Below are positions 1 to 64,000 of a DNA stretch of 64,000 nucleotides, piece by piece. A program made the position numbers and the translations under genes. Below the pieces are notes generated by a model. It worked only from the letters and a program-made list of their open reading frames with translations, was not told the DNA's origin and ran no database searches. Location of the stretch: assembly GCF_005960665.1 (NCBI RefSeq), contig NZ_CP040676.1:134501-198500 (forward strand), given 5' to 3'. The stretch comes from Exiguobacterium mexicanum (GTDB lineage: Bacteria > Bacillota > Bacilli > Exiguobacteriales > Exiguobacteriaceae). How positions within the stretch are numbered: position 1 is the stretch's first letter; each line of letters opens with the position of its first letter.

Positions 1-1
1 A

Positions 2-1249
2 GATGTTATCCATGAGGAGGGGATTATCATTCTGTACGCTCAAGACCGTCCATGGCTCAAATGGGTCGAGATTCTTGTCGTGTTCGCACTATTGATCGGA
101 ATCGATTTATTCTTCAGCCTAGGCACGATTCAAAATGAACTGAACTTGTTTTATGTGGCCGCCATCCTGTTCGCGCTCAGGTATGGAACGATTTTCGGCT
201 TAATCAGTTTCGGCATTTTGCTCCTCTATAAAGTGTTATACACCGGCTTAATGGGAGGGGACATCTTCCTGTTGTTCTACGATACAAACTCACTTCTTAC
301 ACTGTTTTACTACTTCGCCATCACTGTCATCGTCGGGTTGTTCAGCACCTCATTTCGAGAGCGTTACGAAATCAGCCAGTTCCGCAACGAAGAACTGAAA
401 GATGAAAACACGTATTTGAAAGAGACCGTCGATTTACTCAACACTTCGCAAACCACACTTCGTCAAAAACTACTTCAATCCGAGTACAGCTTGAACCAAT
501 TGTATGAACTGGCCGTATCGCTTGATTTGCCGCATCCAGAATTGATTCGGAGCGAGACGATTCGCCTGTTGAAAAAAACGTTCCTCGCGAGTGACGTCGC
601 CATCTACCACGTCGACCGTTCCCAGAAGTCGATGCGCCTCTTGATTCGCCAAACGGACAAGAAAGAGTTTCCGCAAACGATTTTTCTCGATGAGGCGTCG
701 AGTATGTTCAAACGGTTCTTCCAAGTGCAAGAGACGACGCTCCGTCAACTCGACGACGAGGACACGGACCCGATGTTGCTCGCACCGATCATCGTGGACG
801 GGACGACCCGAGAAGTCGTCGTCATCAAACGGTTGCCGCTTCGGAAATTGACGACCGATGACTTGCACGTTCTCAACATCCTCTTCTCGTGGATTGGCAC
901 ACGCATTCAAAATGCCGAGAACCTGATTCGTAAAGAGCAGCACGAGAAGATGCATAAAGGCACCTCGTTTTATAAGAAAACAGCGTTCATAGAACTCGTC
1001 GCCATCCAAGAACAAAAGAAGATTCACCATGGACAGCCGTACATCGTCCTCGAATATCCGCTCGGGTATGAGCCTGTCTCACTCGAGAGTATCGAGGCCA
1101 TCGTCCATTCGTATTTACGGGAGATCGATGTCGTCGGGTACGACCCTGATGAGAATAAGCTGTTGCTCTTACTCCCAGGAACGAGTGAAGAACACCGTCA
1201 ACGGATCTATGACCGGATCGAAGGGATTTTGATCCAGAAGGGAGTGTGA
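2..1249 (+). CDS. pelD: PelD-like membrane c-di-GMP receptor (5' end uncertain)
   Basis: Likely inner-membrane regulator of Pel polysaccharide synthesis. The N-terminus holds about four membrane segments, followed by a coiled coil (NEELKDENTYLKETVDLL), a GAF-like domain in the middle and a degenerate GGDEF-like C-terminus. An RxxD motif (REID) lies just before the position of the lost GGDEF signature, as in the c-di-GMP-binding I-site of PelD proteins. The frame is open to the left edge, so the start is unclear. A strong GGAGGGG at 15-22 has only ATT (29) or CTG (32) at suitable spacing. The GTG at 80 lies inside the first membrane segment and is probably too late. It is the first gene of pelDEAFG. 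Family assignment rests on domain order and neighbours. Confidence 0.82.
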   Translation, partial: DVIHEEGIIILYAQDRPWLKWVEILVVFALLIGIDLFFSLGTIQNELNLFYVAAILFALRYGTIFGLISFGILLLYKVLYTGLMGGDIFLLFYDTNSLLTLFYYFAITVIVGLFSTSFRERYEISQFRNEELKDENTYLKETVDLLNTSQTTLRQKLLQSEYSLNQLYELAVSLDLPHPELIRSETIRLLKKTFLASDVAIYHVDRSQKSMRLLIRQTDKKEFPQTIFLDEASSMFKRFFQVQETTLRQLDDEDTDPMLLAPIIVDGTTREVVVIKRLPLRKLTTDDLHVLNILFSWIGTRIQNAENLIRKEQHEKMHKGTSFYKKTAFIELVAIQEQKKIHHGQPYIVLEYPLGYEPVSLESIEAIVHSYLREIDVVGYDPDENKLLLLLPGTSEEHRQRIYDRIEGILIQKGV

Positions 1250-1253
1250 CGGG

Positions 1254-2192
1254 ATGGAGTCTACCATTCGTCTCGTATTGATCGGGATTTATGTCGTTCA
1301 TGCACTGCTCGCCTTCGGATTATTGATCACGTTGAAACGAAGAATGAAAGCGCCGGATTATGGCATCGCGGTGGTGGCGCTCAGCTTCGGTCTGTTCTTA
1401 CCGTTTCTAGCCGAACTTGCCGTCTATGCGGTGTATCGGCTTGCTGAACGGTTCGGTCGGAGCGGTCTGATTGAAGACTATGACGACTATATCGACTTCA
1501 AGGTCGTCAACTATGAACAGATTCGTCATGAAGCGAGCAGCAGCAGTCATCTGTTACCGCTCACCGACGCCATCAACTCGAAAGATCCGGCTATCCGCAA
1601 ACACTCGATTTTGACGCACGTCAACCAGTCGATTGACCAGCAAGGCAAGTATTTGCAGATGGGACTTGAGAGCACGGACAGCGAGACTGTCCACTACGCC
1701 GCGGCGACAATGAACATCTTGATCGATCAATATGAACAAGAATTGAAACACGCCAAACGCGAGTACGACTTAGGTAACCCAGACACGATTCGACGGCTTG
1801 CGACGATTTATAAACGCATGATCCATAGTGAACTCATCACCGAGGTCATGTTGAAGGACAAGCGAGGCGCATGGCTGGAAGAATTATTGAAAGCGAAGAC
1901 GCTCTATCCGCCTTCGCCCTGGATTTACGAAGACTTGAACGAGATTTATCTCACGTTAGAGCGCCCCAAAGAGCAATTGAACATTTTAAAAGAGTACGTC
2001 CATCATTTCCCGGAACGCATCGAGGCTCATCTGATGCTGATCAATTACTATTATGAGCGCGAACGTTGGAACGAAGTGAAGGCGGTCATGTTTATGATGC
2101 AGACCCAATTCTCACTGGAGGACGTACCGTATGAGTACCGACTGTTGTTTGAAGAATGGAGTGACACGACATCATGGAAAAACGAACTGTAA
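1254..2192 (+). CDS. pelE: PelE-like membrane protein with TPR-type repeats
   Basis: A 312-residue protein with two N-terminal membrane segments (about residues 7-27 and 37-60) followed by a helical region that looks like tetratricopeptide repeats (for example YPPSPWIYEDLNEIYLTLER). In Pel systems PelE is the membrane TPR partner of PelD and helps hold the synthase complex. It starts 4 bases after the pelD stop and overlaps pelA by 19 bases, so translation is probably coupled. Sequence similarity to proteobacterial PelE is not obvious by eye. The assignment depends on order (D-E-A-F-G) and architecture. Confidence 0.72.
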   Translation: MESTIRLVLIGIYVVHALLAFGLLITLKRRMKAPDYGIAVVALSFGLFLPFLAELAVYAVYRLAERFGRSGLIEDYDDYIDFKVVNYEQIRHEASSSSHLLPLTDAINSKDPAIRKHSILTHVNQSIDQQGKYLQMGLESTDSETVHYAAATMNILIDQYEQELKHAKREYDLGNPDTIRRLATIYKRMIHSELITEVMLKDKRGAWLEELLKAKTLYPPSPWIYEDLNEIYLTLERPKEQLNILKEYVHHFPERIEAHLMLINYYYERERWNEVKAVMFMMQTQFSLEDVPYEYRLLFEEWSDTTSWKNEL

Positions 2193-4021
2193 TCTCATTC
2201 TCGCTCTTCATCGTCTTATTTTTAGTCGTCGTCGGTGCGATTCAATACTTACGGATCCACTCGCTACACACGTTGTTGCCAAACGTCGCCGAGCAACAGA
2301 TGAACATCGACCAGTTGAAGAGTGATGCCTCGGCAAAAGCGGGTGAGCATCAGCTTCAAGTTTATCTCGTCCGGGATGAAGGTGATTTGGCGGTCGAAAC
2401 GGCAGACAACCTGCTGTACGGTCTGCAGTATGCGAAACTTGACGTTCGCGAAGTGAACCCAGGCGCCGTCGGATCGATTGCGCCATCTCCATACACCATC
2501 ATCATTTTCACGGGTGAAGATACGACAAGATGGCCGTTCGTGGAAATGAAACGTTATGTCGAACAAGGCGGGAACCTCGTCTTTGCGAATCGGTTTAAAG
2601 ATCCGGCATGGAACGCGTTGACCGGAATTGAAGAAATCGGTGAGTATGTGCCGGATGTATACGGCTTGAATTTCGAGGAGTCGATTTTTCCGGGCTATGT
2701 CGACTTGAATCCACCAGACGACTTATTTGTCCATAGCGTCGTCGATTTTGCGATTGCAGACGAGGCCAACGTCATGTTGTCAGCTGAAGGTTTCCCAATC
2801 CTTTGGGAATACGAAGTCGGCGAGGGAAACGTCCTTTATTGGAATACGACAATCACCAACCAAAAGATGATCCGCGGTCTGTTCGTGCAGACGCTCGGCA
2901 CGATGCCGCCGGCGTTCGTCACAGCACAAGCAGCGATCAAGCTCATGTACATCGATGATTTCCCGGCACCGGTCATGGACGGGAAAATGAAAGACGTGTC
3001 CTCGACCCCGCTCGATAAATCGGTCAAAGACTTCTTCGCCGAGGATTGGTGGGAAGATATGGTCGATTTGGCGAAAGATGACGATTTGATTTACACGGGT
3101 GCCATGATCGGGACGTATGAAGAGGAGATGGAGCTCGTCGACGAACAGTTGATCAAACGGGGTGAGTTCCCAATGCTCTACTTCGGTCGCAAATTGATCG
3201 CCCACGGTGGGGAAATCGGACTCCATGGCTATAACCACCAGTCGCTCGTCACGGCCGATGAACCGATTGACCCGACGTACGGGTACATCCCCTGGCAAGA
3301 TAAAGACGAGATGAAACGGTCATTGCTTCAAGCCGAGTCCGTGTTTGAGAACTATTTCCCGGCCGAGACGCTCAAGTCATACGTTCCGCCGTCGAACGCG
3401 CTCAACCGGACTGGGGTCGATGCGATCGCCGAAGCGTTGCCAGAACTGCGCACGATTGCTTCGCTCTACACGGGGGAGCCGGAGAGCGGAGACTTCGTCC
3501 AAGAATTCGAATTTGATGCGACGCATCCGAACTTGTACCATTTCCCGCGTGTGACAAGCGATTACGGGGAAGAGCGCGGATCGATTTTTCAAATAGTCGA
3601 TGCAATCGCCAACTTGGGTGTGTTTTCCCACTTCATTCACCCGGATGATGTCATCGACCCCGACCGGGCCTTCGGTCGGGATTGGGATACGATGTTCGCG
3701 AGTCTTCGCAAAATCGTCCATGACGTGAAAGATCAATATCCGCACCTCGAGGCATATACGCAACACTACGCGACCGAAAAGATGATCACATACCAACAAG
3801 CTGATTTGAACGTCACGTTTGATGAGTCGACCGTCTATTTGGCCGGGGAAGGTCTCGTCAACCCCTCTCATTTCACGATTCGCCTCAAACCAGGCCAATC
3901 ACTTGAGACGGGAGAGTTTGACTTTGGGACGGTCGAACAATGGGAAGCCGACCGTCCGCTCTACCTTGTCAAACTGACATCGGCGAACGCTGAAATCGCC
4001 ATCAAGGGGGAAGCGCAATGA
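2174..4021 (+). CDS. pelA: PelA-type polysaccharide deacetylase, membrane anchored
   Basis: A 615-residue protein with an N-terminal signal anchor (residues 5-26), so the catalytic part lies outside the membrane. The first half resembles a glutamine-amidotransferase-like fold (YTIIIFTGEDTTRWP). The second half is a CE4-like deacetylase region: a YIDDFP metal-binding aspartate pair near residue 258 and GLHGYNHQS (His-x3-His) near residue 350. The glycoside hydrolase domain of proteobacterial PelA is missing, as in Bacillus pel clusters. Expected role: partial N-deacetylation of the Pel polymer. It overlaps pelE at the start, and its stop overlaps the pelF start (ATGA). Confidence 0.8.
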   Translation: MEKRTVISFSLFIVLFLVVVGAIQYLRIHSLHTLLPNVAEQQMNIDQLKSDASAKAGEHQLQVYLVRDEGDLAVETADNLLYGLQYAKLDVREVNPGAVGSIAPSPYTIIIFTGEDTTRWPFVEMKRYVEQGGNLVFANRFKDPAWNALTGIEEIGEYVPDVYGLNFEESIFPGYVDLNPPDDLFVHSVVDFAIADEANVMLSAEGFPILWEYEVGEGNVLYWNTTITNQKMIRGLFVQTLGTMPPAFVTAQAAIKLMYIDDFPAPVMDGKMKDVSSTPLDKSVKDFFAEDWWEDMVDLAKDDDLIYTGAMIGTYEEEMELVDEQLIKRGEFPMLYFGRKLIAHGGEIGLHGYNHQSLVTADEPIDPTYGYIPWQDKDEMKRSLLQAESVFENYFPAETLKSYVPPSNALNRTGVDAIAEALPELRTIASLYTGEPESGDFVQEFEFDATHPNLYHFPRVTSDYGEERGSIFQIVDAIANLGVFSHFIHPDDVIDPDRAFGRDWDTMFASLRKIVHDVKDQYPHLEAYTQHYATEKMITYQQADLNVTFDESTVYLAGEGLVNPSHFTIRLKPGQSLETGEFDFGTVEQWEADRPLYLVKLTSANAEIAIKGEAQ

Positions 4022-5436
4022 GAATCGGACTCGTATTAGAGGGCAGTTATCCATACGTGAGCGGAGGCGTCTCAAGTTGGACGCAGACGTTGATTGAGGC
4101 GATGCCCGAAGTGTCGTTTGAAATCATTTCGATTCAACCGACCGAGAAGCGTCCGGAAGAGATGAAATATGTGTTCCCACCGAACGTCTCCGGCATCACC
4201 CATCTATATTTGAGCGACGTGGGCGAGCGGGCGAAAGGGCGATTAAAGTGGGGCGCTGAGGACGAACAGAACGTATCGGACTGGCTCATGTTGAAAAGTC
4301 CGAACCGGCATGCGCTTCGTTTGCTTGGGAAAGAAGTGCCTTCAAGTCAGGCGTTTTTCGCAAGCGAGTTCTTTTGGAAAAATGTCAAGGCGGCCTACGC
4401 CGAGGAAATGAACGGGGGTTCGTTCATCGACTATTTCTGGATGTGGCAGAGTATGTACACTCCGATTTTACGGGTGCTCCATCAACCGCTCCCGAAAGTC
4501 GACCTCGTTCATTCCGTGTCAACGGGTTATGCCGGTGTGGTCGCGTCCTACATGAAGGAGACGCAAGGGATTCCGTTCATCTTGACGGAGCACGGCATCT
4601 ACTCGCGGGAACGCGAGGAGGAAATTTTACAGTCATATTGGATTCCGGCGCCGTATAAGCCGAGGTGGGTCCGTTTCTTTCACCATTTGTCGCGTGAGGC
4701 CTATAACGCGGCCGATGAGATCATCACCTTGTTCGAGCGGAACCGCGAATATCAGGAGTGGATTGGCGCCCCGAGCGAGAAGACGAAAATCATCGCCAAC
4801 GGCATCGCCGATCGACAAATCCAGGCGACGGTCGATCGCCCTGAGCACGATCTCTTTCAAATCGGGGCCATCGTCCGCTTGGTGCCAATCAAAGATTTGA
4901 AGACGATGATTTACGCCGCCAAGATTTTGCAGGAGCGGCATCGTCTGTTCAAACTGACGATCATGGGACCGCTCGATGAGGATGAAGAATATGCGGAAGA
5001 GTGCCGTCTGCTCATCGAACAGAGCGGACTGAACGATTATGTCGAGCTTGTCGGAAAGGTTGATGTCCAAGCCTATTTGCCGAAGTTTGATTTACTTCTG
5101 TTGACGAGTATCTCGGAAGGTCAACCGCTCGCGATTCTTGAAGGAATGGCAGCCGGCATCCCGTGGGTCGCGACCGATGTCGGGGCTTGTTCCGAGCTCC
5201 TGTACGGCCGAGAAGACGACCCGTTCGGTCCAGCCGGATTTATCGTGCCCCCGGTTCATCCGGAAGCGGTCGCGGACAAGGTCGAGTGGATGATGGATTA
5301 TCCGCAGGAGCGGATGCGTTTCGGTAAGAACGGGCGGGAGCGGGTCCGTCAATACTATCGTCTCCAACAAGTCGTGGACCGCTACAAAGCCATCTATGAA
5401 ACGAGGAGGGAACAGTATGGCGGGCATCGGGTTTAA
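4018..5436 (+). CDS. pelF: PelF glycosyltransferase (GT4)
   Basis: Cytosolic glycosyltransferase of 472 residues that polymerises Pel from UDP-sugar. The N-terminus MRIGLVLEGSYPYVSGGVSS is the PelF signature with the donor-side glycine loop. Later motifs are HGIYSREREEE, IANGI, AIVRLVPIKDLKT, and the GT4 EGQPLAILEGMAAGIPWVATDVG stretch near residues 360-390, which contains the E-x7-E catalytic and UDP-binding region. It starts 4 bases inside pelA, and the pelG start lies within its 3' end. Recognition is strong from sequence alone. Confidence 0.93.
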   Translation: MRIGLVLEGSYPYVSGGVSSWTQTLIEAMPEVSFEIISIQPTEKRPEEMKYVFPPNVSGITHLYLSDVGERAKGRLKWGAEDEQNVSDWLMLKSPNRHALRLLGKEVPSSQAFFASEFFWKNVKAAYAEEMNGGSFIDYFWMWQSMYTPILRVLHQPLPKVDLVHSVSTGYAGVVASYMKETQGIPFILTEHGIYSREREEEILQSYWIPAPYKPRWVRFFHHLSREAYNAADEIITLFERNREYQEWIGAPSEKTKIIANGIADRQIQATVDRPEHDLFQIGAIVRLVPIKDLKTMIYAAKILQERHRLFKLTIMGPLDEDEEYAEECRLLIEQSGLNDYVELVGKVDVQAYLPKFDLLLLTSISEGQPLAILEGMAAGIPWVATDVGACSELLYGREDDPFGPAGFIVPPVHPEAVADKVEWMMDYPQERMRFGKNGRERVRQYYRLQQVVDRYKAIYETRREQYGGHRV

Positions 5437-6865
5437 GCTGCAGAAGTTGTTCCAAGAAGACTACTATTCGTCCAGGTTGAAGGCGTACACGTTCTCGGGC
5501 CTCGTCACATCCGGACCGTGGTTGATCGTCATCTTGGTCGTCGGGACGATTCAATGGTTGGCGTTCCAAATGCCGACGTTATCGCTCGCCGAACGGACGC
5601 TTTTCATGATCTCGGTCTCGTACGCGTTCATCTTCTCGCAAATCTTGTTCAGCTTCCAACAGCTCGTCGTCACCCGATATGTGGCGGACTTGTTTTACGA
5701 GAAGAAGGCACATGAGATTTTCCCGGTCTTCACCGGGATGCTCAAAGTGACGATCCTCGCCGCGACGATTCTGTACAGTATCTTTTGGCTATTGTCGCCG
5801 CTCGATTTTCTGTACAAACTGACGTTGTTCGTTTTATTCATGACGATCAATGTCATCTGGGTCATGTTCTTGTTCTTGAGTGCCGCCAAGTATTATCAAG
5901 CGGTGGCCTATAGCTTCTTGCTCGGCGGACTCATCTCGGTCGGGAGCGTCTATGCGATTAGCCGTCTCATGGTCAATCCGTCGAGTCTCGAGCTGTTGCT
6001 CGGTTTCACGGTCGGGATGATTGTGACGTTGTTCGGGTTGTTCTTCGCGATGCTCCGGACGTTCCCGCTCCGTTACGCGGTGAAAGAGTTCTCGTACTTC
6101 AAGTACTTCGACCGCTATCCAGACTTGTTCGCCATCGGCGTGTTGTACGTGCTCGGGATTTGGGTCACGAATTTCATCATCTGGTTCGGTGAAGGACGTG
6201 TGATCGTCGCGGACTCGTTCTTGTTCAACCCGTATTATGACACGGCCATCTTTTGGTCGTACTTGACGATCATCCCGACGCAACTCCTGTTCGTCGTCGC
6301 CGTCGAGACTCGGTTTTATGAGCGCTACCGTACGTTTTATGGATTGATTAACTACGGCGGGGCGCTCCATCAAATCGAGAAAGCGAAACAGACGATGACG
6401 TCGGTGCTGAAAAATGAGTTGATTCGACTCGCGCGGAGCCAAGGCGTCGTGACGTTGTTCGCCATCCTCATGGCAGGCGTGTTCGTCAGTTGGATCGGCG
6501 TCCCGGATGAGATCGGTCAAATCTTTCGGATGACGACGCTCGCGGCGTTCGCGAACGCGATGATTCTCATCTTGACGTTGTTGTTGCTCTATTTCGAGGA
6601 TCGACGCGGGGCATTGTTCGTCAACATCTCGTTCTTCACGTTGAATGCGTTGTTCACGCTCTTGCTCTTGCCGCGCGGCATCGATTGGTACGGCGTCGGC
6701 TTTGCCGTCAGCACGACAATCACGTTCTTCTTAGCCGGCCTGCGTTTGATCTATTACATGGGCAAAGTCGATTATTACGTGTTCGCGGCCTCGAATCGAC
6801 GCAAGCTTGGTACCGAACGGTTCTCCCAAATGGGGACGTTGTTGAACCGTCACTTCTCGCGATAA
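5417..6865 (+). CDS. pelG: PelG polysaccharide transporter
   Basis: A polytopic membrane protein of 482 residues with about 12 hydrophobic segments, beginning MAGIGFKLQKLFQEDYYSSR, the typical PelG N-terminus. PelG belongs to the MOP/flippase superfamily and moves the Pel chain through the membrane with PelD, PelE and PelF. The ATG at 5417 is chosen because GAGGAGGGA lies 8 bases upstream. An ATG at 5396 would add seven residues without a good site. It overlaps pelF by 20 bases and is the last gene of the cluster. No clear terminator follows before the thiamin leader. Confidence 0.92.
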   Translation: MAGIGFKLQKLFQEDYYSSRLKAYTFSGLVTSGPWLIVILVVGTIQWLAFQMPTLSLAERTLFMISVSYAFIFSQILFSFQQLVVTRYVADLFYEKKAHEIFPVFTGMLKVTILAATILYSIFWLLSPLDFLYKLTLFVLFMTINVIWVMFLFLSAAKYYQAVAYSFLLGGLISVGSVYAISRLMVNPSSLELLLGFTVGMIVTLFGLFFAMLRTFPLRYAVKEFSYFKYFDRYPDLFAIGVLYVLGIWVTNFIIWFGEGRVIVADSFLFNPYYDTAIFWSYLTIIPTQLLFVVAVETRFYERYRTFYGLINYGGALHQIEKAKQTMTSVLKNELIRLARSQGVVTLFAILMAGVFVSWIGVPDEIGQIFRMTTLAAFANAMILILTLLLLYFEDRRGALFVNISFFTLNALFTLLLLPRGIDWYGVGFAVSTTITFFLAGLRLIYYMGKVDYYVFAASNRRKLGTERFSQMGTLLNRHFSR

Positions 6866-6869
6866 AGGG

Positions 6870-6898
6870 TTTTCAACAAAGATAAAGACTGATATGAT
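6870..6898 (+). promoter_or_regulatory. Promoter of the thiamin operon
   Basis: TTTTCA (6870-6875) and TATGAT (6893-6898) are separated by 17 bases and lie just after the pelG stop. A small hairpin (GGTCG-TAGA-CGACC) follows at 6901-6914, ahead of the riboswitch. The match is by eye. Confidence 0.5.
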
Positions 6899-6930
6899 GT
6901 GGTCGTAGACGACCGAATTTCATAATGTTT

Positions 6931-7020
6931 ACCACTAGGGGAGTCGCGTGACGCGGCTGAGATGGACGAGGTCCAGACCCTTTGAACCTGATCTAGTTCA
7001 CGCTAGCGTAGGGAAGTGGG
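6931..7020 (+). ncRNA. TPP riboswitch (THI element)
   Basis: The conserved THI-box blocks appear in order: CTAGGGGAG, GGCTGAGA, ACCCTTTGAACCTGATCT, and GCGTAGGGAAG near the 3' end. It precedes tenA-thiM-thiD-thiE and is followed by a terminator hairpin, so it most likely attenuates transcription when thiamin pyrophosphate is bound. Confidence 0.96.
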
Positions 7021-7055
7021 CGAACCGATTGTTCTCGTACACTTTGTGTAAATCC

Positions 7056-7092
7056 GACGCCGCTTCCGTTATGGGAGGCGGCGTCTTTTTTT
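7056..7092 (+). terminator. Riboswitch-controlled terminator
   Basis: A GC-rich hairpin (arms GACGCCGC and GCGGCGTC with further pairs) is followed by eight T. It lies between the TPP aptamer and the tenA start, and is the expected expression platform. Confidence 0.88.
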
Positions 7093-7113
7093 ATAACAAA
7101 GGAGGAGACATGA

Positions 7114-7788
7114 ATGACATTCACCGCACATCTTCGACAAGAGGCCGATGCCTTGTTTCAAGCCAGCTTTGACCATCCGTTCGTCCGCGAGCTCGGAACG
7201 GGTGAACTCGACGAGGCGAAATTTCGGCATTACGTCATGCAAGACTCATATTATTTGAACCAGTTCTCCAAAGTGCAGGCGAAAGGCGCGACCCTCGCCC
7301 CGAACATGGAAGTAGCGAGCCGCTTTTTGACGCACGCGCTTCATACGATTGAAGCGGAGCATGCGTTGCACCGTGAGTTTTTCACCTTGCTCGACGTGAC
7401 GGAGGCAGAGTGGGCAACGTTTGAGCCCGCTCCAACGGCTTACGCCTATGCGCTCCATATGCAACAGGCCGGTCCGACGCTCGGCGACGTGCTCGCGTCG
7501 ATTTTGCCGTGCTACTGGGTCTATTATGAGATTGGGGAACGAATGAAAGATGCCACACCCGATCATCCGATCTATGCGACGTGGATTGCGACGTACGGTT
7601 CGGAATGGTTCCGCGATCTCGTCGAGGAACAGCTTGAACGGCTCGACGTGCTCGCCGGACAAGCGACAGCGGAAGAACGGGTCCGGTATCAACAGCTGTT
7701 CTTGAAGAGTTGTTATTATGAACATGCGTTTTGGGAAATGGCGTGGACGCTCGAATCGTGGGATTTACCGGCGGGGGTGACACGATGA
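7114..7788 (+). CDS. tenA: Aminopyrimidine aminohydrolase TenA
   Basis: TenA (224 residues) hydrolyses aminomethyl-pyrimidine breakdown products of thiamin to hydroxymethyl-pyrimidine for salvage. Family features seen: FRHYVMQDSYYLNQF near residue 36, the LPCYWVYYEIGE segment carrying the nucleophilic cysteine, and the C-terminal YYEHAFWEMAW with the acidic partner. The start at 7114 has GGAGGAG six bases upstream. The ATG at 7110 is out of frame. Its stop overlaps the thiM start, and it is the first gene under the TPP riboswitch. Confidence 0.95.
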   Translation: MTFTAHLRQEADALFQASFDHPFVRELGTGELDEAKFRHYVMQDSYYLNQFSKVQAKGATLAPNMEVASRFLTHALHTIEAEHALHREFFTLLDVTEAEWATFEPAPTAYAYALHMQQAGPTLGDVLASILPCYWVYYEIGERMKDATPDHPIYATWIATYGSEWFRDLVEEQLERLDVLAGQATAEERVRYQQLFLKSCYYEHAFWEMAWTLESWDLPAGVTR

Positions 7789-8573
7789 AGCGCGACTTAT
7801 GGGACAAAGTCAGAGCCGAACGGCCACTCATCCATAACATTACGAATATCGTCGTCGCTAACTTTTCGGCGAACGGGTTGCTCGCCATCGGCGCTGCGCC
7901 GGTGATGGCGTCAGCCGTCGAAGAAGTCGCGGACATGGCGTCTGCGAGCGATGCGCTCGTACTCAATATCGGCACACTCGATGCGACGACGGAACGTACG
8001 ATGATTCGAGCCGGACAGGCGGCGAATGAATCGAGCCGGCCGGTCGTCTTCGATCCGGTCGGTGTCGGGGCGACCGCGTTTCGACGTGACGTCGCTACAT
8101 CCATTTTGCAACACGTCCGCGTGACGGTCATCCGAGGCAATGCCGGAGAAATCGCGACATTGATTGGTCTCGACGCGGCGGCGCGCGGCGTGGACGCTGG
8201 GGAAACGCGGGTTGATTTGAATCACATCGCGCGCGCGGCGGCACGACGCTACAACTGTGTCGTTGCCGTGACCGGAGAGACGGATGTCGTCAGCGACGGG
8301 GACGCGACGATTGAAATCAAAGGCGGCACCGCAGCAATGGCCCGGACGACAGGGACCGGTTGTTTACTCAGTGCGGTCGTCGGTGCGTTCCTTGCGGTCG
8401 AACGGGATGCGGTTACGGCAACGGCGACAGCGCTCGCCGGATATGCCCGGTGCGGCGAACTGGCTACCACTTTGGCGGACGGACCGGGCGACTTCCCCGT
8501 TCATTTCTTGAATGAACTCGGCAAGATGACGGCCGTCGAGTTGCCGAGCGACCGTATTGAGGTGGTGTTATGA
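7785..8573 (+). CDS. thiM: Hydroxyethylthiazole kinase
   Basis: ThiM (262 residues) phosphorylates the thiazole moiety for thiamin salvage. Motifs: [24 protein letters not shown] near the N-terminus, [12 protein letters not shown] near residue 85, and [15 protein letters not shown] near residue 188 with the catalytic cysteine/GTGC anion hole. The ATG at 7785 overlaps the tenA stop by four bases. A longer in-frame extension has no ribosome binding site. Its end overlaps thiD in the same ATGA manner. Confidence 0.95.
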
Positions 8574-9409
8574 TGCGGCCGCAAGTATTGACGATTGCGG
8601 GTTCGGACTCTGGCGGGGGAGCGGGAATCCAAGCTGATTTGAAGACGTTTCAAGAGCTCGGCGTGTTCGGGACGAGCGTTCTGACGGCCGTCACCGCTCA
8701 AAACACTCGTGGGGTGCATGGGGTCGAAGCAGTGTCGCCGGAACTCATCACGCAACAACTCGATGCAATCGGTTCGGACTTTTCGATCGCAGCATGTAAG
8801 ACCGGGATGTTATTTGATGCGTCGCGCATCGAGGCGGTCGCTACCGGGGTGAAACGTCATGTCTTCAACCGACTCGTCGTCGACCCGGTCATGATTGCGA
8901 AAGGAGGGGCTCCGCTTTTACAGGACACGGCGGTCGATGCGCTCAAGACCTCCTTGTTGCCACTCGCGACAGTCGTCACGCCGAACGTGCCGGAAGCGGA
9001 AGTGCTGACCGGTTTGACGATTCGATCGTTTAATGATCGTCTCGAGGCGGCTCGGCGGATGTTAGCGTACGGTGTGCGCGCGGTTATTTTAAAAGGCGGC
9101 CATCTCGAAGGTGAAACTGCCGAAGACTTGATCATGACGGAGTCAGAAGTGTTCCTCCTCTCGGCCCCGCGCATCCAGACGAGCGATACACACGGAACAG
9201 GTTGTACATTTTCGGCGGCGCTTACAGCGGAACTTGCCAAAGGTCGTTCCATCATGGAGGCGGCGGTGACGACGAAGCGGTTCATTCAAAGCGCCATCAC
9301 CCATGGCCTCGAGATCGGCGCCGGACACGGACCGACGAACCATTGGGCATATGTGGCGTATGGAGAGGAGGGCGTGACGATTGAATCCATCAAGGCGGGC
9401 ACTCGCTGA
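8570..9409 (+). CDS. thiD: Hydroxymethylpyrimidine (phospho)kinase
   Basis: ThiD (279 residues) phosphorylates hydroxymethylpyrimidine to the pyrophosphate form used by ThiE. Motifs: [20 protein letters not shown] at the N-terminus, [10 protein letters not shown] near residue 104, and [18 protein letters not shown] near residue 205 with the GTGC anion hole of the ribokinase fold. ATG at 8570 (or 8573) overlaps the thiM stop. The 3' end overlaps thiE by about 29 bases. Confidence 0.95.
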
Positions 9410-10019
9410 ACAGTTACGGCTTTACTTCGTATGCGGGACACCGAACACGAAAGACATGCTCCAGACGGTGGAAACGGCACTCCAATGTGGCGTGACATGT
9501 TTTCAATTTCGTGAAAAAGGTAAAGAGGCACTGTGTGGGGATAAAAAAGAAGCGATGGCAAGGACCCTGCAAGCACTTTGTCGTTCGTACGACGTCCCGT
9601 TCATCATCAACGACGATGTTGAATTGGCGGCGCGCATTGATGCGGACGGCGTGCATATCGGACAAGACGATGACGAGGCCGCAATCGTTCGGGAGCGGAT
9701 TGGTCCAGATAAGTGGCTCGGTGTCTCGGTCCACACGCTCGAAGAAGCGGCAGCAGCCATCGAGCATGCGGATTATGTAGGCATTGGCCCAATTTACCCG
9801 ACGACTTCGAAAGAAGATGCCGGGGCAGTGAACGGGACGACGCTCATCCGGCAAGTCCGAGACATGTATCGAGAGCTGCCAATCGTGGGGATTGGCGGCA
9901 TTTTACCGGAACATGTCCCGATGATTCGGAACGACGGGGCGGACGGCGTCGCCGTCATCTCGGCCATCGCTTCTGCACCGGATGTGGCCATGGCCACACG
10001 GCGTTTCGCTTGTCTCTGA
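9381..10019 (+). CDS. thiE: Thiamin-phosphate synthase
   Basis: ThiE (212 residues) joins the pyrimidine pyrophosphate to thiazole phosphate. Motifs: CFQFREKGKEA, PFIINDDVELAARIDADGVHIGQDD, YVGIGPIYPTTSKEDAG, and VGIGGI near the C-terminus, all in TIM-barrel order. The start is a TTG at 9381 with GGAGAGGAGGG upstream, and the length fits the family. There is no thiC or thiazole-forming gene in the window, so the operon is a salvage unit. Confidence 0.94.
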   Translation: MNPSRRALAEQLRLYFVCGTPNTKDMLQTVETALQCGVTCFQFREKGKEALCGDKKEAMARTLQALCRSYDVPFIINDDVELAARIDADGVHIGQDDDEAAIVRERIGPDKWLGVSVHTLEEAAAAIEHADYVGIGPIYPTTSKEDAGAVNGTTLIRQVRDMYRELPIVGIGGILPEHVPMIRNDGADGVAVISAIASAPDVAMATRRFACL

Positions 10020-10042
10020 ATTCAACTTGAGGAGGAAGACAG

Positions 10043-10675
10043 ATGAACGTATTTGTAATAGGCGCGAATGGACAGATTGGAAAACAGCTCGTGGAACGAT
10101 TGCACGAGGAAGGGAAACACCAAGTCACGGCGATGGTTCGAAAACAAGAGCAACTCGATGACTTCACATCAAAAGGCTATCAGGCCGTCCTAGGCGACCT
10201 CGAAGGTGACGTCTCGTCACTTGAACAAGCAATGTCTGGCATGGACGTGGTCGTCTTCGCGGCCGGTTCAGGTGGTAGCACCGGAGCCGACAAGACGCTC
10301 CTGATTGACCTTGACGGCGCGGCGAAAAGCATCGAGGCTGCCAAGAACGGGAATGTTAAACAGTTCGTCATGGTGAGCGCCTTGAAAGCGGAAGATCGTT
10401 CGGCATGGCCGGAAGAGATGAAACCATATTATGTGGCGAAGCACCATGCGGATCGTCTGCTCGAGGAGAGCGGGCTTACGTATACGATCGTCCGTCCGGG
10501 CGCTCTCACAGATGACGCCGGCACCGGCAAAGTGAAGACGGGCGACGTCTCGACAGGTGAGATTCCGCGTGCAGACGTGGCGGCCTTCTTGGCACATCTC
10601 ATTGGTCATGACGCAGCCCACAATCAAGCGATTGACCTCGTCAAAGGTGACACGGCGATTGAGGACACATTATAA
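10043..10675 (+). CDS. NAD(P)-binding atypical SDR protein (YhfK-like)
   Basis: A 210-residue Rossmann-fold protein starting MNVFVIGANGQIGKQLVERL, with the GxxGxxG nucleotide motif. It has the YVAKHHADRLLEESGLTYTIVRPGAL segment typical of NmrA-like/atypical SDR proteins of the B. subtilis YhfK type. The catalytic YxxxK of classical SDRs appears as YYVAKHHAD, which is compatible. The substrate is unknown. AGGAGGAAG lies at good distance. The gene is single and ends at a strong terminator. Confidence 0.85.
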   Translation: MNVFVIGANGQIGKQLVERLHEEGKHQVTAMVRKQEQLDDFTSKGYQAVLGDLEGDVSSLEQAMSGMDVVVFAAGSGGSTGADKTLLIDLDGAAKSIEAAKNGNVKQFVMVSALKAEDRSAWPEEMKPYYVAKHHADRLLEESGLTYTIVRPGALTDDAGTGKVKTGDVSTGEIPRADVAAFLAHLIGHDAAHNQAIDLVKGDTAIEDTL

Positions 10676-10688
10676 ACGAGATGACGAC

Positions 10689-10719
10689 AGCGAGCGGACT
10701 TGGTTCCGCTCGCTTTTTG
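10689..10719 (+). terminator. Intrinsic terminator after the YhfK-like gene
   Basis: Ten-base arms AGCGAGCGGA and TCCGCTCGCT are followed by TTTTT. Confidence 0.9.
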
Positions 10720-10808
10720 TATGGATGTGTCCGTGAACTCGACAAAGGATTCGCTTCGACCGATAGAGAAAGTAAGAGATGGATTTGTTAGAAGAAAGGG
10801 GTCTATCC

Positions 10809-11621
10809 ATGACCGCATTATTTCTCTATATGGCCGTTTACTTGCTTCCGGCTTTTCTATTGAGTCACCTTGCTCTTGACGTATTGGTTCGGTAACGCCG
10901 GAATTTTGATTTTCGTCTGTTCGGTCCACTTCATTGTCAAAGTGACGGGCGTCGGGGCGAAGTTACCGAGATGGATTTATCCGTATGCCATTTATTTGCC
11001 GCTCGTCCCGGTCGCGTTGACGTTCATCCGTCAAGAGAACATCTTGAACAGTCAGCGTTTCGACCAAGTCGGTGTCTGGATTTATCCTGAGTTCAACGCG
11101 TCTTATTTGACGACGATGACCGTCGGTAACGTGTTTCATTTTCTTGTGATTCTATTATTGATGTATGCCCTTAAGCGGTCCGAGCGCTTCGAGCATCATC
11201 GTGTCCTGCGCTTGTCGTCATCGACCTCGACGGCTTTAAAGGAATCAACGACACGTACGGCCATCAAGTCGGCGATGATTTTCTCATTCATCTCGGTGAG
11301 TTGCTTGAGATGGCGACGCCGGAAGCGGGACTGGCCTCGCGCGTCGGCGGGGATGAGTTCTATATGTATGTGCCGAACGTCGATGCAGATGACATCGTTG
11401 CGTTCGTCGAGCGCTTGCAGTCGCTGCTGACGGAGCGACCGTTCCGGCTTGGACATGAGACGATTCCGATTCGAGCGAGCATCGGGGTCAGTGTCGCACC
11501 GGATCAAGGGGAGGACTTGGACACGCTCATCCATAAAGCTGATCAGGCGATGTATCAAATCAAGCAACACGGTAAAAACGACTATGCGATTTATGACGAG
11601 GTGTTACACGGACCGAAATAA
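10809..11621 (+). pseudogene. Broken membrane diguanylate cyclase (GGDEF)
   Basis: Three reading frames are needed to follow one protein. ATG 10809 gives a hydrophobic start (MTALFLYMAVYLLPAF) that stops at about 10894. A second frame carries membrane segments from about 10864 to MYALKRSERFEHH near 11200. A third frame then carries ALVVIDLDGFKGINDTYGH, RVGGDEF and the GGDEF C-terminus to 11621. The DxLTGLxNRR helix that should come before VVIDLDGF is missing, so the second lesion is a deletion of roughly 30-35 codons plus a frame change. The GGDEF motif is intact, but the protein as a whole cannot be made. Natural decay is likely. An assembly error is possible. Confidence 0.82.
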
Positions 11622-11666
11622 CGGGAACGAGAATGAAGATGGCAATTTGATAGAGGAGGAGACAAT

Positions 11667-12117
11667 ATGACTGAAAAACCGTTAGTGACGATGCGAGCCG
11701 AAGGGGAAGCGACGAGTGTGAAGACGACGGTGCATGTGCGTGACCTCGAACCGTTCGTCGTCGATGAACCGGAACGTCTCGGCGGGACGGACGCCGGTCC
11801 GAACCCGCTCGAATATTTGCTTGGGGGCGTTGTCGTCGTGTACGACAATCATGATTGCCTACGTGGCGCAAGACCAAGATTTCAACTATGACGGGGTGAC
11901 GTTCGTGACCGAAGGAACGCTCGACCCGCGCGGCTTCCAAGGCGTTGAAGGAGTACGGACGTATTTTGAGAAAGTACACGTCAACATCGTCCTCGATACG
12001 ACCGAATCGGATGAACGGATTGCGGCGCTCCAAAAAGGCGTTGAGGCTCGTTGTCCAATCCACAATTTAATGCATGCGGCCAACGTCGACATCACGGCGA
12101 CGTGGACACGGAAGTGA
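11667..12117 (+). pseudogene. OsmC/Ohr-family peroxiredoxin-like gene with a frameshift
   Basis: The first part reads MTEKPLVTMRAEGEATSV through RLGGTDAGPNPLEYLLG. The expected continuation GALSSCTTIMIAYVAQDQDF is in another frame and runs to 12117 (VEARCPIHNLMHAANVDI). The join falls in a run of five G at about 11821-11826, so one extra G explains it. Both OsmC cysteines (SSCTT and ARCPIHN) are present across the two frames. The gene would encode a thiol peroxidase acting on organic hydroperoxides. It could be a true pseudogene, a phase-variable tract or a sequencing error. A good AGAGGAGGAG site precedes the ATG. Confidence 0.85.
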
Positions 12118-12143
12118 GGATGGGGCGACCCATCCTTTTTTTG
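12118..12143 (+). terminator. Terminator after the OsmC gene
   Basis: GGATGGG-CGA-CCCATCC hairpin followed by seven T. Confidence 0.88.
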
Positions 12144-12205
12144 ATGTAGACAGGAATGTTTGCCGACGAGCACGAACAAAAAGAGACGTGAGAAAGGAGG
12201 TTGTC

Positions 12206-12643
12206 ATGGATATTCGCCCGATGACACAGCAAGACGCCCGCGCGATTCAAGCGTGGACGTACGAGGCACCGTATGATTTCTATAACCAAGAAGCTTCAGC
12301 GGAAGGGCTGGATGAACTGATGGCGTATCAGGTCGTCCATGACGAGGCGTTGATCGGTTTCTATTGTCTCGGCACGTACGCACAAGTGCCGAACGATACA
12401 TACGTCTACGATGACACATGCGTCGACCTCGGGCTCGGCATGCGCCCGGATCGAACGGGACGGGGACACGGGCGTACGTTCGTCCGGTTGGTGATGCAAG
12501 AAGCGGCGCACGAAGGCAAACCGCTCCGGTTGACGGTGGCCGCGTTCAATGAGCGGGCCATCCATCTCTATGAGCAGCTCGGGTTTCGACGGGTCACTTC
12601 GTTTGAAAAAGGGGCGACCCGTTTTCTCGTCATGACCCGATAA
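12206..12643 (+). CDS. GNAT-family N-acetyltransferase
   Basis: A 145-residue acetyltransferase starting MDIRPMTQQDARAIQAWTY. The acetyl-CoA-binding region reads LGMRPDRTGRGHGRTFVRLVM (R/Q-x-x-G-x-G/A type), followed by the late VAAFNERAIHLYEQLGFRRV motif. AAAGGAGG lies five bases before the ATG at 12206. The substrate cannot be read from sequence. It follows the OsmC terminator as an independent unit. Confidence 0.88.
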   Translation: MDIRPMTQQDARAIQAWTYEAPYDFYNQEASAEGLDELMAYQVVHDEALIGFYCLGTYAQVPNDTYVYDDTCVDLGLGMRPDRTGRGHGRTFVRLVMQEAAHEGKPLRLTVAAFNERAIHLYEQLGFRRVTSFEKGATRFLVMTR

Positions 12644-13090
12644 TCAGCCGTACTGTTTCTGATGGGCTTTCTTTCGCTTCAAATAGTCCTCGTCCGCCCG
12701 AAGCTGGTCCCATCGCTCTTTGAAGATGCGGGCCGATTCCGCTTTCTCCTCGTCGATTTGTCGGTCGTGGAGATCGCCGTCGTCCTTATATTTTCGTCCA
12801 CCTTTATAGTTGGCGTAACGTCTCGCCCGGGTATAGCCCATCTGGATGAATTTGCGGGCCATATCCATTCCGACGAAATCATCGTTGGCCCGGTATTTTT
12901 CGAATAGCTCCATGATTTCATCGGCGGACTGTTTGGCGATGTCAGGCGTCTTGAAGCGCCAATGGGGGAGAATTTCACTTTTATACGGTTCGACGAGCAG
13001 GACGCCTTGCTCGCCGCGTCCGACTCGATACAGCTCGGGGTGTTCGCGGAAATCAATCGTTTCAAAATCTAAATCATAATCAAATGGCAT
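12644..13090 (-). CDS. DUF4385 family protein
   Basis: A 148-residue soluble, charged protein beginning MPFDYDLDFETIDFREHPELYRVGRGEQGV, which I recognise as the DUF4385 pattern. Later blocks are EPYKSEILPHWRFKTPDIA and FVGMDMARKFIQMGYTRARRYANYKGG. The function is unknown. It has a strong GAGGAGGGA site, converges with the GNAT gene before it, and is divergent from the next GNAT gene. Confidence 0.8.
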   Translation of the reverse strand: MPFDYDLDFETIDFREHPELYRVGRGEQGVLLVEPYKSEILPHWRFKTPDIAKQSADEIMELFEKYRANDDFVGMDMARKFIQMGYTRARRYANYKGGRKYKDDGDLHDRQIDEEKAESARIFKERWDQLRADEDYLKRKKAHQKQYG

Positions 13091-13157
13091 CGTGATCCCT
13101 CCTCATGGATTCATTCCCGGAACGAATCCGAGGGAAACGACAGAAAGGAAGAACAAG

Positions 13158-13706
13158 ATGATTCAACTTGATACAGATCGGCTCCGGTTGCGGGCGTTTC
13201 AGCTCGAGGACGCTGAACAGATGTTTCACTATGCGAAAGACGAGCGGGTCGGACCGAAAGCAGGCTGGGCGCCGCACCAATCGGTCGAGGAGACGGGTGA
13301 CGTCATCCGGCTGTTCCAGCAAGACCAAGACGTCTGGGCCATCACACTGAAAAAGACAGGTGAGGTGATCGGCAGCCTCGGGTTGCACGACCGCCGACCG
13401 GACCCTGAGATTCAGCATGACCGGCAGCGCGAGATCGGGTATGTCCTCAGCCCGGACCGTTGGGGGCAAGGGTACATCCCGGAAGCCGTCCATGAAGTGA
13501 TGCGGCACGGTTTTGACGACCTCGGACTCGAACGCATCTGGTGCGGTCATTTCGACTTCAACGACCAGTCGCGTCGCGTCGTCGAAAAGACAGGCTTCAC
13601 GTACGCGTTCACGACGTCTCAGCAGTTGACGCGCTTAGATGGGCGCACTGTGCAGAGCCTCATTTATGTCGTGACGAAAGATGAGTACGAACGTGTTAAA
13701 GCGTGA
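13158..13706 (+). CDS. GNAT acetyltransferase, RimJ/RimL type
   Basis: A 182-residue acetyltransferase with MIQLDTDRLRLRAFQLEDAEQMF, the usual start of RimJ/RimL-like enzymes. It has EIGYVLSPDRWGQGYIPEAVHEVM for acetyl-CoA binding and WCGHFDFNDQSRRVVEKTGFTY near the end. The ATG at 13158 has AAAGGAAG upstream. An upstream extension would start with a non-standard codon. The target (a protein N-terminus or small molecule) is unknown. Confidence 0.88.
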   Translation: MIQLDTDRLRLRAFQLEDAEQMFHYAKDERVGPKAGWAPHQSVEETGDVIRLFQQDQDVWAITLKKTGEVIGSLGLHDRRPDPEIQHDRQREIGYVLSPDRWGQGYIPEAVHEVMRHGFDDLGLERIWCGHFDFNDQSRRVVEKTGFTYAFTTSQQLTRLDGRTVQSLIYVVTKDEYERVKA

Positions 13707-13710
13707 AGAA

Positions 13711-13745
13711 AAGCCAGCGTGTCGATTTGCGACGCGCTGGCTTTT
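13711..13745. terminator. Bidirectional terminator
   Basis: Fourteen-base arms (AAGCCAGCGTGTCG and CGACGCGCTGGCTT, one G-U pair) have A-rich and T-rich flanks. It lies between convergent GNAT and GH4 genes. Confidence 0.9.
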
Positions 13746-13747
13746 AT

Positions 13748-15145
13748 TTATGCGTGCTCGACAGGTTGGAGCGCTTGAACGACTTCGTCTTTGATCGTGA
13801 CGCCGTTCGCTTCAAGTTCAGCGATTTTATCGGCGAACTGCGGCAAGTAATCTTTATGGGCGATGAGCAGTTCATCGAGCACCCGTTTCGCGGTCTCGCC
13901 GCTCGGGATAAGCGGATTGATGATGAACGCTTGAAGGGCGAGCCCGTAGTCACCGGTCACGGCCGCTTCTTCGACGCACAGCTCCATGTTCTTCATAACT
14001 TGGAGCCATCCTTTTTCAGCCGGGGCGAGCGCGCCGAACGCGATTGGTTTCGCACCGGTCGCGCCGATATAGGCGGACACTTCGACGACATCGTCTGGAG
14101 CGAGGTCAGGGACGGCCCCGTTGTTCTTCGTCGAGACGACGATATGTGTGTTCTTATTGGCGTAAATCGAGGCGATTGTCTCACACGCCGCATCCGAATA
14201 GTGGGCGCCACCGCGTTTAGATAGTTGCTCCGGTTTATGGTCGAGGTTCGGGTCTTTGTACAGCTCGAATAGCTCCGCTTCCGTCTGCTTCACTTGCTCG
14301 GCCCGCGTGCCGACGGCCGGGTCTCGATATTCCTCGAGCATGTGGGCGAGCATTTCCTCGGCACGGTAGTAATACCGGTGATAGCCGCAAGGGATCATGT
14401 TCATCTGTTGCAGTTGTTCTTGGAAGAACGGCATGTCGTGAATGTTGGCGGGAATCCCCGAATCGCCGTCGTACATCTTGTCGATGATGTCACGTGTCAC
14501 GTCTTGTCCGCTCACGTCGTGGACGCGGTGCCAGTGGAAATGGTTCAACCCGGCGAACGAATAGATCAAGTCCTCTGGCTTCTTGCCGATCAGTTCCGGT
14601 TCAGCCATCATCGCATTGACCGGCACGTTGCACAGTCCGATAACTTTGTCCCATTTGCCGTAACGGATGACCGCGTCGGTCACCATTCCGCTCGGGTTCG
14701 TGAAGTTGACGAGCCAGGCGTCCGGACAGAGCTGTTTCATGTCTTCGACGATATCGAGGATGACAGGAATGGTACGGAACGCCTTCAAGATACCGCCGGC
14801 CCCGTTCGTCTCTTGGCCGACCATACCGTACGAGAGCGGAATCCGTTCGTCTTTGATGCGGGCGTCGAGCAAACCGACACGGAACTGTGTCGTGACAAAG
14901 TCGGCGTCTTGTAACGCTTCTCGACGGTCGAGCGTCAGATGCACTTTAACGTCATACGGAGAAGCGTCCCACATCCGTTGCGCCATCTGTCCGACGATGT
15001 CGAGTTTGTCTTTCCCGGCCTCGATATCGACGAGCCAAATCTCACGAATCGGTAACTCTTCGTAACGCTTGATGAACCCTTCCATCAATTCTGGTGTGTA
15101 GCTGCTGCCGCCCCCGATGGTGACGAGCTTGATTCCCGTTGTCAT
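13748..15145 (-). CDS. GH4 family 6-phospho-glycosidase (LicH/CelF-like)
   Basis: A 465-residue NAD- and Mn-dependent GH4 enzyme, probably a 6-phospho-beta-glucosidase. Visible motifs: KLVTIGGGSSYTPELMEGF for NAD binding at the N-terminus, VNFTNPSGMVTDAV near residue 145, GLCNVPVNAM with the metal-ligand cysteine near residue 171, and FAGLNHFHWH with the metal-ligand histidine near residue 200. It would open phosphorylated sugars imported by a PTS. No PTS gene is in the window. It is divergent from an RpiR-type regulator, which probably controls it. Confidence 0.92.
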   Translation of the reverse strand: MTTGIKLVTIGGGSSYTPELMEGFIKRYEELPIREIWLVDIEAGKDKLDIVGQMAQRMWDASPYDVKVHLTLDRREALQDADFVTTQFRVGLLDARIKDERIPLSYGMVGQETNGAGGILKAFRTIPVILDIVEDMKQLCPDAWLVNFTNPSGMVTDAVIRYGKWDKVIGLCNVPVNAMMAEPELIGKKPEDLIYSFAGLNHFHWHRVHDVSGQDVTRDIIDKMYDGDSGIPANIHDMPFFQEQLQQMNMIPCGYHRYYYRAEEMLAHMLEEYRDPAVGTRAEQVKQTEAELFELYKDPNLDHKPEQLSKRGGAHYSDAACETIASIYANKNTHIVVSTKNNGAVPDLAPDDVVEVSAYIGATGAKPIAFGALAPAEKGWLQVMKNMELCVEEAAVTGDYGLALQAFIINPLIPSGETAKRVLDELLIAHKDYLPQFADKIAELEANGVTIKDEVVQALQPVEHA

Positions 15146-15231
15146 TCCAATCTCCTCCTCATATGTTCACAAAATAGTCTCAGATGTGTAAATGAATATC
15201 AGCGCTGAATGTATCTTCTCATTTCTCATTC

Positions 15232-15259
15232 AGTATAAAATATAGAAAAATGAACACAA
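15232..15259 (-). promoter_or_regulatory. Promoter of the GH4 gene
   Basis: On the minus strand, TTGTGT (15259-15254) and TATACT (15237-15232) are 16 bases apart. A perfect TCAGCGCTGA palindrome (15199-15208) lies just downstream in the leader and could be an operator. Confidence 0.5.
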
Positions 15260-15277
15260 TAGATTTGAAGATAATTC

Positions 15278-15291
15278 CGAAAGCGTTTACA
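15278..15291 (+). promoter_or_regulatory. CcpA cre box
   Basis: CGAAAGCGTTTACA matches the cre consensus (TGWAARCGYTWNCA) except at the first base. It lies between the GH4 and rpiR genes and overlaps a possible TTTACA -35 element of the regulator gene. Confidence 0.65.
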
Positions 15292-15318
15292 AAAAGAAAC
15301 ATATAGACATTTATTTTT

Positions 15319-15333
15319 GTGAATTCAATTCAC
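15319..15333 (+). promoter_or_regulatory. Perfect inverted repeat before the RpiR-type gene
   Basis: GTGAAT-TCA-ATTCAC is a perfect 6-3-6 palindrome 15 bases before the regulator start codon. It is a plausible autoregulatory operator. This is inference from position and symmetry only. Confidence 0.5.
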
Positions 15334-15348
15334 GAGAGGAGACCGGAC

Positions 15349-16218
15349 ATGCTATTGACCGAGAAAATGAAGCAAGACCTGTTCTCTAAATCAGAACGGG
15401 CCGTCATCGACTATTTGTTCGTCGAGCGGGAGCGGATCCACGACAAGACGATGAAACAAATCGCCGAGGCGACGTATACGCACCCATCGATGTTAAGTCG
15501 CATCGCTACGAAACTGGAGTTTGCGGGTTGGCTCGAGTTGAAGGAACAGTTTTTGGAGGAAATCGAGTATTTGAATCGTCACTTCTCGGATATCGATGCC
15601 AATGAGCCATTCTCGGCTAAGGATAACTTGATGGTTGTGGCGAACAAGCTGGCGGCCCTCAAACAGATGACGATCGAGGACACGCTGTCGTTGCTCGATC
15701 ATGAGGCATACGAGCAGGCCGTAACGATGTTGAGTGAAGCGCGCCATATCAAGGTCTTTTCTGTCATCCATAATTTGTTGCTTTGTCACGACTTCAAGTC
15801 AAAGATGAACCGGATCGGCAAACAAGTCAGCCTCTGTGAATTCGATGCCGAATTCGAGGCGGCCAACTCGGACGAAACGACGTGTGCGCTCCTGATCTCC
15901 TATACGGGAGAAAGTGATTATACGGTCGGACTTATTCCTTACTTAAAGAAACAACGTGTGCCGGTGCTCGCCTTGACGAGTCTAGGGGAGAATGCCATCT
16001 CGAACCAGGCGGATTGTACGCTCCGTTTGACGACCCGTGAGCGCCTCTATTCGAAAATCGGGAGCTTCACGACGAACGATTCGATTCATTGCTTGCTCGA
16101 CCTGTTGTACGCTGGTGTGTTCTCGACAGACTATGAGGCGAACATGGCTTACAAAGTGCAAATCTCGAAACGGTTCGACCATCGTAAAAGTTCGAGTGAG
16201 GTCATGCAGGAAGACTGA
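15349..16218 (+). CDS. RpiR/MurR-family transcriptional regulator
   Basis: A 289-residue regulator with an N-terminal helix-turn-helix (KQIAEATYTHPSMLSRIATKLEFAGWLELKEQ, about residues 35-70) and a C-terminal SIS sugar-isomerase domain (KVFSVIHNLLLCHDFKSKMNRIG; ALLISYTGESDYTVGLIPYLKK). SIS domains of this family bind sugar phosphates, which fits control of the divergent GH4 gene. ATG 15349 has GAGAGGAGA upstream. A GTG at 15319 falls in a palindrome and lacks a site. Confidence 0.9.
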   Translation: MLLTEKMKQDLFSKSERAVIDYLFVERERIHDKTMKQIAEATYTHPSMLSRIATKLEFAGWLELKEQFLEEIEYLNRHFSDIDANEPFSAKDNLMVVANKLAALKQMTIEDTLSLLDHEAYEQAVTMLSEARHIKVFSVIHNLLLCHDFKSKMNRIGKQVSLCEFDAEFEAANSDETTCALLISYTGESDYTVGLIPYLKKQRVPVLALTSLGENAISNQADCTLRLTTRERLYSKIGSFTTNDSIHCLLDLLYAGVFSTDYEANMAYKVQISKRFDHRKSSSEVMQED

Positions 16219-16246
16219 AAACACCCCTTCGAGCGAAGGGGTGTTT
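16219..16246. terminator. Bidirectional terminator
   Basis: ACACCCCTTC-GAGC-GAAGGGGTGT with A-rich and T-rich sides lies between the convergent rpiR-type gene and kynB. Confidence 0.9.
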
Positions 16247-16248
16247 GT

Positions 16249-16872
16249 TTAATCGAGCGAACGCAAGAGCGCGCGCACCGGACTGCCGTCTCCTTTGACG
16301 ATCGGGAGTGGCACGGCGTTCAATTCGTAATCACCAGGGGCGATATGGTCGAGGACGAGTCCTTCGAGAATGTGGACCCCGTTGCGGGCGAGCGCGTGGT
16401 GCGCCGCCATCTCTTTACTGTCGATTGCGTCGACCGAAGGCAAATCGAGACCGATCAAGTAAATCCCAAGTTCGCCGAGACGGTCGGCAAGTGACGGCGT
16501 GAGTTCAGGGATGTGGCTCGGGAATTCCTGCTTGTTCGGCCAGCCGTCGGTCTTGAGAATCAACCGTTCGACGCCGGTCAAGTCAAAACCGTCCAAGTCC
16601 GTCGCTTCGATTCGTTCGTGTCCAGGGAGATGAATGACCCGGGCCGGACCGATATAGAGCCCGGGATCGAGATCGATGACGCGCTGTCCGGCGTCCTCGA
16701 AATGGAACGGGGCATCGATATGCGTTCCAGTATGCAGGCTCATCGTCACTTTCCCGACGTTGACCGAACCACTATCGGCCATCGGCCACGCGATCTCGTA
16801 ACGGAACGCCGTGTCGCCTGGCCATGTCGTGATCGTGTCTTCGAGCGGTTGCGAAACATCAATCCATGTCAT
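16249..16872 (-). CDS. kynB: Kynurenine formamidase
   Basis: KynB (207 residues) hydrolyses N-formylkynurenine to kynurenine. The zinc-binding motif HTGTHIDAPFHF (H-x3-H-x-D) lies near residue 47, and the N-terminus (MTWIDVSQPLEDTITTWPGD) is typical. The ATG at 16872 has AAGGAGG upstream. A longer frame start lacks one. It is the last gene of kynU-kynA-kynB and ends at a shared terminator. Confidence 0.95.
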   Translation of the reverse strand: MTWIDVSQPLEDTITTWPGDTAFRYEIAWPMADSGSVNVGKVTMSLHTGTHIDAPFHFEDAGQRVIDLDPGLYIGPARVIHLPGHERIEATDLDGFDLTGVERLILKTDGWPNKQEFPSHIPELTPSLADRLGELGIYLIGLDLPSVDAIDSKEMAAHHALARNGVHILEGLVLDHIAPGDYELNAVPLPIVKGDGSPVRALLRSLD

Positions 16873-16886
16873 CGTGTTCGTCCTCC

Positions 16887-17726
16887 TTACAGTTTTGTCC
16901 GGACAGTCCAAAGTTCAGGGAAGAAACGGTGGTCGAGGACGCGGCGCAAGTAATTGACGCCTGACGATCCACCCGTCCCCATCTTTTGACCGATAATCCG
17001 TTCGACGGTGCTCATATGGTTGAAGCGCCACATCTGCTGCTGGCTACCGATATCGAGCAGTTTCTCTCCGAGCTCATACAAGTCCCAGTACTTGTCCACG
17101 TCCCGGTACACCTCGGCCCAAGCTGCTTCGACGCTCTCGTTCCATTCCCAGTCTTTCGTGACGTCCCGGTTGAGCACGGCGTCATCGATGGCGAGACCAC
17201 GGCGATGCATTTCGCGAACGGTCATGTCATAGATGCTCGGTGCCTGTAGCGACGACTCGAGAAGCGGATATAGCTTCTCATCATGGGCGTAGACACTGAG
17301 TGTGCGCGCGTTCTTAAAGCCGAGGGCGAACTCGATTTGGCGGTTCTGGTACGATTGGAAGCCAGAAGACGAACCGAGTTTGTCGCGGAACTCCAAATAC
17401 TCGGCCGGAGTCAACGTCGCGAGGACGCTCCACGACTGGATGAGCTGTTGTTGAATCTTCGAGACACGGGCGAGCATCTTGAACGAACGCTCGAGCTCTC
17501 CCGTCTCGATGGCGGTCACGGCCGCCGTCAGTTCATGCAAAATCAATTTCATCCACAGCTCACTCGTCTGATGGATGATGATGAACAGCATCTCGTCATG
17601 ATGGTCCGATAAGCGGTGCTGACTCGATAAAATCGGGTCGAGTTGCAAATAGTCACCGTAAGACATGTCTTTCGAAAAGTCTGTCTGAATCGATTGCTCG
17701 ACTTTGTGTTCAATCCGTTCACTCAT
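16887..17726 (-). CDS. kynA: Tryptophan 2,3-dioxygenase
   Basis: KynA (279 residues) is the heme dioxygenase that opens the indole ring of L-tryptophan. Motifs: [38 protein letters not shown] (distal-side substrate histidine), [16 protein letters not shown], and the C-terminal [28 protein letters not shown] with the heme-ligand histidine. It is the middle gene of the operon, spaced 11 bases from kynU and 14 from kynB. Confidence 0.97.
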
Positions 17727-17737
17727 ATTGTTTCTCC

Positions 17738-19015
17738 TTAGGCCACGACTTCGCGGACGTTCTCGAACGCCTCGTATTCTTTGTTTTCCATAATTGTCTG
17801 TAACGTCATCACGACATCATACACATCGGTGAACGTGTTGTAGAGCGCGACCGGTGCGAGTCGGATGATGTTCGGGGCCCGGAAGTCCGGGATGACGCGA
17901 TGCTGTTTGAGCGCTTTACAAATGCGGGCCGCCTCAGGGTGTTCGAGACTCAAATGGGCACCACGCTGTATCTCGTTGCGCGGGCTGCCGATAACGAAGC
18001 CGTATGGTGCGAGCACTTCGTCAATCAGTGCGGTCATATACGTCGTCAAAGCGAGCGATTTTTCGCGGATGGCGTCCATCCCGATCTCATTGAACATCTC
18101 GAGGGCACCAAGTTGCGGAGCCAGGCTCAAGACGTGCGGCGTCCCGATTTGGAACGCACCGGCGTCATCGGCCGGCGTCATCGTATGATCCATGTCGAAC
18201 TGTTTATCTTTGCGTGAACCGAACCAACCGGCCAGGCCAGGCGTCGTCCCGAAGTGACGCTCGTGAACGAATAGACCGCCGACGCTGCCAGGTCCGCCAT
18301 TCAAATGCTTATAGTTGCACCAGTAGGCGAAGTCGACACCCCAGTCGTGGAATGCGTGCGGGATGGCGCCGACCGAATGACAAGCGTCCAAGCCGATCAA
18401 GATGTCTCGTTCGTGTGCCGCCTTGGCGAGACGGGCCATATCGAGGATTTGTCCGCTGCGATAGAGGACGGTCGGCAAGACGATCAAGGCGATGTCGTCT
18501 GTCATCGCTGCGATGATGTCTTCTTCCTTCAAGTAGCGTCCGTCCGGGCTCGAGACTTGGACCAAATGTTCGCTCGGGTCGAGTCCGCGGAGCTCGAGTT
18601 GACTCTTCAAGGCGTAGATGTCAGATGGGAAGGTGAGCGTGTCGGCTAAAATCTTCGTCCGCTTGCCTTCCGGTTTAAAGAATGAGGCGACGAGTTGGTG
18701 CAAGTTGACCGTCGTCGACCCGGTGACCATCACTTCCTCGGCTCTGGCTCCGACGAGCGGGGCGTTAAGTGCGGCCAATTGTTCTGACAAGTTGAACCAT
18801 GGGTGGCGTCCCGACATCCAGCCATCAATCCCGAGCTCTTTCCAATCGCTCAGTGATTCGAGTAACGTCCGTTCGGCCCGTTTCGATAACAGGCCGAGCG
18901 AGTTACCGTCCATATAAATACCGTCTTGCGGCAAATAAAATTCTCCCCGGTATGGTGCGAGCGAGTCGCTGGCGTCGCGTGTTTCCGCGTACGCCCGTGT
19001 GAAATCTTGAGCCAT
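17738..19015 (-). CDS. kynU: Kynureninase
   Basis: KynU (425 residues) is a PLP enzyme that cleaves kynurenine to anthranilate and alanine. Visible: [12 protein letters not shown] near the N-terminus, [22 protein letters not shown], and the [19 protein letters not shown] lysine region that holds PLP. The ATG at 19015 follows AAGGGGGAAACGAT. The longer frame start is unsupported. It is the first gene of the kyn operon. No NAD biosynthesis or anthranilate-using genes are adjacent. Confidence 0.96.
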
Positions 19016-19038
19016 ATCGTTTCCCCCTTTGACTTGCG

Positions 19039-19082
19039 TGTCATGCTGACAAAAGCGTAGCAATCGCCTTTGCACGTGTCAA
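19039..19082 (-). promoter_or_regulatory. kyn operon promoter and palindromic operator
   Basis: TTGACA (19082-19077) and TACGCT (19059-19054) are 17 bases apart on the minus strand. A perfect TGTCA-TGC-TGACA palindrome at 19039-19051 sits over the predicted start of transcription, which suits a repressor site. No regulator gene is adjacent. Confidence 0.6.
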
Positions 19083-19101
19083 TATGGAGGGACGCATCCC
19101 C

Positions 19102-19129
19102 AAAAGAAAAGGCCGCCTTTGAGGCGACC
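19102..19129 (-). terminator. Terminator of the BCCT gene
   Basis: On the minus strand a GGTCGCCTC-AAAG-GCGGCC-type hairpin (one imperfect pair) is followed by TTTTCTTTT. Confidence 0.65.
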
Positions 19130-19136
19130 CCAATTC

Positions 19137-20651
19137 CTATTTGATTTTACGGACATTTTCTTTGCGTAATAGACTGAACAGCGTGTACACCATCAGAATC
19201 AAGATGACGGTGAACGGGAGGGCGGAGATGAGTGAAGCGGTCTGCAATCCCTCGAGCCCGCTCGCGATCAATAGAACGGCGGCAATTCCGCCGAGCAAAA
19301 TGCCCCAAACGATTCGGACAGTGAGCGGTGGATTCAAACTACCATTTGTTGTCATACTGCTGATGATGTACGTCGCCGAATCGGCTGACGTGATCAAGAA
19401 AGTAAGAATCAACAGAATCGACAAGACGGATAAAATAAAGCTGAACGGCAGTTCGGCGAACGTGACGAATAAGGCACTCGTCACATCGGCATCGACCGCT
19501 TGCGCAATCGATGTTCCTTCGAATAAGTCGAGGTGAAGGGCCGTTCCGCCGAACACAGCAATCCACAAGAGCGCGATGAACGGTGGCACGATGAGCACCC
19601 CGACGATAAACTCACGAATCGTTCGGCCGCGTGAGACGCGGGCGACGAATGCACCGACGAACGGCGACCAAGCGATGGCCCATGCCCAGTAGAAGATGGT
19701 CCAATCACGCACCCACGTCCCTTGCTGGTACGGCTGCAAACGAAGACTGTAGCGGATAAAGTTCTGTAAGTAATCCCCTAACCCGAGCGTGAACGTCTCT
19801 AAAATAAAGATGGTCGGGCCGGCAAAGAACACGAATACCATCAATACGAGCGCGGTCCCGAGGTTGATATTACTGAGCCATTTGATGCCGCGGTCGAGAC
19901 CGGTCGTCGTCGAAGTCAAAAATAAGACGGTCAAAACAACGATAATCAATACTTGGACGAGCGCTGTGTTCGGCAACCCGAAGACACTGTTCAAACCACC
20001 ATTGATTTGGAGCACACCGAGACCGAGTGACGTGGCGACACCCATGACGGTCGCGATGACGGCTAAAATATCAATCGTTTGATTGAGCGGCTGTTTATAA
20101 GCCCGGTCTTTAATGAGCGGAGACAGACTCGTCGAAATAAGGCCGTCCGCATTTCGGCGGAACTGGAAATACGCGATAATCAAGCCGACGATGGCGAAGA
20201 CGGACCATTGGCTGACGCCCCAATGGAAGAAGGAATATGCCATGGCCAATCGAGCTCCTTCGACGGTCAGCTCGGTCGTATCCGCATACGGAGGGGTGAT
20301 GAAATGGCTCATCGGTTCGGCAACGCCCCAAAAGACGAGTCCGACCCCGAAACCAGCGGAGAACAGCATCCCGATCCAAGTAAAGAACGGGTATTGCGGA
20401 CGGTCCTGGTCCGTCCCGAGCCGAATCTTCCCGTATTTACTGAACGCGAGGAAGACGAGGAAGACGACGAATAAGAAGACGGCGAGTAAGTAAAACCAAC
20501 CAAACGAACGGGTCGTGAAGTTGAAGATGTTCCCGGCAATCGTCGCGAACAACGTCGGACGAATCGCGCCAAACAGGACGAGGAGAGCGATGAGACTCGC
20601 CGAAATGTAGAACACGCGATTCAAGCGTGGCTTTTCAGGTGAAGTGTTCAT
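19137..20651 (-). CDS. BCCT-family betaine/choline/carnitine transporter
   Basis: A 504-residue membrane protein with about 12 segments. The BCCT signatures are clear: GFGVGLVFWGVAEPMSHF near residue 90, and the tryptophan-rich WTIFYWAWAIAWSPFVGAFVARVSRGRTIREF near residue 315. It probably takes up glycine betaine or a related compatible solute with sodium. The ATG at 20651 has AAAGGAG upstream. The substrate cannot be fixed from sequence. Confidence 0.93.
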   Translation of the reverse strand: MNTSPEKPRLNRVFYISASLIALLVLFGAIRPTLFATIAGNIFNFTTRSFGWFYLLAVFLFVVFLVFLAFSKYGKIRLGTDQDRPQYPFFTWIGMLFSAGFGVGLVFWGVAEPMSHFITPPYADTTELTVEGARLAMAYSFFHWGVSQWSVFAIVGLIIAYFQFRRNADGLISTSLSPLIKDRAYKQPLNQTIDILAVIATVMGVATSLGLGVLQINGGLNSVFGLPNTALVQVLIIVVLTVLFLTSTTTGLDRGIKWLSNINLGTALVLMVFVFFAGPTIFILETFTLGLGDYLQNFIRYSLRLQPYQQGTWVRDWTIFYWAWAIAWSPFVGAFVARVSRGRTIREFIVGVLIVPPFIALLWIAVFGGTALHLDLFEGTSIAQAVDADVTSALFVTFAELPFSFILSVLSILLILTFLITSADSATYIISSMTTNGSLNPPLTVRIVWGILLGGIAAVLLIASGLEGLQTASLISALPFTVILILMVYTLFSLLRKENVRKIK

Positions 20652-20676
20652 GAGGACTCCTTTCCAAACGCACAAA

Positions 20677-20696
20677 TTATTATTTAGGACTAATAA
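20677..20696. promoter_or_regulatory. AT-rich inverted repeat upstream of the BCCT gene
   Basis: TTATTA-N8-TAATAA lies 26 bases before the BCCT start codon in the divergent intergenic region. It is a possible operator. Evidence is symmetry and position only. Confidence 0.3.
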
Positions 20697-20815
20697 ATAT
20701 TTCCCTATTTGCGTGAAAGGAAAACGCCTATATGCCAGAATGGTGTCTTCTTTGCGTTGAGATGGATGAATTCGGGGAATGGAATGATGAGACGTGTTTG
20801 AAAGGAGATTGGAAT

Positions 20816-21670
20816 ATGAAATTGATTGCCATCGATTTAGACGGGACGTTATTGTCTCGAACTGGTGTCATCACAGAAACGAACCAAGACGCAATCCGGC
20901 GTCGCCAAGCCGAGGGAGATTTGGTCGCCATCTCTTCGGGCCGATCGATTCACGATATCGAAGAGTTGCTGCGACGGAGCAGATTGACTTGTCCAATCTT
21001 GTCCGGGAACGGGGCGATCGCTTTCTATGAGAACGAACGCATTTATTACCACGCGCTCCCGAAAGACGTCGTACAGGAGTTGTGGGATGTGGCCCATGAG
21101 CACGGAGCGTATGTCGAATTTTATACGAATGCCGGGGTGAAAGTACTCCGTTCGGGTACCGATTTACTGAAGGGCGAGTTGGATGAGGTGTTGCCGCACG
21201 ACCAATCGTTCTCACGGGAATGGGGCGAGCGGGAGATTGAAATTCAAAACGAACAGTTCGGGCTGACATATGTTGATGCGATCGAGGACATCGACTTTGA
21301 GGCCGACGAAGTGTACAAAGTCTTTGTCTATTCGTTCGATCGGCGCAAACTGCACGAGCTCCGGAAACTGTATGAGCCTCGGACCGACATTTTGATCACG
21401 ACGGCAGGCTGGACAAAAATCGAGATCGGTCATCCGAATGCGAGCAAAGGGATGGCCTTGACGCAGTTGGCAGAGCATCACGGCATTCCACAAGCGGATA
21501 TTGTGGCCATCGGGGACAATTTGAACGACATCTCGATGTTCGAAGTGGCGGAAACGAGGATTGCGATGGGGAACGCCGTCGATCCGTTGAAAGACATCAG
21601 CACCCATATCACGAAGGATGTTGAGGATGATGGCGTCGCCTATGCGCTCGACCATTATATCGACGACTAA
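20816..21670 (+). CDS. HAD-superfamily (Cof-type, IIB) sugar phosphatase
   Basis: A 284-residue phosphatase with the four HAD motifs: MKLIAIDLDGTLLS (nucleophile Asp), VAISSGRSI (motif II), a lysine near SKGMALTQLAEHHG (motif III) and VAIGDNLNDISMFE (motif IV). The C2B cap insertion fits the YidA/Cof subgroup, which acts on sugar phosphates and flavin or pyridoxal phosphates. AAAGGAG lies nine bases before ATG 20816. The structured non-coding stretch follows directly. Confidence 0.92.
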   Translation: MKLIAIDLDGTLLSRTGVITETNQDAIRRRQAEGDLVAISSGRSIHDIEELLRRSRLTCPILSGNGAIAFYENERIYYHALPKDVVQELWDVAHEHGAYVEFYTNAGVKVLRSGTDLLKGELDEVLPHDQSFSREWGEREIEIQNEQFGLTYVDAIEDIDFEADEVYKVFVYSFDRRKLHELRKLYEPRTDILITTAGWTKIEIGHPNASKGMALTQLAEHHGIPQADIVAIGDNLNDISMFEVAETRIAMGNAVDPLKDISTHITKDVEDDGVAYALDHYIDD

Positions 21671-21724
21671 ATTTTGGAGAAATGGTGAACAGGGATTCGA
21701 TGTCACGTAAAACGGTTAATGTAT

Positions 21725-22230
21725 TAGTGTAGTCCTCATTCAACGTGTTGAGCTGAAAGGGGGCAACGGATGAAACGAAGATTCAATCGTTGTTTGACTG
21801 AGGCCGGCTCGGTGAAACGAGAGACAAGTTGGTTGAAAGACCGGCGGACTAGGTGATCTCCTGATTCAAACTGTCGTCCACCTGACCTCGAGCGAGAGGT
21901 GAGGGGCAGACAAAAAGGATATGTGGGAGGCAAAACGTCTAGGAAGCTCGGTGTTTCAAAACAGGTGGGCATGATGAGGTTCATGATGGATTTCAACCTT
22001 ATTACGTCGAAACGCAGTCATGGCCGTTTTGGAGGCAATGTCTCTGTGTAGGGCCAGATTGATGTTCAGACGAACGAACGCTCCGAAATCGCGTTCTGAA
22101 CCGCGTCCATTTTCTAGCACGTATCGATTGATTGCATGGGACGGTCGGCCGGGAACTTTCTCGGTCGGGTGAAAGTCCGCTCTACTAGAAACGCTCACCG
22201 TTAAGCGCCACAGACGTGGCGCTTTTTCTT
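21725..22230 (+). ncRNA. Candidate large structured non-coding RNA
   Basis: This roughly 500-base stretch has no convincing ORF but many hairpins on the plus strand, and it ends in an intrinsic terminator. Clear helices: 21808-21821 (CTCG/CGAG) nested in 21803-21845 (GCCGG/CCGGC); 21881-21904 (8 of 9 pairs); 22021-22056 (TGGCC/GGCCA); 22064-22101 (GTTCA/TGAAC then GAACGC/GCGTTC); 22105-22142 (GTCCAT/ATGGGAC); 22146-22167 (nine pairs, ACTT loop); 22168-22199 (GGTGA/TCACC). Several loops are GAAA-rich. It does not show the conserved blocks of RNase P RNA, tmRNA, SRP RNA or 6S RNA that I know. The 5' end is not fixed: no good promoter was seen, so it could also be a very long 3' UTR of the HAD gene. 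Confidence 0.55.
22204..22227 (+). terminator. Terminator of the structured RNA
   Basis: GCGCCAC-AGAC-GTGGCGC followed by TTTTT. The T-run is on the plus strand only, which fixes the direction. Confidence 0.9.
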
Positions 22231-22561
22231 ATGGGGCGAACGTGGCGACCCGGTCCGGTTGTTTGCCATCTGCTCGTTCAAACTTCACACGATGGCCGTC
22301 TGCGGCCTGTTCGACCTGAAACGTGTAAGCGGCGTCGGGTTCGTCTTCGAACGTCAAATCATAGACGTAACCGCTTAAGGAAAGGGTACCGTCAATCGAA
22401 TAGGTTTCCGCCGAAATGTTATAATGAGTCGCAAGGTACTGCTCTAAGGCACGTTCGCGTTCCTCAATTTCGGTCGAGTAGCGGACGTAGAGGAAAGTGG
22501 CGAGCGTGATTGTGACGACGAGGGTGAATCGGAGAATCGTCTCCCAGTTTCGTTTTGGCAT
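22229..22561 (-). CDS. Small membrane-anchored protein (DUF3139-like)
   Basis: A 110-residue protein with one N-terminal membrane segment (about residues 9-27), a short helix (TEIEERERALEQYLATHY) and a beta-rich C-terminus (GYVYDLTFEDEPDAAYTFQV). The EDEPD pattern resembles the DUF3139 family. The function is unknown. AAAGGAG precedes the ATG. Its 3' end abuts the terminator of the structured RNA. Confidence 0.65.
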   Translation of the reverse strand: MPKRNWETILRFTLVVTITLATFLYVRYSTEIEERERALEQYLATHYNISAETYSIDGTLSLSGYVYDLTFEDEPDAAYTFQVEQAADGHRVKFERADGKQPDRVATFAP

Positions 22562-22659
22562 GAACGCGTCTCCTTTCCATATCTGGAAATAAGAATTTCA
22601 AAATATTTTACGAAAAATTCTGACAAATTACAAGAAAAAAATTATAGAGGAGTGACGAC

Positions 22660-22821
22660 ATGCCGAAAATATATTGGCTCGGGACGTTCGTGAGCGGATT
22701 GATCCTCATGATGATGGGGGAAACGGGCGCTGTCCCACGTATCGTGCCCTATTTTTTGATGGCGCTTGGCGTGACGGGCTTTCTTGTCCAAGCTTGGTTC
22801 GAACAAAAACGACGCCGCTAA
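22660..22821 (+). CDS. Small two-segment membrane protein
   Basis: A 53-residue ORF, MPKIYWLGTFVSGLILMMMG through QAWFEQKRRR, with two hydrophobic segments and a basic tail. TAGAGGAGTGACGAC gives a good ribosome binding site at the ATG. It ends inside a hairpin shared with the convergent ABC-F gene. No family was recognised. Confidence 0.7.
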   Translation: MPKIYWLGTFVSGLILMMMGETGAVPRIVPYFLMALGVTGFLVQAWFEQKRRR

Positions 22822-22833
22822 GGGCGTCGTTTT
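22808..22833. terminator. Bidirectional terminator
   Basis: ACGACGCC-GCTAA-GGGCGTCGT followed by TTTTT lies between the small membrane gene and the ABC-F gene. Confidence 0.85.
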
Positions 22834-22836
22834 TGA

Positions 22837-24675
22837 TTAAATCGATTCGAGCAACTGATTCAACAATGTGTCGATGTCTGCTTGGAGCGCATCGGCTTGT
22901 TGCTGCAACGTCATTAATTCTTTTAAATCGTTCGTCTCACTCATCTGGTGCAGGAGTGCTTGATGTGATGCTTCGAGCTCGGTCAGGCGAGCTTCATCAA
23001 CTGAGGTGTCGCGAGTCGTTTCTTGCTTCGGTTTCACGAGTTTCGGTTTAGGAACGACGACCTCTGCGTTCATTTCATGTTGCCGTTTTTCGAGCGCATA
23101 CGACACGTTTCCCGGGAAATGTGTCGCTGTCCCATCAAGCCAATACGTAATCGGGAACAGCTTGTTCAAGAAGTAGCGATCGTGTGAGACGGCGACGAGC
23201 GTGCCGGTAAAGCGGTCGAGTGCGTCTTCGAGTGCCTCACGCGCTTCGATGTCGAGATGGTTCGTCGGTTCGTCTAACACGAGCACGTTGATGTCCTCGT
23301 GCATGAGGATGGCGAGCATGAGCCGCATCTTCTCACCGCCGCTCAAATCTTTGACCGGTTTGAAGACGCTCGCGCCATAGAAGAGGAACTGGGCCAGCAA
23401 TTGACGGGCCTTCCCTTCATCGACAGCGATGCGGTCACGGAACGCCTCGATGAGCCGATGGGAGTCATCAAAGTCGATGTGTTGGGACAAGTAGCCGATT
23501 TGGGCCCGTTCCGCTCGTCGCACCTCGCCTGTCGCCGGTTCGAGGTGACCCAGCAACACTTTCAACAGGGTCGACTTGCCGCTCCCATTTGGGCCGACGA
23601 TGGCGATGCGTTCGCCATGACCGGCGTAGAACGAGACGTGTTCGAAGACGGTCCGGTCGTAAGTGACCGTCACGTCGGTCGCCTCGAACACATCGCGTCC
23701 GGTCCGCCCCTGAGCTGTGAACTGAATGTCCGGTTGAACGGCCTCGAGTCGTGGTTTTTTGATCGTCTCGATGCGGGCGAGCGCTTTCTCCATCGATTTG
23801 GCGCGCCGATAAAACTTCTCGTTCGGTGGAATGCCTTCGTTCGCCCACTGTCTTAGCTGTCGAATCGTTTCCTTCATCTTCTTGATTTTCTTTTGTTGCT
23901 CCGTATAGGCATGGAATTGATCGAGCAACTTCTTTTCTTTTTGGGCGACGAACGCGCTGTAGTTGCCATCAAAACTAGCCAACTCCCCGTCCTCACATTC
24001 GACGATGCGTGTGGCGACGGCGTCGAGAAACACGCGGTCGTGTGAGACGAGGAGAAGCGTGGACGGACTGTCACGCAGGAATGACTCGAGCCAAGTCATC
24101 GCTTCTAAATCGAGATGGTTCGTCGGTTCGTCGAGGATGAGCAGTTCCGGCTCTTGGAGCAACGCCAAGGCGAGCCCGACTTTGGTCCGTTCTCCGCCGC
24201 TGAGTGTGTCGAATGGGCGGTCGACGAAACTTGTGAGCCGTAATCCATCGATCATCGCATTCACTTTCGAATCGATGGCATAGCCGCCGCCGTTCTCATA
24301 GCGCATCTGCAGGGCGCCGTACGTCTCGAGGAGTGAGTCGATGTCGTCACTTGAGATCATCTGTTCCTCGAGTCGTCGCATCTCGTCACCGAGTCTCGTC
24401 AACTCGGCGAACGCGGTATAGAGTACGTCTCGCCCTGATTTACCGGGATGGGCAGGAATCTGGGCCAAATAGCCAATCGTCAGCCGTTGTTTTCGATAGA
24501 TCGTCCCTTCGTCGGGCGAATCGGCGCCGACGATGAGGTGTAGGAGTGTCGTCTTGCCGCTCCCGTTCCGTCCGACGAGCCCGATTCGCTCGCCTGCGTT
24601 TACCTGAAGATTGGCATCGATTAAGACGGCGTGGCCGCCGAATTGTTTTTGAATATGTTGTAATTCGATTAACAT
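22837..24675 (-). CDS. ABC-F family ribosome-associated ATPase
   Basis: A 612-residue protein with two ATPase domains and no membrane segments. Walker A is GRNGSGKTT near residue 37 and GPNGSGKST near residue 360. The ABC signatures are LSGGERTKVGLALAL and LSGGEKMRLMLAILM, each followed by an LDEPTNHLD Walker B. The linker between the domains (about residues 235-320) is helical and basic (QKKIKKMKETIRQLRQWA, RRAKSMEKALARIE), as in ribosome-protecting ABC-F proteins. The C-terminus is a coiled coil. An attenuator-like leader with an upstream ORF suggests induction by translation inhibitors. An antibiotic-resistance role is inferred, not shown. Confidence 0.9.
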   Translation of the reverse strand: MLIELQHIQKQFGGHAVLIDANLQVNAGERIGLVGRNGSGKTTLLHLIVGADSPDEGTIYRKQRLTIGYLAQIPAHPGKSGRDVLYTAFAELTRLGDEMRRLEEQMISSDDIDSLLETYGALQMRYENGGGYAIDSKVNAMIDGLRLTSFVDRPFDTLSGGERTKVGLALALLQEPELLILDEPTNHLDLEAMTWLESFLRDSPSTLLLVSHDRVFLDAVATRIVECEDGELASFDGNYSAFVAQKEKKLLDQFHAYTEQQKKIKKMKETIRQLRQWANEGIPPNEKFYRRAKSMEKALARIETIKKPRLEAVQPDIQFTAQGRTGRDVFEATDVTVTYDRTVFEHVSFYAGHGERIAIVGPNGSGKSTLLKVLLGHLEPATGEVRRAERAQIGYLSQHIDFDDSHRLIEAFRDRIAVDEGKARQLLAQFLFYGASVFKPVKDLSGGEKMRLMLAILMHEDINVLVLDEPTNHLDIEAREALEDALDRFTGTLVAVSHDRYFLNKLFPITYWLDGTATHFPGNVSYALEKRQHEMNAEVVVPKPKLVKPKQETTRDTSVDEARLTELEASHQALLHQMSETNDLKELMTLQQQADALQADIDTLLNQLLESI

Positions 24676-24704
24676 AGATGGTTCCTCCTAAAGTAGAGGC
24701 CTAT

Positions 24705-24734
24705 CAAAAAAACCGAGCGCAAAGAAGCGCTCGG
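24705..24734 (-). terminator. Leader terminator before the ABC-F gene
   Basis: On the minus strand, CCGAGCGC-TTCTTT-GCGCTCGG is followed by seven T, a short distance before the ABC-F ribosome binding site. It must be read through for expression. Confidence 0.88.
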
Positions 24735-24773
24735 CAAGAAAGAGAGGCGCTTTGTCGTATTTCAGCAATGTCT

Positions 24774-24794
24774 AAAAAAGGACAGACGGGTCCT
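24774..24794 (-). terminator. Weak terminator-like hairpin after the leader ORF
   Basis: On the minus strand, AGGAC-CCGTCT-GTCCT followed by TTTTT starts five bases after the leader ORF stop. The stem is short, so it may act as a pause site instead. Confidence 0.5.
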
Positions 24795-24798
24795 GTGG

Positions 24799-24876
24799 TT
24801 ACGCGACATCGTGAAAAATCGCACGCAAAATGTACAAATGTTCTGTTGACCAGTGCGTACGTCCGACAAAGTTCAC
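24799..24876 (-). CDS. Leader peptide (25 codons) upstream of ABC-F
   Basis: A GTG-started ORF with an excellent site (AAGGAGGGAGAAAG before the GTG) encodes a 25-residue peptide beginning MNFVGRTHWS and ending IFHDVA. Its first codons contain CTTTGTCG, which is perfectly complementary to CGACAAAG just before the downstream terminator (about 24747-24754). Ribosome position on this ORF could therefore switch leader folding. The stop at 24799 lies next to a hairpin. Confidence 0.65.
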   Translation of the reverse strand: MNFVGRTHWSTEHLYILRAIFHDVA

Positions 24877-24908
24877 CTTTCTCCCTCCTTTCAATCATCA
24901 TTAGAGTT

Positions 24909-24937
24909 ATTGTAAGCGATTTCGGTCAGTTCGACAA
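24909..24937 (-). promoter_or_regulatory. Promoter of the ABC-F leader
   Basis: TTGTCG (24937-24932) and TACAAT (24914-24909) are separated by exactly 17 bases on the minus strand, about 33 bases before the leader ORF. Confidence 0.65.
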
Positions 24938-25001
24938 CTAGAGAGACAGGAATTTCAGGAAACGGTGTCGTATTGTTTAGGCATCAGAAAGGAGAGACGC
25001 T

Positions 25002-25919
25002 ATGCGCAAGGAATGGCTCGGTGCTATCAGTTTAACGCTCGCCGCCAGCATTTGGGGCGGGATGTACGTCGTCAGTAAGTATGCGCTCGGCTATATCGAA
25101 CCGTTCACGCTCGTCTGGATGCGCTACGCCGTCGCTTTTGTCGTTCTGTTTATAATGTGGTGGGCGTTCGGACGCGAGCAGATTGCCAGGGGCGCCTGGA
25201 AGTGGATCGCGCTCGTCGGAGTCGTCGGCTATGTCGCCTCGATTTCATTTCAATTCATCGGCACGAAACTCTCAGATGCCCATACCGGATCGCTTGTGAC
25301 GGCGGCGACGCCGGCGTTCATGGTAATCTTCGCCCGATTGATCTTGAAAGAGCGGCTCACACCTGTCAAAATCGGGTCACTTCTGTTGGCGACGCTCGGG
25401 GTCATCATCGTCGTCGGCTGGCACGTCGAAGGTACGTATTTCATCGGTAGCCTCGTCTTGGTCGGTGCCGCCATCACGTGGGCGCTCATGTCCATCTATG
25501 TGAAAATCGCTTCCGAGACGATGTCGTCGTTAACGATCACGACGTTCGCTATCGGCATCGCCTTCGTATTGATGACGCCGCTCATGGGAATGGAAGTGGC
25601 CTCATCCGGTTTACCGGATATGACCACGGTATTGTGGCTCAGCGTGTTATACGTTGGCATCATTTCGACGGCCGGGGCGTTCTTCTTTTGGAACAAAGGA
25701 ATCGAACTCATGGATGCGAGCGTCGGGTCGCTGTTTTTCTTCTTCCAACCGCTCGTCGGGGGTTACCTCGGCTGGCTCGTCCTCGACGAACGGCTCGACC
25801 GCAACTTCTTCATCGGTGCCGCCTGCATCATCACGGCCGTCACTTGGTCGACACTCGCCGAACGACGGCAAAAACGGATAAGTGACGCAAGACTCACCTC
25901 AGAACGGCATATCCTATAA
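25002..25919 (+). CDS. DMT-superfamily exporter (EamA domains)
   Basis: A 305-residue protein with ten predicted membrane segments in two EamA repeats. The first starts LTLAASIWGGMYVVSKYALGYIEPFTLVWMRY. The second contains GAAITWALMSIYVKIAS and ends with FFFQPLVGGYLGWLVLDERL, the usual signature of the second repeat. The substrate (amino acid, metabolite or drug) is not clear. AAAGGAGAG precedes the ATG. It is divergent from the ABC-F leader. Confidence 0.9.
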   Translation: MRKEWLGAISLTLAASIWGGMYVVSKYALGYIEPFTLVWMRYAVAFVVLFIMWWAFGREQIARGAWKWIALVGVVGYVASISFQFIGTKLSDAHTGSLVTAATPAFMVIFARLILKERLTPVKIGSLLLATLGVIIVVGWHVEGTYFIGSLVLVGAAITWALMSIYVKIASETMSSLTITTFAIGIAFVLMTPLMGMEVASSGLPDMTTVLWLSVLYVGIISTAGAFFFWNKGIELMDASVGSLFFFFQPLVGGYLGWLVLDERLDRNFFIGAACIITAVTWSTLAERRQKRISDARLTSERHIL

Positions 25920-25921
25920 GT

Positions 25922-25960
25922 GAAGACGGTCGACCCAATAAGGGCCGACCGTCTTTTCAA
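25922..25960. terminator. Terminator between convergent genes
   Basis: GAAGACGGTCG arm and CGACCGTCTTTTC arm around an AT-rich loop, with a short T-run. It is shared by the DMT exporter gene and the small minus-strand gene. Confidence 0.75.
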
Positions 25961-26142
25961 AATCCGTGATGATCGAGTTTGTCTTCGTCGCGCTTCATTT
26001 CGAGCTCGAGCCGCTGGATGGCGAGCTTTTCTTGTTCGACTTTGAGTCGAAGTTCCTCGACACGAACCTTTTGCCTCTTGTTGAAGCTGTCCGCGGCGAT
26101 GGACACGACGACGATAATCATAATGTAGAAAAAGAAATCCAT
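25957..26142 (-). CDS. Small membrane protein with coiled coil
   Basis: A 61-residue protein with one membrane segment (residues 3-18) and a long charged helix (VRVEELRLKVEQEKLAIQRLELEMKRDEDKLD) likely to form a coiled coil on the cytoplasmic side. GAGGAGG lies upstream. It is 14 bases after the oxidoreductase gene on the same strand and is probably co-transcribed with it. The function is unknown. Confidence 0.7.
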   Translation of the reverse strand: MDFFFYIMIIVVVSIAADSFNKRQKVRVEELRLKVEQEKLAIQRLELEMKRDEDKLDHHGF

Positions 26143-26156
26143 TTGTTTTCCTCCTC

Positions 26157-27068
26157 TTAGCGTGAGCTGAACAAATCTGTCACCATCTGTTGTGTGAGGA
26201 GCGCCTCACGACCGTCCGTCATGATGGCCGTATCGTCGGTCAACGCCGAGATGAAGTGGTCGATCGCTCCTTGAAAGCCTCGTTGAGTCAGGAGCGTGTC
26301 CCATGACCCGAACGTCTTCGTTGAATGGGCGCCGTGCTCGAACCGTTGAAGCGTCACCATCTCATCGACCGTCACGCGAAGTCCGTCCCGGATGGCACTC
26401 AGCCCTTCGTGATTGGTCCCGGCCTTGCGGTGCATCGATGTCGTGTGCAGTCCGTATTCGTCTTGCCAGACGTGGCGGGCGAAATGAAGCCCGTTCGCTG
26501 TGGTCTTCTCCAAATGCCCTGTGACTAGACGCAACTCGCTTCCGGTGAGATACCGGAGCGTGTCGACGACATGCAAATAGTCATCGAGCAATGTGAACTG
26601 ATAGTCGTGGCCGCGCAATCCGTCCCCGCGATGCTTGACGAAGTCGAGCGTGTGGAATGGGGCTGCTTCTTTCACGTGCTGATACATCGGGGCGAAGCGG
26701 CGATTGAAGCCAACCATGAGCTTCCGGTTCGTCTGCTCGGCCAGCTCGACGAGACGTTCCGCCTGTTCGATTGTCGTAGCGAGTGGTTTATCGACATACA
26801 CATCGACACCGTTTGCGAGCAGATAAGAGACGACGTCGAAATGCGTCTCGGTCGAACTGTGGACGAACGCCGCGTCGACGGCTGCCGCGAGCTCGGGCAG
26901 TCCCGTGAATGATTCCATCCGATGGGCTCGACAGATCGCCTCACGTTTGGCGACGGTTGGGGAATAGGCACCGATCAGTTCGAACGATGTGCTGTTCGTT
27001 AAAATCGGTAAGTACGCTTTCTGAGCGATGCCGCCGAGACCGACGACACCAATTTTAGGCTGACGCAT
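26157..27068 (-). CDS. Gfo/Idh/MocA-family oxidoreductase
   Basis: A 303-residue NAD(P)-dependent dehydrogenase: MRQPKIGVVGLGGIAQKAYLPIL (Rossmann GxGxxA), AAFVHSSTETHFDVVSYLLANGVDVYVDKPLA (the EKP-like motif, here DKP) and the C-terminal sugar-binding domain beginning near LMVGFNRRFAPMYQ. The substrate is probably a sugar or inositol derivative. The ATG at 27068 is preferred to a GTG three codons earlier because of AAAGGAG spacing. Confidence 0.9.
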   Translation of the reverse strand: MRQPKIGVVGLGGIAQKAYLPILTNSTSFELIGAYSPTVAKREAICRAHRMESFTGLPELAAAVDAAFVHSSTETHFDVVSYLLANGVDVYVDKPLATTIEQAERLVELAEQTNRKLMVGFNRRFAPMYQHVKEAAPFHTLDFVKHRGDGLRGHDYQFTLLDDYLHVVDTLRYLTGSELRLVTGHLEKTTANGLHFARHVWQDEYGLHTTSMHRKAGTNHEGLSAIRDGLRVTVDEMVTLQRFEHGAHSTKTFGSWDTLLTQRGFQGAIDHFISALTDDTAIMTDGREALLTQQMVTDLFSSR

Positions 27069-27099
27069 ATGTACCACTCCTTTTCTATCATCATAACGA

Positions 27100-27152
27100 A
27101 AAAAGAACCGAATGACACGTACGCGCGGTGCGTCAGGTCATTCGGTTCTTGC
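27100..27152 (-). terminator. Terminator after the anti-sigma gene
   Basis: A long hairpin with arms AGAACCGAATGAC and GTCATTCGGTTCT starts at the anti-sigma stop, with a T-run on the minus strand (AAAAAA at 27100-27105). Confidence 0.85.
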
Positions 27153-27866
27153 TTATAGGCTGGCACTGAGCACGATGTCGCCCTCTGGTGCCGTGTTACC
27201 GCGTTCGGGTTCTTTCGTGACAGCGACGGTATCCCAGTCCGTCTCCGATTCAGTCGAATCGAGCGTATAGATGACGGTCCCGTTGCCTTTAGCATCCGTC
27301 ACGAACGCCCCGGTCGGAATCGAGGAGTCGTCTTTTATGAGCCAAACTTGATATACCTCGTTCGCTTCGAGCGCATCGAGTCCGTTCGTTTGGACGATGA
27401 GCTGACGCTCACCGTCCTGTTCGGCCAGATAAGCCACGCCTTCCGAATCGCCTTCGAGCGGTACCGTCTCGGTCAAGGCGATGCCGCTCGGGTCATCTTG
27501 GTTCAATAGCAGATAGCCGTTCCCGATCAAGGAGAGCATGAGTGCGGCTACGAGAGCGAGCGCTCCCCATGGCGTCTTCTGTTTTTTCTTCGATGCCGTG
27601 AATGGGGTGACCGGGGTCGGTTCGTCTGGTTTCGACGCTGTCTCCGTATCGTCTTCTGCGAACACGTTGTCGAGGATGCGTGCCTTCATCCCGCTCGGTG
27701 GTTCAGCCGGTTCAGAGAGGAACGCGACGCCGCCGACGAGGGCCTCGAGTTGTTCGAGCTCTTCTTGACACGTTTGACATGTCGCGAGATGCGCTTCAAA
27801 CCGGATGCGTTCGTCTTCCGTCAAATGCTGGTTGAAATAATCAATCAATTGGTCACAAGCGTTCAT
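27153..27866 (-). CDS. Zinc-finger anti-sigma factor with RskA-type domain
   Basis: A 237-residue membrane protein. Residues 26-33 carry H-x3-C-x2-C (HLATCQTC), the ZAS zinc motif that binds an ECF sigma factor. A single membrane segment lies near residues 103-122, and an extracytoplasmic RskA-like domain follows (LVQTNGLDALEANEVYQVWLIKDDSSIPTGAF). It overlaps the sigma gene by four bases, the standard pairing. It would hold the sigma factor inactive until a surface or oxidative signal is sensed. Confidence 0.92.
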   Translation of the reverse strand: MNACDQLIDYFNQHLTEDERIRFEAHLATCQTCQEELEQLEALVGGVAFLSEPAEPPSGMKARILDNVFAEDDTETASKPDEPTPVTPFTASKKKQKTPWGALALVAALMLSLIGNGYLLLNQDDPSGIALTETVPLEGDSEGVAYLAEQDGERQLIVQTNGLDALEANEVYQVWLIKDDSSIPTGAFVTDAKGNGTVIYTLDSTESETDWDTVAVTKEPERGNTAPEGDIVLSASL

Positions 27867-28423
27867 CGTTCCACCTCCTTATCGATCAAATCATGGGATA
27901 GATGCCTTCGTAACTGTTTCAACGCTAATCGAATCCTTCCTTTTACGGTACCGAGCGGGATGTCGCACGCATCGGCAATCTTTTGTTGGCTGAGCCCTTG
28001 GAAATACATGAGACGGACGACTTGTTGTTGCTCGGTCGGCAGTTCGGCCATCGCCGTCTCGATTTGCGTTCGCTCTTCTTGCCATTCGACCTCGGTCTCG
28101 ACGGACGGGGCCGGGGACGGGATGGCTTCAGCGTAAGACTCGTCTAGTTGCAGGTCGGGTTTTCGTTTGCGAATCAAGTCGATCGTGACATGACGGCTCA
28201 TCGTGAACAGCCACGATTTGAATTTTCCTTTTGAGTGATCATATACGCCGCCGCCGCGCCACAGCTTGATGAATACTTCCTGCATCGCTTCTTCGGCGAG
28301 GTCGCGGTCTTTCGTCAACTGCATGACAAAGGCATACAGGATTCGTTCATAGCGATCATAAAGTGCCTCGAGCGCTTGTTTGTCTTTTTGCCTGACGCGC
28401 TCGTACAATTCAATATCAGTCAT
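27863..28423 (-). CDS. ECF RNA polymerase sigma factor (SigK/SigM-like)
   Basis: A 186-residue sigma-70 family protein. Region 2 is ALEALYDRYERILYAFVMQLTKDRDLAEEAMQEVFIKLWR and region 4 is LPTEQQQVVRLMYFQGLSQQKIADACDIPLGTVKGRIRLALKQLR, a helix-turn-helix. There is no region 3. It is co-translated with the anti-sigma factor. A region-2-only relative lies about 1.2 kb away. The regulon is unknown. Confidence 0.93.
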   Translation of the reverse strand: MTDIELYERVRQKDKQALEALYDRYERILYAFVMQLTKDRDLAEEAMQEVFIKLWRGGGVYDHSKGKFKSWLFTMSRHVTIDLIRKRKPDLQLDESYAEAIPSPAPSVETEVEWQEERTQIETAMAELPTEQQQVVRLMYFQGLSQQKIADACDIPLGTVKGRIRLALKQLRRHLSHDLIDKEVER

Positions 28424-28538
28424 GGCTGTCTCCTTTATCCATAAGGGAATCCCTTGTATTGATCTAACGGATGAAACCGTGAAATGGATGCCTATTTGAG
28501 GTGACTATTTTGTGAACGGTCGTTATGTAGTCCCGTGT

Positions 28539-28790
28539 TTAACGGGAGCATGTCGATGTCGCGTCGCCGAGTCGGTGAAAGAGTTTCAAATTCAAGGCAC
28601 TGAGCAGTCGATACGTCACGTAACTAAACAGCATTGCTGTGAGGAATGTGATGAGAAGCGCAAATCCGTTCGGGAGCCATTGTTGCCAAAATGAATATGT
28701 CCGTATGCCGAACAAAAAGGCGAAGACAAGTCCGAACCCGATCACGATTCCGCTATACTGACAGTAGTAGCGGCTTAAACGATTTTTCAT
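28539..28790 (-). CDS. Small two-segment membrane protein
   Basis: An 83-residue protein starting MKNRLSRYYCQYSG, with two hydrophobic segments (about residues 13-30 and 41-62). AAAGGACGTGCAAC precedes the ATG at 28790. The longer frame start has no site. It is divergent from the HAD gene at 28853. No family was recognised. Confidence 0.6.
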   Translation of the reverse strand: MKNRLSRYYCQYSGIVIGFGLVFAFLFGIRTYSFWQQWLPNGFALLITFLTAMLFSYVTYRLLSALNLKLFHRLGDATSTCSR

Positions 28791-28852
28791 GTTGCACGTC
28801 CTTTCTCCTTTTACTATACGAGAAGGGGTATGGCGACACAAGGAGGATGACG

Positions 28853-29665
28853 ATGAAACGATTTACAAAGGAAGGACGGACGCTCATCTGTTTTGATTTC
28901 GACGAGACGTACTTCCCGCATGCTTGTTCCGCAAAGCAGTTGGAGCACTTGCGGCAACTCGAAGATTTTCTCGATCATCATTCACATCGCTTATCGACGA
29001 TGTGGGTGACGGGGAGTTCGCTCGAGACGATTATGGAGAAAGTGAAGCGGGCCGAGATGCGTTACTTCCCACATCGAATCGCGGCGAGTCTCGGGACAGA
29101 GCTGTATCAAGTGACGGCGTCCGGACAACTGGAGCTTGATCCCGGTTATTCGTCACGGTTTCCCGATGATTTTTCAGACCGCGTCACCCAAGTCGTCGAC
29201 AGGCTAGGGCGAACACTCACGATTGAACCACAGACGAATCTTGGCACAAGCGGCTGGATTCACAATTATTATTACTTCGGCGAGAGCGCACAGGAGCTCG
29301 AGCATATTCGTTCGAGTGCCGGTGACTTCGGAATCGCGGTCAACGTTAGTCGTTGCAACCCGCTCGCCGGGGATCCGGCAGACGCCTACGATGTTGATTT
29401 CATCCCACGAGGGGCGGGGAAAGTCGCTGCAGTCGACTACGTGTGCGACCGATATACGTTTCAAACCGAGCACGCCTACGCGTTCGGGGACAGTGGGAAC
29501 GATTTAGGAATGTTGGGGTATGTCGGCAACGGCTATGTGCTTGGTAACGGGACGGAAGAAGCCAAACGAGAACATGGTCGTGTCACCGAGGGCATGTATG
29601 CGGATGGGATTCTAGAAGTGTTACATCGAGCGGTAGAGCAGACGGGTTTAAGCGCTCGCGACTAG
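28853..29665 (+). CDS. HAD-superfamily IIB hydrolase (sucrose-phosphatase-like)
   Basis: A 270-residue phosphatase: RTLICFDFDETYFPHA (motif I), MWVTGSSLETIM (motif II), GAGKVAAVDYV (motif III lysine) and YAFGDSGNDLGMLG (motif IV). The overall pattern resembles sucrose-6-phosphatase-like HAD-IIB enzymes. Note DFDET in place of the common DLDGT. The ATG at 28853 is six bases after AAGGAGG. Its 3' end overlaps a convergent sigma remnant by 18 bases. Confidence 0.85.
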   Translation: MKRFTKEGRTLICFDFDETYFPHACSAKQLEHLRQLEDFLDHHSHRLSTMWVTGSSLETIMEKVKRAEMRYFPHRIAASLGTELYQVTASGQLELDPGYSSRFPDDFSDRVTQVVDRLGRTLTIEPQTNLGTSGWIHNYYYFGESAQELEHIRSSAGDFGIAVNVSRCNPLAGDPADAYDVDFIPRGAGKVAAVDYVCDRYTFQTEHAYAFGDSGNDLGMLGYVGNGYVLGNGTEEAKREHGRVTEGMYADGILEVLHRAVEQTGLSARD

Positions 29666-29919
29666 ACGTAGCGCTGCGGTCTCCACACGCTCGAACAAAT
29701 GCGTTCTCAGCCGATGGGTCGTCAAATCGAGCGGCAGACGCCGTTTCCAAAGCTCGGTGAACACCTCGGATAGGACGGCCTCGGCCCAGTCGGCTCGCGT
29801 CGTCAAGCGGAGGGCGAGCGAATATAAGATGCGCTCATAGCGGTCGTACAGCAGTTCGAGCGCGGAAGTCTCGCGGTTTAACAATCGTGCGCATAAATCG
29901 TGATCGGATATGATGACAT
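29648..29919 (-). pseudogene. Truncated ECF sigma factor (region 2 only)
   Basis: The reading frame SALELLYDRYERILYSLALRL through SEVFTELWKRR closely matches region 2 of the ECF sigma factor at 27863-28423, but the protein stops after about 90 residues and has no region 4 helix-turn-helix. The similarity continues upstream of the TTG at 29884 (SDHDLCARLL). The well-placed AAAGGAG-ATG (29919) is in a different frame that ends after 13 codons, so a one-base change probably broke the start. It looks like a decayed paralogue. A short region-2 protein from the TTG is possible. Confidence 0.7.
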
Positions 29920-30033
29920 GGTGAACTCCTTTAGGAATGAGACTATCTCGGGTTAAGTTGCGGGAAAATGACGGAACCTTCTTATTTCACTTATAAGGTG
30001 AGCGTAAACGGTTACTTGCTGATTCGAGCACAT

Positions 30034-30083
30034 TCAAAAAACACCCGAGGTCCGCGTCTAGCGGCCAGGCGGGTGTTTTTGGG
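30034..30083 (-). terminator. Terminator of the zinc-ribbon gene
   Basis: A hairpin with arms AAACACCC and GGGTGTTT and a GC-rich centre lies just after the stop, with a T-run on the minus strand. Confidence 0.8.
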
Positions 30084-30299
30084 TTAAAACGACGTATAAC
30101 AGTGAGGGCATGTCTGGGTGTTCCCACCGGACCGTTTGAACGTTTTCTTACAGTTCGGACACGTGACGGTCTCGGTGTCTTGGCCGAACAGGCTGCCGCG
30201 GTTGAATAAGACATTTCGCAAATTTGGCAAGGCTTTGGCGGCATAAATCATGGAGATGAATAGGACGATGGCCAAAACGGCCAACATGACATATGTCAT
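30084..30299 (-). CDS. Membrane protein with C-terminal zinc ribbon
   Basis: A 71-residue protein with an N-terminal membrane segment (residues 3-20) and two CxxC pairs (CPNCKKTF, CPHCYTSF) that form a zinc ribbon. The function is unknown. Similar small zinc-ribbon membrane proteins occur in many Bacillales. A GGGG-rich site lies before the ATG. Confidence 0.75.
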   Translation of the reverse strand: MTYVMLAVLAIVLFISMIYAAKALPNLRNVLFNRGSLFGQDTETVTCPNCKKTFKRSGGNTQTCPHCYTSF

Positions 30300-30382
30300 A
30301 ACGGGCGTACCCCTTTCGCAAAAGATTCATTTCTTCTAGCATACGGCAAATCGCTCAAAAGCACACCTCTAGACTGGAGTTA

Positions 30383-30403
30383 CGAACAAATGTTCGATAT
30401 AAT
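30383..30403 (+). promoter_or_regulatory. LexA (SOS) box overlapping a -10 element
   Basis: CGAACAAATGTTCG at 30383-30396 is a perfect match to the Bacillus LexA/DinR consensus CGAAC-N4-GTTCG. TATAAT follows at 30398-30403, so LexA bound here would block the promoter of the two small genes downstream. Confidence 0.85.
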
Positions 30404-30429
30404 AAAGGTAACAAAAGGAGGGAGATCAG

Positions 30430-30663
30430 ATGAGGCAAGAGGTCATGCGTTGGATGCGGAACGGACAAGTCGTAGAAATGGTGTATATCGATCGGAACGG
30501 GGTCATTTCAAAGCGACGCGTCAAACTGATGAAGCTGCAAGGCGATCGACTTGTCGCGTGGGATATACGCAAGAAGGCCCGTCGGACATTTTGTATGGAA
30601 CGTGTCCTCGCCTGTCTCCCGACGATCGAACGAGATTCAGGACGAGAGGAGGGAATTGGATGA
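30430..30663 (+). CDS. Small WYL-like protein, LexA-controlled
   Basis: A 77-residue basic protein: MRQEVMRWMRNGQVVEMVYIDRNGVISKRRVKLMKLQGDRLVAWDIRKKARRTF. The strand pattern and the VVEMVYIDRNGVISKR...LVAWD order resemble the WYL/YolD-like small beta-barrel seen in SOS and phage-defence proteins. AAAGGAGGGAG precedes the ATG. It overlaps the next gene by four bases, and both follow a perfect LexA box. The role is unknown, but DNA-damage induction is likely. Confidence 0.7.
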   Translation: MRQEVMRWMRNGQVVEMVYIDRNGVISKRRVKLMKLQGDRLVAWDIRKKARRTFCMERVLACLPTIERDSGREEGIG

Positions 30664-30860
30664 CACCACTTCCGAAATGTTCGGCGCCGGCCGAACGGGC
30701 GCTCAAGGCCGCCTATATCGATACGCTCGAACAGTTGGCCACGTATACGAAGCAAGAGATTGCGGCCTTACATGGGGTCGGGCCAAGTGTGCTGCGAATC
30801 TTGGAAACCGCGCTTCATGAGCAAGGACTTCGGTTCACCGACAGCGAAATACATTCCTAG
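30660..30860 (+). CDS. Helix-hairpin-helix protein, LexA-controlled
   Basis: A 66-residue protein with a helix-hairpin-helix motif, LATYTKQEIAALHGVGPSVLRILETALHEQG, like the RNA polymerase alpha C-terminal domain or Pol X/UvrC HhH. It would bind DNA without sequence preference. ATG 30660 overlaps the stop of the WYL-like gene and has GAGGAGGGAA upstream. Its position in an SOS operon suggests a DNA repair accessory role, which is inference. Confidence 0.75.
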   Translation: MTPLPKCSAPAERALKAAYIDTLEQLATYTKQEIAALHGVGPSVLRILETALHEQGLRFTDSEIHS

Positions 30861-30885
30861 TCCCGTCCTGGACTAGGAATTTTTT
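30861..30885 (+). terminator. Terminator of the SOS operon
   Basis: TAGTCC-CGT-CCTGGACTA-type hairpin followed by GGAATTTTTTGG. The T-run is slightly offset. Confidence 0.65.
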
Positions 30886-31015
30886 GGTTGGGCGATTGCA
30901 TTGCACGTAAAAAGGGAAGTAATATATTTGTCATCTCCATTACAGCCTAATATCTAGTACCATGACGATAAGGTTTGCGAACCTAGCGACACCCATGAGA
31001 AAGGAAGTACACAGC

Positions 31016-32476
31016 ATGAGGACGAAACGTTTATCCGCCATTCTAGAAAATGAGATGGATGACATCGAACGCGATCCATGGGTGACCGGAATTGAGACAG
31101 ATTCCAGAAAGGTCAGTCCAGGGAATTTATTTATCTGTATCCGCGGTTATACGGTGGACGGACATGAATTCGCTGAGGATGCCGTCTCCAAAGGAGCGGT
31201 TGCTGTCATCTCGGAATACCCGCTTGATCTTGAGGTGCCGAACCTTGTCGTCGCGGACACGAAGCGGACAGCCGGCGTGGTGGCCAGTGCCTTTTATGAC
31301 CACCCCTCACATCGGATGCGTATTTACGGTGTCACCGGTACGAATGGCAAAACGACGACCGCGACATTGACATATGATCTATTTCGTCTGTCCGGACGGC
31401 CGGTCGGGATTGTCAGTACGATTGGAGCACGTTATAAAAATCAAACATTAAAAACACCAAATACGACGCCGGAAGCCGTCGTCTTACATCGTATTTTGGC
31501 CGAGATGGCGGATGCCGGCGTGACCGACTGTGTCGTCGAAGTCTCCTCGCATGCAATGATGGAAGGACGTGTCGAAGGCGTCCGATTTCACGCGGCGGCG
31601 TTCACGAACTTGACGCATGACCACTTGGATTACCATCGCTCAATGGACGAGTACGCCCGGGCCAAAGCCCGATTATTCGAACAAGTTGAAACGACAGACG
31701 GGGACGCCATTATTTTGAACGCCGAAGACCCGGCCAGTAAGACGATGGCCGCCTTTGCCCCGACCCGTCGACGTATCATGTATAGCACGCATGCCGACGT
31801 ACCGGCCGATATCCAAGTCATTTGGCATGACCAAACGGTAGTCGTCAAAATGAACGCACTGACGATTGAGGCGCCGGTCCGCTTCATGGGCGCATTCAAC
31901 GCCGCCAACCTGGCTGCGGCCATCGGTCTCGTCTCGACGTCGGAACTGATGTTGCGCTCCATCATCGCCAACGTGCCAGGACTCACGCTTCCAAAAGGTC
32001 GTCTCGAGCGACTTGATACGGAAGATGGCGAGATTTATATCGACTATGCCCATACGCCGGACGGACTCGAAAAATGTTTGTCGACGCTTCAGCAAGGTGA
32101 GCGAGAGCTCGTGGTCGTCTTGAGTGCGGCCGGAGACCGAGATCCGACGAAGCGGGCAGAGATGGGTCGAATCGCGAGCCGCTATTCAGACGATTTAATC
32201 GTGACAGTACATGACGTGCGGACGGAAGACCCGAGGCACATCATCGATGGATTGCTCGAAGGTGTTGATTCGAACACGCATTACGTGACGTTCGAGGAAC
32301 GGCGAGATGCCTTGCGCCATGCAGCGCAACAAGCGCTCGTCGGGAAACGGATCGTCGTCGTCGGAAAAGGTCATGACCATGTCGAACGAGTCGGACAAGA
32401 GTCGATTCCGTTCAACGAATCGGACATCTTGCTCGATGAATTAAAAAAATTAAAAGGCCAAGAACCGGCCGTTTAA
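31016..32476 (+). CDS. MurE-like UDP-MurNAc-tripeptide ligase
   Basis: A 486-residue Mur ligase. The ATP loop is GVTGTNGKTTTATL near residue 105, followed by TPNTTPEA, EVSSHAMMEGRV, the carbamylated-lysine region FTNLTHDHLDYHRSMDEYARAKARLF and IDYAHTPDGLEKCL. It adds the third amino acid of the peptidoglycan stem. The amino-acid selection motif, DNPR in DAP enzymes and DNPA in Staphylococcus lysine enzymes, reads HDVR here (VHDVRTEDPR). The gene is alone, outside a cell-wall cluster, so it may be a specialised paralogue. ATG 31016 has AAAGGAAG upstream. Confidence 0.88.
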   Translation: MRTKRLSAILENEMDDIERDPWVTGIETDSRKVSPGNLFICIRGYTVDGHEFAEDAVSKGAVAVISEYPLDLEVPNLVVADTKRTAGVVASAFYDHPSHRMRIYGVTGTNGKTTTATLTYDLFRLSGRPVGIVSTIGARYKNQTLKTPNTTPEAVVLHRILAEMADAGVTDCVVEVSSHAMMEGRVEGVRFHAAAFTNLTHDHLDYHRSMDEYARAKARLFEQVETTDGDAIILNAEDPASKTMAAFAPTRRRIMYSTHADVPADIQVIWHDQTVVVKMNALTIEAPVRFMGAFNAANLAAAIGLVSTSELMLRSIIANVPGLTLPKGRLERLDTEDGEIYIDYAHTPDGLEKCLSTLQQGERELVVVLSAAGDRDPTKRAEMGRIASRYSDDLIVTVHDVRTEDPRHIIDGLLEGVDSNTHYVTFEERRDALRHAAQQALVGKRIVVVGKGHDHVERVGQESIPFNESDILLDELKKLKGQEPAV

Positions 32477-32508
32477 CGAAACGATGACAGCTGTCATCGT
32501 TTTTTAAT
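32477..32508 (+). terminator. Terminator of the murE-like gene
   Basis: AACGATGACAG-CTGTCATCGTT hairpin followed by TTTT. Confidence 0.9.
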
Positions 32509-32572
32509 GTGTCATTTTAGGAAAAGAAGGTAATTACTCTTACTGTAACGCTATCGAAGGAGGGAACTACAC

Positions 32573-32917
32573 ATGTCAGTTTTGTACAAAGAGTTCACAA
32601 ATGATGAAGAAGTCGTGACCGCCATTCAATCGATGAAAGCGAAAGGGATTGAGGACAAGCACATTTATGTCATCACCCATGACGATGACCGGACCGACCG
32701 TGTGGCCGATAATGCCGACGCGAATACGGTGACGGCATCAGACGTCGGCCTGGGGACGGCCGCGAAAAATGTATTCCGTAAAAAAGGGGACGAGCTTCGA
32801 GCCCAATTCGAACAGCTCGGCTTCTCATCGACCGAAGCGGATCAACTCGAGAAAAAATTAGACCAAGGCAAGGTGATCGTCGTCGTCAAAGACGCACCAG
32901 CCGGATTCACGTTATAA
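32573..32917 (+). CDS. YflT-domain general stress protein
   Basis: A 114-residue soluble protein, MSVLYKEFTNDEEVVTAIQSMKAKGIEDKHIYVITHDDDRT, which matches the YflT/GsiB-17M general stress domain: an alternating beta-alpha fold, acidic middle and VIVVVKD end strand. In B. subtilis such genes are SigB-dependent. I did not find a convincing SigB promoter here. AAGGAGGGAA precedes the ATG. The function is unknown. Confidence 0.8.
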   Translation: MSVLYKEFTNDEEVVTAIQSMKAKGIEDKHIYVITHDDDRTDRVADNADANTVTASDVGLGTAAKNVFRKKGDELRAQFEQLGFSSTEADQLEKKLDQGKVIVVVKDAPAGFTL

Positions 32918-32941
32918 TTCCACCACCATGGAGAATACAGA

Positions 32942-32974
32942 GACAGGGCTGAATCGATGGATTCAGCCCTGTTT
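32942..32974. terminator. Bidirectional terminator
   Basis: ACAGGGCTGAATC-GATG-GATTCAGCCCTGT, thirteen paired bases, lies between convergent genes. Confidence 0.92.
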
Positions 32975-32975
32975 G

Positions 32976-33971
32976 TTAGTCATGGATCCGAACGACGGTC
33001 CGGCCGCTCAGTTCGCCGCGCATCATCGCCTCAGCGTGGCGAGGGACGTCATGCAACGGAATCTCATGAATCATATGGTTGAGCACGTTAGAATCAAGCA
33101 GCTCATCCAGTCGTTCCCACGCCTTCAGACGACGTACGATGGGTTGCATGACCGAGTCGATGCCGATTAATTTGACTCCGCGCAAAATAAACGGATAAAC
33201 AGTTGTTGGAAGGTCGGAACCGCCGACAAGTCCGCAAGCTGCAACGGCACCTTCATAACGCGTTTGACTCAAAATATTCGCAAGAGTGGCCCCGCCAATC
33301 GAATCGATTGCCGCGTCAAACCGCTGTCGAGCTAACGGACGAACCGCTCCCTCAAGCTCGTGTCGATCGATGACGGTGTCAACGCCAAGTGCTTGCAAGT
33401 AAGGGGAGTCTGTCTTTCCTGTGGATGCGATGACGTGATAGCCAAGTTTATGAAGTAAGATAATCGAAAAACTGCCTACGCCTCCAGTTGCACCTGTTAC
33501 TAGCACTTCTTCCCCTGGTCGAACGCCAGCGGACTCAAGCGCATCGATTGAAAGCATGGCTGTCAATCCAGGTGTCCCGATTGTGATGGCATCACGCATG
33601 TCCATACCTTTAGGCAGTTTTACAAGCCAGTTTCCGGGAACTTGTGCAAATTGACTGAATCCGCCGAAATGTCGTTCGCCGATCCCGAAACCGGTGGCGA
33701 TGACTTCATCGCCGGCTTTGAAGTCGAGATGATCGGACTCGACGACCTTGCCGACAAATTCACATCCAGGGATGAACGGGTATTGATTAATGATTTTTCC
33801 GGGTTCGGTAAGACCGAGGGCGTCCTTATAATTGAGTGCGGAATAATGGACCTCGACGAGGACGTTACCGTCTTCTTCTTTTGGAAGTGCGTCGAGTTTG
33901 ACGTCCGTCACCTTGGCGTGAAGATGGTCATCCGTCTTGTCGAGGACGAGTGCTTGAAATGATTCGTTCAT
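32976..33971 (-). CDS. YhdH/AcuI-family zinc-free alcohol dehydrogenase-like reductase
   Basis: A 331-residue MDR enzyme of the YhdH/YhfP type (acryloyl-CoA reductase-like). Features: VEVHYSALNYKDALGLTEPGKII, FIPGCEFVGKVVESD, and the nucleotide motif VLVTGATGGVGSFSIILLHKLGYHV. Zinc ligands of classical ADHs are absent, as expected. It reduces activated double bonds with NADPH. ATG 33971 has AAAGGGG at better distance than the TTG two codons upstream. Confidence 0.9.
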   Translation of the reverse strand: MNESFQALVLDKTDDHLHAKVTDVKLDALPKEEDGNVLVEVHYSALNYKDALGLTEPGKIINQYPFIPGCEFVGKVVESDHLDFKAGDEVIATGFGIGERHFGGFSQFAQVPGNWLVKLPKGMDMRDAITIGTPGLTAMLSIDALESAGVRPGEEVLVTGATGGVGSFSIILLHKLGYHVIASTGKTDSPYLQALGVDTVIDRHELEGAVRPLARQRFDAAIDSIGGATLANILSQTRYEGAVAACGLVGGSDLPTTVYPFILRGVKLIGIDSVMQPIVRRLKAWERLDELLDSNVLNHMIHEIPLHDVPRHAEAMMRGELSGRTVVRIHD

Positions 33972-34117
33972 GGTCAATTGGCCCCTTTCGCTGATACGTA
34001 TTCTATTCCTTTGTTATGATTCCCTACCTGCCAAAATATATACACGAATGTTTCGTTCTAACAGGGAGTGGAATGGTACAATGAAAGAGATTCAACTAGA
34101 GTGAGGAGGAATGAAGC

Positions 34118-34549
34118 ATGCGGCACGACGACTATGAGTTTGATGAAGAAGTAGAAGAAGGCGAATTGTTTAACGTATACGACATTCTGCCACCGGATGG
34201 TACCATTCTTGAGATGGCAACGGCCGAAGAGATGGTACGTGCGGCGGAACTCGAGGCGACACATAATGCGCTCGAGCGAATCCAAGACTCAAACTTTCAG
34301 TTGTCAGGGGTAACCTTTAAAGAGTTGCTGGCAGAGTTCGAACGATACGAGCAAGAATCGATGGAATTCTGGACAGGCGTTTATAGCCGATTGCGCATTC
34401 CATGGGCATGGACGATTCGAATCGATGTGGCCAACGGTCCGATTCACGTCGTCAATGACCGCGACATCTTTATCGATGAAGCGGACTTCGAAGAGTATGA
34501 TTTCGAGGAATATGCTGATGATGATTACGAAGAAGAAGACAATCAATGA
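34118..34549 (+). CDS. Acidic hypothetical protein
   Basis: A 143-residue, strongly acidic, soluble protein. The start (MRHDDYEFDEEVEEGELF) and end (DFEEYDFEEYADDDYEEEDNQ) are runs of Asp/Glu around a helical centre (AAELEATHNALERIQ; FKELLAEFERYEQESMEFW). I do not recognise the family. GAGGAGG lies before the ATG. It stands alone, with a terminator straight after. Confidence 0.7.
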   Translation: MRHDDYEFDEEVEEGELFNVYDILPPDGTILEMATAEEMVRAAELEATHNALERIQDSNFQLSGVTFKELLAEFERYEQESMEFWTGVYSRLRIPWAWTIRIDVANGPIHVVNDRDIFIDEADFEEYDFEEYADDDYEEEDNQ

Positions 34550-34553
34550 ATCC

Positions 34554-34592
34554 AAAAACGTCTTTCCCTTATTCGGGGAAAGACGTTTTTTT
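34554..34592. terminator. Bidirectional terminator
   Basis: AAACGTCTTTCCC-TTATTC-GGGGAAAGACGTTT with A and T runs on both sides lies between convergent genes. Confidence 0.92.
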
Positions 34593-34775
34593 GCTGTCGA
34601 GGAGAGCAACACGGATGCGCGTTACTTCTGTCGCTCCGAACCAAAGCCCGACGCTACATAAGATGGCGACACCGCTCACCATCGCTCCGACAATCGCCGT
34701 GTCCCCAATCATCGTGAACGACAATCCGAGACTGAACAAGCCGAAAAATAATAATCCTCCTGCAATCGTCTTCAT
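34569..34775 (-). CDS. Small two-segment membrane protein
   Basis: A 68-residue protein, MKTIAGGLLFFGLFSLGLSF through LWFGATEVTRIRVALLD, with two membrane segments and a short loop. Its last codons lie in the terminator hairpin shared with the acidic gene. A GGGTGG-type site lies upstream. No family was recognised. Confidence 0.6.
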   Translation of the reverse strand: MKTIAGGLLFFGLFSLGLSFTMIGDTAIVGAMVSGVAILCSVGLWFGATEVTRIRVALLDSKKTSFPE

Positions 34776-34863
34776 GACTTAGCCACCCTTTCTCATTTCA
34801 TCTGTTTCTAGTGTAGGCGGTTGAACCTAAAAAGGGTGGCTGAATTTTATACCAGGTGAAAAA

Positions 34864-35568
34864 TCAGTCTAGGTCATACACCGAATACGTCTTGCCATTC
34901 TCGAACGGCTCGTCTAGCAAGTGTTTCGCCAAAATGCGGGCAACCGTCTCAGGGGTGCGCAATCGTCCTTCCGTCACATAGGAGCGGAACTGTTCAACGT
35001 CACGGAACGCGTCTTCTGACGAGGTCCGAATGCTTTCCTGCATCGCGGTGTCCATGACGCCTGGATTGAACAAGGCGACCTTGTCGTCCGTCCCGGTCAA
35101 TTCAAGGGCGACCGTCTCCGTGAAATGGTCGAGCCCGGCTTTCGTCGCACAATAGGCGCTCCAGCCCGAGATGGGGCGCTTGGCGGCCCCTGAGGTCACA
35201 TGGATGAGCGAGACGGGCAAGTCGTACGCGAGCACCGCGTTCGTCAAGAGCATCGGGGCGAGCAGGTTGGCTTGGACGTGGGCGATAAGCTGCGCATCAT
35301 CCACTTGACCGGCCCGGTGAATCGGTTCAATCAACGCCGCATTTTGGACGACGAGCAAGGACGTTGCCGTCTCGATGAGCGGCTTCATCTGTCCAATCGC
35401 GGCCAGTGTGCTTGTCGGATCGGCTAAGTCGACCTTGACGTGACGGAACGAGGCATCGGTCGCCTGCGTCCGTGAAAAATTGACGACCTCATAATCACGC
35501 TTCAATAATTCCTCGGCGATGGCACGGCCGAGGCCGCGCGATGCACCGGTCACAATAGCTAGTTTCAT
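34864..35568 (-). CDS. YueD-like short-chain dehydrogenase
   Basis: A 234-residue SDR close to B. subtilis YueD (benzil/sepiapterin-type reductase). Features: MKLAIVTGASRGLGRAIAEELL (cofactor loop TGxxxGxG), LLVVQNAALIEPIHRAG, HVTSGAAKRPISGWSAYCATKAGLD (Ser and YxxxK catalytic) and FNPGVMDTAMQ. It uses NADPH on a carbonyl substrate. AGGAGG lies ten bases before ATG 35568. It is the last gene of a three-gene minus-strand cluster with a GNAT gene and a serine hydrolase gene. Confidence 0.9.
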   Translation of the reverse strand: MKLAIVTGASRGLGRAIAEELLKRDYEVVNFSRTQATDASFRHVKVDLADPTSTLAAIGQMKPLIETATSLLVVQNAALIEPIHRAGQVDDAQLIAHVQANLLAPMLLTNAVLAYDLPVSLIHVTSGAAKRPISGWSAYCATKAGLDHFTETVALELTGTDDKVALFNPGVMDTAMQESIRTSSEDAFRDVEQFRSYVTEGRLRTPETVARILAKHLLDEPFENGKTYSVYDLD

Positions 35569-35579
35569 GGCAGTTCCTC

Positions 35580-35966
35580 CTATTCGTGAATCGTCTTCCG
35601 ATATCCGTAAAACGGACGGAAATTCAATTTCTCGTAATACGTGTGGGATGAAGCGCTCGCGAGCATCTCGAGGCGCGTTTCGGGGTAGAGCGCATGCACG
35701 TGTGACAGCAGTCGCTCGCCAATCCCGAGGCGACGGTGCGAGGCCGCGATGAGCAGTTCGCACACGTACAGGCTCACGGTCGTGTCGGTCAATCCACGCA
35801 AGTAGGCGATCACCTGTCCTTCTGACTCGACGACATAGGCGACGTTCGATTGCCGCCACGCCTGTTTCGTCAACTCGTGTTGTCGGACGAGTTGACTCCA
35901 ACCTTCCGCTTCATTCAACGCTTGAATCTGTTCGAAGTCACGTTCTTCGTATGGGCGGATATTCAA
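35580..35966 (-). CDS. GNAT-family N-acetyltransferase
   Basis: A 128-residue acetyltransferase: MNIRPYEERDFEQIQALNEAEGW at the start, VCELLIAASHRRLGIGERLLSHV for acetyl-CoA binding and ASSHTYYEKLNFRPFYGYRK at the end. It overlaps the serine hydrolase stop by four bases and precedes the SDR by 11, so the three are likely one operon. The substrate is unknown. Confidence 0.88.
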   Translation of the reverse strand: MNIRPYEERDFEQIQALNEAEGWSQLVRQHELTKQAWRQSNVAYVVESEGQVIAYLRGLTDTTVSLYVCELLIAASHRRLGIGERLLSHVHALYPETRLEMLASASSHTYYEKLNFRPFYGYRKTIHE

Positions 35967-36979
35967 GAAGACACACCTGCTTTCTGTTCGATGACTTTCA
36001 TGAGGTCGAACGCCCCGTCTGACTCGTTCGAACAGACGACCGAGACGATGTCTGTGGCCGGGTAGTAAGCAGAATGAAAACTGACGCCGGGGTCATAACC
36101 CATGACATGATATTTGAAGACGTGTCGATTCGCGTCCAATTGAATCCACAGACCGTAGCCATAATGTACGCCTTTGTCGTTTACCTTCACATGAGGAGTC
36201 AGCAGTCGTGATGTCATCTCCTCATCAAGTAGGCGATGAGCGAGCAGGGCGTTCCAAAGTTTGGCCATATCTTGTGCCGTCACGAACGCACCGCCGTCCG
36301 CGCCGCCTTTTATGGGAATCGAATAGTGGTTCGTCCGCCAAGAGCCGTCCGCGTGGTCGATATACCCGAGCGCCGTGTGCGCTGGTAAGGCATCGAGGGA
36401 GAAGTACCCCGAATCGGTCATGTCGGCCGGTTTGAACACGAATCGTTCGATATAGTCCGAGAACGTCAACCTGCTCGCTTGTTCGATGATGAGGCCGAGC
36501 AGGATATACCCGGCATTATTGTATTGGAACATGCCCTGTTCTTGTCGCATCGGTTCGTGCTGGAACATCGGGAGAAAGTCACGTAGCTGCCTGATGTGAT
36601 ACATTGGACGCTGTCGCCACAATTCCTCGAAATCGTCCATGACAGACTCGTCGAAATAGTCGGGGATGCCGGACGTGTGGGTGAGCAACTGTTCAACTGT
36701 CACGGCTGGGTCAAATCGGGGGAAGTCGATGTCCAAACTCTCGCGGAGTGTCGACGTAAACGACAATTTTCCTTGTTCGACGAGCTGGCAGATGGCAATC
36801 GCTGTGAACAGCTTACAGCCCGAAGCGATGCCGAAGCGGGTCGACGTTTGATTTTCGATTTGTTCGGCCCGATTCGCGTAGCCTTGCTGAAGTTCGAACA
36901 GGATGTCGTCTTGTCGCATGACGAGCGCCGATCCAGAAAAAGTAGATGAAACTTCATAGCGTGACCAGTCAGGACTCAT
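35963..36979 (-). CDS. Beta-lactamase-fold serine hydrolase (class C-like)
   Basis: A 338-residue serine hydrolase of the penicillin-binding/beta-lactamase class C group. The catalytic SxxK is SGCK (ASGCKLFTAIA, near residue 53) and the YxN motif is YNN (FQYNNAGYILLGLI, near residue 153). No signal peptide is seen, so it is probably cytoplasmic, like many esterase-type members. The substrate is unknown. GGAGGTC lies just before the ATG. Confidence 0.88.
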   Translation of the reverse strand: MSPDWSRYEVSSTFSGSALVMRQDDILFELQQGYANRAEQIENQTSTRFGIASGCKLFTAIAICQLVEQGKLSFTSTLRESLDIDFPRFDPAVTVEQLLTHTSGIPDYFDESVMDDFEELWRQRPMYHIRQLRDFLPMFQHEPMRQEQGMFQYNNAGYILLGLIIEQASRLTFSDYIERFVFKPADMTDSGYFSLDALPAHTALGYIDHADGSWRTNHYSIPIKGGADGGAFVTAQDMAKLWNALLAHRLLDEEMTSRLLTPHVKVNDKGVHYGYGLWIQLDANRHVFKYHVMGYDPGVSFHSAYYPATDIVSVVCSNESDGAFDLMKVIEQKAGVSS

Positions 36980-37135
36980 GGTTGACCTCCAACTTCTAAT
37001 TTTAAGTTTAAGTTTACATTCATCAACAAATGAACGTTACATTTAAACATTAACCTAAATAATGGAAAAGGTACAGGCGGCGTTTCGCTAACATGATACG
37101 ATAGAATAGTACGTTTAGATGGGGAGCGGGAAAAC

Positions 37136-38038
37136 ATGGAACAATTTTGGTTAGGTTTATTAGTTGGATTGATTTTGGTACTTGTTGCGCAGAAGACACT
37201 TCAATCACGTAAAGAGGTGGACGGAGCCTTTGCACATTTCGGTAACCACGTTAAAGATGTCATTTATATATTTGAAGTCAAACCGACGTTTCGTTTTCGT
37301 TACATAAGTCCTTCCCTTGATTTGTATTTAGGTGAGGGTGTTGTAGCGGAAAACTATGAAAATCCAGATGATTGTTTTCGTCGTATTCACCCAGATGATT
37401 ATCAACTTCTCATGAATAAAGTTTCAGGAAAGATGAGTTACGATGAGGCTATCTCGCAACGTTGGCGCACTAATGACGGTCGTTACTTACGTTTTGAAGA
37501 ATACACAACCCCAATCTATAAAAATGGTGAGATTGTAGCTGTACAAGGAATCATTCGGAATGTAGAAGCGGCTGTAATGAAACGTGAGGAGTTAGAATAT
37601 GTGAGCCGTCATGACGAACTCACTGGGGTTTTGAACCGACGTGCCTTTAACGAAACAATTGATCGTCTTTCTTTTAAAAAAGTAGGATTGATAGTCATCG
37701 ATTTAAATGATTTGAAGAAAATTAATGACCATCAAGGTCATTCGGCTGGTGATCAGTTACTTCAGAAAACGGGACTCCTCTTGCAAGGGTTAAGCACAAA
37801 CGTTTATCGGATTGGAGGCGACGAATTTGTTGTATTAATTGATCAACTACAACAAGATGAATTGCTAGATTTGACGGTTTCCATTAGAAGCGTGTTTGAA
37901 TCGAATGACATTTCAGCCGCTGTCGGTGCAGCTTGGGAGGAACAGTTAAACGATTTCAAGAAATTGTATGATCAAGCGGATCAAAACATGTATGAACAGA
38001 AGAATAGAAGTAAGACAAGTCGACACGTTCCTTGCTAA
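37136..38038 (+). CDS. PAS-GGDEF diguanylate cyclase, membrane anchored
   Basis: A 300-residue protein with one N-terminal membrane segment (residues 4-20), a PAS domain (about 35-150; VIYIFEVKPTFRFRYISPSLDLYLG and FRRIHPDDYQLL) and a complete GGDEF domain: RHDELTGVLNRRAF, IVIDLNDLKKIND and VYRIGGDEFVVLI. It should make c-di-GMP. The inhibitory I-site RxxD is not present before GGDEF. Codons are clearly richer in A and T than in neighbouring genes, which suggests recent acquisition. A GGGAGCGGG site lies before the ATG. Confidence 0.92.
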   Translation: MEQFWLGLLVGLILVLVAQKTLQSRKEVDGAFAHFGNHVKDVIYIFEVKPTFRFRYISPSLDLYLGEGVVAENYENPDDCFRRIHPDDYQLLMNKVSGKMSYDEAISQRWRTNDGRYLRFEEYTTPIYKNGEIVAVQGIIRNVEAAVMKREELEYVSRHDELTGVLNRRAFNETIDRLSFKKVGLIVIDLNDLKKINDHQGHSAGDQLLQKTGLLLQGLSTNVYRIGGDEFVVLIDQLQQDELLDLTVSIRSVFESNDISAAVGAAWEEQLNDFKKLYDQADQNMYEQKNRSKTSRHVPC

Positions 38039-38069
38039 AAGATATCAGCAAGGAACGTGTCTGTTTGTC
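38024..38069. terminator. Terminator after the PAS-GGDEF gene
   Basis: ACACGTTCCTTGC and GCAAGGAACGTGT arms overlap the stop codon and are followed by a weak T-rich tail. It is shared with the convergent symporter gene. Confidence 0.82.
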
Positions 38070-38077
38070 TAAATATA

Positions 38078-39859
38078 TTATTCACCCATCGCTTCTTCAC
38101 GCTCGGTGTCTGTCGTATCGAGATTGTTCAAGTATGCCTCATAACGCGGCAACCAGTAGCGATACGATGTCCAGACGAGCCCGCTCGTCGTCGCGACCAA
38201 AGCGAGTGTCGCTGGCCAGAACCAGCTCGACACGATCCCGTCCGCGTAGGCGAGACCGATTGGTGAGAAGACGAAGTAAACGAACACCATCGAAGCAATC
38301 AGGATGATTGACGTCGAGATGGCATGGCGCCAAGGTTTGACGCGACCGAGGTCGATGCGAATCGGATTGATGTGTTGCATCGGACGAACTTTCGCGAACA
38401 CGAGCATGATGGCCGTCTCGAGGACGAACAAAATCCCGTAAATGTGAATGAAGTTAATGCCGAGGTCGAAGCCGAACCACTGCTCCGTTCCCCAAACGAG
38501 GAAGTAATACGTGACGACGTGGAAGCCGATGACGAGTTTCGCGGCGATCGGCGGCACCCGCTTCACGAGCATCCCGATTAAGACGATGACGAGAATCGGG
38601 ATGTTGAAGAAGCCGGTGAAACGGCGAATCAAGTCCCAAAGGCCGTCCGGTGCATACATCAAGTTTGGAGCGACGAAGAACGAGACGAGCGCGACGAACG
38701 TCCCGAACCATTTGCTGACCCGAATCAAGTCTTTGTCTGATGCGTCCGGTTTGAACTTCGGTTTGTAAATATCGAGCACGAATAGCGTAGCGATACTATT
38801 CAACAGCGAGTTGAACGAGCTGAACACGGCACCGAGCAAGACGGCGAGGAAAAAGCCCATGAGCCACATCGGCAACAAGTCGGCAATCAAGCTCGGATAA
38901 GCGAGGTCGGCCTTGTCGACGTTCGTGCCATACAAATGGAATGCGATAATCCCCGGGAGCAACATGAAAATCGGGACGAGCAACTTCAAATAGCCGGTGA
39001 AAAGCACCCCTTTTTGACCTTCGGCCAAGTTCTTCGCTCCGAGTGCCCGTTGGATGACGTATTGGTTGAGCGCCCAGTAGAACAAGTTCGCAAAAATCAT
39101 CCCTGTGAAGATGGACAAGAACGGGACGGAATCGTTCTCTGAACCGATTGCGTTCAGTTTCTCTGGATTCTCGGTTGCAATCGTCTTCATCCCATCGACG
39201 AGGTTGCCGTCACCGAGCGCGATGAAGCCGAGCGTCGGGACGAGGAAACCGATGATGATCAAGCCGATTCCGTTCAACGTGTCGGAGACGGCGACGGCGC
39301 GGAGTCCGCCGAAAATGGCGTAAACCGCTCCGATAATCCCGATGAACCAAATGACGAGCCAGAGCGACTGCTCGAAGCTGATGCCGAGTAATTCCGGTAC
39401 GTCAAACAGTTGTAGGACGGCCAAGCCGCCTGAGTAGAGCATCGATGGAATCGTGACGCACATATAGCCGAACAAAAACAACAGGACCGTCAAGCGGCGG
39501 ACGTCCTCGTCATACCGTTGGCTCAAAAATTCAGGGATTGTCGAAATACCGATTCCGAGAAAACGTGGCAGTAAAAAGAGCGCCATGATGATGGCGGCGA
39601 TTCCGGCCGTGACTTCCCAAGCCATGGCCGACATGTTGTCGGCGAACGATTGCCCGTTTAAGCCAATCAACTGCTCGGCTGATAAGTTCGTCAATAAGAG
39701 CGATCCGGCGATAAAGATACCGGTGAGCCCCCGTCCTGCCAAGAAGTAGTCGTCGGCACTCTCGACTTTCCCTTTCGTCATGCGATAAGACACGTAAGCG
39801 ACGAGCCCCATGAATAAGGCCCCTGTGATTAATATGTAAACAACTTGTTGAATGGTCAA
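38078..39859 (-). CDS. Sodium:solute symporter (SSS/SLC5, YidK-like)
   Basis: A 593-residue symporter with about 14 membrane segments. SSS signatures: YFLAGRGLTGIFIAGSLLLTNLSAEQLIGLNG near residue 40 and VYAIFGGLRAVAVSDTLNGIGLIIIGF near residue 195, with the sodium-site region LLGAVFSSFNSLLNSIATLFVLDIY. The substrate is probably a sugar or sugar-like solute, by resemblance to YidK. The start is a TTG at 39859 with GGGAGGGA six bases upstream. An earlier ATG would add 20 residues with no good site. Confidence 0.9.
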   Translation of the reverse strand: MTIQQVVYILITGALFMGLVAYVSYRMTKGKVESADDYFLAGRGLTGIFIAGSLLLTNLSAEQLIGLNGQSFADNMSAMAWEVTAGIAAIIMALFLLPRFLGIGISTIPEFLSQRYDEDVRRLTVLLFLFGYMCVTIPSMLYSGGLAVLQLFDVPELLGISFEQSLWLVIWFIGIIGAVYAIFGGLRAVAVSDTLNGIGLIIIGFLVPTLGFIALGDGNLVDGMKTIATENPEKLNAIGSENDSVPFLSIFTGMIFANLFYWALNQYVIQRALGAKNLAEGQKGVLFTGYLKLLVPIFMLLPGIIAFHLYGTNVDKADLAYPSLIADLLPMWLMGFFLAVLLGAVFSSFNSLLNSIATLFVLDIYKPKFKPDASDKDLIRVSKWFGTFVALVSFFVAPNLMYAPDGLWDLIRRFTGFFNIPILVIVLIGMLVKRVPPIAAKLVIGFHVVTYYFLVWGTEQWFGFDLGINFIHIYGILFVLETAIMLVFAKVRPMQHINPIRIDLGRVKPWRHAISTSIILIASMVFVYFVFSPIGLAYADGIVSSWFWPATLALVATTSGLVWTSYRYWLPRYEAYLNNLDTTDTEREEAMGE

Positions 39860-39977
39860 CGAATATCCCTCCCTCAATCTCTTCTTATTTATAAGTACTT
39901 TTTCATAACTACCCTTCACGAAGTATGATTATTTCCCGTTTTCTCTTTTGTAAAAGAACTGTAACAAACCTCACAAC

Positions 39978-40015
39978 AAAAAAAGACACCTGAGAGGTCA
40001 GGTGTCAAAAAAAGC
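39978..40015 (-). terminator. Terminator of mgtE
   Basis: On the minus strand, GACACCTGAC-CTCT-CAGGTGTC is followed by seven T. Confidence 0.9.
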
Positions 40016-41363
40016 GAAGCAACGAAGTCGCGACCGTGAAATAAATGATTAAGCCGAGATTGTCGACGACCGTCGTGATGAACGGACCCGACGCGACGGC
40101 CGGATCAAGTTTCAATCGATTGATGAGGAGCGGCACGAGTGTCCCGACGATGGTCGCCACGCTGAGCGACGCAAAAATCGACAGACCGACAATCATACCG
40201 ATTAAGGCACTGTCATAGAGGACGGTGATGACGCCGAAGATGACGACCATACAGGCGAGACCGAGCAATAGCCCCGTCCCGAACTCACGGCGAATCATCT
40301 TCAACACGTTCTTTCGATTGATTGTGCCGAGCGCAATCGAGCGGACGGCGACGACGAGCGATTGGGTGGCAGCGTTACCGGCCGAACCCATGACGAGCGG
40401 CATGAAGACGGCGAGTAAGACGATCGTTTCAAGCGTGTCCTCGAAACCACCGATCGTCGACGCGGTGATCATCCCGAGGAACATGAGACTGATAATCCAT
40501 GGCGCCCGTTTCATCGCCGCCTCGACCGGTCCCATGTTGATGTCAGACGAACCTTTCGTCGCCGACAGTTCTTCAAAGTCCTCGGTCGTCTCGCGTTCGA
40601 TGACGTCCATGACATCGTCGACCGTGATGATTCCAAGCAGATGGTCCTCGCTGTCGATGACAGGCAAGGCCAGTAAGTCATACTTTTGAACGGTCCGGGC
40701 CAAGTCTTCCTGGTCGGCGAGAACGTGGGCCGACACGACACGCCGGCCCATAATGTCCGCGATTTGCACGTCGAGCGGGGAGACGATCAAATCGCGTAGC
40801 GAGACGACGCCAACGAGGCGCCCGTTCGTATCGATGACATATAGATAATAAATCGTCTCAGCTTCCGGTCCAAGTTCGCGCAAGTCTTCGAGCGTCGCGC
40901 CAACAGTTTTGTCCGCCTTCAACACGATGAATTCGGTCGTCATGATGGCACCGGCCGTATCGTCCGGATAACGCATCAAGTCTTTGACCTCGGTCGCCTC
41001 GGTCTCGTCCATCAACTCGAACAGTTCGTTCATGAAATCATCGGGGAGCTCGGTCATCAAGTCGGCGGCGTTATCCGAGAACATGTCGTTCAACACACGC
41101 ACGGCGAACGGACGGGGCATCTCTTGAATGAACTGTTCCTGCTCATCGAGCTCAAGCTTTTCAAACAGGTCAGTAAACTCTTCCGGGGACAGCGCCTCAT
41201 AGACGAACTCACGGGCCGGACGTTCGAGTTCGATGAACAGGTCGGCCTGTTCACCAGGGTGGAGGGTGAGGAACACGTCGCGGAAATCGACCGGGTCCCC
41301 TTTTTGAATGAGCGCTGTCACTTGGGCTTCATGACGGGCGCGTTCTGTACGTTCGATTGCCAT
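40005..41363 (-). CDS. mgtE: Magnesium transporter MgtE
   Basis: A 452-residue MgtE. The N-terminal domain (GEQADLFIELERPAREFVYEALSPEEFTDLFEKL), two CBS domains (about 135-260; VGVVSLRDLIVSP, LLGIITVDDVMDVIE) and five C-terminal membrane segments, including GSAGNAATQSLVVAVRSIALG, match the family in length and order. The channel senses cytosolic magnesium through the CBS domains. No M-box riboswitch was seen upstream. Confidence 0.96.
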   Translation of the reverse strand: MAIERTERARHEAQVTALIQKGDPVDFRDVFLTLHPGEQADLFIELERPAREFVYEALSPEEFTDLFEKLELDEQEQFIQEMPRPFAVRVLNDMFSDNAADLMTELPDDFMNELFELMDETEATEVKDLMRYPDDTAGAIMTTEFIVLKADKTVGATLEDLRELGPEAETIYYLYVIDTNGRLVGVVSLRDLIVSPLDVQIADIMGRRVVSAHVLADQEDLARTVQKYDLLALPVIDSEDHLLGIITVDDVMDVIERETTEDFEELSATKGSSDINMGPVEAAMKRAPWIISLMFLGMITASTIGGFEDTLETIVLLAVFMPLVMGSAGNAATQSLVVAVRSIALGTINRKNVLKMIRREFGTGLLLGLACMVVIFGVITVLYDSALIGMIVGLSIFASLSVATIVGTLVPLLINRLKLDPAVASGPFITTVVDNLGLIIYFTVATSLLRFF

Positions 41364-41407
41364 CGACTCACTTCCTTTTCACATCATTTGTCTATATTAT
41401 GTCACGA

Positions 41408-41425
41408 GTTTGAGCGGTCTCAAAC
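41408..41425. promoter_or_regulatory. Perfect inverted repeat at the mgtE promoter
   Basis: GTTTGAG-CGGT-CTCAAAC is a perfect seven-base inverted repeat. On the minus strand its TTGAGA also serves as a possible -35 with CATAAT about 16 bases later. It may be an operator for mgtE. Confidence 0.45.
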
Positions 41426-41558
41426 AAAATCAAAAAAAGCTATGAATTTTTTTCACAATCTATACAGCATGTATACGTCACTTTCTCTCGATTCGAGGGG
41501 CCACACCGTTTCTCGAGTGATTGTTCATTCATGTCACGTCATGGTCTATGCACTTTAG

Positions 41559-41574
41559 TGTGGAATCCACCACA
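41559..41574 (+). promoter_or_regulatory. Crp/Fnr-type palindrome upstream of arcA
   Basis: TGTGG-AATCCA-CCACA has the 5-6-5 layout of Crp/Fnr sites. If GATAAT at 41615-41620 is the -10, the centre lies near -60, a class I activation position. The likely protein is the ArcR-like regulator at 49138. Confidence 0.5.
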
Positions 41575-41662
41575 GTCCAAACGTCGGACTTGCCCATCGT
41601 GGAAATGGGTAAGTTGATAATGTAAGGGTAGCAACACACCCGAATCACAAGGAGGAAGCGAG

Positions 41663-42934
41663 ATGATATCGATGACGGATCAACAAACCGCACGGGATAC
41701 TACGCTGAAACATCCGATCCACGTGTATTCAGAAATTGGTGAACTCAGGACCGTCCTTTTAAAACGTCCAGGACGCGAACTCGAAAATTTGACCCCGGAA
41801 TATTTGGAACGACTCCTGTTTGACGACATTCCCCATCTTCCAGTCATTCAAAAAGAACACGACTACTTTGCGAGCGTGCTGCAAAATCGAGGCGTCGAAG
41901 TGCTTTATCTCGAAAACTTAATGGCTGAGACGTTGTCGTTGCCGGGTGTCCGTGAACGTTTCGTCGCTGATATCTTGTCAGAGTCCAAATCAAATATCAA
42001 CGGTTCGTACGAGACGCTGAAAGAGTATTTGCTCGCCTACGACAATGAAAAGTTGATTGAGACCGTCATGGCCGGAATTCGAAAGTCCGAGATTAAGCCC
42101 GAAAAACGGCGCCACTTACACGAGATGATTGAGGACACGTATCCGTTCTATCTCGATCCGATGCCGAACTTATACTTCACCCGTGACCCGGCGGCAGCCA
42201 TCGGGAACGGGCTATCCATCAACCGGATGAAAGAGCCGGCTCGTCGTCGTGAATCGTTGTTCACGCAATATATTATGCGCTATCACCCACGATTCGCGAA
42301 ACATGACATCCCGATTTGGTCGGACCGCGACTACCGCTTCGCGATGGAGGGTGGGGACGAGCTCGTATTGTCGAAGGAAGTCGTCGCCATCGGGATTTCC
42401 GAGCGGACGACGGCCCAAGGGATTGAACGGGTCGCCCTCAACTTGTTGAAAAACGGCGGCACATTCAAAAAAGTCATCGCCATCGAAATTCCGAAGTCAC
42501 GTGCGTTCATGCATCTCGATACGGTCTTCACGATGGTCGACCATGACAAGTTCACGATTCATCCGTTCATCCAAGGTCCAGGAGGCAAGATGAATATCTT
42601 TGAACTGACGTTGAACGCTGAAGGCGAACTTCACATCACGCAGCATACGGATCTGTTGAACGTGTTGAAAGCCGCACTCGGTCTCGATGAGATCATCTTA
42701 ATCCCATGTGGGGGCGGGGACCCGATTGCCGCTGCCCGCGAGCAATGGAACGATGGGTCGAACACACTCGCGATCGCTCCAGGCGTCGTCGTCACGTACG
42801 ACCGCAACTACGTCTCGAACGAGTTGCTTCGCTCTGAGGGCGTCGAAGTCATCGAAATCATGTCGAGTGAATTGTCGCGTGGCCGTGGGGGCCCACGCTG
42901 CATGAGCTGTCCGATTATCCGCAAAGACATTTAA
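41663..42934 (+). CDS. arcA: Arginine deiminase
   Basis: ArcA (423 residues) converts arginine to citrulline and ammonia, the first step of arginine fermentation. Motifs: [22 protein letters not shown], the substrate-site [26 protein letters not shown] and the C-terminal [14 protein letters not shown] with the nucleophilic cysteine. AAGGAGG lies seven bases before ATG 41663. It is the first gene of arcABDC. Confidence 0.97.
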
Positions 42935-42950
42935 CGAGGAGGAAACGAGC

Positions 42951-43979
42951 ATGTCTACAACGTACAACTTTGATTTGAAAGGCCGTCATTTTCTATCATT
43001 GAACGATTTTTCAGGGGATGAGTTGAACTATTTGATCGATTTATCGGCCGCCTTCAAACGTCAAAAGCAACAAGGCGTCCCGCATCGAATCTGTGAAGGA
43101 AAGAACGTGGCGCTGTTGTTTGAGAAACCTTCGACGCGGACGCGTTGTGCGTTCACCGTGGCGGCCATCGATCTAGGCATGCATCCGGAATACCTCGGGA
43201 AATCGGATATCCAGTTTGGCAAAAAAGAATCGGTGCGCGACACGGCAATCGTGCTCGGGCGTATGTTTGACGGCATCCAATTCCGCGGCTTCGCCCATGA
43301 CACGGTCGAAGGGCTGGCCAAAGACGCCGGCGTCCCGGTATGGAACGGTTTGACGGATTTGTATCATCCAACGCAAATCTTGGCCGACTTCTTGACCGTC
43401 AAAGAGCAGAAAGGCGAGTTGTCTGGCATTCGCTTCGTCTATGTCGGCGATGGACGCAACAATATGGGCAACACACTCTTGATTGGTGGTGCCAAAGTTG
43501 GGATGGACATGCGTATCTGTGCACCGAAATCGCTTTGGCCGTCGGATGAAGTCGTCGATTTTGCCCGCTCGGTCGCTGCTGAGACCGGGGCGAAGATCAC
43601 GTTGACCGAAAGCATCGACGAAGCGGTCGCCGACGCCGACGTGATTTACACCGATGTGTGGGTGTCGATGGGCGAAGAGGCCGAGTTCGCCGAGCGCATC
43701 AAACTGCTTCACCCGTATCAAGTGAACATGGACATGCTCATGAAGACGAATAATCCGGACGTCATGTTCCTCCACTGTCTGCCTGCCTTCCACGACTTGG
43801 AGACCGAAGTCGGCCGGGCGATCTATGCGGAGTACGGATTGACCGAGATGGAAGTCACGGACGAGGTGTTCCGGAGTCGTCATTCCTTCGTCTTTGATCA
43901 GGCGGAGAATCGGATGCACACGATTAAAGCGGTGATGGCGGCGACGCTCACCGACACGAACGAATGGCTTGAACGCTGA
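42951..43979 (+). CDS. arcB: Ornithine carbamoyltransferase (catabolic)
   Basis: ArcB (342 residues) splits citrulline to ornithine and carbamoyl phosphate. Carbamoyl phosphate site: [12 protein letters not shown]. Ornithine site: [10 protein letters not shown]. The middle contains [11 protein letters not shown]. Membership of the arc operon marks it as catabolic. It follows arcA by 16 bases with CGAGGAGG. Confidence 0.97.
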
Positions 43980-43985
43980 CGGACG

Positions 43986-44002
43986 GGAGGGGTTTCCCCT
44001 CC
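43986..44002 (+). repeat. Hairpin between arcB and arcD
   Basis: GGAGGGG-TTT-CCCCTCC is a stable stem-loop without a T-run in the 53-base gap. It is more likely an mRNA stability or processing element than a terminator. Confidence 0.55.
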
Positions 44003-44032
44003 GGTTCGTACTAAACGAAAGGGATGAGTTCA

Positions 44033-45508
44033 ATGTCTACGAAAATAGCGCATGACTCAAGTGGAACGGCTGGCGTACAACCGGAGAAAAAGGATCGACG
44101 ATTAGGGCTCGGGGCGTTGACGGCACTCGTCGTCGGTTCGATGATTGGCGGGGGAGCCTTCAACTTGGCGGCCGATTTGGCCCAAGGTGCGAACGCGGGG
44201 GCGATTTTGATTGGGTGGGTCATCACCGGAATCGGGATTATCGCACTCGGTCTCAGTTTTCAAAATTTGACGATGCGTCGTCCAGACCTCGACGGAGGGG
44301 TGTACAGTTACGCCCGGGCCGGCTTCGGTCAGTTCATGGGGTTCAACTCGGCGTGGGGCTACTGGCTCTCCGCATGGCTTGGTAACGTCGCCTATGCGAC
44401 GCTCCTGTTCAGTTCGGTCGGTTATTTCTTCCCAATCTTTGAAGGCGGTCAAAACATCGCCTCCATCATCGGCGCCTCGATTATGCTGTGGCTCGTTCAT
44501 TCGCTCATTTTACGAGGCATTCATGAAGCATCCATGATCAACATCATCACGACGATCGCGAAACTCGTACCGATTTTTGCTTTTATCACCATCACCTTAT
44601 TCTTCTTCAACCTCGATAATTTCACGTTCGATTTCTGGGGCCAGGGTGGTTTCTCATGGGGTAGTGTGAGAGACCAGGTCGTCTCGACGATGCTCGTCAC
44701 ACTATGGGTGTTCATCGGGGTCGAAGGGGCGGTCGTCTTATCCGGACGGGCCCGCAAGCGCTCGGACGTCGGGAAAGCGACGGTCATAGGATTGCTCGGG
44801 ACGCTCATCATCTATCTGCTCATCTCGGTCATGTCGCTCGGTCTCATGAATCCAGAGAACGTGGCGAACGCCTCGCAACCGGCGATGGCGTACTTGCTCG
44901 AGTCGGCGGTCGGACCGTGGGGCGCGATGCTCATCAACGGCGGTCTCGTCATCTCGGTCCTCGGGGCGTGGCTCGGGTGGACGTTACTTGCCGCCGAGAT
45001 TCCATTCGTGGCCGGGAAAGACGGCGTGTTCCCGAAATGGTTCACGAAAGAGAATAAAAACAGCGCGCCGGCCAACGCACTCTGGCTCACGAACGGATTG
45101 ATCCAGCTGTTCCTCTTCACGTTCCTGTTCTCGGATGCGGCGTATAATTTCGCTTTCTCGCTCGCTTCGAGCGCCATCTTGATCCCGTACGTCTTCTCGG
45201 CCTTCTATCAAGTCAAAGTCGCGAAGAACGGCATCGGCTATAACGCCGGTGAACGCCGGACCCGCGACCTCATCATCGGAGCCGTCGCCTCGATTTACGG
45301 GATTTGGCTCATCTATGCGGCTGGAATCGACTATCTGCTCTTGACGACCTTACTGTACGCACCAGGTACGTTGCTCTATATCAAGGCGCAACGTGAGAAC
45401 GGCATCAAGACGTTGACGAAGACGGAATGGATCGTGGCCGGGGTCTTGACCGCGCTCGCCATCTTGGCCGTCGTGCGCATCGTCTCAGGAAATATCTCAG
45501 TCTTTTGA
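44033..45508 (+). CDS. arcD: Arginine/ornithine antiporter
   Basis: ArcD (491 residues), an APC-family exchanger with about 12 membrane segments. The N-terminus LGLGALTALVVGSMIGGGAFNLAADLAQGANAG is typical. It swaps external arginine for ornithine without energy cost. ATG 44033 is better spaced from AAAGGG than the ATG three codons earlier. It is the third gene of arcABDC. Confidence 0.94.
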   Translation: MSTKIAHDSSGTAGVQPEKKDRRLGLGALTALVVGSMIGGGAFNLAADLAQGANAGAILIGWVITGIGIIALGLSFQNLTMRRPDLDGGVYSYARAGFGQFMGFNSAWGYWLSAWLGNVAYATLLFSSVGYFFPIFEGGQNIASIIGASIMLWLVHSLILRGIHEASMINIITTIAKLVPIFAFITITLFFFNLDNFTFDFWGQGGFSWGSVRDQVVSTMLVTLWVFIGVEGAVVLSGRARKRSDVGKATVIGLLGTLIIYLLISVMSLGLMNPENVANASQPAMAYLLESAVGPWGAMLINGGLVISVLGAWLGWTLLAAEIPFVAGKDGVFPKWFTKENKNSAPANALWLTNGLIQLFLFTFLFSDAAYNFAFSLASSAILIPYVFSAFYQVKVAKNGIGYNAGERRTRDLIIGAVASIYGIWLIYAAGIDYLLLTTLLYAPGTLLYIKAQRENGIKTLTKTEWIVAGVLTALAILAVVRIVSGNISVF

Positions 45509-45523
45509 TCGGGGGAAACCAAT

Positions 45524-46486
45524 ATGCGGAATAAACGAGTAGTCATCGCACTAGGTGGAAATGCGATTCAACAAGGAAAAGATGCGACGGCCGAGGCTCA
45601 AATTCGAGCCGTCGAGGCGACGGCTGAATCTCTGGCCGCGCTTGTCGCCGAAGGGATTGAGGTCATCATCACCCACGGGAACGGGCCGCAAGTCGGGAAT
45701 TTGATGTTGCAACAGGCTGCGTCAGATAGTCCGGCGACGCCGGCCTTGCCACTCGACGTTTGCGGGGCGATGACACAAGGGATGATTGGCTATTGGTTCG
45801 AGAATGCCCTCACGAAAGCTCTGAGATCGCGCGGTTTGGAACGTTCGGTCGCACCGATCGTCACGCGGTCGGTCGTCGACCCGAACGATAGTGCTTTCAG
45901 TCACCCGACGAAGCCGATTGGTCCCTTCTACGACGAGGCGGAAGCGCAGCAGCTTGAACGGACGACCGGTTATGTGTTCAAAGAAGACGCCGGTCGCGGC
46001 TATCGCCGCGTCGTCCCGAGCCCGTTTCCGGTGGCGATTCTCGAACACGCGGTCATCCGTGACCTCGTCGCCCATGAGCACATCGTCGTCGCCTCTGGCG
46101 GCGGGGGGATTCCTGTCATCGATACAGCCGATGGCTATGTCGGCGTCGAGGCGGTCATCGATAAAGATTTTGCCGCTGCGAAACTCGCCGATCTCGTCGA
46201 CGCCGACATGCTCCTCATCTTGACGGCCGTCGAGCACGTGTTCGTCGATTTCGGGACACCGTCGGCCCGGGCGCTCGAGGAGACGACGAAAGAACAACTC
46301 GAGACGTATATCGCCGAGGGCCAGTTCGCACCGGGCAGCATGTTGCCGAAAGTTCGGGCCGCCCTTCAATTCGCCGAATCAGGACACGACCGGGTTGCCG
46401 TCATCACGTCGCTCGAACAAGCCCTTGCGGCGGTCCGAGGTGAGGTCGGGACGCGCGTCCGACTCGCCGCGACGCTCCAACAATAA
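45524..46486 (+). CDS. arcC: Carbamate kinase
   Basis: ArcC (320 residues) makes ATP from carbamoyl phosphate. Motifs: [13 protein letters not shown] at the start, [16 protein letters not shown], and [12 protein letters not shown] followed by [25 protein letters not shown]. It is the last gene of arcABDC, with a terminator 10 bases after the stop. Confidence 0.97.
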
Positions 46487-46496
46487 GCTCAACGCC

Positions 46497-46526
46497 ACAG
46501 ACATCAGCGTCTGTGGCTTTTTTCCT
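46497..46526 (+). terminator. Terminator of the arc operon
   Basis: GCCACAGAC-ATCAGC-GTCTGTGGC followed by six T. Confidence 0.93.
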
Positions 46527-46573
46527 GAATTGGCTGCTCGTCGTTTTTTATGGCCCGACATGGGGAAGGAATG

Positions 46574-46622
46574 TTGTATGTCGATTTAGACATTGCTATC
46601 ATTTTGAGTGTAAACGTTTGCA
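46574..46622 (+). promoter_or_regulatory. Promoter and cre box of the GH31 gene
   Basis: TTGTAT (46574-46579) and TATCAT (46597-46602) are 17 bases apart. TGTAAACGTTTGCA at 46609-46622 is a perfect CcpA cre and covers the expected transcription start. Catabolite repression is strongly implied. Confidence 0.8.
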
Positions 46623-46665
46623 CAATTTAGAAGGGAAGTGACGAAGAGCGGCAACGCTCGAGCTT

Positions 46666-49008
46666 ATGCGTCTATTTGAAGAGGAGAACGTCTATACGCA
46701 ACAAATGAAACCGCAGGCAGATGATCGAGCGATCGTCCAAGGGAGCTGCTATCGCTTCACGGTACTGACGAGCCAACTGATTCGGATGGAGTATGCCGAG
46801 GATGGGGTGTTCGAAGACCGGCCGACCCAAGTCGTCTTTAACCGGGCGTTCGTAGTCCCAGAGTTTCGCGTGATTGAGGATGAGACGGAATTGCAAATCA
46901 TCACGGAGCACGTCCACCTCTACTACACGAAAGGGCCGTTCGCGCCGAACACGCTTTACGTCGACGTGAAAGGGAACTTCAGTACGTATTATAGCCGCTA
47001 TACGTTTAACGGACCGGAGCGGACGTTGAAAGGGACGGCGCGAACGCTCGACCACGTCGACGGGGCGACCGAACTCGGTGAAGGCATCGCCTCGAAACAA
47101 GGGTATGCCGTCATCGATGACTCTGATTCGTTCATCATGACCGAGGACCGTTTCGTCGAACCGCGGCGTAAACATATCCATGACTTGTATTACTTCGGGT
47201 ATGGGCATGAGTATAAGCGTGCACTCCGTGACTTCTATCAATTGACCGGCCCGACGCCGCTGTTGCCACGAAAAGCGCTCGGCAACTGGTGGAGCCGCTA
47301 TTGGCGCTACGACGAGACGGAATATAAAGAACTCATGCGTCGGTTTAAGACAGAGGACATCCCGTTCTCGGTCAGCGTCATCGACATGGATTGGCACGTC
47401 ACCGACGTCCCCGAAGAATACGGGAGCGGATGGACGGGCTACTCATGGAATAAGAACTTGTTCCCGGACCCGAAAGGATTCTTGACGTGGCTCAAGCAAG
47501 AAGGGTTGCTCGTCACGTTGAACTTGCATCCGGCGGATGGCGTGCGTGCGTTCGAAGACCAATATGTGGCGATGGCCGAGGCGATGGGCATCGATCCGTC
47601 CCAAGGCGACCGCATCCCGTTCGACTTTTCCGATAAACGCTTCATTCAAGCCTATTTCGAGCAGATGCATCATCCGCATGAAGACGACGGCGTCGATTTC
47701 TGGTGGATCGACTGGCAACAAGGCTCGACGTCGAAAATGGAAGGGCTCGACCCGCTCTGGATGCTGAACCACTATCATGCGGCCGACATCGCCCGGGATG
47801 GTGATCGACCAATCATCTTCTCCCGTTATTCGGGCCCGGGCAGTCACCGCTATCCGGTCGGTTTCTCGGGAGACACGTTGATTTCGTGGGCGTCGCTCGC
47901 GTTCCAGCCGTACTTTACGGCGACGGCTTCCAATATCGGCTATGGTTGGTGGAGTCACGATATCGGTGGGCATTACCGAGGTTCAAAAGACGATGAGCTC
48001 GCCGCACGTTGGGTCGCGTTCGGTGTGTTCAGTCCGATTATGCGCCTGCACTCGACGTTCAGTACGTTCAACGGGAAGGAGCCGTGGCGCTTCGGTCTCG
48101 AGGCGGAGCGGTCGATGAAGACGTTCTTGCGTCTGCGCCATCAATTGATCCCGTACATCTATACGATGAACTGGCGGAACCACGCGGGTGCCTTGCCGCT
48201 CATCTTACCGATGTATTATGAACATCCGGATGAGGACGCGGCGTATGAAGTACCGAACGAATACTACTTCGGCAGTGAGCTCATCGTCTCTCCGATCGTC
48301 GAGCCGATGAATAAACAGCTCCACGTCGCAGCGACGAACGTCTGGTTACCAAAAGGTGACTGGTTCGATTTCTTTACCGGTCATCGCTATGCGGGAGAGA
48401 AGTCGGTTCGGGTGTTCCGGGGACTTGACGAACAAGCAGTGTTCGCGAAAGCAGGGGCCATCATCCCGATGGCACGGCATTACTCGGGCCGTAACGATAC
48501 GGATAACCCGTTCGAATTGGAAGTTCTTGTCTTCCCGGGCGCGTCGAATACGTTCACGCTCTATGAAGACAACGGGTCGGACCGTGACTATGAGACGGGT
48601 GCTTACGCTGAGACGACGTTCACGCTTGATTGGGAGGAACGGAAACTCCACATTCACGTTACAGGTGACCGGACCGTCTTGCCGTCTGACCGTAACGTCA
48701 CGTTACTCCTCCGAGGTGTGACCGGTTCTGGTGAATACAATCGAGAGACCCAGACACTGCGCCTCGAACTCGGTCCGATTGATGAAGAGATGACGGTGTC
48801 GCTCCCGGTCGAACTGACGGCAAACGATCACCGGCTCGATCGTTTGTATCGTTTCTTGGACCGCGCCGAGATTTCTTATGATTTAAAAGACAAGTTGTAT
48901 CGATCGGCGGCAGCGAAGACGCGGCTCGAGGCATGGCTGTTCGATTTGCACGCGCTTGAACTCGACCGTGACCTGCAAGATGCGATCATGGAGTTGATGC
49001 TCGACTGA
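46666..49008 (+). CDS. GH31 alpha-glucosidase
   Basis: A 780-residue GH31 glycosidase without a signal peptide. The catalytic nucleophile motif is FWWIDWQQG near residue 348. The preceding blocks GNWWSRYWRYDETEYKELMRRFK and SVSVIDMDWHVTDVPEEYGSGWTGYSW and the later GYGWWSHDIGGHYRG fit the family. It probably frees glucose from alpha-glucosides or an unusual oligosaccharide. The spacing to the GGGAAG site (about 28 bases) is long, with a GAGCG-GCAA-CGCTC hairpin in between. It separates arcABDC from the ArcR-like gene. Confidence 0.92.
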   Translation: MRLFEEENVYTQQMKPQADDRAIVQGSCYRFTVLTSQLIRMEYAEDGVFEDRPTQVVFNRAFVVPEFRVIEDETELQIITEHVHLYYTKGPFAPNTLYVDVKGNFSTYYSRYTFNGPERTLKGTARTLDHVDGATELGEGIASKQGYAVIDDSDSFIMTEDRFVEPRRKHIHDLYYFGYGHEYKRALRDFYQLTGPTPLLPRKALGNWWSRYWRYDETEYKELMRRFKTEDIPFSVSVIDMDWHVTDVPEEYGSGWTGYSWNKNLFPDPKGFLTWLKQEGLLVTLNLHPADGVRAFEDQYVAMAEAMGIDPSQGDRIPFDFSDKRFIQAYFEQMHHPHEDDGVDFWWIDWQQGSTSKMEGLDPLWMLNHYHAADIARDGDRPIIFSRYSGPGSHRYPVGFSGDTLISWASLAFQPYFTATASNIGYGWWSHDIGGHYRGSKDDELAARWVAFGVFSPIMRLHSTFSTFNGKEPWRFGLEAERSMKTFLRLRHQLIPYIYTMNWRNHAGALPLILPMYYEHPDEDAAYEVPNEYYFGSELIVSPIVEPMNKQLHVAATNVWLPKGDWFDFFTGHRYAGEKSVRVFRGLDEQAVFAKAGAIIPMARHYSGRNDTDNPFELEVLVFPGASNTFTLYEDNGSDRDYETGAYAETTFTLDWEERKLHIHVTGDRTVLPSDRNVTLLLRGVTGSGEYNRETQTLRLELGPIDEEMTVSLPVELTANDHRLDRLYRFLDRAEISYDLKDKLYRSAAAKTRLEAWLFDLHALELDRDLQDAIMELMLD

Positions 49009-49023
49009 ATAACGTGCTGTGAC

Positions 49024-49051
49024 GAAGAGGGTGAAAGCCCCTCTTTTTTTG
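49024..49051 (+). terminator. Terminator of the GH31 gene
   Basis: GAAGAGGG-TGAAAG-CCCCTC hairpin (approximate) followed by seven T. Confidence 0.85.
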
Positions 49052-49070
49052 TCAGAAAATCGTTGGATTT

Positions 49071-49084
49071 TGTAAGCGTTTTCA
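49071..49084 (+). promoter_or_regulatory. CcpA cre box before the ArcR-like gene
   Basis: TGTAAGCGTTTTCA fits the cre consensus. It lies about 14 bases before a TATACT -10 (49098-49103), so CcpA bound here would overlap the -35 region. Confidence 0.7.
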
Positions 49085-49137
49085 AATTGAATCCAACTAT
49101 ACTAAAAGGAGAGGCAAGATAGATTGGAGGGTTCAAC

Positions 49138-49827
49138 ATGAAACCGAAATGGACCGTAGACGACTTGCGGCAACTCGATGTATTCACCAAATGTACCGCC
49201 CGTGAGCTCGAGGCACTGTTGCCCCATGTCTATTGTCGAACGTACCGGAAAGGACAGCTCTTATTCATGGAAGGCGATCCTCGGGAGCGCGTCTACTTTT
49301 TAATCAGCGGTTACGTGAAGCTCGAGCGCAACAACGAGACGGCGACCCATCAATATACGGACTACTTGAAACCGAAGCAACTGTTCCCGTATCGCGGCTT
49401 GATGACGGAACCGTATTATCAACATTCGGCGGAGGCGTTGACCGATATCGAGGTCATCTATATGCCGACGGACCGATTCGAACAACTCGTCTCTCGGAAC
49501 GCGTCGATGTTACTCCATATCGTCGGACAGATGAATCGGATTCTCGACTTGCACGAACGACGGGTGCAGGACATCATCACTCCGAGTGCGACCGAACGCG
49601 TACTCAACACGATCCATTACTTGATTGAAGACCTCGGGGAACCGGAAGCAGAGGGGGTTCGCGTCCGGTGTCCGTTCACGACGATTGAAATCTCACGCTT
49701 ATCCGGCACGTCACGGGAGACCGTGTCGAACATCTTGTCGCGCTTACGAAAAGAAGAGGTGCTTCACTTCGATGCGCGTGAATTGATGATTGGCCATCCC
49801 GAATACTTTGAACAGTCGACCGTATGA
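49138..49827 (+). CDS. arcR: Crp/Fnr-family regulator, ArcR-like
   Basis: A 229-residue regulator with a cyclic-nucleotide-binding-like beta barrel (about 20-120; RTYRKGQLLFMEGDPRERVYFLISGYVKL) and a C-terminal winged helix (TTIEISRLSGTSRETVSNILSRLRKEEVL). There is no cysteine cluster for an iron-sulfur centre. In Bacillus licheniformis and Staphylococcus a related gene (arcR) follows arcABDC and activates it without oxygen. The same role is likely here, although a GH31 gene now lies between. The symbol is by context. Confidence 0.8.
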   Translation: MKPKWTVDDLRQLDVFTKCTARELEALLPHVYCRTYRKGQLLFMEGDPRERVYFLISGYVKLERNNETATHQYTDYLKPKQLFPYRGLMTEPYYQHSAEALTDIEVIYMPTDRFEQLVSRNASMLLHIVGQMNRILDLHERRVQDIITPSATERVLNTIHYLIEDLGEPEAEGVRVRCPFTTIEISRLSGTSRETVSNILSRLRKEEVLHFDARELMIGHPEYFEQSTV

Positions 49828-49900
49828 CGCCACGTGATATACGCGGCGTCTTTTGCATGTCTGGCTAAGCGAAGCGTTCGCCATGGTCGTGTGCATCAGT

Positions 49901-49923
49901 TATAATTAGTGAGAATCCTCACA
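49901..49923 (+). promoter_or_regulatory. cydDC promoter -10 and Rex/Fnr-type operator
   Basis: TATAAT (49901-49906) is followed at once by AGTGA-GAATCC-TCACA (49908-49923), a 5-6-5 palindrome of the Crp/Fnr or Rex kind placed over the start of transcription. The -35 (TTCGCC) is weak. Repression when oxygen is plentiful is the likely logic. Confidence 0.6.
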
Positions 49924-49960
49924 AAGAAAAGTTTTGGATAGTATAGAAAGGATGAACGCA

Positions 49961-51676
49961 GTGAAACGACTGCAAGCTCTCGCTTTAGCTGAAAAACGCC
50001 ATATCGTCGGACTCGTCATCGCCGCGGTGATGATCGGATTGTCGATTTTGGCGCAGGCGTATTTAATCGTCGATATCGTCGACCAGGTCTTTTTAAAAAA
50101 TGCATCGTTTGAAAGCATCATCCCGGCGCTCGGCTGGCTCATTCTCGCCCTCGTCACGCGTGCTTTGTTCGGCTACATGTCAGGACGAATCGGAGCTAGT
50201 CTAGCGGAGAAAGCGAAACGGACACTCCGGTTGCAGTTGCTTGACCGTTATACATCGAATCCGATCGAGACATCTTTGTCCGGCCAGTCCGGAAAGAAAG
50301 TCAGCGTCTTCATGGACGCGGTCGATGAAGTCGACGCCTACTTCAGCCAATATTGGCCGCAAGTCATTCAAACGTCGATCATTCCGCTGCTCATTCTCGT
50401 CGTCGTCTTCAGCCAACATTGGATCTCGGGCGTCATCATGATGGTGACGGCGCCCTTCATCCCAATCTTTTTCATTATCATCGGGATTGCGACGCAGAAA
50501 AAATCCGAACAACAGATGGAGAAGATGAACCAGTTCTCCGGAAAGTTCTTGGACGTGTTGCAAGGATTGACGACATTGAAACTCTACGGTCGGACCGAGC
50601 GTGAGGCGCAAGCGATTGAAAAGAGCAGTCTCGACTTCCGCGACGCGACGATGGTCGTCTTGAAGACGGCGTTCTTGTCGGGTCTCATGCTCGAGTTCAT
50701 CTCGATGCTCAGCACAGGGGTCGTGGCGCTCGAAGTGGCGCTGCAAATGGTCGTCTGGCAGAACTTGACGTTCTTCTCCGGCTTTTTGATTCTCGTCTTG
50801 GCTCCGGAATACTATTTGGCCATCAAAGACCTCGGCGGTGCGTTCCATACCGGACGCGGCAGCATGGGGGCGGCCGATCGTATTTTCGAGGCGCTCGACG
50901 CACCGGATGAACGTCTGCAGTGGGGCGACCGGACGTTGACGAGCCGGACACCCGACCTCGAGCTCGACGAAGCATCATTCGCCTATGAAGGGGGGCGTTT
51001 CACGCTCCAGCCTTTAAGCGGCGTGATTCCTGCCGGTGCCCACGTGGCGCTCGTCGGGGCGAGCGGGTCCGGGAAGACAACCGTCTTGAACGTGTTATCG
51101 GGGCTCGTCAAACCTGACAGCGGACGTGTCCTCGTGGACGGTGAACCGCTCGAGACGTACACCGATACGTCATGGTATGACACGATTGGCTATATCTCAC
51201 AAAATCCGTATTTGTTCGCCGGCACCGTCGCCGATAATATCGCCCTCGGTGAGGCGGCGGACGAAGCGAAGATTCTCGAGGCGGCGACGGCAGCCGGGTT
51301 GAACGATGTCATCGCTCAGTTGCCGAACGGTCTTCATACCGAACTCGGTGAAGGGGGTTACGGCTTATCCGGAGGCGAACGGCAGCGGCTCGCCTTGGCC
51401 CGGGCCTTCTTGAAACGTCCCGGCATCATCTTGTTCGATGAACCGACGACCGGACTTGATTTAGTGACCGAACAAATCGTTCGGCGCTCAATCGATGAGT
51501 TGTCACGTGAGTCAACGCTCGTCACGGTCGCGCATCGTCTGCATACGATCAAACAAGCCGATGCGATTTGGTTCATGGACGAAGGGCGTCTCGTCGCCCA
51601 AGGCACACATGACGAACTGCTCAGCGTTCCGCAATACGCTGACTTATTCACGCTACAGAAAGGGGTGAGAGGATGA
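49961..51676 (+). CDS. cydD: Cysteine/glutathione ABC exporter subunit CydD
   Basis: A 571-residue half-transporter: six membrane segments, then an ATPase domain with ALVGASGSGKTTVLNVLSGL (Walker A), LSGGERQRLALARAF and IILFDEPTTGLD (Walker B). With CydC it exports thiols needed for cytochrome bd assembly. GTG 49961 (AAAGGA eight bases upstream) is preferred to an ATG three codons earlier that lies within the ribosome binding site. It ends overlapping cydC. No cydAB is in the window. Confidence 0.9.
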   Translation: MKRLQALALAEKRHIVGLVIAAVMIGLSILAQAYLIVDIVDQVFLKNASFESIIPALGWLILALVTRALFGYMSGRIGASLAEKAKRTLRLQLLDRYTSNPIETSLSGQSGKKVSVFMDAVDEVDAYFSQYWPQVIQTSIIPLLILVVVFSQHWISGVIMMVTAPFIPIFFIIIGIATQKKSEQQMEKMNQFSGKFLDVLQGLTTLKLYGRTEREAQAIEKSSLDFRDATMVVLKTAFLSGLMLEFISMLSTGVVALEVALQMVVWQNLTFFSGFLILVLAPEYYLAIKDLGGAFHTGRGSMGAADRIFEALDAPDERLQWGDRTLTSRTPDLELDEASFAYEGGRFTLQPLSGVIPAGAHVALVGASGSGKTTVLNVLSGLVKPDSGRVLVDGEPLETYTDTSWYDTIGYISQNPYLFAGTVADNIALGEAADEAKILEAATAAGLNDVIAQLPNGLHTELGEGGYGLSGGERQRLALARAFLKRPGIILFDEPTTGLDLVTEQIVRRSIDELSRESTLVTVAHRLHTIKQADAIWFMDEGRLVAQGTHDELLSVPQYADLFTLQKGVRG

Positions 51677-53388
51677 ATTCCCTTTGGACGATCACGAAAT
51701 GGATGATGCGAGAGAAAAAGGATATCATCCTCTCGGTCTTCTTTGGTTATGTCGCTGGCATCGCAGCCGTCGCTTTGTTCGCGGCGAGCGGATACCTCGT
51801 CTCACGGGCTGGGCTCGTGCCGCCGCTGTATGCGCTCATGGTGCCCGTCGTTTTGATTAAACTGTTCGGTGTGATTCGGGCGAGTGCGCGCTATCAGGAG
51901 CGTCTCGCCTCGCACCGGGCGACGTTCACGATTTTGAGCGAACTCCGGGTCCGATTTTATCGTCAACTCGAGCCGCTCGTCCCGAGCATCTTTGCCAAAT
52001 ATCGGAGTGGGGACTTGCTCGCTCGCGTCGTCGGTGACGTCGAGAGCTTGCAGAACTATTTTTTACGGGTGTTCTATCCGCCGATTATCTTGGTACTCGT
52101 CTTCTTGAGCACGATTTTCTTCGTCACATACTTCTCGGTCTGGGTCAGCGTTTGGATCTTGTTCGGCGTCTTCGTGACCGGTTTTTTGATCCCGGCCTTC
52201 TTCGCCCGTGTCCGTGCCAAGCATGACCGGGAACTCCGTACCTTGCGAGGAGACCTGTCGAGTGGGATGACGGAGATGATGTACGGCTATCGCGACCTGT
52301 TGTTGCACCATCGGCTTGGTCAAACGCGCAACGAACTGCTTGAACAGAGCGACCGCTACGCCGATGCCCAAAAACGAGATGTGACGAACCAGTTCTTCAA
52401 CTCCTCGCTCGTCGTGGCGGCGTCCTTACTCGTCTCATGGGGTGTTTTGGCCATCGGGGCCTATCTTGTCGTCGACGGGGAATTAAATGGCCTCTTCTTG
52501 GCCATGCTCATCATGATGTCGCTCACCGCGTTTGAGAACGCGACACCGATGGCAGTCTTCCCAGGCCACTTTGCTGACAGCAAGCAAGCGGCCGATCGAC
52601 TGCTCGAAGTGGTCGAGCCGAGTGAAGCGATTGTCGCTGCCGAGTCGGCCCGTACCGACGTAGCGCTCGAGACAGCACCTGACGTATCGTTCGAACGCGT
52701 GAGCTATCGCTACCCGGACACGTTCCGTGACGTGCTGAGCGGCGTCGACGTGACGTTACGAGGCGGTTCAAAGACCGTTATCGTCGGACCGAGCGGCTCA
52801 GGGAAATCGACACTACTTCAACTGTTGCTCGCTTTTGTCAGACCTGAGTCTGGTGAGATCCGATTGAATGGACAGCGGTTGGACAATGTGACCCAAGCAT
52901 CGGTCTGGCGTGAAGCCAGCGTCGTCCTTCAAGAGAACCACTTCTTCTTCGGGACGGTGCGAGAGAACTTGGAGCTCGCCGGTAATTTCTCGGACGCTGA
53001 GATGGAAGCGGCACTCGCGAGTGTCCGCCTCGGTTTCTCGCTCGACGAGCCCGTCCTTGAGAAAGGGACGAACTTATCGGGCGGCGAGCGGCAACGTCTT
53101 GCCATCGCCCGAGCCTTGTTGAAGAATGGATTGCTCTGGATACTTGACGAAGCGACATCGGCCCTCGATGCGCGGACCGAGGCGGACGTGTTCGCCGAGA
53201 TTTTGCGTCAAGCCGATGAAGCGACGCTCGTCATGGTCAGCCATCGTCTGACTGGGCTCGAACGTTTCGATCACATCATCGTCATGGAGTCCGGACGCAT
53301 CGTCGAGACCGGATCGTATGATGAACTGATGCAGGCACACGGTGTCTTCTATGGCTTGAAACAAATCGAACAAGATATCTTTGCATGA
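51673..53388 (+). CDS. cydC: Cysteine/glutathione ABC exporter subunit CydC
   Basis: A 571-residue half-transporter, partner of CydD: MMREKKDIILSVFFGYVAGIAAVALFAASGYLVSRAGLVPP at the start, ATP loop VGPSGSGKSTLLQLLLA, LSGGERQRLAIARALL and LWILDEATSALD. Overlap with cydD is ATGA. Six bases after its stop the terminator stem begins, now split by an IS element. Confidence 0.9.
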   Translation: MNSLWTITKWMMREKKDIILSVFFGYVAGIAAVALFAASGYLVSRAGLVPPLYALMVPVVLIKLFGVIRASARYQERLASHRATFTILSELRVRFYRQLEPLVPSIFAKYRSGDLLARVVGDVESLQNYFLRVFYPPIILVLVFLSTIFFVTYFSVWVSVWILFGVFVTGFLIPAFFARVRAKHDRELRTLRGDLSSGMTEMMYGYRDLLLHHRLGQTRNELLEQSDRYADAQKRDVTNQFFNSSLVVAASLLVSWGVLAIGAYLVVDGELNGLFLAMLIMMSLTAFENATPMAVFPGHFADSKQAADRLLEVVEPSEAIVAAESARTDVALETAPDVSFERVSYRYPDTFRDVLSGVDVTLRGGSKTVIVGPSGSGKSTLLQLLLAFVRPESGEIRLNGQRLDNVTQASVWREASVVLQENHFFFGTVRENLELAGNFSDAEMEAALASVRLGFSLDEPVLEKGTNLSGGERQRLAIARALLKNGLLWILDEATSALDARTEADVFAEILRQADEATLVMVSHRLTGLERFDHIIVMESGRIVETGSYDELMQAHGVFYGLKQIEQDIFA

Positions 53389-53393
53389 AAAAA

Positions 53394-53409
53394 CGAGCGG
53401 CTCCGTCGG
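53394..53409. terminator. Left half of the split cydC/sRNA terminator
   Basis: CGAGCGGCTC (53394-53403) is the left arm of a ten-base-pair terminator. The right arm, GAGCCGCTCG, is at 54873-54882, beyond the IS. The IS sits in the loop next to a CGG target repeat (53407-53409 and 54869-54871). Confidence 0.85.
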
Positions 53410-53447
53410 TAATCTGTACCCCTTGTAAAGGACATTAATAAAAAAAC

Positions 53448-54308
53448 TTATGCTGATTCAAGGAGATGATTCCTGTACTGTACGGGAGTCATCTTTTTCA
53501 TGTTCCATTGATAACGATGATGGTTGTAATAGTTAATGGTTTTTCGGATTTCACGCTGTAGTGAATCGAACGTGGTACAGGCCTTTAACTCGACGATATC
53601 CTTGAAATGTCCAAAGAATGATTCCTGGACAGCGTTATCCCAACAGTTGCCCCGTCGGGACATGGATTGACCTAGCTTCATACGCTTCACCTCTTTCTGA
53701 TAGGTCGGGCTCGTGTAGTGCCCTCCTTGATCTGAATGGATGAATGCGTCCTTGTCCAAGCGAATCCTCCGGTTCTTCCGTAAACGCTTCAACGTATCCA
53801 ATACAATGTCGAGATTGATGTTCTCAGAGAGTTGATGCGCCAGTACCTCATTGGTCGAACCGTCCACGATGGTCGAAAGATAGGCTCGCTTACCGTTCCC
53901 GTAAAATATGTAGGTGATATCGGTGAGAAGCACCTTGTAGGGAGTGCCCTGTTTGAATTCGCGTTTGAGGCGATTCGGCACCACCCGGTGCTCGGCCGTC
54001 GCCTTAATGAGCCGTTTGTATGGCTTCGCCTTGCGGATTGGACACACGATGTTGTATTTCCGCATGATACGTCGGATACACTTCAGGTTCATCGTCACAC
54101 CGAAATGACCAGACAGCACCATCTTGATCTGCCTAGCACCCTTCTTGCGCTTCTTGAAGTGGAACGCCTTCAGAACGAGGTCACGAAGAGCCACGTCTTT
54201 CGATTCGCGCTCCTGTCTGGTCTGTCTCCTCCGTTCCGAGAAATAGGCGTGGTATCCCTGACGTGACACCCCGGCCACCTGGCAGAGATGGCTGACCATC
54301 CCCTTCAT
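53448..54308 (-). CDS. IS3-family transposase OrfB (DDE)
   Basis: A 286-residue transposase with the HTH_21 and rve integrase regions. The DDE residues are in VLLTDITYIFYGNGKRAYLSTIVDG (first Asp), FIHSDQGGHYTS (second Asp) and NCWDNAVQESFFGHFK (Glu, 35 residues later). The frame is open upstream of this ATG into the end of orfA (reading LNASQKYELIQG), so the active protein is probably an OrfAB fusion made by -1 frameshifting. I saw no textbook slippery site. Confidence 0.93.
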   Translation of the reverse strand: MKGMVSHLCQVAGVSRQGYHAYFSERRRQTRQERESKDVALRDLVLKAFHFKKRKKGARQIKMVLSGHFGVTMNLKCIRRIMRKYNIVCPIRKAKPYKRLIKATAEHRVVPNRLKREFKQGTPYKVLLTDITYIFYGNGKRAYLSTIVDGSTNEVLAHQLSENINLDIVLDTLKRLRKNRRIRLDKDAFIHSDQGGHYTSPTYQKEVKRMKLGQSMSRRGNCWDNAVQESFFGHFKDIVELKACTTFDSLQREIRKTINYYNHHRYQWNMKKMTPVQYRNHLLESA

Positions 54309-54334
54309 TTTGTGCTTGATGATGACACCTTGAA

Positions 54335-54775
54335 TCAGCTCATACTTTTGCGATGCGTTAAGTCCAGCTTTCCTCTCCCTTCCGCCAGGCGGATCTCCTT
54401 TAATAGTTCGACCTCTGCTTTCAACAGTTTGTTTTCGGCCTCGAGCTTCGCGTACCGTTCTTCTGTCGACAGCTCTTTATCTCTCCAACGTCCTGAATTA
54501 CTTGATCGTGTATCGCGCAGCCCCATTACCCCATCTTTTCGGTAAGCTCGTGTCCAACGATTTTTACAAGAACTCATACGCCGTTCACCGAGTACCTCCA
54601 CATCGAATCCACATCCCCGGAAGATTTCCACAGGGAACTTTCCTTCCAACGTCTGTGCTATAAAAAGTTCCTTAAACTCATCGGTATACGTGATCCCTTT
54701 CGGGCTCACAGATTTAACGTAAGGATTTGCGGCTAGCGCATCTATTTCTTTTGACGTAAATATCTTCTTCGACAC
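54335..54775 (-). CDS. IS3-family transposase OrfA (HTH and leucine zipper)
   Basis: A 146-residue protein with helix-turn-helix regions (GITYTDEFKELFIAQTLEGKF and SSCKNRWTRAYRKDGVMGL) and a heptad leucine zipper (YAKLEAENKLLKAEVELLKEI) for multimerisation. It binds the element ends and is fused to OrfB by frameshifting in this family. It ends 27 bases before the OrfB ATG, inside OrfB's open frame. Confidence 0.9.
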   Translation of the reverse strand: MSKKIFTSKEIDALAANPYVKSVSPKGITYTDEFKELFIAQTLEGKFPVEIFRGCGFDVEVLGERRMSSCKNRWTRAYRKDGVMGLRDTRSSNSGRWRDKELSTEERYAKLEAENKLLKAEVELLKEIRLAEGRGKLDLTHRKSMS

Positions 54776-54818
54776 TCGAATTCACTCCCAATATGATTTA
54801 GTCCAGTGTACACAAAAA

Positions 54819-54859
54819 CCCTGAGCAGTAGACTTTTTTTTAGTGTCTACTACTCAGGG
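54819..54859 (-). terminator. Hairpin/terminator at the upstream end of the IS
   Basis: CCCTGAGCAGTAGAC and GTCTACTACTCAGGG pair at 14 of 15 positions. On the minus strand a TTTTT follows. It guards transposase from read-in and would now end transcripts from the sRNA promoter. Confidence 0.75.
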
Positions 54860-54872
54860 TACAGTTTACGGA

Positions 54873-54889
54873 GAGCCGCTCGTTTTTTT
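54873..54889 (+). terminator. Right half of the split cydC/sRNA terminator
   Basis: GAGCCGCTCG followed by seven T. It pairs with 53394-53403 once the IS and one CGG copy are removed, leaving a CGTCGGA loop. Confidence 0.85.
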
Positions 54890-55011
54890 GGATGGCAAAT
54901 TTGGGTGCAACAAATGGGGGTTGTCGCATTGCTTTCAAAAAGAGTGTCGTGGAGGGGAATCCACGTGACGTATTGGTTTGGGGAACGTTTACGTCAAGCT
55001 TTGGGAGCTAC
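54873..55011 (-). ncRNA. Candidate Fur-regulated C-rich small RNA (FsrA/RsaE-like)
   Basis: A minus-strand promoter reads into about 140 bases without an ORF. The RNA carries several unpaired C runs: TTCCCCAAA, a perfect hairpin CGTGGA-TTCCCC-TCCACG (54948-54965) with the C run in its loop, and CAAC-CCCCATTT-GTTG with another. Such loops pair with Shine-Dalgarno sequences in FsrA, RsaE and RoxS. The native terminator would be the cydC hairpin, which is bidirectional. An IS now divides it, so the 3' end is probably inside the IS near 54814. Confidence 0.6.
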
Positions 55012-55017
55012 AACTAA

Positions 55018-55047
55018 AGTATAAGTGATAACGATTCTCATTGTCAA
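55018..55047 (-). promoter_or_regulatory. Promoter with Fur box
   Basis: On the minus strand TTGACA (55047-55042) and TATACT (55023-55018) are 18 bases apart. GATAACGATTCTCATTGTC (55027-55045) matches the 19-base Fur consensus GATAATGATTATCATTATC at 16 positions and covers the spacer, so iron-loaded Fur would block the promoter. Confidence 0.75.
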
Positions 55048-55060
55048 TTAGTAAAATGTA

Positions 55061-55090
55061 CAAAAAAACCGCAAACCAAACTGTTTGCGG
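55061..55090 (-). terminator. Terminator of the membrane protein gene
   Basis: CCGCAAAC-CAAACT-GTTTGCGG with a T-run on the minus strand (AAAAAAA on plus). Confidence 0.9.
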
Positions 55091-55097
55091 ATTGTTG

Positions 55098-55622
55098 TCA
55101 GCTCGACGGTACGCCCTTGCGAAGCGTGAAGCGAAGTAAGCTGAACAAGTAACGAGTATAGAAGAGCGCGAACGCATAAAATACCGCGATGGCAGAAGCA
55201 CCGAGTTCAACACCTGGAATGTTCATCAAGAACTCGAGGATGAGAATCGACAGCAAGAAAATGTAAAGACCTGCATCAAGATAGAGCGGCATTAATTTTC
55301 CGCGTTGGTGCCAGAACGTCCGGACGAGCGGTGCGACGATCATCCCGATGATGCGTTCCGCGAACCCGATGCTGAGCACGGCAATCATGAAGGCGGCGAC
55401 CGTCTCGAACGATACGAGTTCTGAGAAGGCGAACATGGAGATGAGTAGGAGCGGACCGATAAAAATCATCATCGAGAGGGACGTGCGTAAAAAGATAAAC
55501 AAGTTCCGTTTCATCGTATCGACTCCCCCGAAGAGCGACTGCCGGAACGTCTTGCCACGTTGATAGTCGAGGATGAACGATCCCACAAACATCAAACCGA
55601 ATAGTGATAACAATACTGTCAT
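55098..55622 (-). CDS. Hypothetical membrane protein, about five segments
   Basis: A 174-residue hydrophobic protein, MTVLLSLFGLMFVGSFILDY at the start and FALFYTRYLFSLLRFTLRKG at the end, with segments near residues 3-20, 46-66, 73-90, 115-135 and 140-160. No family was recognised. An AAAGGGG site precedes the ATG. It is a single gene. Confidence 0.75.
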   Translation of the reverse strand: MTVLLSLFGLMFVGSFILDYQRGKTFRQSLFGGVDTMKRNLFIFLRTSLSMMIFIGPLLLISMFAFSELVSFETVAAFMIAVLSIGFAERIIGMIVAPLVRTFWHQRGKLMPLYLDAGLYIFLLSILILEFLMNIPGVELGASAIAVFYAFALFYTRYLFSLLRFTLRKGVPSS

Positions 55623-55768
55623 GAAATGTGTTTCCCCTTTTTCTGTCCAAATCTATGATCACTGTAAGGATAGTCGAATCAAAGTCTAGCCTAGTGTACC
55701 GATTCACTAGTTGAAAGTAAAGCGGGAAAACTGCGGAAAATCGCAATCTTTTGCGAACATGAGGCGCT

Positions 55769-56839
55769 TTACGACGCCAGAATGAATCGATTTCGTCCCG
55801 ATTCCTTTGCGTGGTATAACGCTTCGTCGGCATGTTTCAACACGCTGTCGACTTCGATATCGTTCGAATGGCAGGCCCCGAGCGAAACGGTGATATGGAG
55901 CGTCCCCGCGCTCGTCTCGAACGGGAACGTCGAGACTTTTTCTCGTATAGATTCAGCGAGGCGAGTCACTTCATCTCGATTGGCGTTCGGCATGATGATT
56001 AAAAATTCTTCTCCACCGAAGCGACCGACGAGATGTCGTTCCTCGCTCTCGGCGACGAGTAGCATGCCGAGTTCACGTAATACGTCGTCGCCGACGTCAT
56101 GGCCGTACGTGTCATTCACGCGCTTGAAATGATCGATATCGACAAGGATCAACGCGTACTCTTTTGCCTCGACGTTCAGGTTGGCCATGGCTTCATTTAA
56201 TAGACGCCGGTTGGCGATGCCGGTCAGTGCGTCCGTCCGGGCAAGTTGTTGCTGGTGCTGGACGTTCTCAAAGTGACGGCGCAGTTCTTGAAGTAACCGG
56301 TAAGCTGCATAGGCACCGCCGTATGCCATCACGACGTAGGCAAAGATAACGGGATAGAACAATTGAAGCGGTAACGCGTAATAGATGGCGGCACCGAAAA
56401 CAGCGACACTGATTGTCGTGAAAGTGAGTAGCGTATTGCGAGTATTATCGAGTTTGAGTCGCAATAGACTAATAGGAAGGACGAGCCCGATCATCGTCAA
56501 GACGGCCAAATAAAAACCGATATATGCGCCATCGGTGACCATCAAAAATCGGGCGGTCAAAAAGATGACGGCTGCGACCGTTCCGCTGACCCATCCACCG
56601 AACAGGACGGCAAGTGAGATTGGTATGGAGCGCAAATCAATCAGGATACCTTCAAGCGGCAGTGCGTTCGCCAGTAAAATCAAGGCGACGACCCCGGTTT
56701 GAACGCCGAGCAGGATTCTGCCTTTCAACGGCGATTTCGGTGTGAGTCGTGGATGGTTGCGGAAAGGGAGAAACGAAATCGTGAATAACGTGAACAGGAT
56801 ACACAGATTCAGAAAAAATGAGTTGATGATTGTGAGCAT
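55769..56839 (-). CDS. 5TMR-LYT diguanylate cyclase (GGEEF)
   Basis: A 356-residue protein. The N-terminal half holds six hydrophobic segments of the 5TM-LYT receptor type (GILIDLRSIPISLAVLFGGWVSGTVAAVIFLTARF). A coiled linker leads to a complete GGDEF domain: RTDALTGIANRRLL, ILVDIDHFKRVNDTYGHDVGDDVL and VGRFGGEEFLIIMP. GGEEF is an active variant. No RxxD precedes it. It should supply c-di-GMP, possibly for PelD, which is inference. Confidence 0.93.
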   Translation of the reverse strand: MLTIINSFFLNLCILFTLFTISFLPFRNHPRLTPKSPLKGRILLGVQTGVVALILLANALPLEGILIDLRSIPISLAVLFGGWVSGTVAAVIFLTARFLMVTDGAYIGFYLAVLTMIGLVLPISLLRLKLDNTRNTLLTFTTISVAVFGAAIYYALPLQLFYPVIFAYVVMAYGGAYAAYRLLQELRRHFENVQHQQQLARTDALTGIANRRLLNEAMANLNVEAKEYALILVDIDHFKRVNDTYGHDVGDDVLRELGMLLVAESEERHLVGRFGGEEFLIIMPNANRDEVTRLAESIREKVSTFPFETSAGTLHITVSLGACHSNDIEVDSVLKHADEALYHAKESGRNRFILAS

Positions 56840-56929
56840 GAACGCATCCCCTAACGTGAAATGGAAATAATTAGTTTCAGTTTAGCATATTCAAATCAAG
56901 TTGACGCTCTTTGAATGAAGGGAATGTGT

Positions 56930-57265
56930 TCACCATTCCCGCCATTCTTCCGTCACGTCTTCTGTTGTCTCATAACCAGCTAGAACGGCACCGGCTTGTA
57001 TGAAGTCGTACAATTCCTCACGCTCGACCGTCTCGATGAAATGGTCGTGTTCTTCATCAATTTCGTTTAAACGCAATACGACGTCGCGGACGGCCGTTAA
57101 CACGTTTACTTCCGTCCCGTCTGCATGTGTCAATGCGGTCACGTACCGTCGGAGCGCGGCGTCAACGGCAAAGATGATCTCGACGGTATACACGTCATCG
57201 CCTTCATTCATCCGGTCTTCCCACATCAGTGTCGGGCGATTGGCCCATAACCGTTCAACCTCCAT
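56930..57265 (-). CDS. Hypothetical acidic protein
   Basis: A 111-residue soluble, acidic protein: MEVERLWANRPTLMWEDRMNEGDDVYTVEIIFAVDAALRRYVTALTHADG and VTEEWREW at the end. The mix of strands and helices gives no family I recognise. AAGGAGGC lies before the ATG. It is divergent from the next small gene. Confidence 0.65.
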   Translation of the reverse strand: MEVERLWANRPTLMWEDRMNEGDDVYTVEIIFAVDAALRRYVTALTHADGTEVNVLTAVRDVVLRLNEIDEEHDHFIETVEREELYDFIQAGAVLAGYETTEDVTEEWREW

Positions 57266-57353
57266 ACTAAGTGCCTCCTTCGAAATGAAACATCATCTTC
57301 CTCTCTATCATAGCAAACAAATTTGGTATGATAGAAAAAAAGGGGGACTGTCC

Positions 57354-57536
57354 GTGCGGTATTGGGATCATTTTAAGCGAGCGTTCATTCCGATCGCGCT
57401 CATCTTGATCGGGTTGGCCATCTTTTATACATTATCGGCTCGAGGGAATATGGCGTTGACCGTGCTCGGGGCGCTTATCGTCGGCGTCATCTTATTTTTA
57501 GTGATGCGGCACATGAATCAGGTCGAGGAAGACTAA
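57354..57536 (+). CDS. Small two-segment membrane protein
   Basis: A 60-residue protein from GTG 57354 (AAAGGGGG upstream): MRYWDHFKRAFIPIALILIG through FLVMRHMNQVEED. It has two membrane segments joined by a short turn. Longer frames upstream are antisense to the neighbouring gene and are rejected. The function is unknown. Confidence 0.7.
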   Translation: MRYWDHFKRAFIPIALILIGLAIFYTLSARGNMALTVLGALIVGVILFLVMRHMNQVEED

Positions 57537-57567
57537 GACGAGAACACGTTCGTGGTTCTCGTTTTTT
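57537..57567 (+). terminator. Terminator of the small membrane gene
   Basis: ACGAGAACCACG-type hairpin: arms GACGAGAAC and GTTCTCGTT followed by a T-run. Confidence 0.85.
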
Positions 57568-57617
57568 GTTGTCGACGAGATTTTTTGGGTACACTACATA
57601 GTAAGGAGGGATTTATT

Positions 57618-58568
57618 ATGGCAAAAGCTACATTTGCGGGAGGCTGTTTTTGGTGCATGGTCAAACCGTTTCATAAATACGAAGGGGTCGAGCGCGTCAT
57701 TTCCGGTTACACGGGCGGGCACGTCGACAACCCGACCTATCAACAAGTCTGTTCGGAGACGACCGGTCACCTTGAGGCGATCGAGGTCACGTTTGACCCG
57801 GAAGTCATTTCATATGAGGAACTGTTGCGCATCTATTGGCGTCAAATCGACCCGACCGATGGCGGCGGACAATTCAACGACCGCGGTGAGTCTTATCGAC
57901 CGGCCATCTTCTATCATTCGGAAGAACAGCGCGTGGCAGCGGAACGTTCAAAGCAAGAAATCGAGGACTCAGGTCGATTCGACCGACCGATTGAAGTCGA
58001 GATTCGTCCCGCGAAAACGTTTTGGGAAGCCGAAGACTATCATCAAGACTACTATAAGAAAAATCCGTTCCGCTACGAAATGTACCGGGTCGGTTCAGGC
58101 CGTGCCAAGTTTGTGAAAGAGGCGTGGAGCGACAAGAAAATTCAGAAAGAACTGAAAGACCGCTTGACGCCGATCCAATATAAAGTCACGCAAGAGAACG
58201 GGACCGAACCCCCGTTTCAAAATGAGTATTGGGACGAGGAACGAGAAGGATTGTATGTCGACGTGATTGATGGTACGCCGCTCTTCACGTCGCGCGACAA
58301 GTTCCAGTCGAATTGCGGCTGGCCGAGCTTCGCCCGTCCGATCGAGGAAAAGCGTATCGACATGAACATGGACACGACGCACCATATGGTCCGGACTGAA
58401 GTCCGCTCGAAAGGAGCCGACAGTCACCTCGGTCACTTATTCGATGACGGCCCGAAAGAACTAGGGGGTCTGCGCTACTGCATCAACTCGGCAGCGCTTC
58501 GTTTCATTCCAAAAGAAGAACTCGAGTCTGCAGGATATGGAGAGTACAAGCACTTATTCGATGTGTGA
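57618..58568 (+). CDS. msrAB: Bifunctional methionine sulfoxide reductase MsrA-MsrB
   Basis: A 316-residue fusion. The MsrA domain (about 1-160) has the catalytic GCFWC ([13 protein letters not shown]) and [22 protein letters not shown]. The MsrB domain (about 175-310) has CGWPSF and the catalytic [11 protein letters not shown]. The two CxxC zinc pairs of many MsrB proteins are absent, as is common in fusions. It repairs both sulfoxide epimers. ATG 57618 has AAGGAGG upstream. Spacing to the DUF2252 gene is 13 bases. Confidence 0.95.
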
Positions 58569-58581
58569 AGGAGAGAAGGCC

Positions 58582-59877
58582 ATGTTCACATCCGTCAAAC
58601 AACAGATCCGTCGTGAGACGCTCGCGACCGTCTTGGACTATTACGACAAATCGATTCGGAATCTATCGGAAGCCGCCAGAGACGAGAAGTACAACAAGAT
58701 GAGCGCGACCCCGTTCTCGTTTTTCCGGGGGAGCTCCCACTTGTTCTATTATGACTTTGCGAAAGCCCCGCTCGCGTTCGATACCGACGCGTCTCATCCG
58801 ACGTTCATTCAAGGGGACTTGCATTTTGAAAACTTCGGTGTGTTCGAAGATGGGGCCGGAACCATCATTTATGACGTGAACGATTTTGACGAGGCGTATC
58901 TCGGGTCTTATTTGTTTGACGTCCTTCGCATGGCGATTTCGGTCGATTTGTTTGCCGCGGAGTCAGGATTTGATGCGAGGCGAGCCATTGAGACGTATGC
59001 AGAGACATACGCGCGTGCGATGGAACGCTATGCGAATGGGAAGGATGAAGATGTCCAGTTCACGAAAGCGAACACGTGCAAAGCGATCAAGAAAGTGATT
59101 AAAAAGGCAGAGAAGAAGAAAGACGCGTTCATGGCGGAGCGAACGGAAGTCCGGGATGAGGAGCGTTACTTCGCGACAAGTGACGACCTCGTCCCGGTCA
59201 GTCCGAAGACTGCCAAACAAATCAAACAGGCATGGCCTGACTATTTGGCATCCTTGTCGGAAAAGCATCGTCACCACGCCGACCATTATGAGATTAAAGA
59301 CATCGCCATCAAACGGGAGAGCGGTACCGCTTCAATCGGGCTCGAACGGTATTATATTTTGATTGAAGGTGCGGACGCTGAACATGACGAGGATATCATT
59401 CTCGAAATGAAGCAGGCGCAATCAGCTGTCCCTTCACTCTTTTTGCCGACGCATCCGTTATTTGAGGACGGCTTATCACATCAAGGAGCCCGTGTCATCG
59501 CGGCTCAGCGCGCCATGGTGCATAGTCGTGACCCGTATCTCGGCTACTTGACGATGGACGGGAACGAGTATTACGTGCGGCAACGGTCACCTTATAAGCG
59601 GAAAGTGAAAGCGAAGCACATCAAAAATGAAGAATCGCTCATTGAGACGTTGAAAGTACAGGCGGAGATCACGGCCAAGATCCATGCCCGGGCGGACGCG
59701 GATGCGAACGTGCTCGATTACGAGGCGAGTGAACGGATTGCGGCGGCCATCGGGGCGTCGCGACCGCTATTCATTCGTCAAATCTCGCGTTGGTCCCAAT
59801 TTTACGCCAATCAAGTCAGGTTCGACTTTGAGGCGTTCCAATCTTGGCTTAAGACGCGTGCGGAGACCCACGTCTGA
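58582..59877 (+). CDS. DUF2252 family protein
   Basis: A 431-residue protein with the DUF2252 pattern: KMSATPFSFFRGSSHLFYYDFAK, FIQGDLHFENFGVFE and YDVNDFDEAYLGSYLFDVLRMA. GDLHxxNxG and DFD resemble the active site of aminoglycoside-phosphotransferase-like kinases, so phosphotransfer is possible but unproven. ATG 58582 follows GAAGGAGAGAAGGCC. It is likely in one transcript with msrAB. Confidence 0.9.
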   Translation: MFTSVKQQIRRETLATVLDYYDKSIRNLSEAARDEKYNKMSATPFSFFRGSSHLFYYDFAKAPLAFDTDASHPTFIQGDLHFENFGVFEDGAGTIIYDVNDFDEAYLGSYLFDVLRMAISVDLFAAESGFDARRAIETYAETYARAMERYANGKDEDVQFTKANTCKAIKKVIKKAEKKKDAFMAERTEVRDEERYFATSDDLVPVSPKTAKQIKQAWPDYLASLSEKHRHHADHYEIKDIAIKRESGTASIGLERYYILIEGADAEHDEDIILEMKQAQSAVPSLFLPTHPLFEDGLSHQGARVIAAQRAMVHSRDPYLGYLTMDGNEYYVRQRSPYKRKVKAKHIKNEESLIETLKVQAEITAKIHARADADANVLDYEASERIAAAIGASRPLFIRQISRWSQFYANQVRFDFEAFQSWLKTRAETHV

Positions 59878-59945
59878 CGAGCACCGGACTTGCGGTCGGC
59901 CCCACGTTTGCCTCAGAATGGAACGGTAAAGGATGTGTGCGACGT

Positions 59946-60218
59946 ATGATTACAGAACAACAGGTCATCACGCAGATGAAACAAGTGATGAGCCAAATTG
60001 AACAGTCGAGCGGAGAGACCCAGAAGCGCCATTTGGCCAAGCTGATGGGGTATTGCGAGCTTTTGCTCGCCGATTCGGCTCCAACGCAGCCCACTGCGGC
60101 TCCCGTGGCCCAACCGACCGAGGCGAAACCGCCGCTTGATCGGCAGATGGCAGCGTTTCTCGGGATTCCTTTAGAAGAGGAAGACAAACCAAAAACCGAT
60201 TCATTGCTCGACTTCTAA
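59946..60218 (+). CDS. YwdI/DUF5327-like small protein
   Basis: A 90-residue protein: an N-terminal amphipathic helix (ITEQQVITQMKQVMSQIEQSS, KRHLAKLMGYCELLL), a proline/alanine-rich linker and a short acidic tail ending DSLLDF. It resembles B. subtilis YwdI (DUF5327). The function is unknown. AAAGGATG precedes the ATG. Confidence 0.72.
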   Translation: MITEQQVITQMKQVMSQIEQSSGETQKRHLAKLMGYCELLLADSAPTQPTAAPVAQPTEAKPPLDRQMAAFLGIPLEEEDKPKTDSLLDF

Positions 60219-60246
60219 GCTGTGCCCCGAGGCACAGCTTTTTTTC
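60219..60246 (+). terminator. Terminator of the YwdI-like gene
   Basis: GCTGTGCCCC-GA-GGCACAGC-type hairpin followed by seven T. Confidence 0.9.
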
Positions 60247-60257
60247 GAGCGTTCGCG

Positions 60258-60285
60258 TTGACTTATATACCGTAGGGGGTATAAT
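60258..60285 (+). promoter_or_regulatory. Promoter with CsoR/CstR-like operator
   Basis: TTGACT (60258-60263) and TATAAT (60280-60285) are 16 bases apart. Between and over them lies TATACC-GTAGGG-GGTATA (60266-60283), a palindrome with the G-tract look of CsoR/CstR operators. The next gene is a rhodanese, a usual CstR target. Confidence 0.65.
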
Positions 60286-60321
60286 GAGGTTAACTAAACT
60301 ATACCTAACGGAGGCGTGACT

Positions 60322-60687
60322 ATGCTTGATTTCTTGTTTGTCGCAGTAGTGATCGGATTGATTTATTTTTGGTGGACGAAGCGAAACAGCGTCAAAACAG
60401 TTTCGACGGATGAATTGAAACGGAAGATTGCCGAAGAGCGAAACATTCAACTGCTCGACGTTCGTGAACCACACGAATACCGGGGCGGGCATATCAAGCA
60501 AGCGAAAAATGTGCCGTTATCGGGATTCGGGAACGCGAGTGCCCAATATCCGAAAGATAAAGAACGTCCGGTCTACGTCATCTGTCAAAGCGGGATGCGA
60601 AGTCAACGGGCCGCGGCCATGTTGAAGAGCGCGGGTTATACGGACGTCTACTCGGTCAAAGGCGGTATGAGTTTCTGGCGTGGCTGA
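60322..60687 (+). CDS. Membrane-anchored rhodanese (sulfurtransferase)
   Basis: A 121-residue protein with an N-terminal membrane segment (residues 2-18) and one rhodanese domain: NIQLLDVREPHEYRGGHIKQAKNVPLSG and the catalytic loop VICQSGMRSQRAA with the active cysteine. It moves sulfane sulfur and may detoxify persulfides. ATG 60322 has GGAGG seven bases upstream. The operator before it suggests control by persulfide or copper. Confidence 0.9.
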   Translation: MLDFLFVAVVIGLIYFWWTKRNSVKTVSTDELKRKIAEERNIQLLDVREPHEYRGGHIKQAKNVPLSGFGNASAQYPKDKERPVYVICQSGMRSQRAAAMLKSAGYTDVYSVKGGMSFWRG

Positions 60688-60836
60688 CAGTTCTCGGTTG
60701 AACATTTGTTCAGCCGTTTTTTTATGGACTCTGAATTTCACTTTTAGAGGTGAGATTTGCGTGTGACGTTTCCGCTTTCGGTTTTCAGGGGATTCTGCTA
60801 CGGTAGGAACATAGGAAAGAGAGAGGGGACCAGACA

Positions 60837-61469
60837 ATGGCAGTCATTTTATTTGATATCGATGGGACGCTCGTCGACACGACCGGACCGATGACGCAAG
60901 CAATCCACGAGGCGTTGGAACAACTTCCACATTTACCGAAACCGAGCGAGGACGCGGTCCGATCGGGATACGGATTGGCCGGTAACGCATTTTGGGAGCA
61001 CGTCATCCCGGAGGCGACAATCGAGGAGATCCGCCAAATTCGCAAACTTCGTCATGAGACGCTCGAACGAGCGATGGAAGGCCAACACGTCTTGTTCGAC
61101 GGGATTTACGAGATGCTCGAGGCGCTTCATAAAAAAGGGCACACGTTGACGACCGCGAGCAACTGCGGTGTCCATTATTTGAACTTGATTCTCGACTCGC
61201 AAAACATTCGCCAGTTCATGACGGCGCCAGAATGCCTCGAATCCGTAAGTGGTGAGAAAAAAGCCGACATTTTGACGGCGCATCGCCTCCGTCACGGCGA
61301 GAACGACTATGTGATGGTCGGGGACCGGAAATCGGATGTCGAAGCGGCTCGGGCCCATGACTTCCCGGTCGTCTTGACTGGATTTGGGTTTGGAAACGAG
61401 GACGAATGGGCGCTCGCGGATCATGTAATTGCGACGCCGAACGACTTGATTACGTATATCGAATCATAA
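60837..61469 (+). CDS. HAD-superfamily phosphatase (PGP/PGM-like)
   Basis: A 210-residue HAD-IA enzyme: MAVILFDIDGTLVDTTGPM (motif I), TTASNCGVHYL (motif II), the lysine in SGEKKADILTAH, and YVMVGDRKSDVEAARAHDF (motif IV). A helical cap lies between motifs I and II. The substrate is unknown; phosphoglycolate or sugar phosphates are likely. AGAGGGGACC precedes the ATG. Confidence 0.9.
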   Translation: MAVILFDIDGTLVDTTGPMTQAIHEALEQLPHLPKPSEDAVRSGYGLAGNAFWEHVIPEATIEEIRQIRKLRHETLERAMEGQHVLFDGIYEMLEALHKKGHTLTTASNCGVHYLNLILDSQNIRQFMTAPECLESVSGEKKADILTAHRLRHGENDYVMVGDRKSDVEAARAHDFPVVLTGFGFGNEDEWALADHVIATPNDLITYIES

Positions 61470-61512
61470 AAAGTTCCGGTTGAACGCGATGTTCAACCGG
61501 AATTTTTTTAAA
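61469..61512. terminator. Bidirectional terminator
   Basis: AGTTCCGGTTGAAC-GCGAT-GTTCAACCGGAATT with A and T runs lies between the convergent HAD gene and gabD. Confidence 0.93.
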
Positions 61513-62920
61513 GTCCAAGCGAGATATATTTGATTTCTAAAAATTCTTCGATGCCATGGTGACCACCTTCACGGCCGAGACCGCTCTGCTTCCACCCGCC
61601 GAACGGTGCTTGCGGCGTCGACGGGAGACCGTCATTGACGCCGACGATGCCGTATTCGAGCGCTTCGGCCAAATAGAGGGCCTCGTTGATGTCTTGCGTG
61701 AACACATAAGCGGCGAGACCGAACGGGGTCGCATTCGCCCGCTCAATTACTTCCTCGAGCGTATCGAACGACGCAATCGGTGCGACGGGGCCGAATGTCT
61801 CCTCGTTCATGCACAGCATATCCTCATTCGCATAGCGGACGACGGCCGGCCGGACGAATAGGCCGTCGAGCTGCTCCCCGCCCGTGATCTCGCCTCCGCG
61901 GATTTGAGCGTCCTCCAAGTGCTTCATCACTTTCTCGACCGCGGCCTCGTCGATGAGCGGACCGATATCCGTCCCTTCGTCGAGCCCGTTGCCGACTTCG
62001 AGCGCTGCGACGGCCTCGATGAATTTTTCGGAGAACGCATCGACGATGGACTGCTCGACATAAATCCGGTTGGCGCAGACACACGTCTGTCCGCCGTTAC
62101 GGAATTTCGTCGCGACCGCTTGCAGTACAGCCTTGTCGAGATCTGCCTGTGCCGTGACGATGAGTGGGGCGTGACCACCGAGCTCGAGCGAGATTTTCTT
62201 CATCGTATCGGCGGCGCCGCGCATGAGGGTCTTGCCGACCTCGGTCGAACCGGTGAACGTCAATTTGCGGACACGGGGGTCGTGTTGCCACGTGTTCACG
62301 ATGTCAGAAGCTTTCCCGGTGACAAGATTGATGACACCGGGTGGGAAGCCTGCTTTCTCAGCCAGTTTGACGAGTTCGATCGCCGTCAATGGTGTCGCTG
62401 ATGCCGGTTTCAATACGACGGTACAACCTGCGGCAAGCGCCGGCGCCAATTTTCGGGTGATCATGGCGGCCGGGAAGTTCCATGGGGTGATGGCGGCGAC
62501 GACGCCGACCGGTTGTTTAATGGCAAAGATGCGTTTCTTGTTTGACGATGCCGGAATCGTCTCGCCGTACACGCGCCGACCTTCCGCGGCGTACCACTCG
62601 ATAAAGCCGTTCGCATAGCGGACTTCGCCGATGGCTTCTTGGAGCGGCTTGCCTTGCTCTTCGACCATCGTCCGAGCGATGGCTTCCGTATGTTCATCGA
62701 TCAGTCGATTCCATTCGAGCAGGAGGGCGCCTCGTTCTTCTGCCGTTTTCTCTTGCCAGTCCTTCAAGGCGTCGTGGGCGGCATCGACAGCCTGTTTCGC
62801 TTCGGCGGTGTCGCTCTTTGTCACCGTGGCCATAATGTTGCCGGTCGCGGGATTCCGCACCACGATCGTGTCCGATGTATCAATCCATTCTCCGTTGATG
62901 AAATTGTTCTCCACTCGCAT
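61508..62920 (-). CDS. gabD: NAD(P)-dependent succinate-semialdehyde dehydrogenase
   Basis: A 470-residue aldehyde dehydrogenase very like GabD. Motifs: VAAITPWNFPAAMITRKLAPALAAGCTVVLKPA, FTGSTEVGKTLM, LELGGHAPLIV (catalytic Glu) and FRNGGQTCVCANRI with the catalytic cysteine. The extra CVC cysteine is typical of SSADH. It feeds succinate semialdehyde into the TCA cycle. No gabT is nearby. Confidence 0.92.
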   Translation of the reverse strand: MRVENNFINGEWIDTSDTIVVRNPATGNIMATVTKSDTAEAKQAVDAAHDALKDWQEKTAEERGALLLEWNRLIDEHTEAIARTMVEEQGKPLQEAIGEVRYANGFIEWYAAEGRRVYGETIPASSNKKRIFAIKQPVGVVAAITPWNFPAAMITRKLAPALAAGCTVVLKPASATPLTAIELVKLAEKAGFPPGVINLVTGKASDIVNTWQHDPRVRKLTFTGSTEVGKTLMRGAADTMKKISLELGGHAPLIVTAQADLDKAVLQAVATKFRNGGQTCVCANRIYVEQSIVDAFSEKFIEAVAALEVGNGLDEGTDIGPLIDEAAVEKVMKHLEDAQIRGGEITGGEQLDGLFVRPAVVRYANEDMLCMNEETFGPVAPIASFDTLEEVIERANATPFGLAAYVFTQDINEALYLAEALEYGIVGVNDGLPSTPQAPFGGWKQSGLGREGGHHGIEEFLEIKYISLGL

Positions 62921-63008
62921 CTTGATTTCCCCTTTCGTCTAGGTGCACATTAAGAAGGTACCCGATTTCAAAAATCATACACAATTTTACAACGGGGGAG
63001 GGGTCGCT

Positions 63009-63524
63009 ATGTGGGTCATCATCTTGGGCTATGTCGTCGGCAGTATACTTGGCGGGCGCTTATACGGCAGGTGGAGCGGTCAAGACTTGGCAACGAGTGG
63101 GTCGGGAAACACCGGTGCCCGCAATGCGTTACGGATTGGCGGGAAGCGAGCGTTCTTGTTCGTTTACGGATTCGACGTCTTGAAGACGGTACTCGTGTTG
63201 TCAATCAGCGGTCCATATTTTTTTGAGACCGGACTCGCCTTGACGCTCGGGCACATTTATCCGATGTGGCATATTCGCACCGGTGGGAAGGGGTACGCCG
63301 TATTTTCTGGAATTATATTAGCGTACAGCCCGTTATGGTTTTTAGCAGGACTTGCCATGTTGCTCATTCTCATCAAACTGACGCGTAACTCGCGCGAGAC
63401 GGGGCTTGTCATGCTCATGCTCTTGCCGCTCGCGGCCTGGGGGGACGCAACAGATGTCAGTGTGGCCAGTTTGACGATGATTTTGATCATGTACCATCAT
63501 ATAAGGGGGAAACAACGTGCTTGA
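63009..63524 (+). CDS. PlsY-like glycerol-3-phosphate acyltransferase family protein
   Basis: A 171-residue membrane protein with about five segments and the PlsY motifs: SGSGNTGARNALRIGGKRAFLFVYGFDVLKTVL (motif 1), LGHIYPMWHIRTGGKGYAVFSG (motif 2, KFKGGKG-like) and a shortened C-terminus. It is shorter than usual PlsY (about 190-200) and the last motif is weak, so it may be a paralogue with another acyl acceptor. It overlaps the GNAT gene by eight bases. Confidence 0.82.
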   Translation: MWVIILGYVVGSILGGRLYGRWSGQDLATSGSGNTGARNALRIGGKRAFLFVYGFDVLKTVLVLSISGPYFFETGLALTLGHIYPMWHIRTGGKGYAVFSGIILAYSPLWFLAGLAMLLILIKLTRNSRETGLVMLMLLPLAAWGDATDVSVASLTMILIMYHHIRGKQRA

Positions 63525-64000
63525 ATTTCGAAGAGCGACGCCGGGGGATGCGGAAGCGATTCATCGATTGAACTATGAGACGTTTGTCGAAGAAATCCCG
63601 CAACACCATCCGAACGAGGAGCGACGACTCGTCGATCGCTTCCATGATACGAATACATACTGGATTGGATTGGCAGACGGGCAGCTTGTCGCCATGTGTG
63701 CCATCCGTGACGAACACCCGTTTTCACTTGAACAAAAAGGTGTGACGCTGCCGCCGGGAGAGTGGATTGAAGTCCGGCTATTGGCCGTGACGCCTTCCTA
63801 TCGGAACACAAGGACGTTTGCCGGACTTATGCGAGCGATGCTCATGGAAGCGACAGACCGGGGTGTGGAAGGGATTGTCATCAGCGGAACCGTACGCGAA
63901 CAGAAGCTATATCGACGGTTCGGGTTTATCCCGTTCGCAGAACCGGTCGGGACGGCGGAGGCGTTATACGTGCCGATGCAGTTGACGCGCTCTGGGTTCA
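63517..64000 (+). CDS. GNAT-fold acyltransferase, cut by the window edge
   Basis: The GTG at 63517 (ATAAGGGGGAAACAAC upstream) opens a frame that is unbroken to the window end. It begins MLEFRRATPGDAEAIHRLNY, has WIEVRLLAVTPSYRNTRTFAGLMRAM as the CoA-binding part and GTVREQKLYRRFGFIPF near the edge, giving a complete GNAT domain in 161 codons. The C-terminus or a further domain lies beyond. Overlap with the PlsY-like gene suggests they work together, perhaps on a lipid. Confidence 0.8.
   Translation, partial: MLEFRRATPGDAEAIHRLNYETFVEEIPQHHPNEERRLVDRFHDTNTYWIGLADGQLVAMCAIRDEHPFSLEQKGVTLPPGEWIEVRLLAVTPSYRNTRTFAGLMRAMLMEATDRGVEGIVISGTVREQKLYRRFGFIPFAEPVGTAEALYVPMQLTRSGF

Follow-up and report, generated by a model that had tools for sequence, protein, structure and literature searches.

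A candidate gene for a large structured RNA outside the Rfam families at a fixed locus of Exiguobacterium

Introduction

What large structured bacterial RNAs such as OLE, GOLLD and ROOL do is an open question, and the locus described here adds a candidate to them. OLE RNA belongs to a ribonucleoprotein located at the membrane. This RNA (RF01071), of about 600 nt (PMC9723947), has a multi-domain fold and occurs in Gram-positives of extreme habitats; its gene adjoins that of the predicted membrane protein OapA, for which four membrane helices have been reported (PMC11332333). GOLLD and ROOL are large, ornate RNAs without a protein-coding role, described as forming multimers in the shape of homo-oligomeric RNA cages (PMC12286853). 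The raiA-motif RNA (ModT), a structured non-coding RNA conserved in Bacillota, is known from more than 2,500 species according to PMC11706538. Bacterial type B RNase P RNA (RF00011) is also a large structured RNA and carries an AAGUCC block.

The candidate lies in a 64,000-nt window, the whole stretch of DNA that was analysed (C4:134501-198500 of the 2.69 Mb genome of Exiguobacterium mexicanum), and coordinates given below without a contig prefix are counted from its first letter. A first-pass annotation, made from the letters of this DNA, had proposed a large hairpin-rich RNA of no recognised family at 21725-22230 and had compared it with OLE, GOLLD and ROOL. This likeness is confined to size and ornateness; no model of these RNAs matches, and the searches recovered the new RNA from a single genus. 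Among them OLE is the nearest analogue, because its gene, too, has that of a membrane protein as its neighbour in extremophiles, and it is similar in size and multi-domain fold. Nevertheless, RF01071 has no match in the window, either at the gathering threshold or at E-values up to 10; the OLE model also had no match in 38 genomes of the family, a weak result because the control genomes were equally silent. Moreover, neither of the two adjacent proteins (53 and 110 aa) matches a Pfam or NCBIfam family, and 53 residues are too few for the four helices of OapA. The GOLLD and ROOL models likewise have no match at either level, and the new RNA gave no DNA match in phage or plasmid collections. It also has no Rfam model match to the raiA motif and, unlike that motif, was found in a single genus. 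As for RNase P, with whose RNA the new one shares the AAGUCC block, the genome has its own RNase P RNA elsewhere (C4:1246685-1247052, 309.9 bits).

Results

A non-coding stretch outside the Rfam families

No credible gene was seen in the roughly 560 bases between the end of a HAD phosphatase gene (21670) and the end of a convergent gene for a 110-aa protein (22229), which confirms the non-coding stretch of some 500 bases noticed in the first-pass annotation. The conserved element spans 21675-22227 on the plus strand, and its first part, 21675-21728, may be a promoter. The start proposed earlier, 21725, is thus close to the predicted transcript start near 21729, whereas the conserved element as a whole is slightly longer than had been assumed. 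The features of the locus are collected in Table 1.

Table 1. Features of the candidate RNA gene and its immediate neighbours (window coordinates)
Feature	Position	Strand	Remarks
Cof-type HAD-IIB phosphatase gene, directly upstream	20816..21670	+	Pfam PF08282, NCBIfam TIGR00099; alternative in-frame start 20732
5' block	21675..21734	+	no indels across 19 genomes (alignment A5); promoter-like (predicted)
Predicted transcript, ~500 nt	21729..22227	+	first conserved hairpin from 21732; terminator 22203-22224; both ends predicted
5' domain	21732..21818	+	three consecutive hairpins, 21732-21764, 21765-21791, 21792-21818; clade-1 consensus fold (12 sequences), 87-96% of cells paired
Central domain	21821..21957	+	hairpin 21872-21887 / 21898-21912 (helix 11), four pairs changed on both sides
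Central-domain closing helices	21821-21826 / 21952-21957 and 21829-21835 / 21936-21942	+	weaker, 85-86% paired
Closing helix around long arm and 3' domain	21964..22199	+	GGUGGGC 21964-21970 / GCUCACC 22193-22199; 97.6% of cells paired, no double change
Long arm	21973..22107	+	outer 21973-21994 / 22085-22107 (19 pairs, five changed on both sides); inner 22005-22008 / 22069-22072
3' domain	22111..22191	+	19-species alignment and covariance model R1
Intrinsic terminator	22203..22227	+	stem-loop 22203-22224, then T tail
110-aa protein gene, convergent with the RNA	22229..22561	-	no Pfam or NCBIfam match
53-aa protein gene, downstream, same strand as the RNA	22660..22821	+	two hydrophobic segments, conserved basic C-terminus

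A search with the Rfam covariance models returned no family at its own cut-off within the RNA stretch, in agreement with the earlier statement that no known family is recognisable there. When E-values up to 10 were allowed, the sole match in the stretch was a weak one to a Burkholderia sRNA model (20.2 bits against a cut-off of 43), which ends in the terminator; the group I intron, group II intron and RNase P models matched neither at this level nor at the gathering threshold. No description of this RNA was found in the open-licence literature of PubMed Central, and the ncRNA and riboswitch passages of a report on an E. chiriqhucha strain annotated with Prokka and Rfam (PMC5399880) do not mention it. 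Judged from its sequence, the stretch looks like a candidate gene for a structured RNA that lies outside all Rfam families and was previously undescribed.

Distribution within and beyond the genus

The genome set comprised 19 genomes of the genus, divided into clade 1 (12 genomes, including that of the window) and clade 2 (seven genomes, among them E. profundum, E. aestuarii and E. qingdaonense). Identical RNA sequences in Exiguobacterium records put names to twelve of the 18 relatives, a metagenome bin among them. A DNA search recovered the RNA stretch in 12 of the 19, at identities down to about 66%, and in the other seven the RNA was found by reading downstream of the HAD gene, so that all 19 genomes carry it. 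In each of them the element begins 4-10 bases past the HAD stop codon. The 3'-domain covariance model R1, which was built from these same 19 sequences, detected exactly one copy per genome, with scores of 58.7-86 bits.

Outside the genus, R1 had no match in 19 genomes of the sister genus, and in a 398-genome sample of the class, searched with stricter filters, it pointed to no genome beyond the same 19. An exact-pattern search of named genomes gave 13 loci, all of them in Exiguobacterium, and the exact 3'-domain pattern had no match in viral contigs; these two scans relied on one exact pattern, which misses some members of the genus, and therefore cannot exclude distant relatives. Plasmid and phage collections contained no DNA match to the RNA stretch. 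In these searches, the RNA is found only in one Exiguobacterium genus, as drawn by GTDB.

Anatomy of the predicted RNA

In both clades the better-supported helices start after the 5' block. They make up a 5' and a central domain, followed by a long arm, the 3' domain and the terminator. The helix GGUGGGC/GCUCACC, which encloses the long arm and the 3' domain, belongs to clade 1 only and is absent from the clade-2 fold; a long arm laid out in a comparable way is predicted for clade 2. Conservation is highest in the 3' domain. Its CUAG helix (22111-22117 / 22185-22191) reads UUUCUAG/CUAGAAA, and UCUCUAG/CUAGAGA in all seven clade-2 sequences. The corresponding U-A pair is thus replaced by C-G in these seven sequences, probably through a single event, and by U-G in one of the 19, a clade-1 sequence. 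Within the 3' domain, the GGAC/GUCC helix (22139-22142 / 22175-22178) is almost invariant, the 3' hairpin (22145-22154 / 22159-22168) contains compensated pairs, and an internal loop with GG opposite UGNRA is conserved; UGNRA may resemble a T-loop.

The first-pass annotation had singled out three stems of the RNA body. Its stem at 22146-22167 proved to be real and corresponds to the 3' hairpin, with 9/9 pairs in the window, 5-9/9 across 12 species and partial compensation. On the other hand, the two-part stem at 22064-22101 keeps 7-10 of its ten pairs in seven close species but only 2-4 in five divergent ones, and the nested junction at 21803-21845 retains 8-11 of 11 pairs in the seven close species and 6-7 in the five divergent ones. 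Neither is conserved, and long-range pairing is predicted in their place. Another possible pairing, between AUGGUGA (21682-21688) and UCACCGU near the 3' end, would form 6-7 of seven pairs in clade 1, but it shows no double changes and no such 3' strand was seen in clade 2; we did not rely on it.

The plus-strand terminator, proposed earlier at 22204-22227, is well founded: 11 of the 12 clade-1 sequences retain every one of its pairs, and a GCGCC/GGCGC stem also closes the clade-2 sequences. A differing terminator stem, of the CCCCC/GGGGG type, was observed in a metagenome bin, G015 (locus L026, 40-599, minus strand), where 5/8 aligned pairs are kept and the contig ends nearby.

Conservation of the fold

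Folding of the single sequence already exceeds chance (z -3.27; 0/100 shuffles equally stable), which substantiates the hairpin-rich character noted before, and the tests on alignments are stronger. The consensus energy of clade 1 is -225.9, against -155.7 +/- 7.5 for column shuffles, and that of clade 2 is -243.4, against -177.3 +/- 6.9, with z equal to -9.3 or -9.5 (the values of the two clades); for both, 0/100 shuffles reached the observed energy. The fold is also specific to the strand, since the complement folds far worse (-174.5 for clade 1 and -206.6 for clade 2).

As a stricter control, 40 null alignments were simulated along the tree in each of two ways, and the neighbouring HAD gene served as a coding control. 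When substitutions were allowed anywhere, the energies of the RNA were reached by 0/40 nulls, yet the energy of the HAD control was also reached by 0/40. When the variable columns were kept, the RNA stood apart in clade 1 (-225.9 against -150.2 +/- 8.4, 0/40) and in clade 2 (-243.4 against -201.2 +/- 6.8, 0/40), whereas the HAD control was ordinary (-201.4 against -197.0 +/- 5.9, 9/40). Other measures separated the RNA from the control less well. Under the variable-column null, the HAD control too had more doubly changed pairs than any of the 40 simulations, and 4/40 nulls for clade 1, 1/40 for clade 2 and 3/40 for HAD attained the observed percentage of paired cells; under the free-substitution null, the clade-1 count of doubly changed pairs was reached by 7/40. 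Collectively, the secondary structure of the RNA is conserved beyond chance in related genomes, with an ordinary coding control in the stricter null.

Sliding the partners of the predicted pairs had a marked effect, with the proviso that shuffle and slide controls favour structures derived from the same alignment. In clade 1, 93.0% of cells are paired, compared with 39.9-46.8% after sliding, and 73 cells are changed on both sides, compared with at most 25. The corresponding values in clade 2 are 95.4% against 35.5-41.7%, and 28 against at most nine. The number of further pair types is marginally high, being reached by 19/500 shuffles in clade 1 and 24/500 in clade 2. For the 3' domain, 97.9% of cells are paired in the 19 species, against 19.4-49.7% after sliding; however, 326/500 shuffles have at least as many doubly changed pairs as the three seen there, and a slide of +1 equals both this count and its 13 cells. 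In alignment A3 the row of G014 is off by one column at the 5' end, which was scored as broken pairs.

An R-scape-like test applied to each pair found no significant pair in clade 1 (0/105 and 0/156) or in the 19-species 3' domain (0/18). In clade 2, two of the 147 pairs were significant; they join columns 165-268 and 206-222 in alignment A4. Such a small number agrees with the low power expected from few independent lineages, and single pairs are mostly unproven. The conservation among relatives envisaged in the first-pass annotation is therefore found at the level of the element, which occurs in 19/19 genomes with its fold kept, but few individual pairs covary significantly.

A constant block ahead of the first hairpin

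Alignment A5 starts directly past the HAD stop codon, and its first 62 columns are free of indels in the 19 genomes, whereas the RNA body is indel-rich. This block begins with the motif TGGAGAAATSGTGAAC (21675-21690), which shows small departures in G005, G011 and G001, and continues with GGATT (21693-21697), a 9-nt spacer (21700-21708) of constant length and variable sequence, and the motif AAAACGGNTAWTGTAT (21709-21724); a -10-like TAATGT is present at 21717-21722. A sequence model of the block, R2, gives 59.9-76 bits there in the 19 genomes; its matches at other places do not exceed 18 bits, and in the sister genus it reaches no more than 15.7 bits, on partial stretches only. Repeated weak R2 matches at a second place in six genomes fall inside a coding gene and were dismissed as chance.

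Since the block is free of indels and contains a spacer that is constant in length but variable in sequence, we infer that 21675-21728 is a promoter from which transcription would begin near 21729, directly ahead of the first hairpin at 21732. A sigma-70 promoter scan returned nothing in the block. The consensus folds pair parts of it weakly, and in clade 1 its GGATTCGAT could pair with a downstream strand, with a few compensated positions; such pairing would place the block inside the RNA and counts against a promoter.

Neighbouring genes

An orthologue of the HAD gene is present in all 19 genomes. In the sister genus, 3 of 18 genomes searched gave a match at threshold, at 35-36% identity, which is the level of a within-genus paralogue, and the orthologue seems to be missing there. 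The order HAD gene, RNA, 53-aa gene, ABC-F gene is kept in 18/19 genomes, the contig of G015 ending first. The 53-aa gene itself is present in all 18 genomes of the genus whose sequence reaches that far; its product belongs to no Pfam or NCBIfam family and was found in none of 14 sister-genus genomes searched. The convergent 110-aa gene is more variable: among 18 genomes, full-length matches occur in seven, all of clade 1, fragments in three (G010, G012 and G018) and none in eight. These eight are G005 and the clade-2 genomes, one of which gives a chance match of 10 residues to be discounted. Beside the RNA, the 110-aa gene is apparently undergoing loss.

Discussion

Since the fold is kept in close relatives, the stretch probably works as an RNA, and the genus-wide conserved fold together with the negative Rfam search supports the first-pass view of an undescribed large structured RNA. 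What is observed is the conserved fold and its strand, the terminator, a single copy at one fixed place, and in which genomes the RNA occurs or is missing. To explain these observations, we consider it fairly probable that the locus encodes, as a gene of its own, a structured non-coding RNA about 500 nt long that acts in trans, most likely as a ribonucleoprotein scaffold. The RNA would be made from its own promoter, within 21675-21728, starting near 21729; it would fold into tandem domains, end at about 22227 and act in trans as a stable structured RNA. A scaffold is suggested by the conserved helices and internal loops, which are spread across several domains, while a base-pairing antisense role is a possible alternative mode of action. 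A candidate partner is the hydrophobic 53-aa protein, which is conserved along with the RNA.

The main alternative is a structured 3' UTR of the HAD mRNA, either retained or cut off, which would stabilise the mRNA or yield a processed RNA. The block that starts 4-10 bases past the HAD stop codon in every genome leaves no space for a terminator in between, the HAD gene and the RNA occur together in 19/19 genomes, and in clade 1 part of the 5' block (block II) can pair with a strand further downstream, all of which speak for such an arrangement. We nevertheless hold it to be unlikely, though with a tangible chance of being right, for a multi-domain fold of about 500 nt would exceed the needs of an mRNA stabiliser, and the well-supported hairpins of clade 1 start only at 21732. 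A 3' UTR also offers no explanation for a 60-nt block free of indels whose spacer keeps its length but not its sequence, even if the consensus folds do pair parts of this block weakly. Alternatively, the RNA could be a large cis-acting leader, a riboswitch or attenuator, that controls the downstream 53-aa gene via the terminator. Indeed, this gene lies on the same strand in 18/18 genomes and, in eight of them (G005 and the seven of clade 2), starts 26-42 nt past the terminator. In seven clade-1 genomes, however, 419-430 nt separate the two, and the convergent gene for the 110-aa protein lies at full length in this gap. Furthermore, no antiterminator site is common to both clades, and the best partner of the terminator 5' arm exceeds the mean of shuffled arms in 6/19 genomes and the best shuffled arm in 0/19. 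The lack of a shared antiterminator and the intervening gene make a leader decidedly improbable.

The two remaining explanations find still less room. Motifs such as GUGAAAGUCC resemble group II intron pieces and could have pointed to a degenerate intron, a ribozyme or a mobile-element remnant. This likeness was dropped for want of an Rfam match, and such an origin is very improbable in view of the single 3'-domain copy per genome at one fixed site, the selection on structure, and the negative results with plasmid and phage DNA and with the exact pattern in viral contigs. That the stretch is a diverged protein gene or spacer DNA folding by chance is harder still to believe. Minus-strand open frames reach 86 aa, and stop-free stretches extend up to 132 codons in single species, but the latter differ between species, and the lengths of the clade-1 elements (529-572 nt) vary by amounts not divisible by three. 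The coding control also gave no structural signal in the stricter null.

Returning to a trans-acting structured RNA, its possible role can be approached through the comparison with OLE. It is conceivable, but on balance unlikely, that the RNA and the 53-aa protein, which is hydrophobic with a basic tail, together make up a ribonucleoprotein particle at the membrane that is peculiar to one genus, of an origin independent of OLE and OapA and with a comparable role against salt or other ion stress. For a connection between the RNA and saline habitats there is only a lead. The genus may be equivalent to the saline Clade II of PMC10837837, a source that gives E. profundum as the representative of its Clade IIb; assignments beyond this species were made from names and GC content. 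The same source places the freshwater species E. flavidum between its clades, and this species may be among the genus genomes. Strain RW-2, a carrier of the RNA, was obtained from freshwater microbialites and grows in 7% NaCl (PMC3738901). Such a freshwater origin weakens the saline link, which, in addition, rests on one evolutionary split.

The candidate suggests that genus-level RNA genes of such size are still absent from Rfam. Since the RNA is single-copy, keeps a fixed place in 19/19 genomes of the genus and was not found in the sister genus, deletion, complementation and comparison with the sister group would be straightforward.

Further downstream, the ABC-F gene (22837-24675, minus strand) scores 461.2 bits against an NCBIfam cut-off of 380 and appears to be of the ribosomal-protection-like type; in six sister-genus genomes with ABC-F, no match to the 53-aa, 110-aa or BCCT protein was found within 1.5 kb of it. 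Elsewhere in the 64,000-nt window, a TPP riboswitch at 6927-7031 on the plus strand (85.6 bits) is the sole Rfam match at cut-off.
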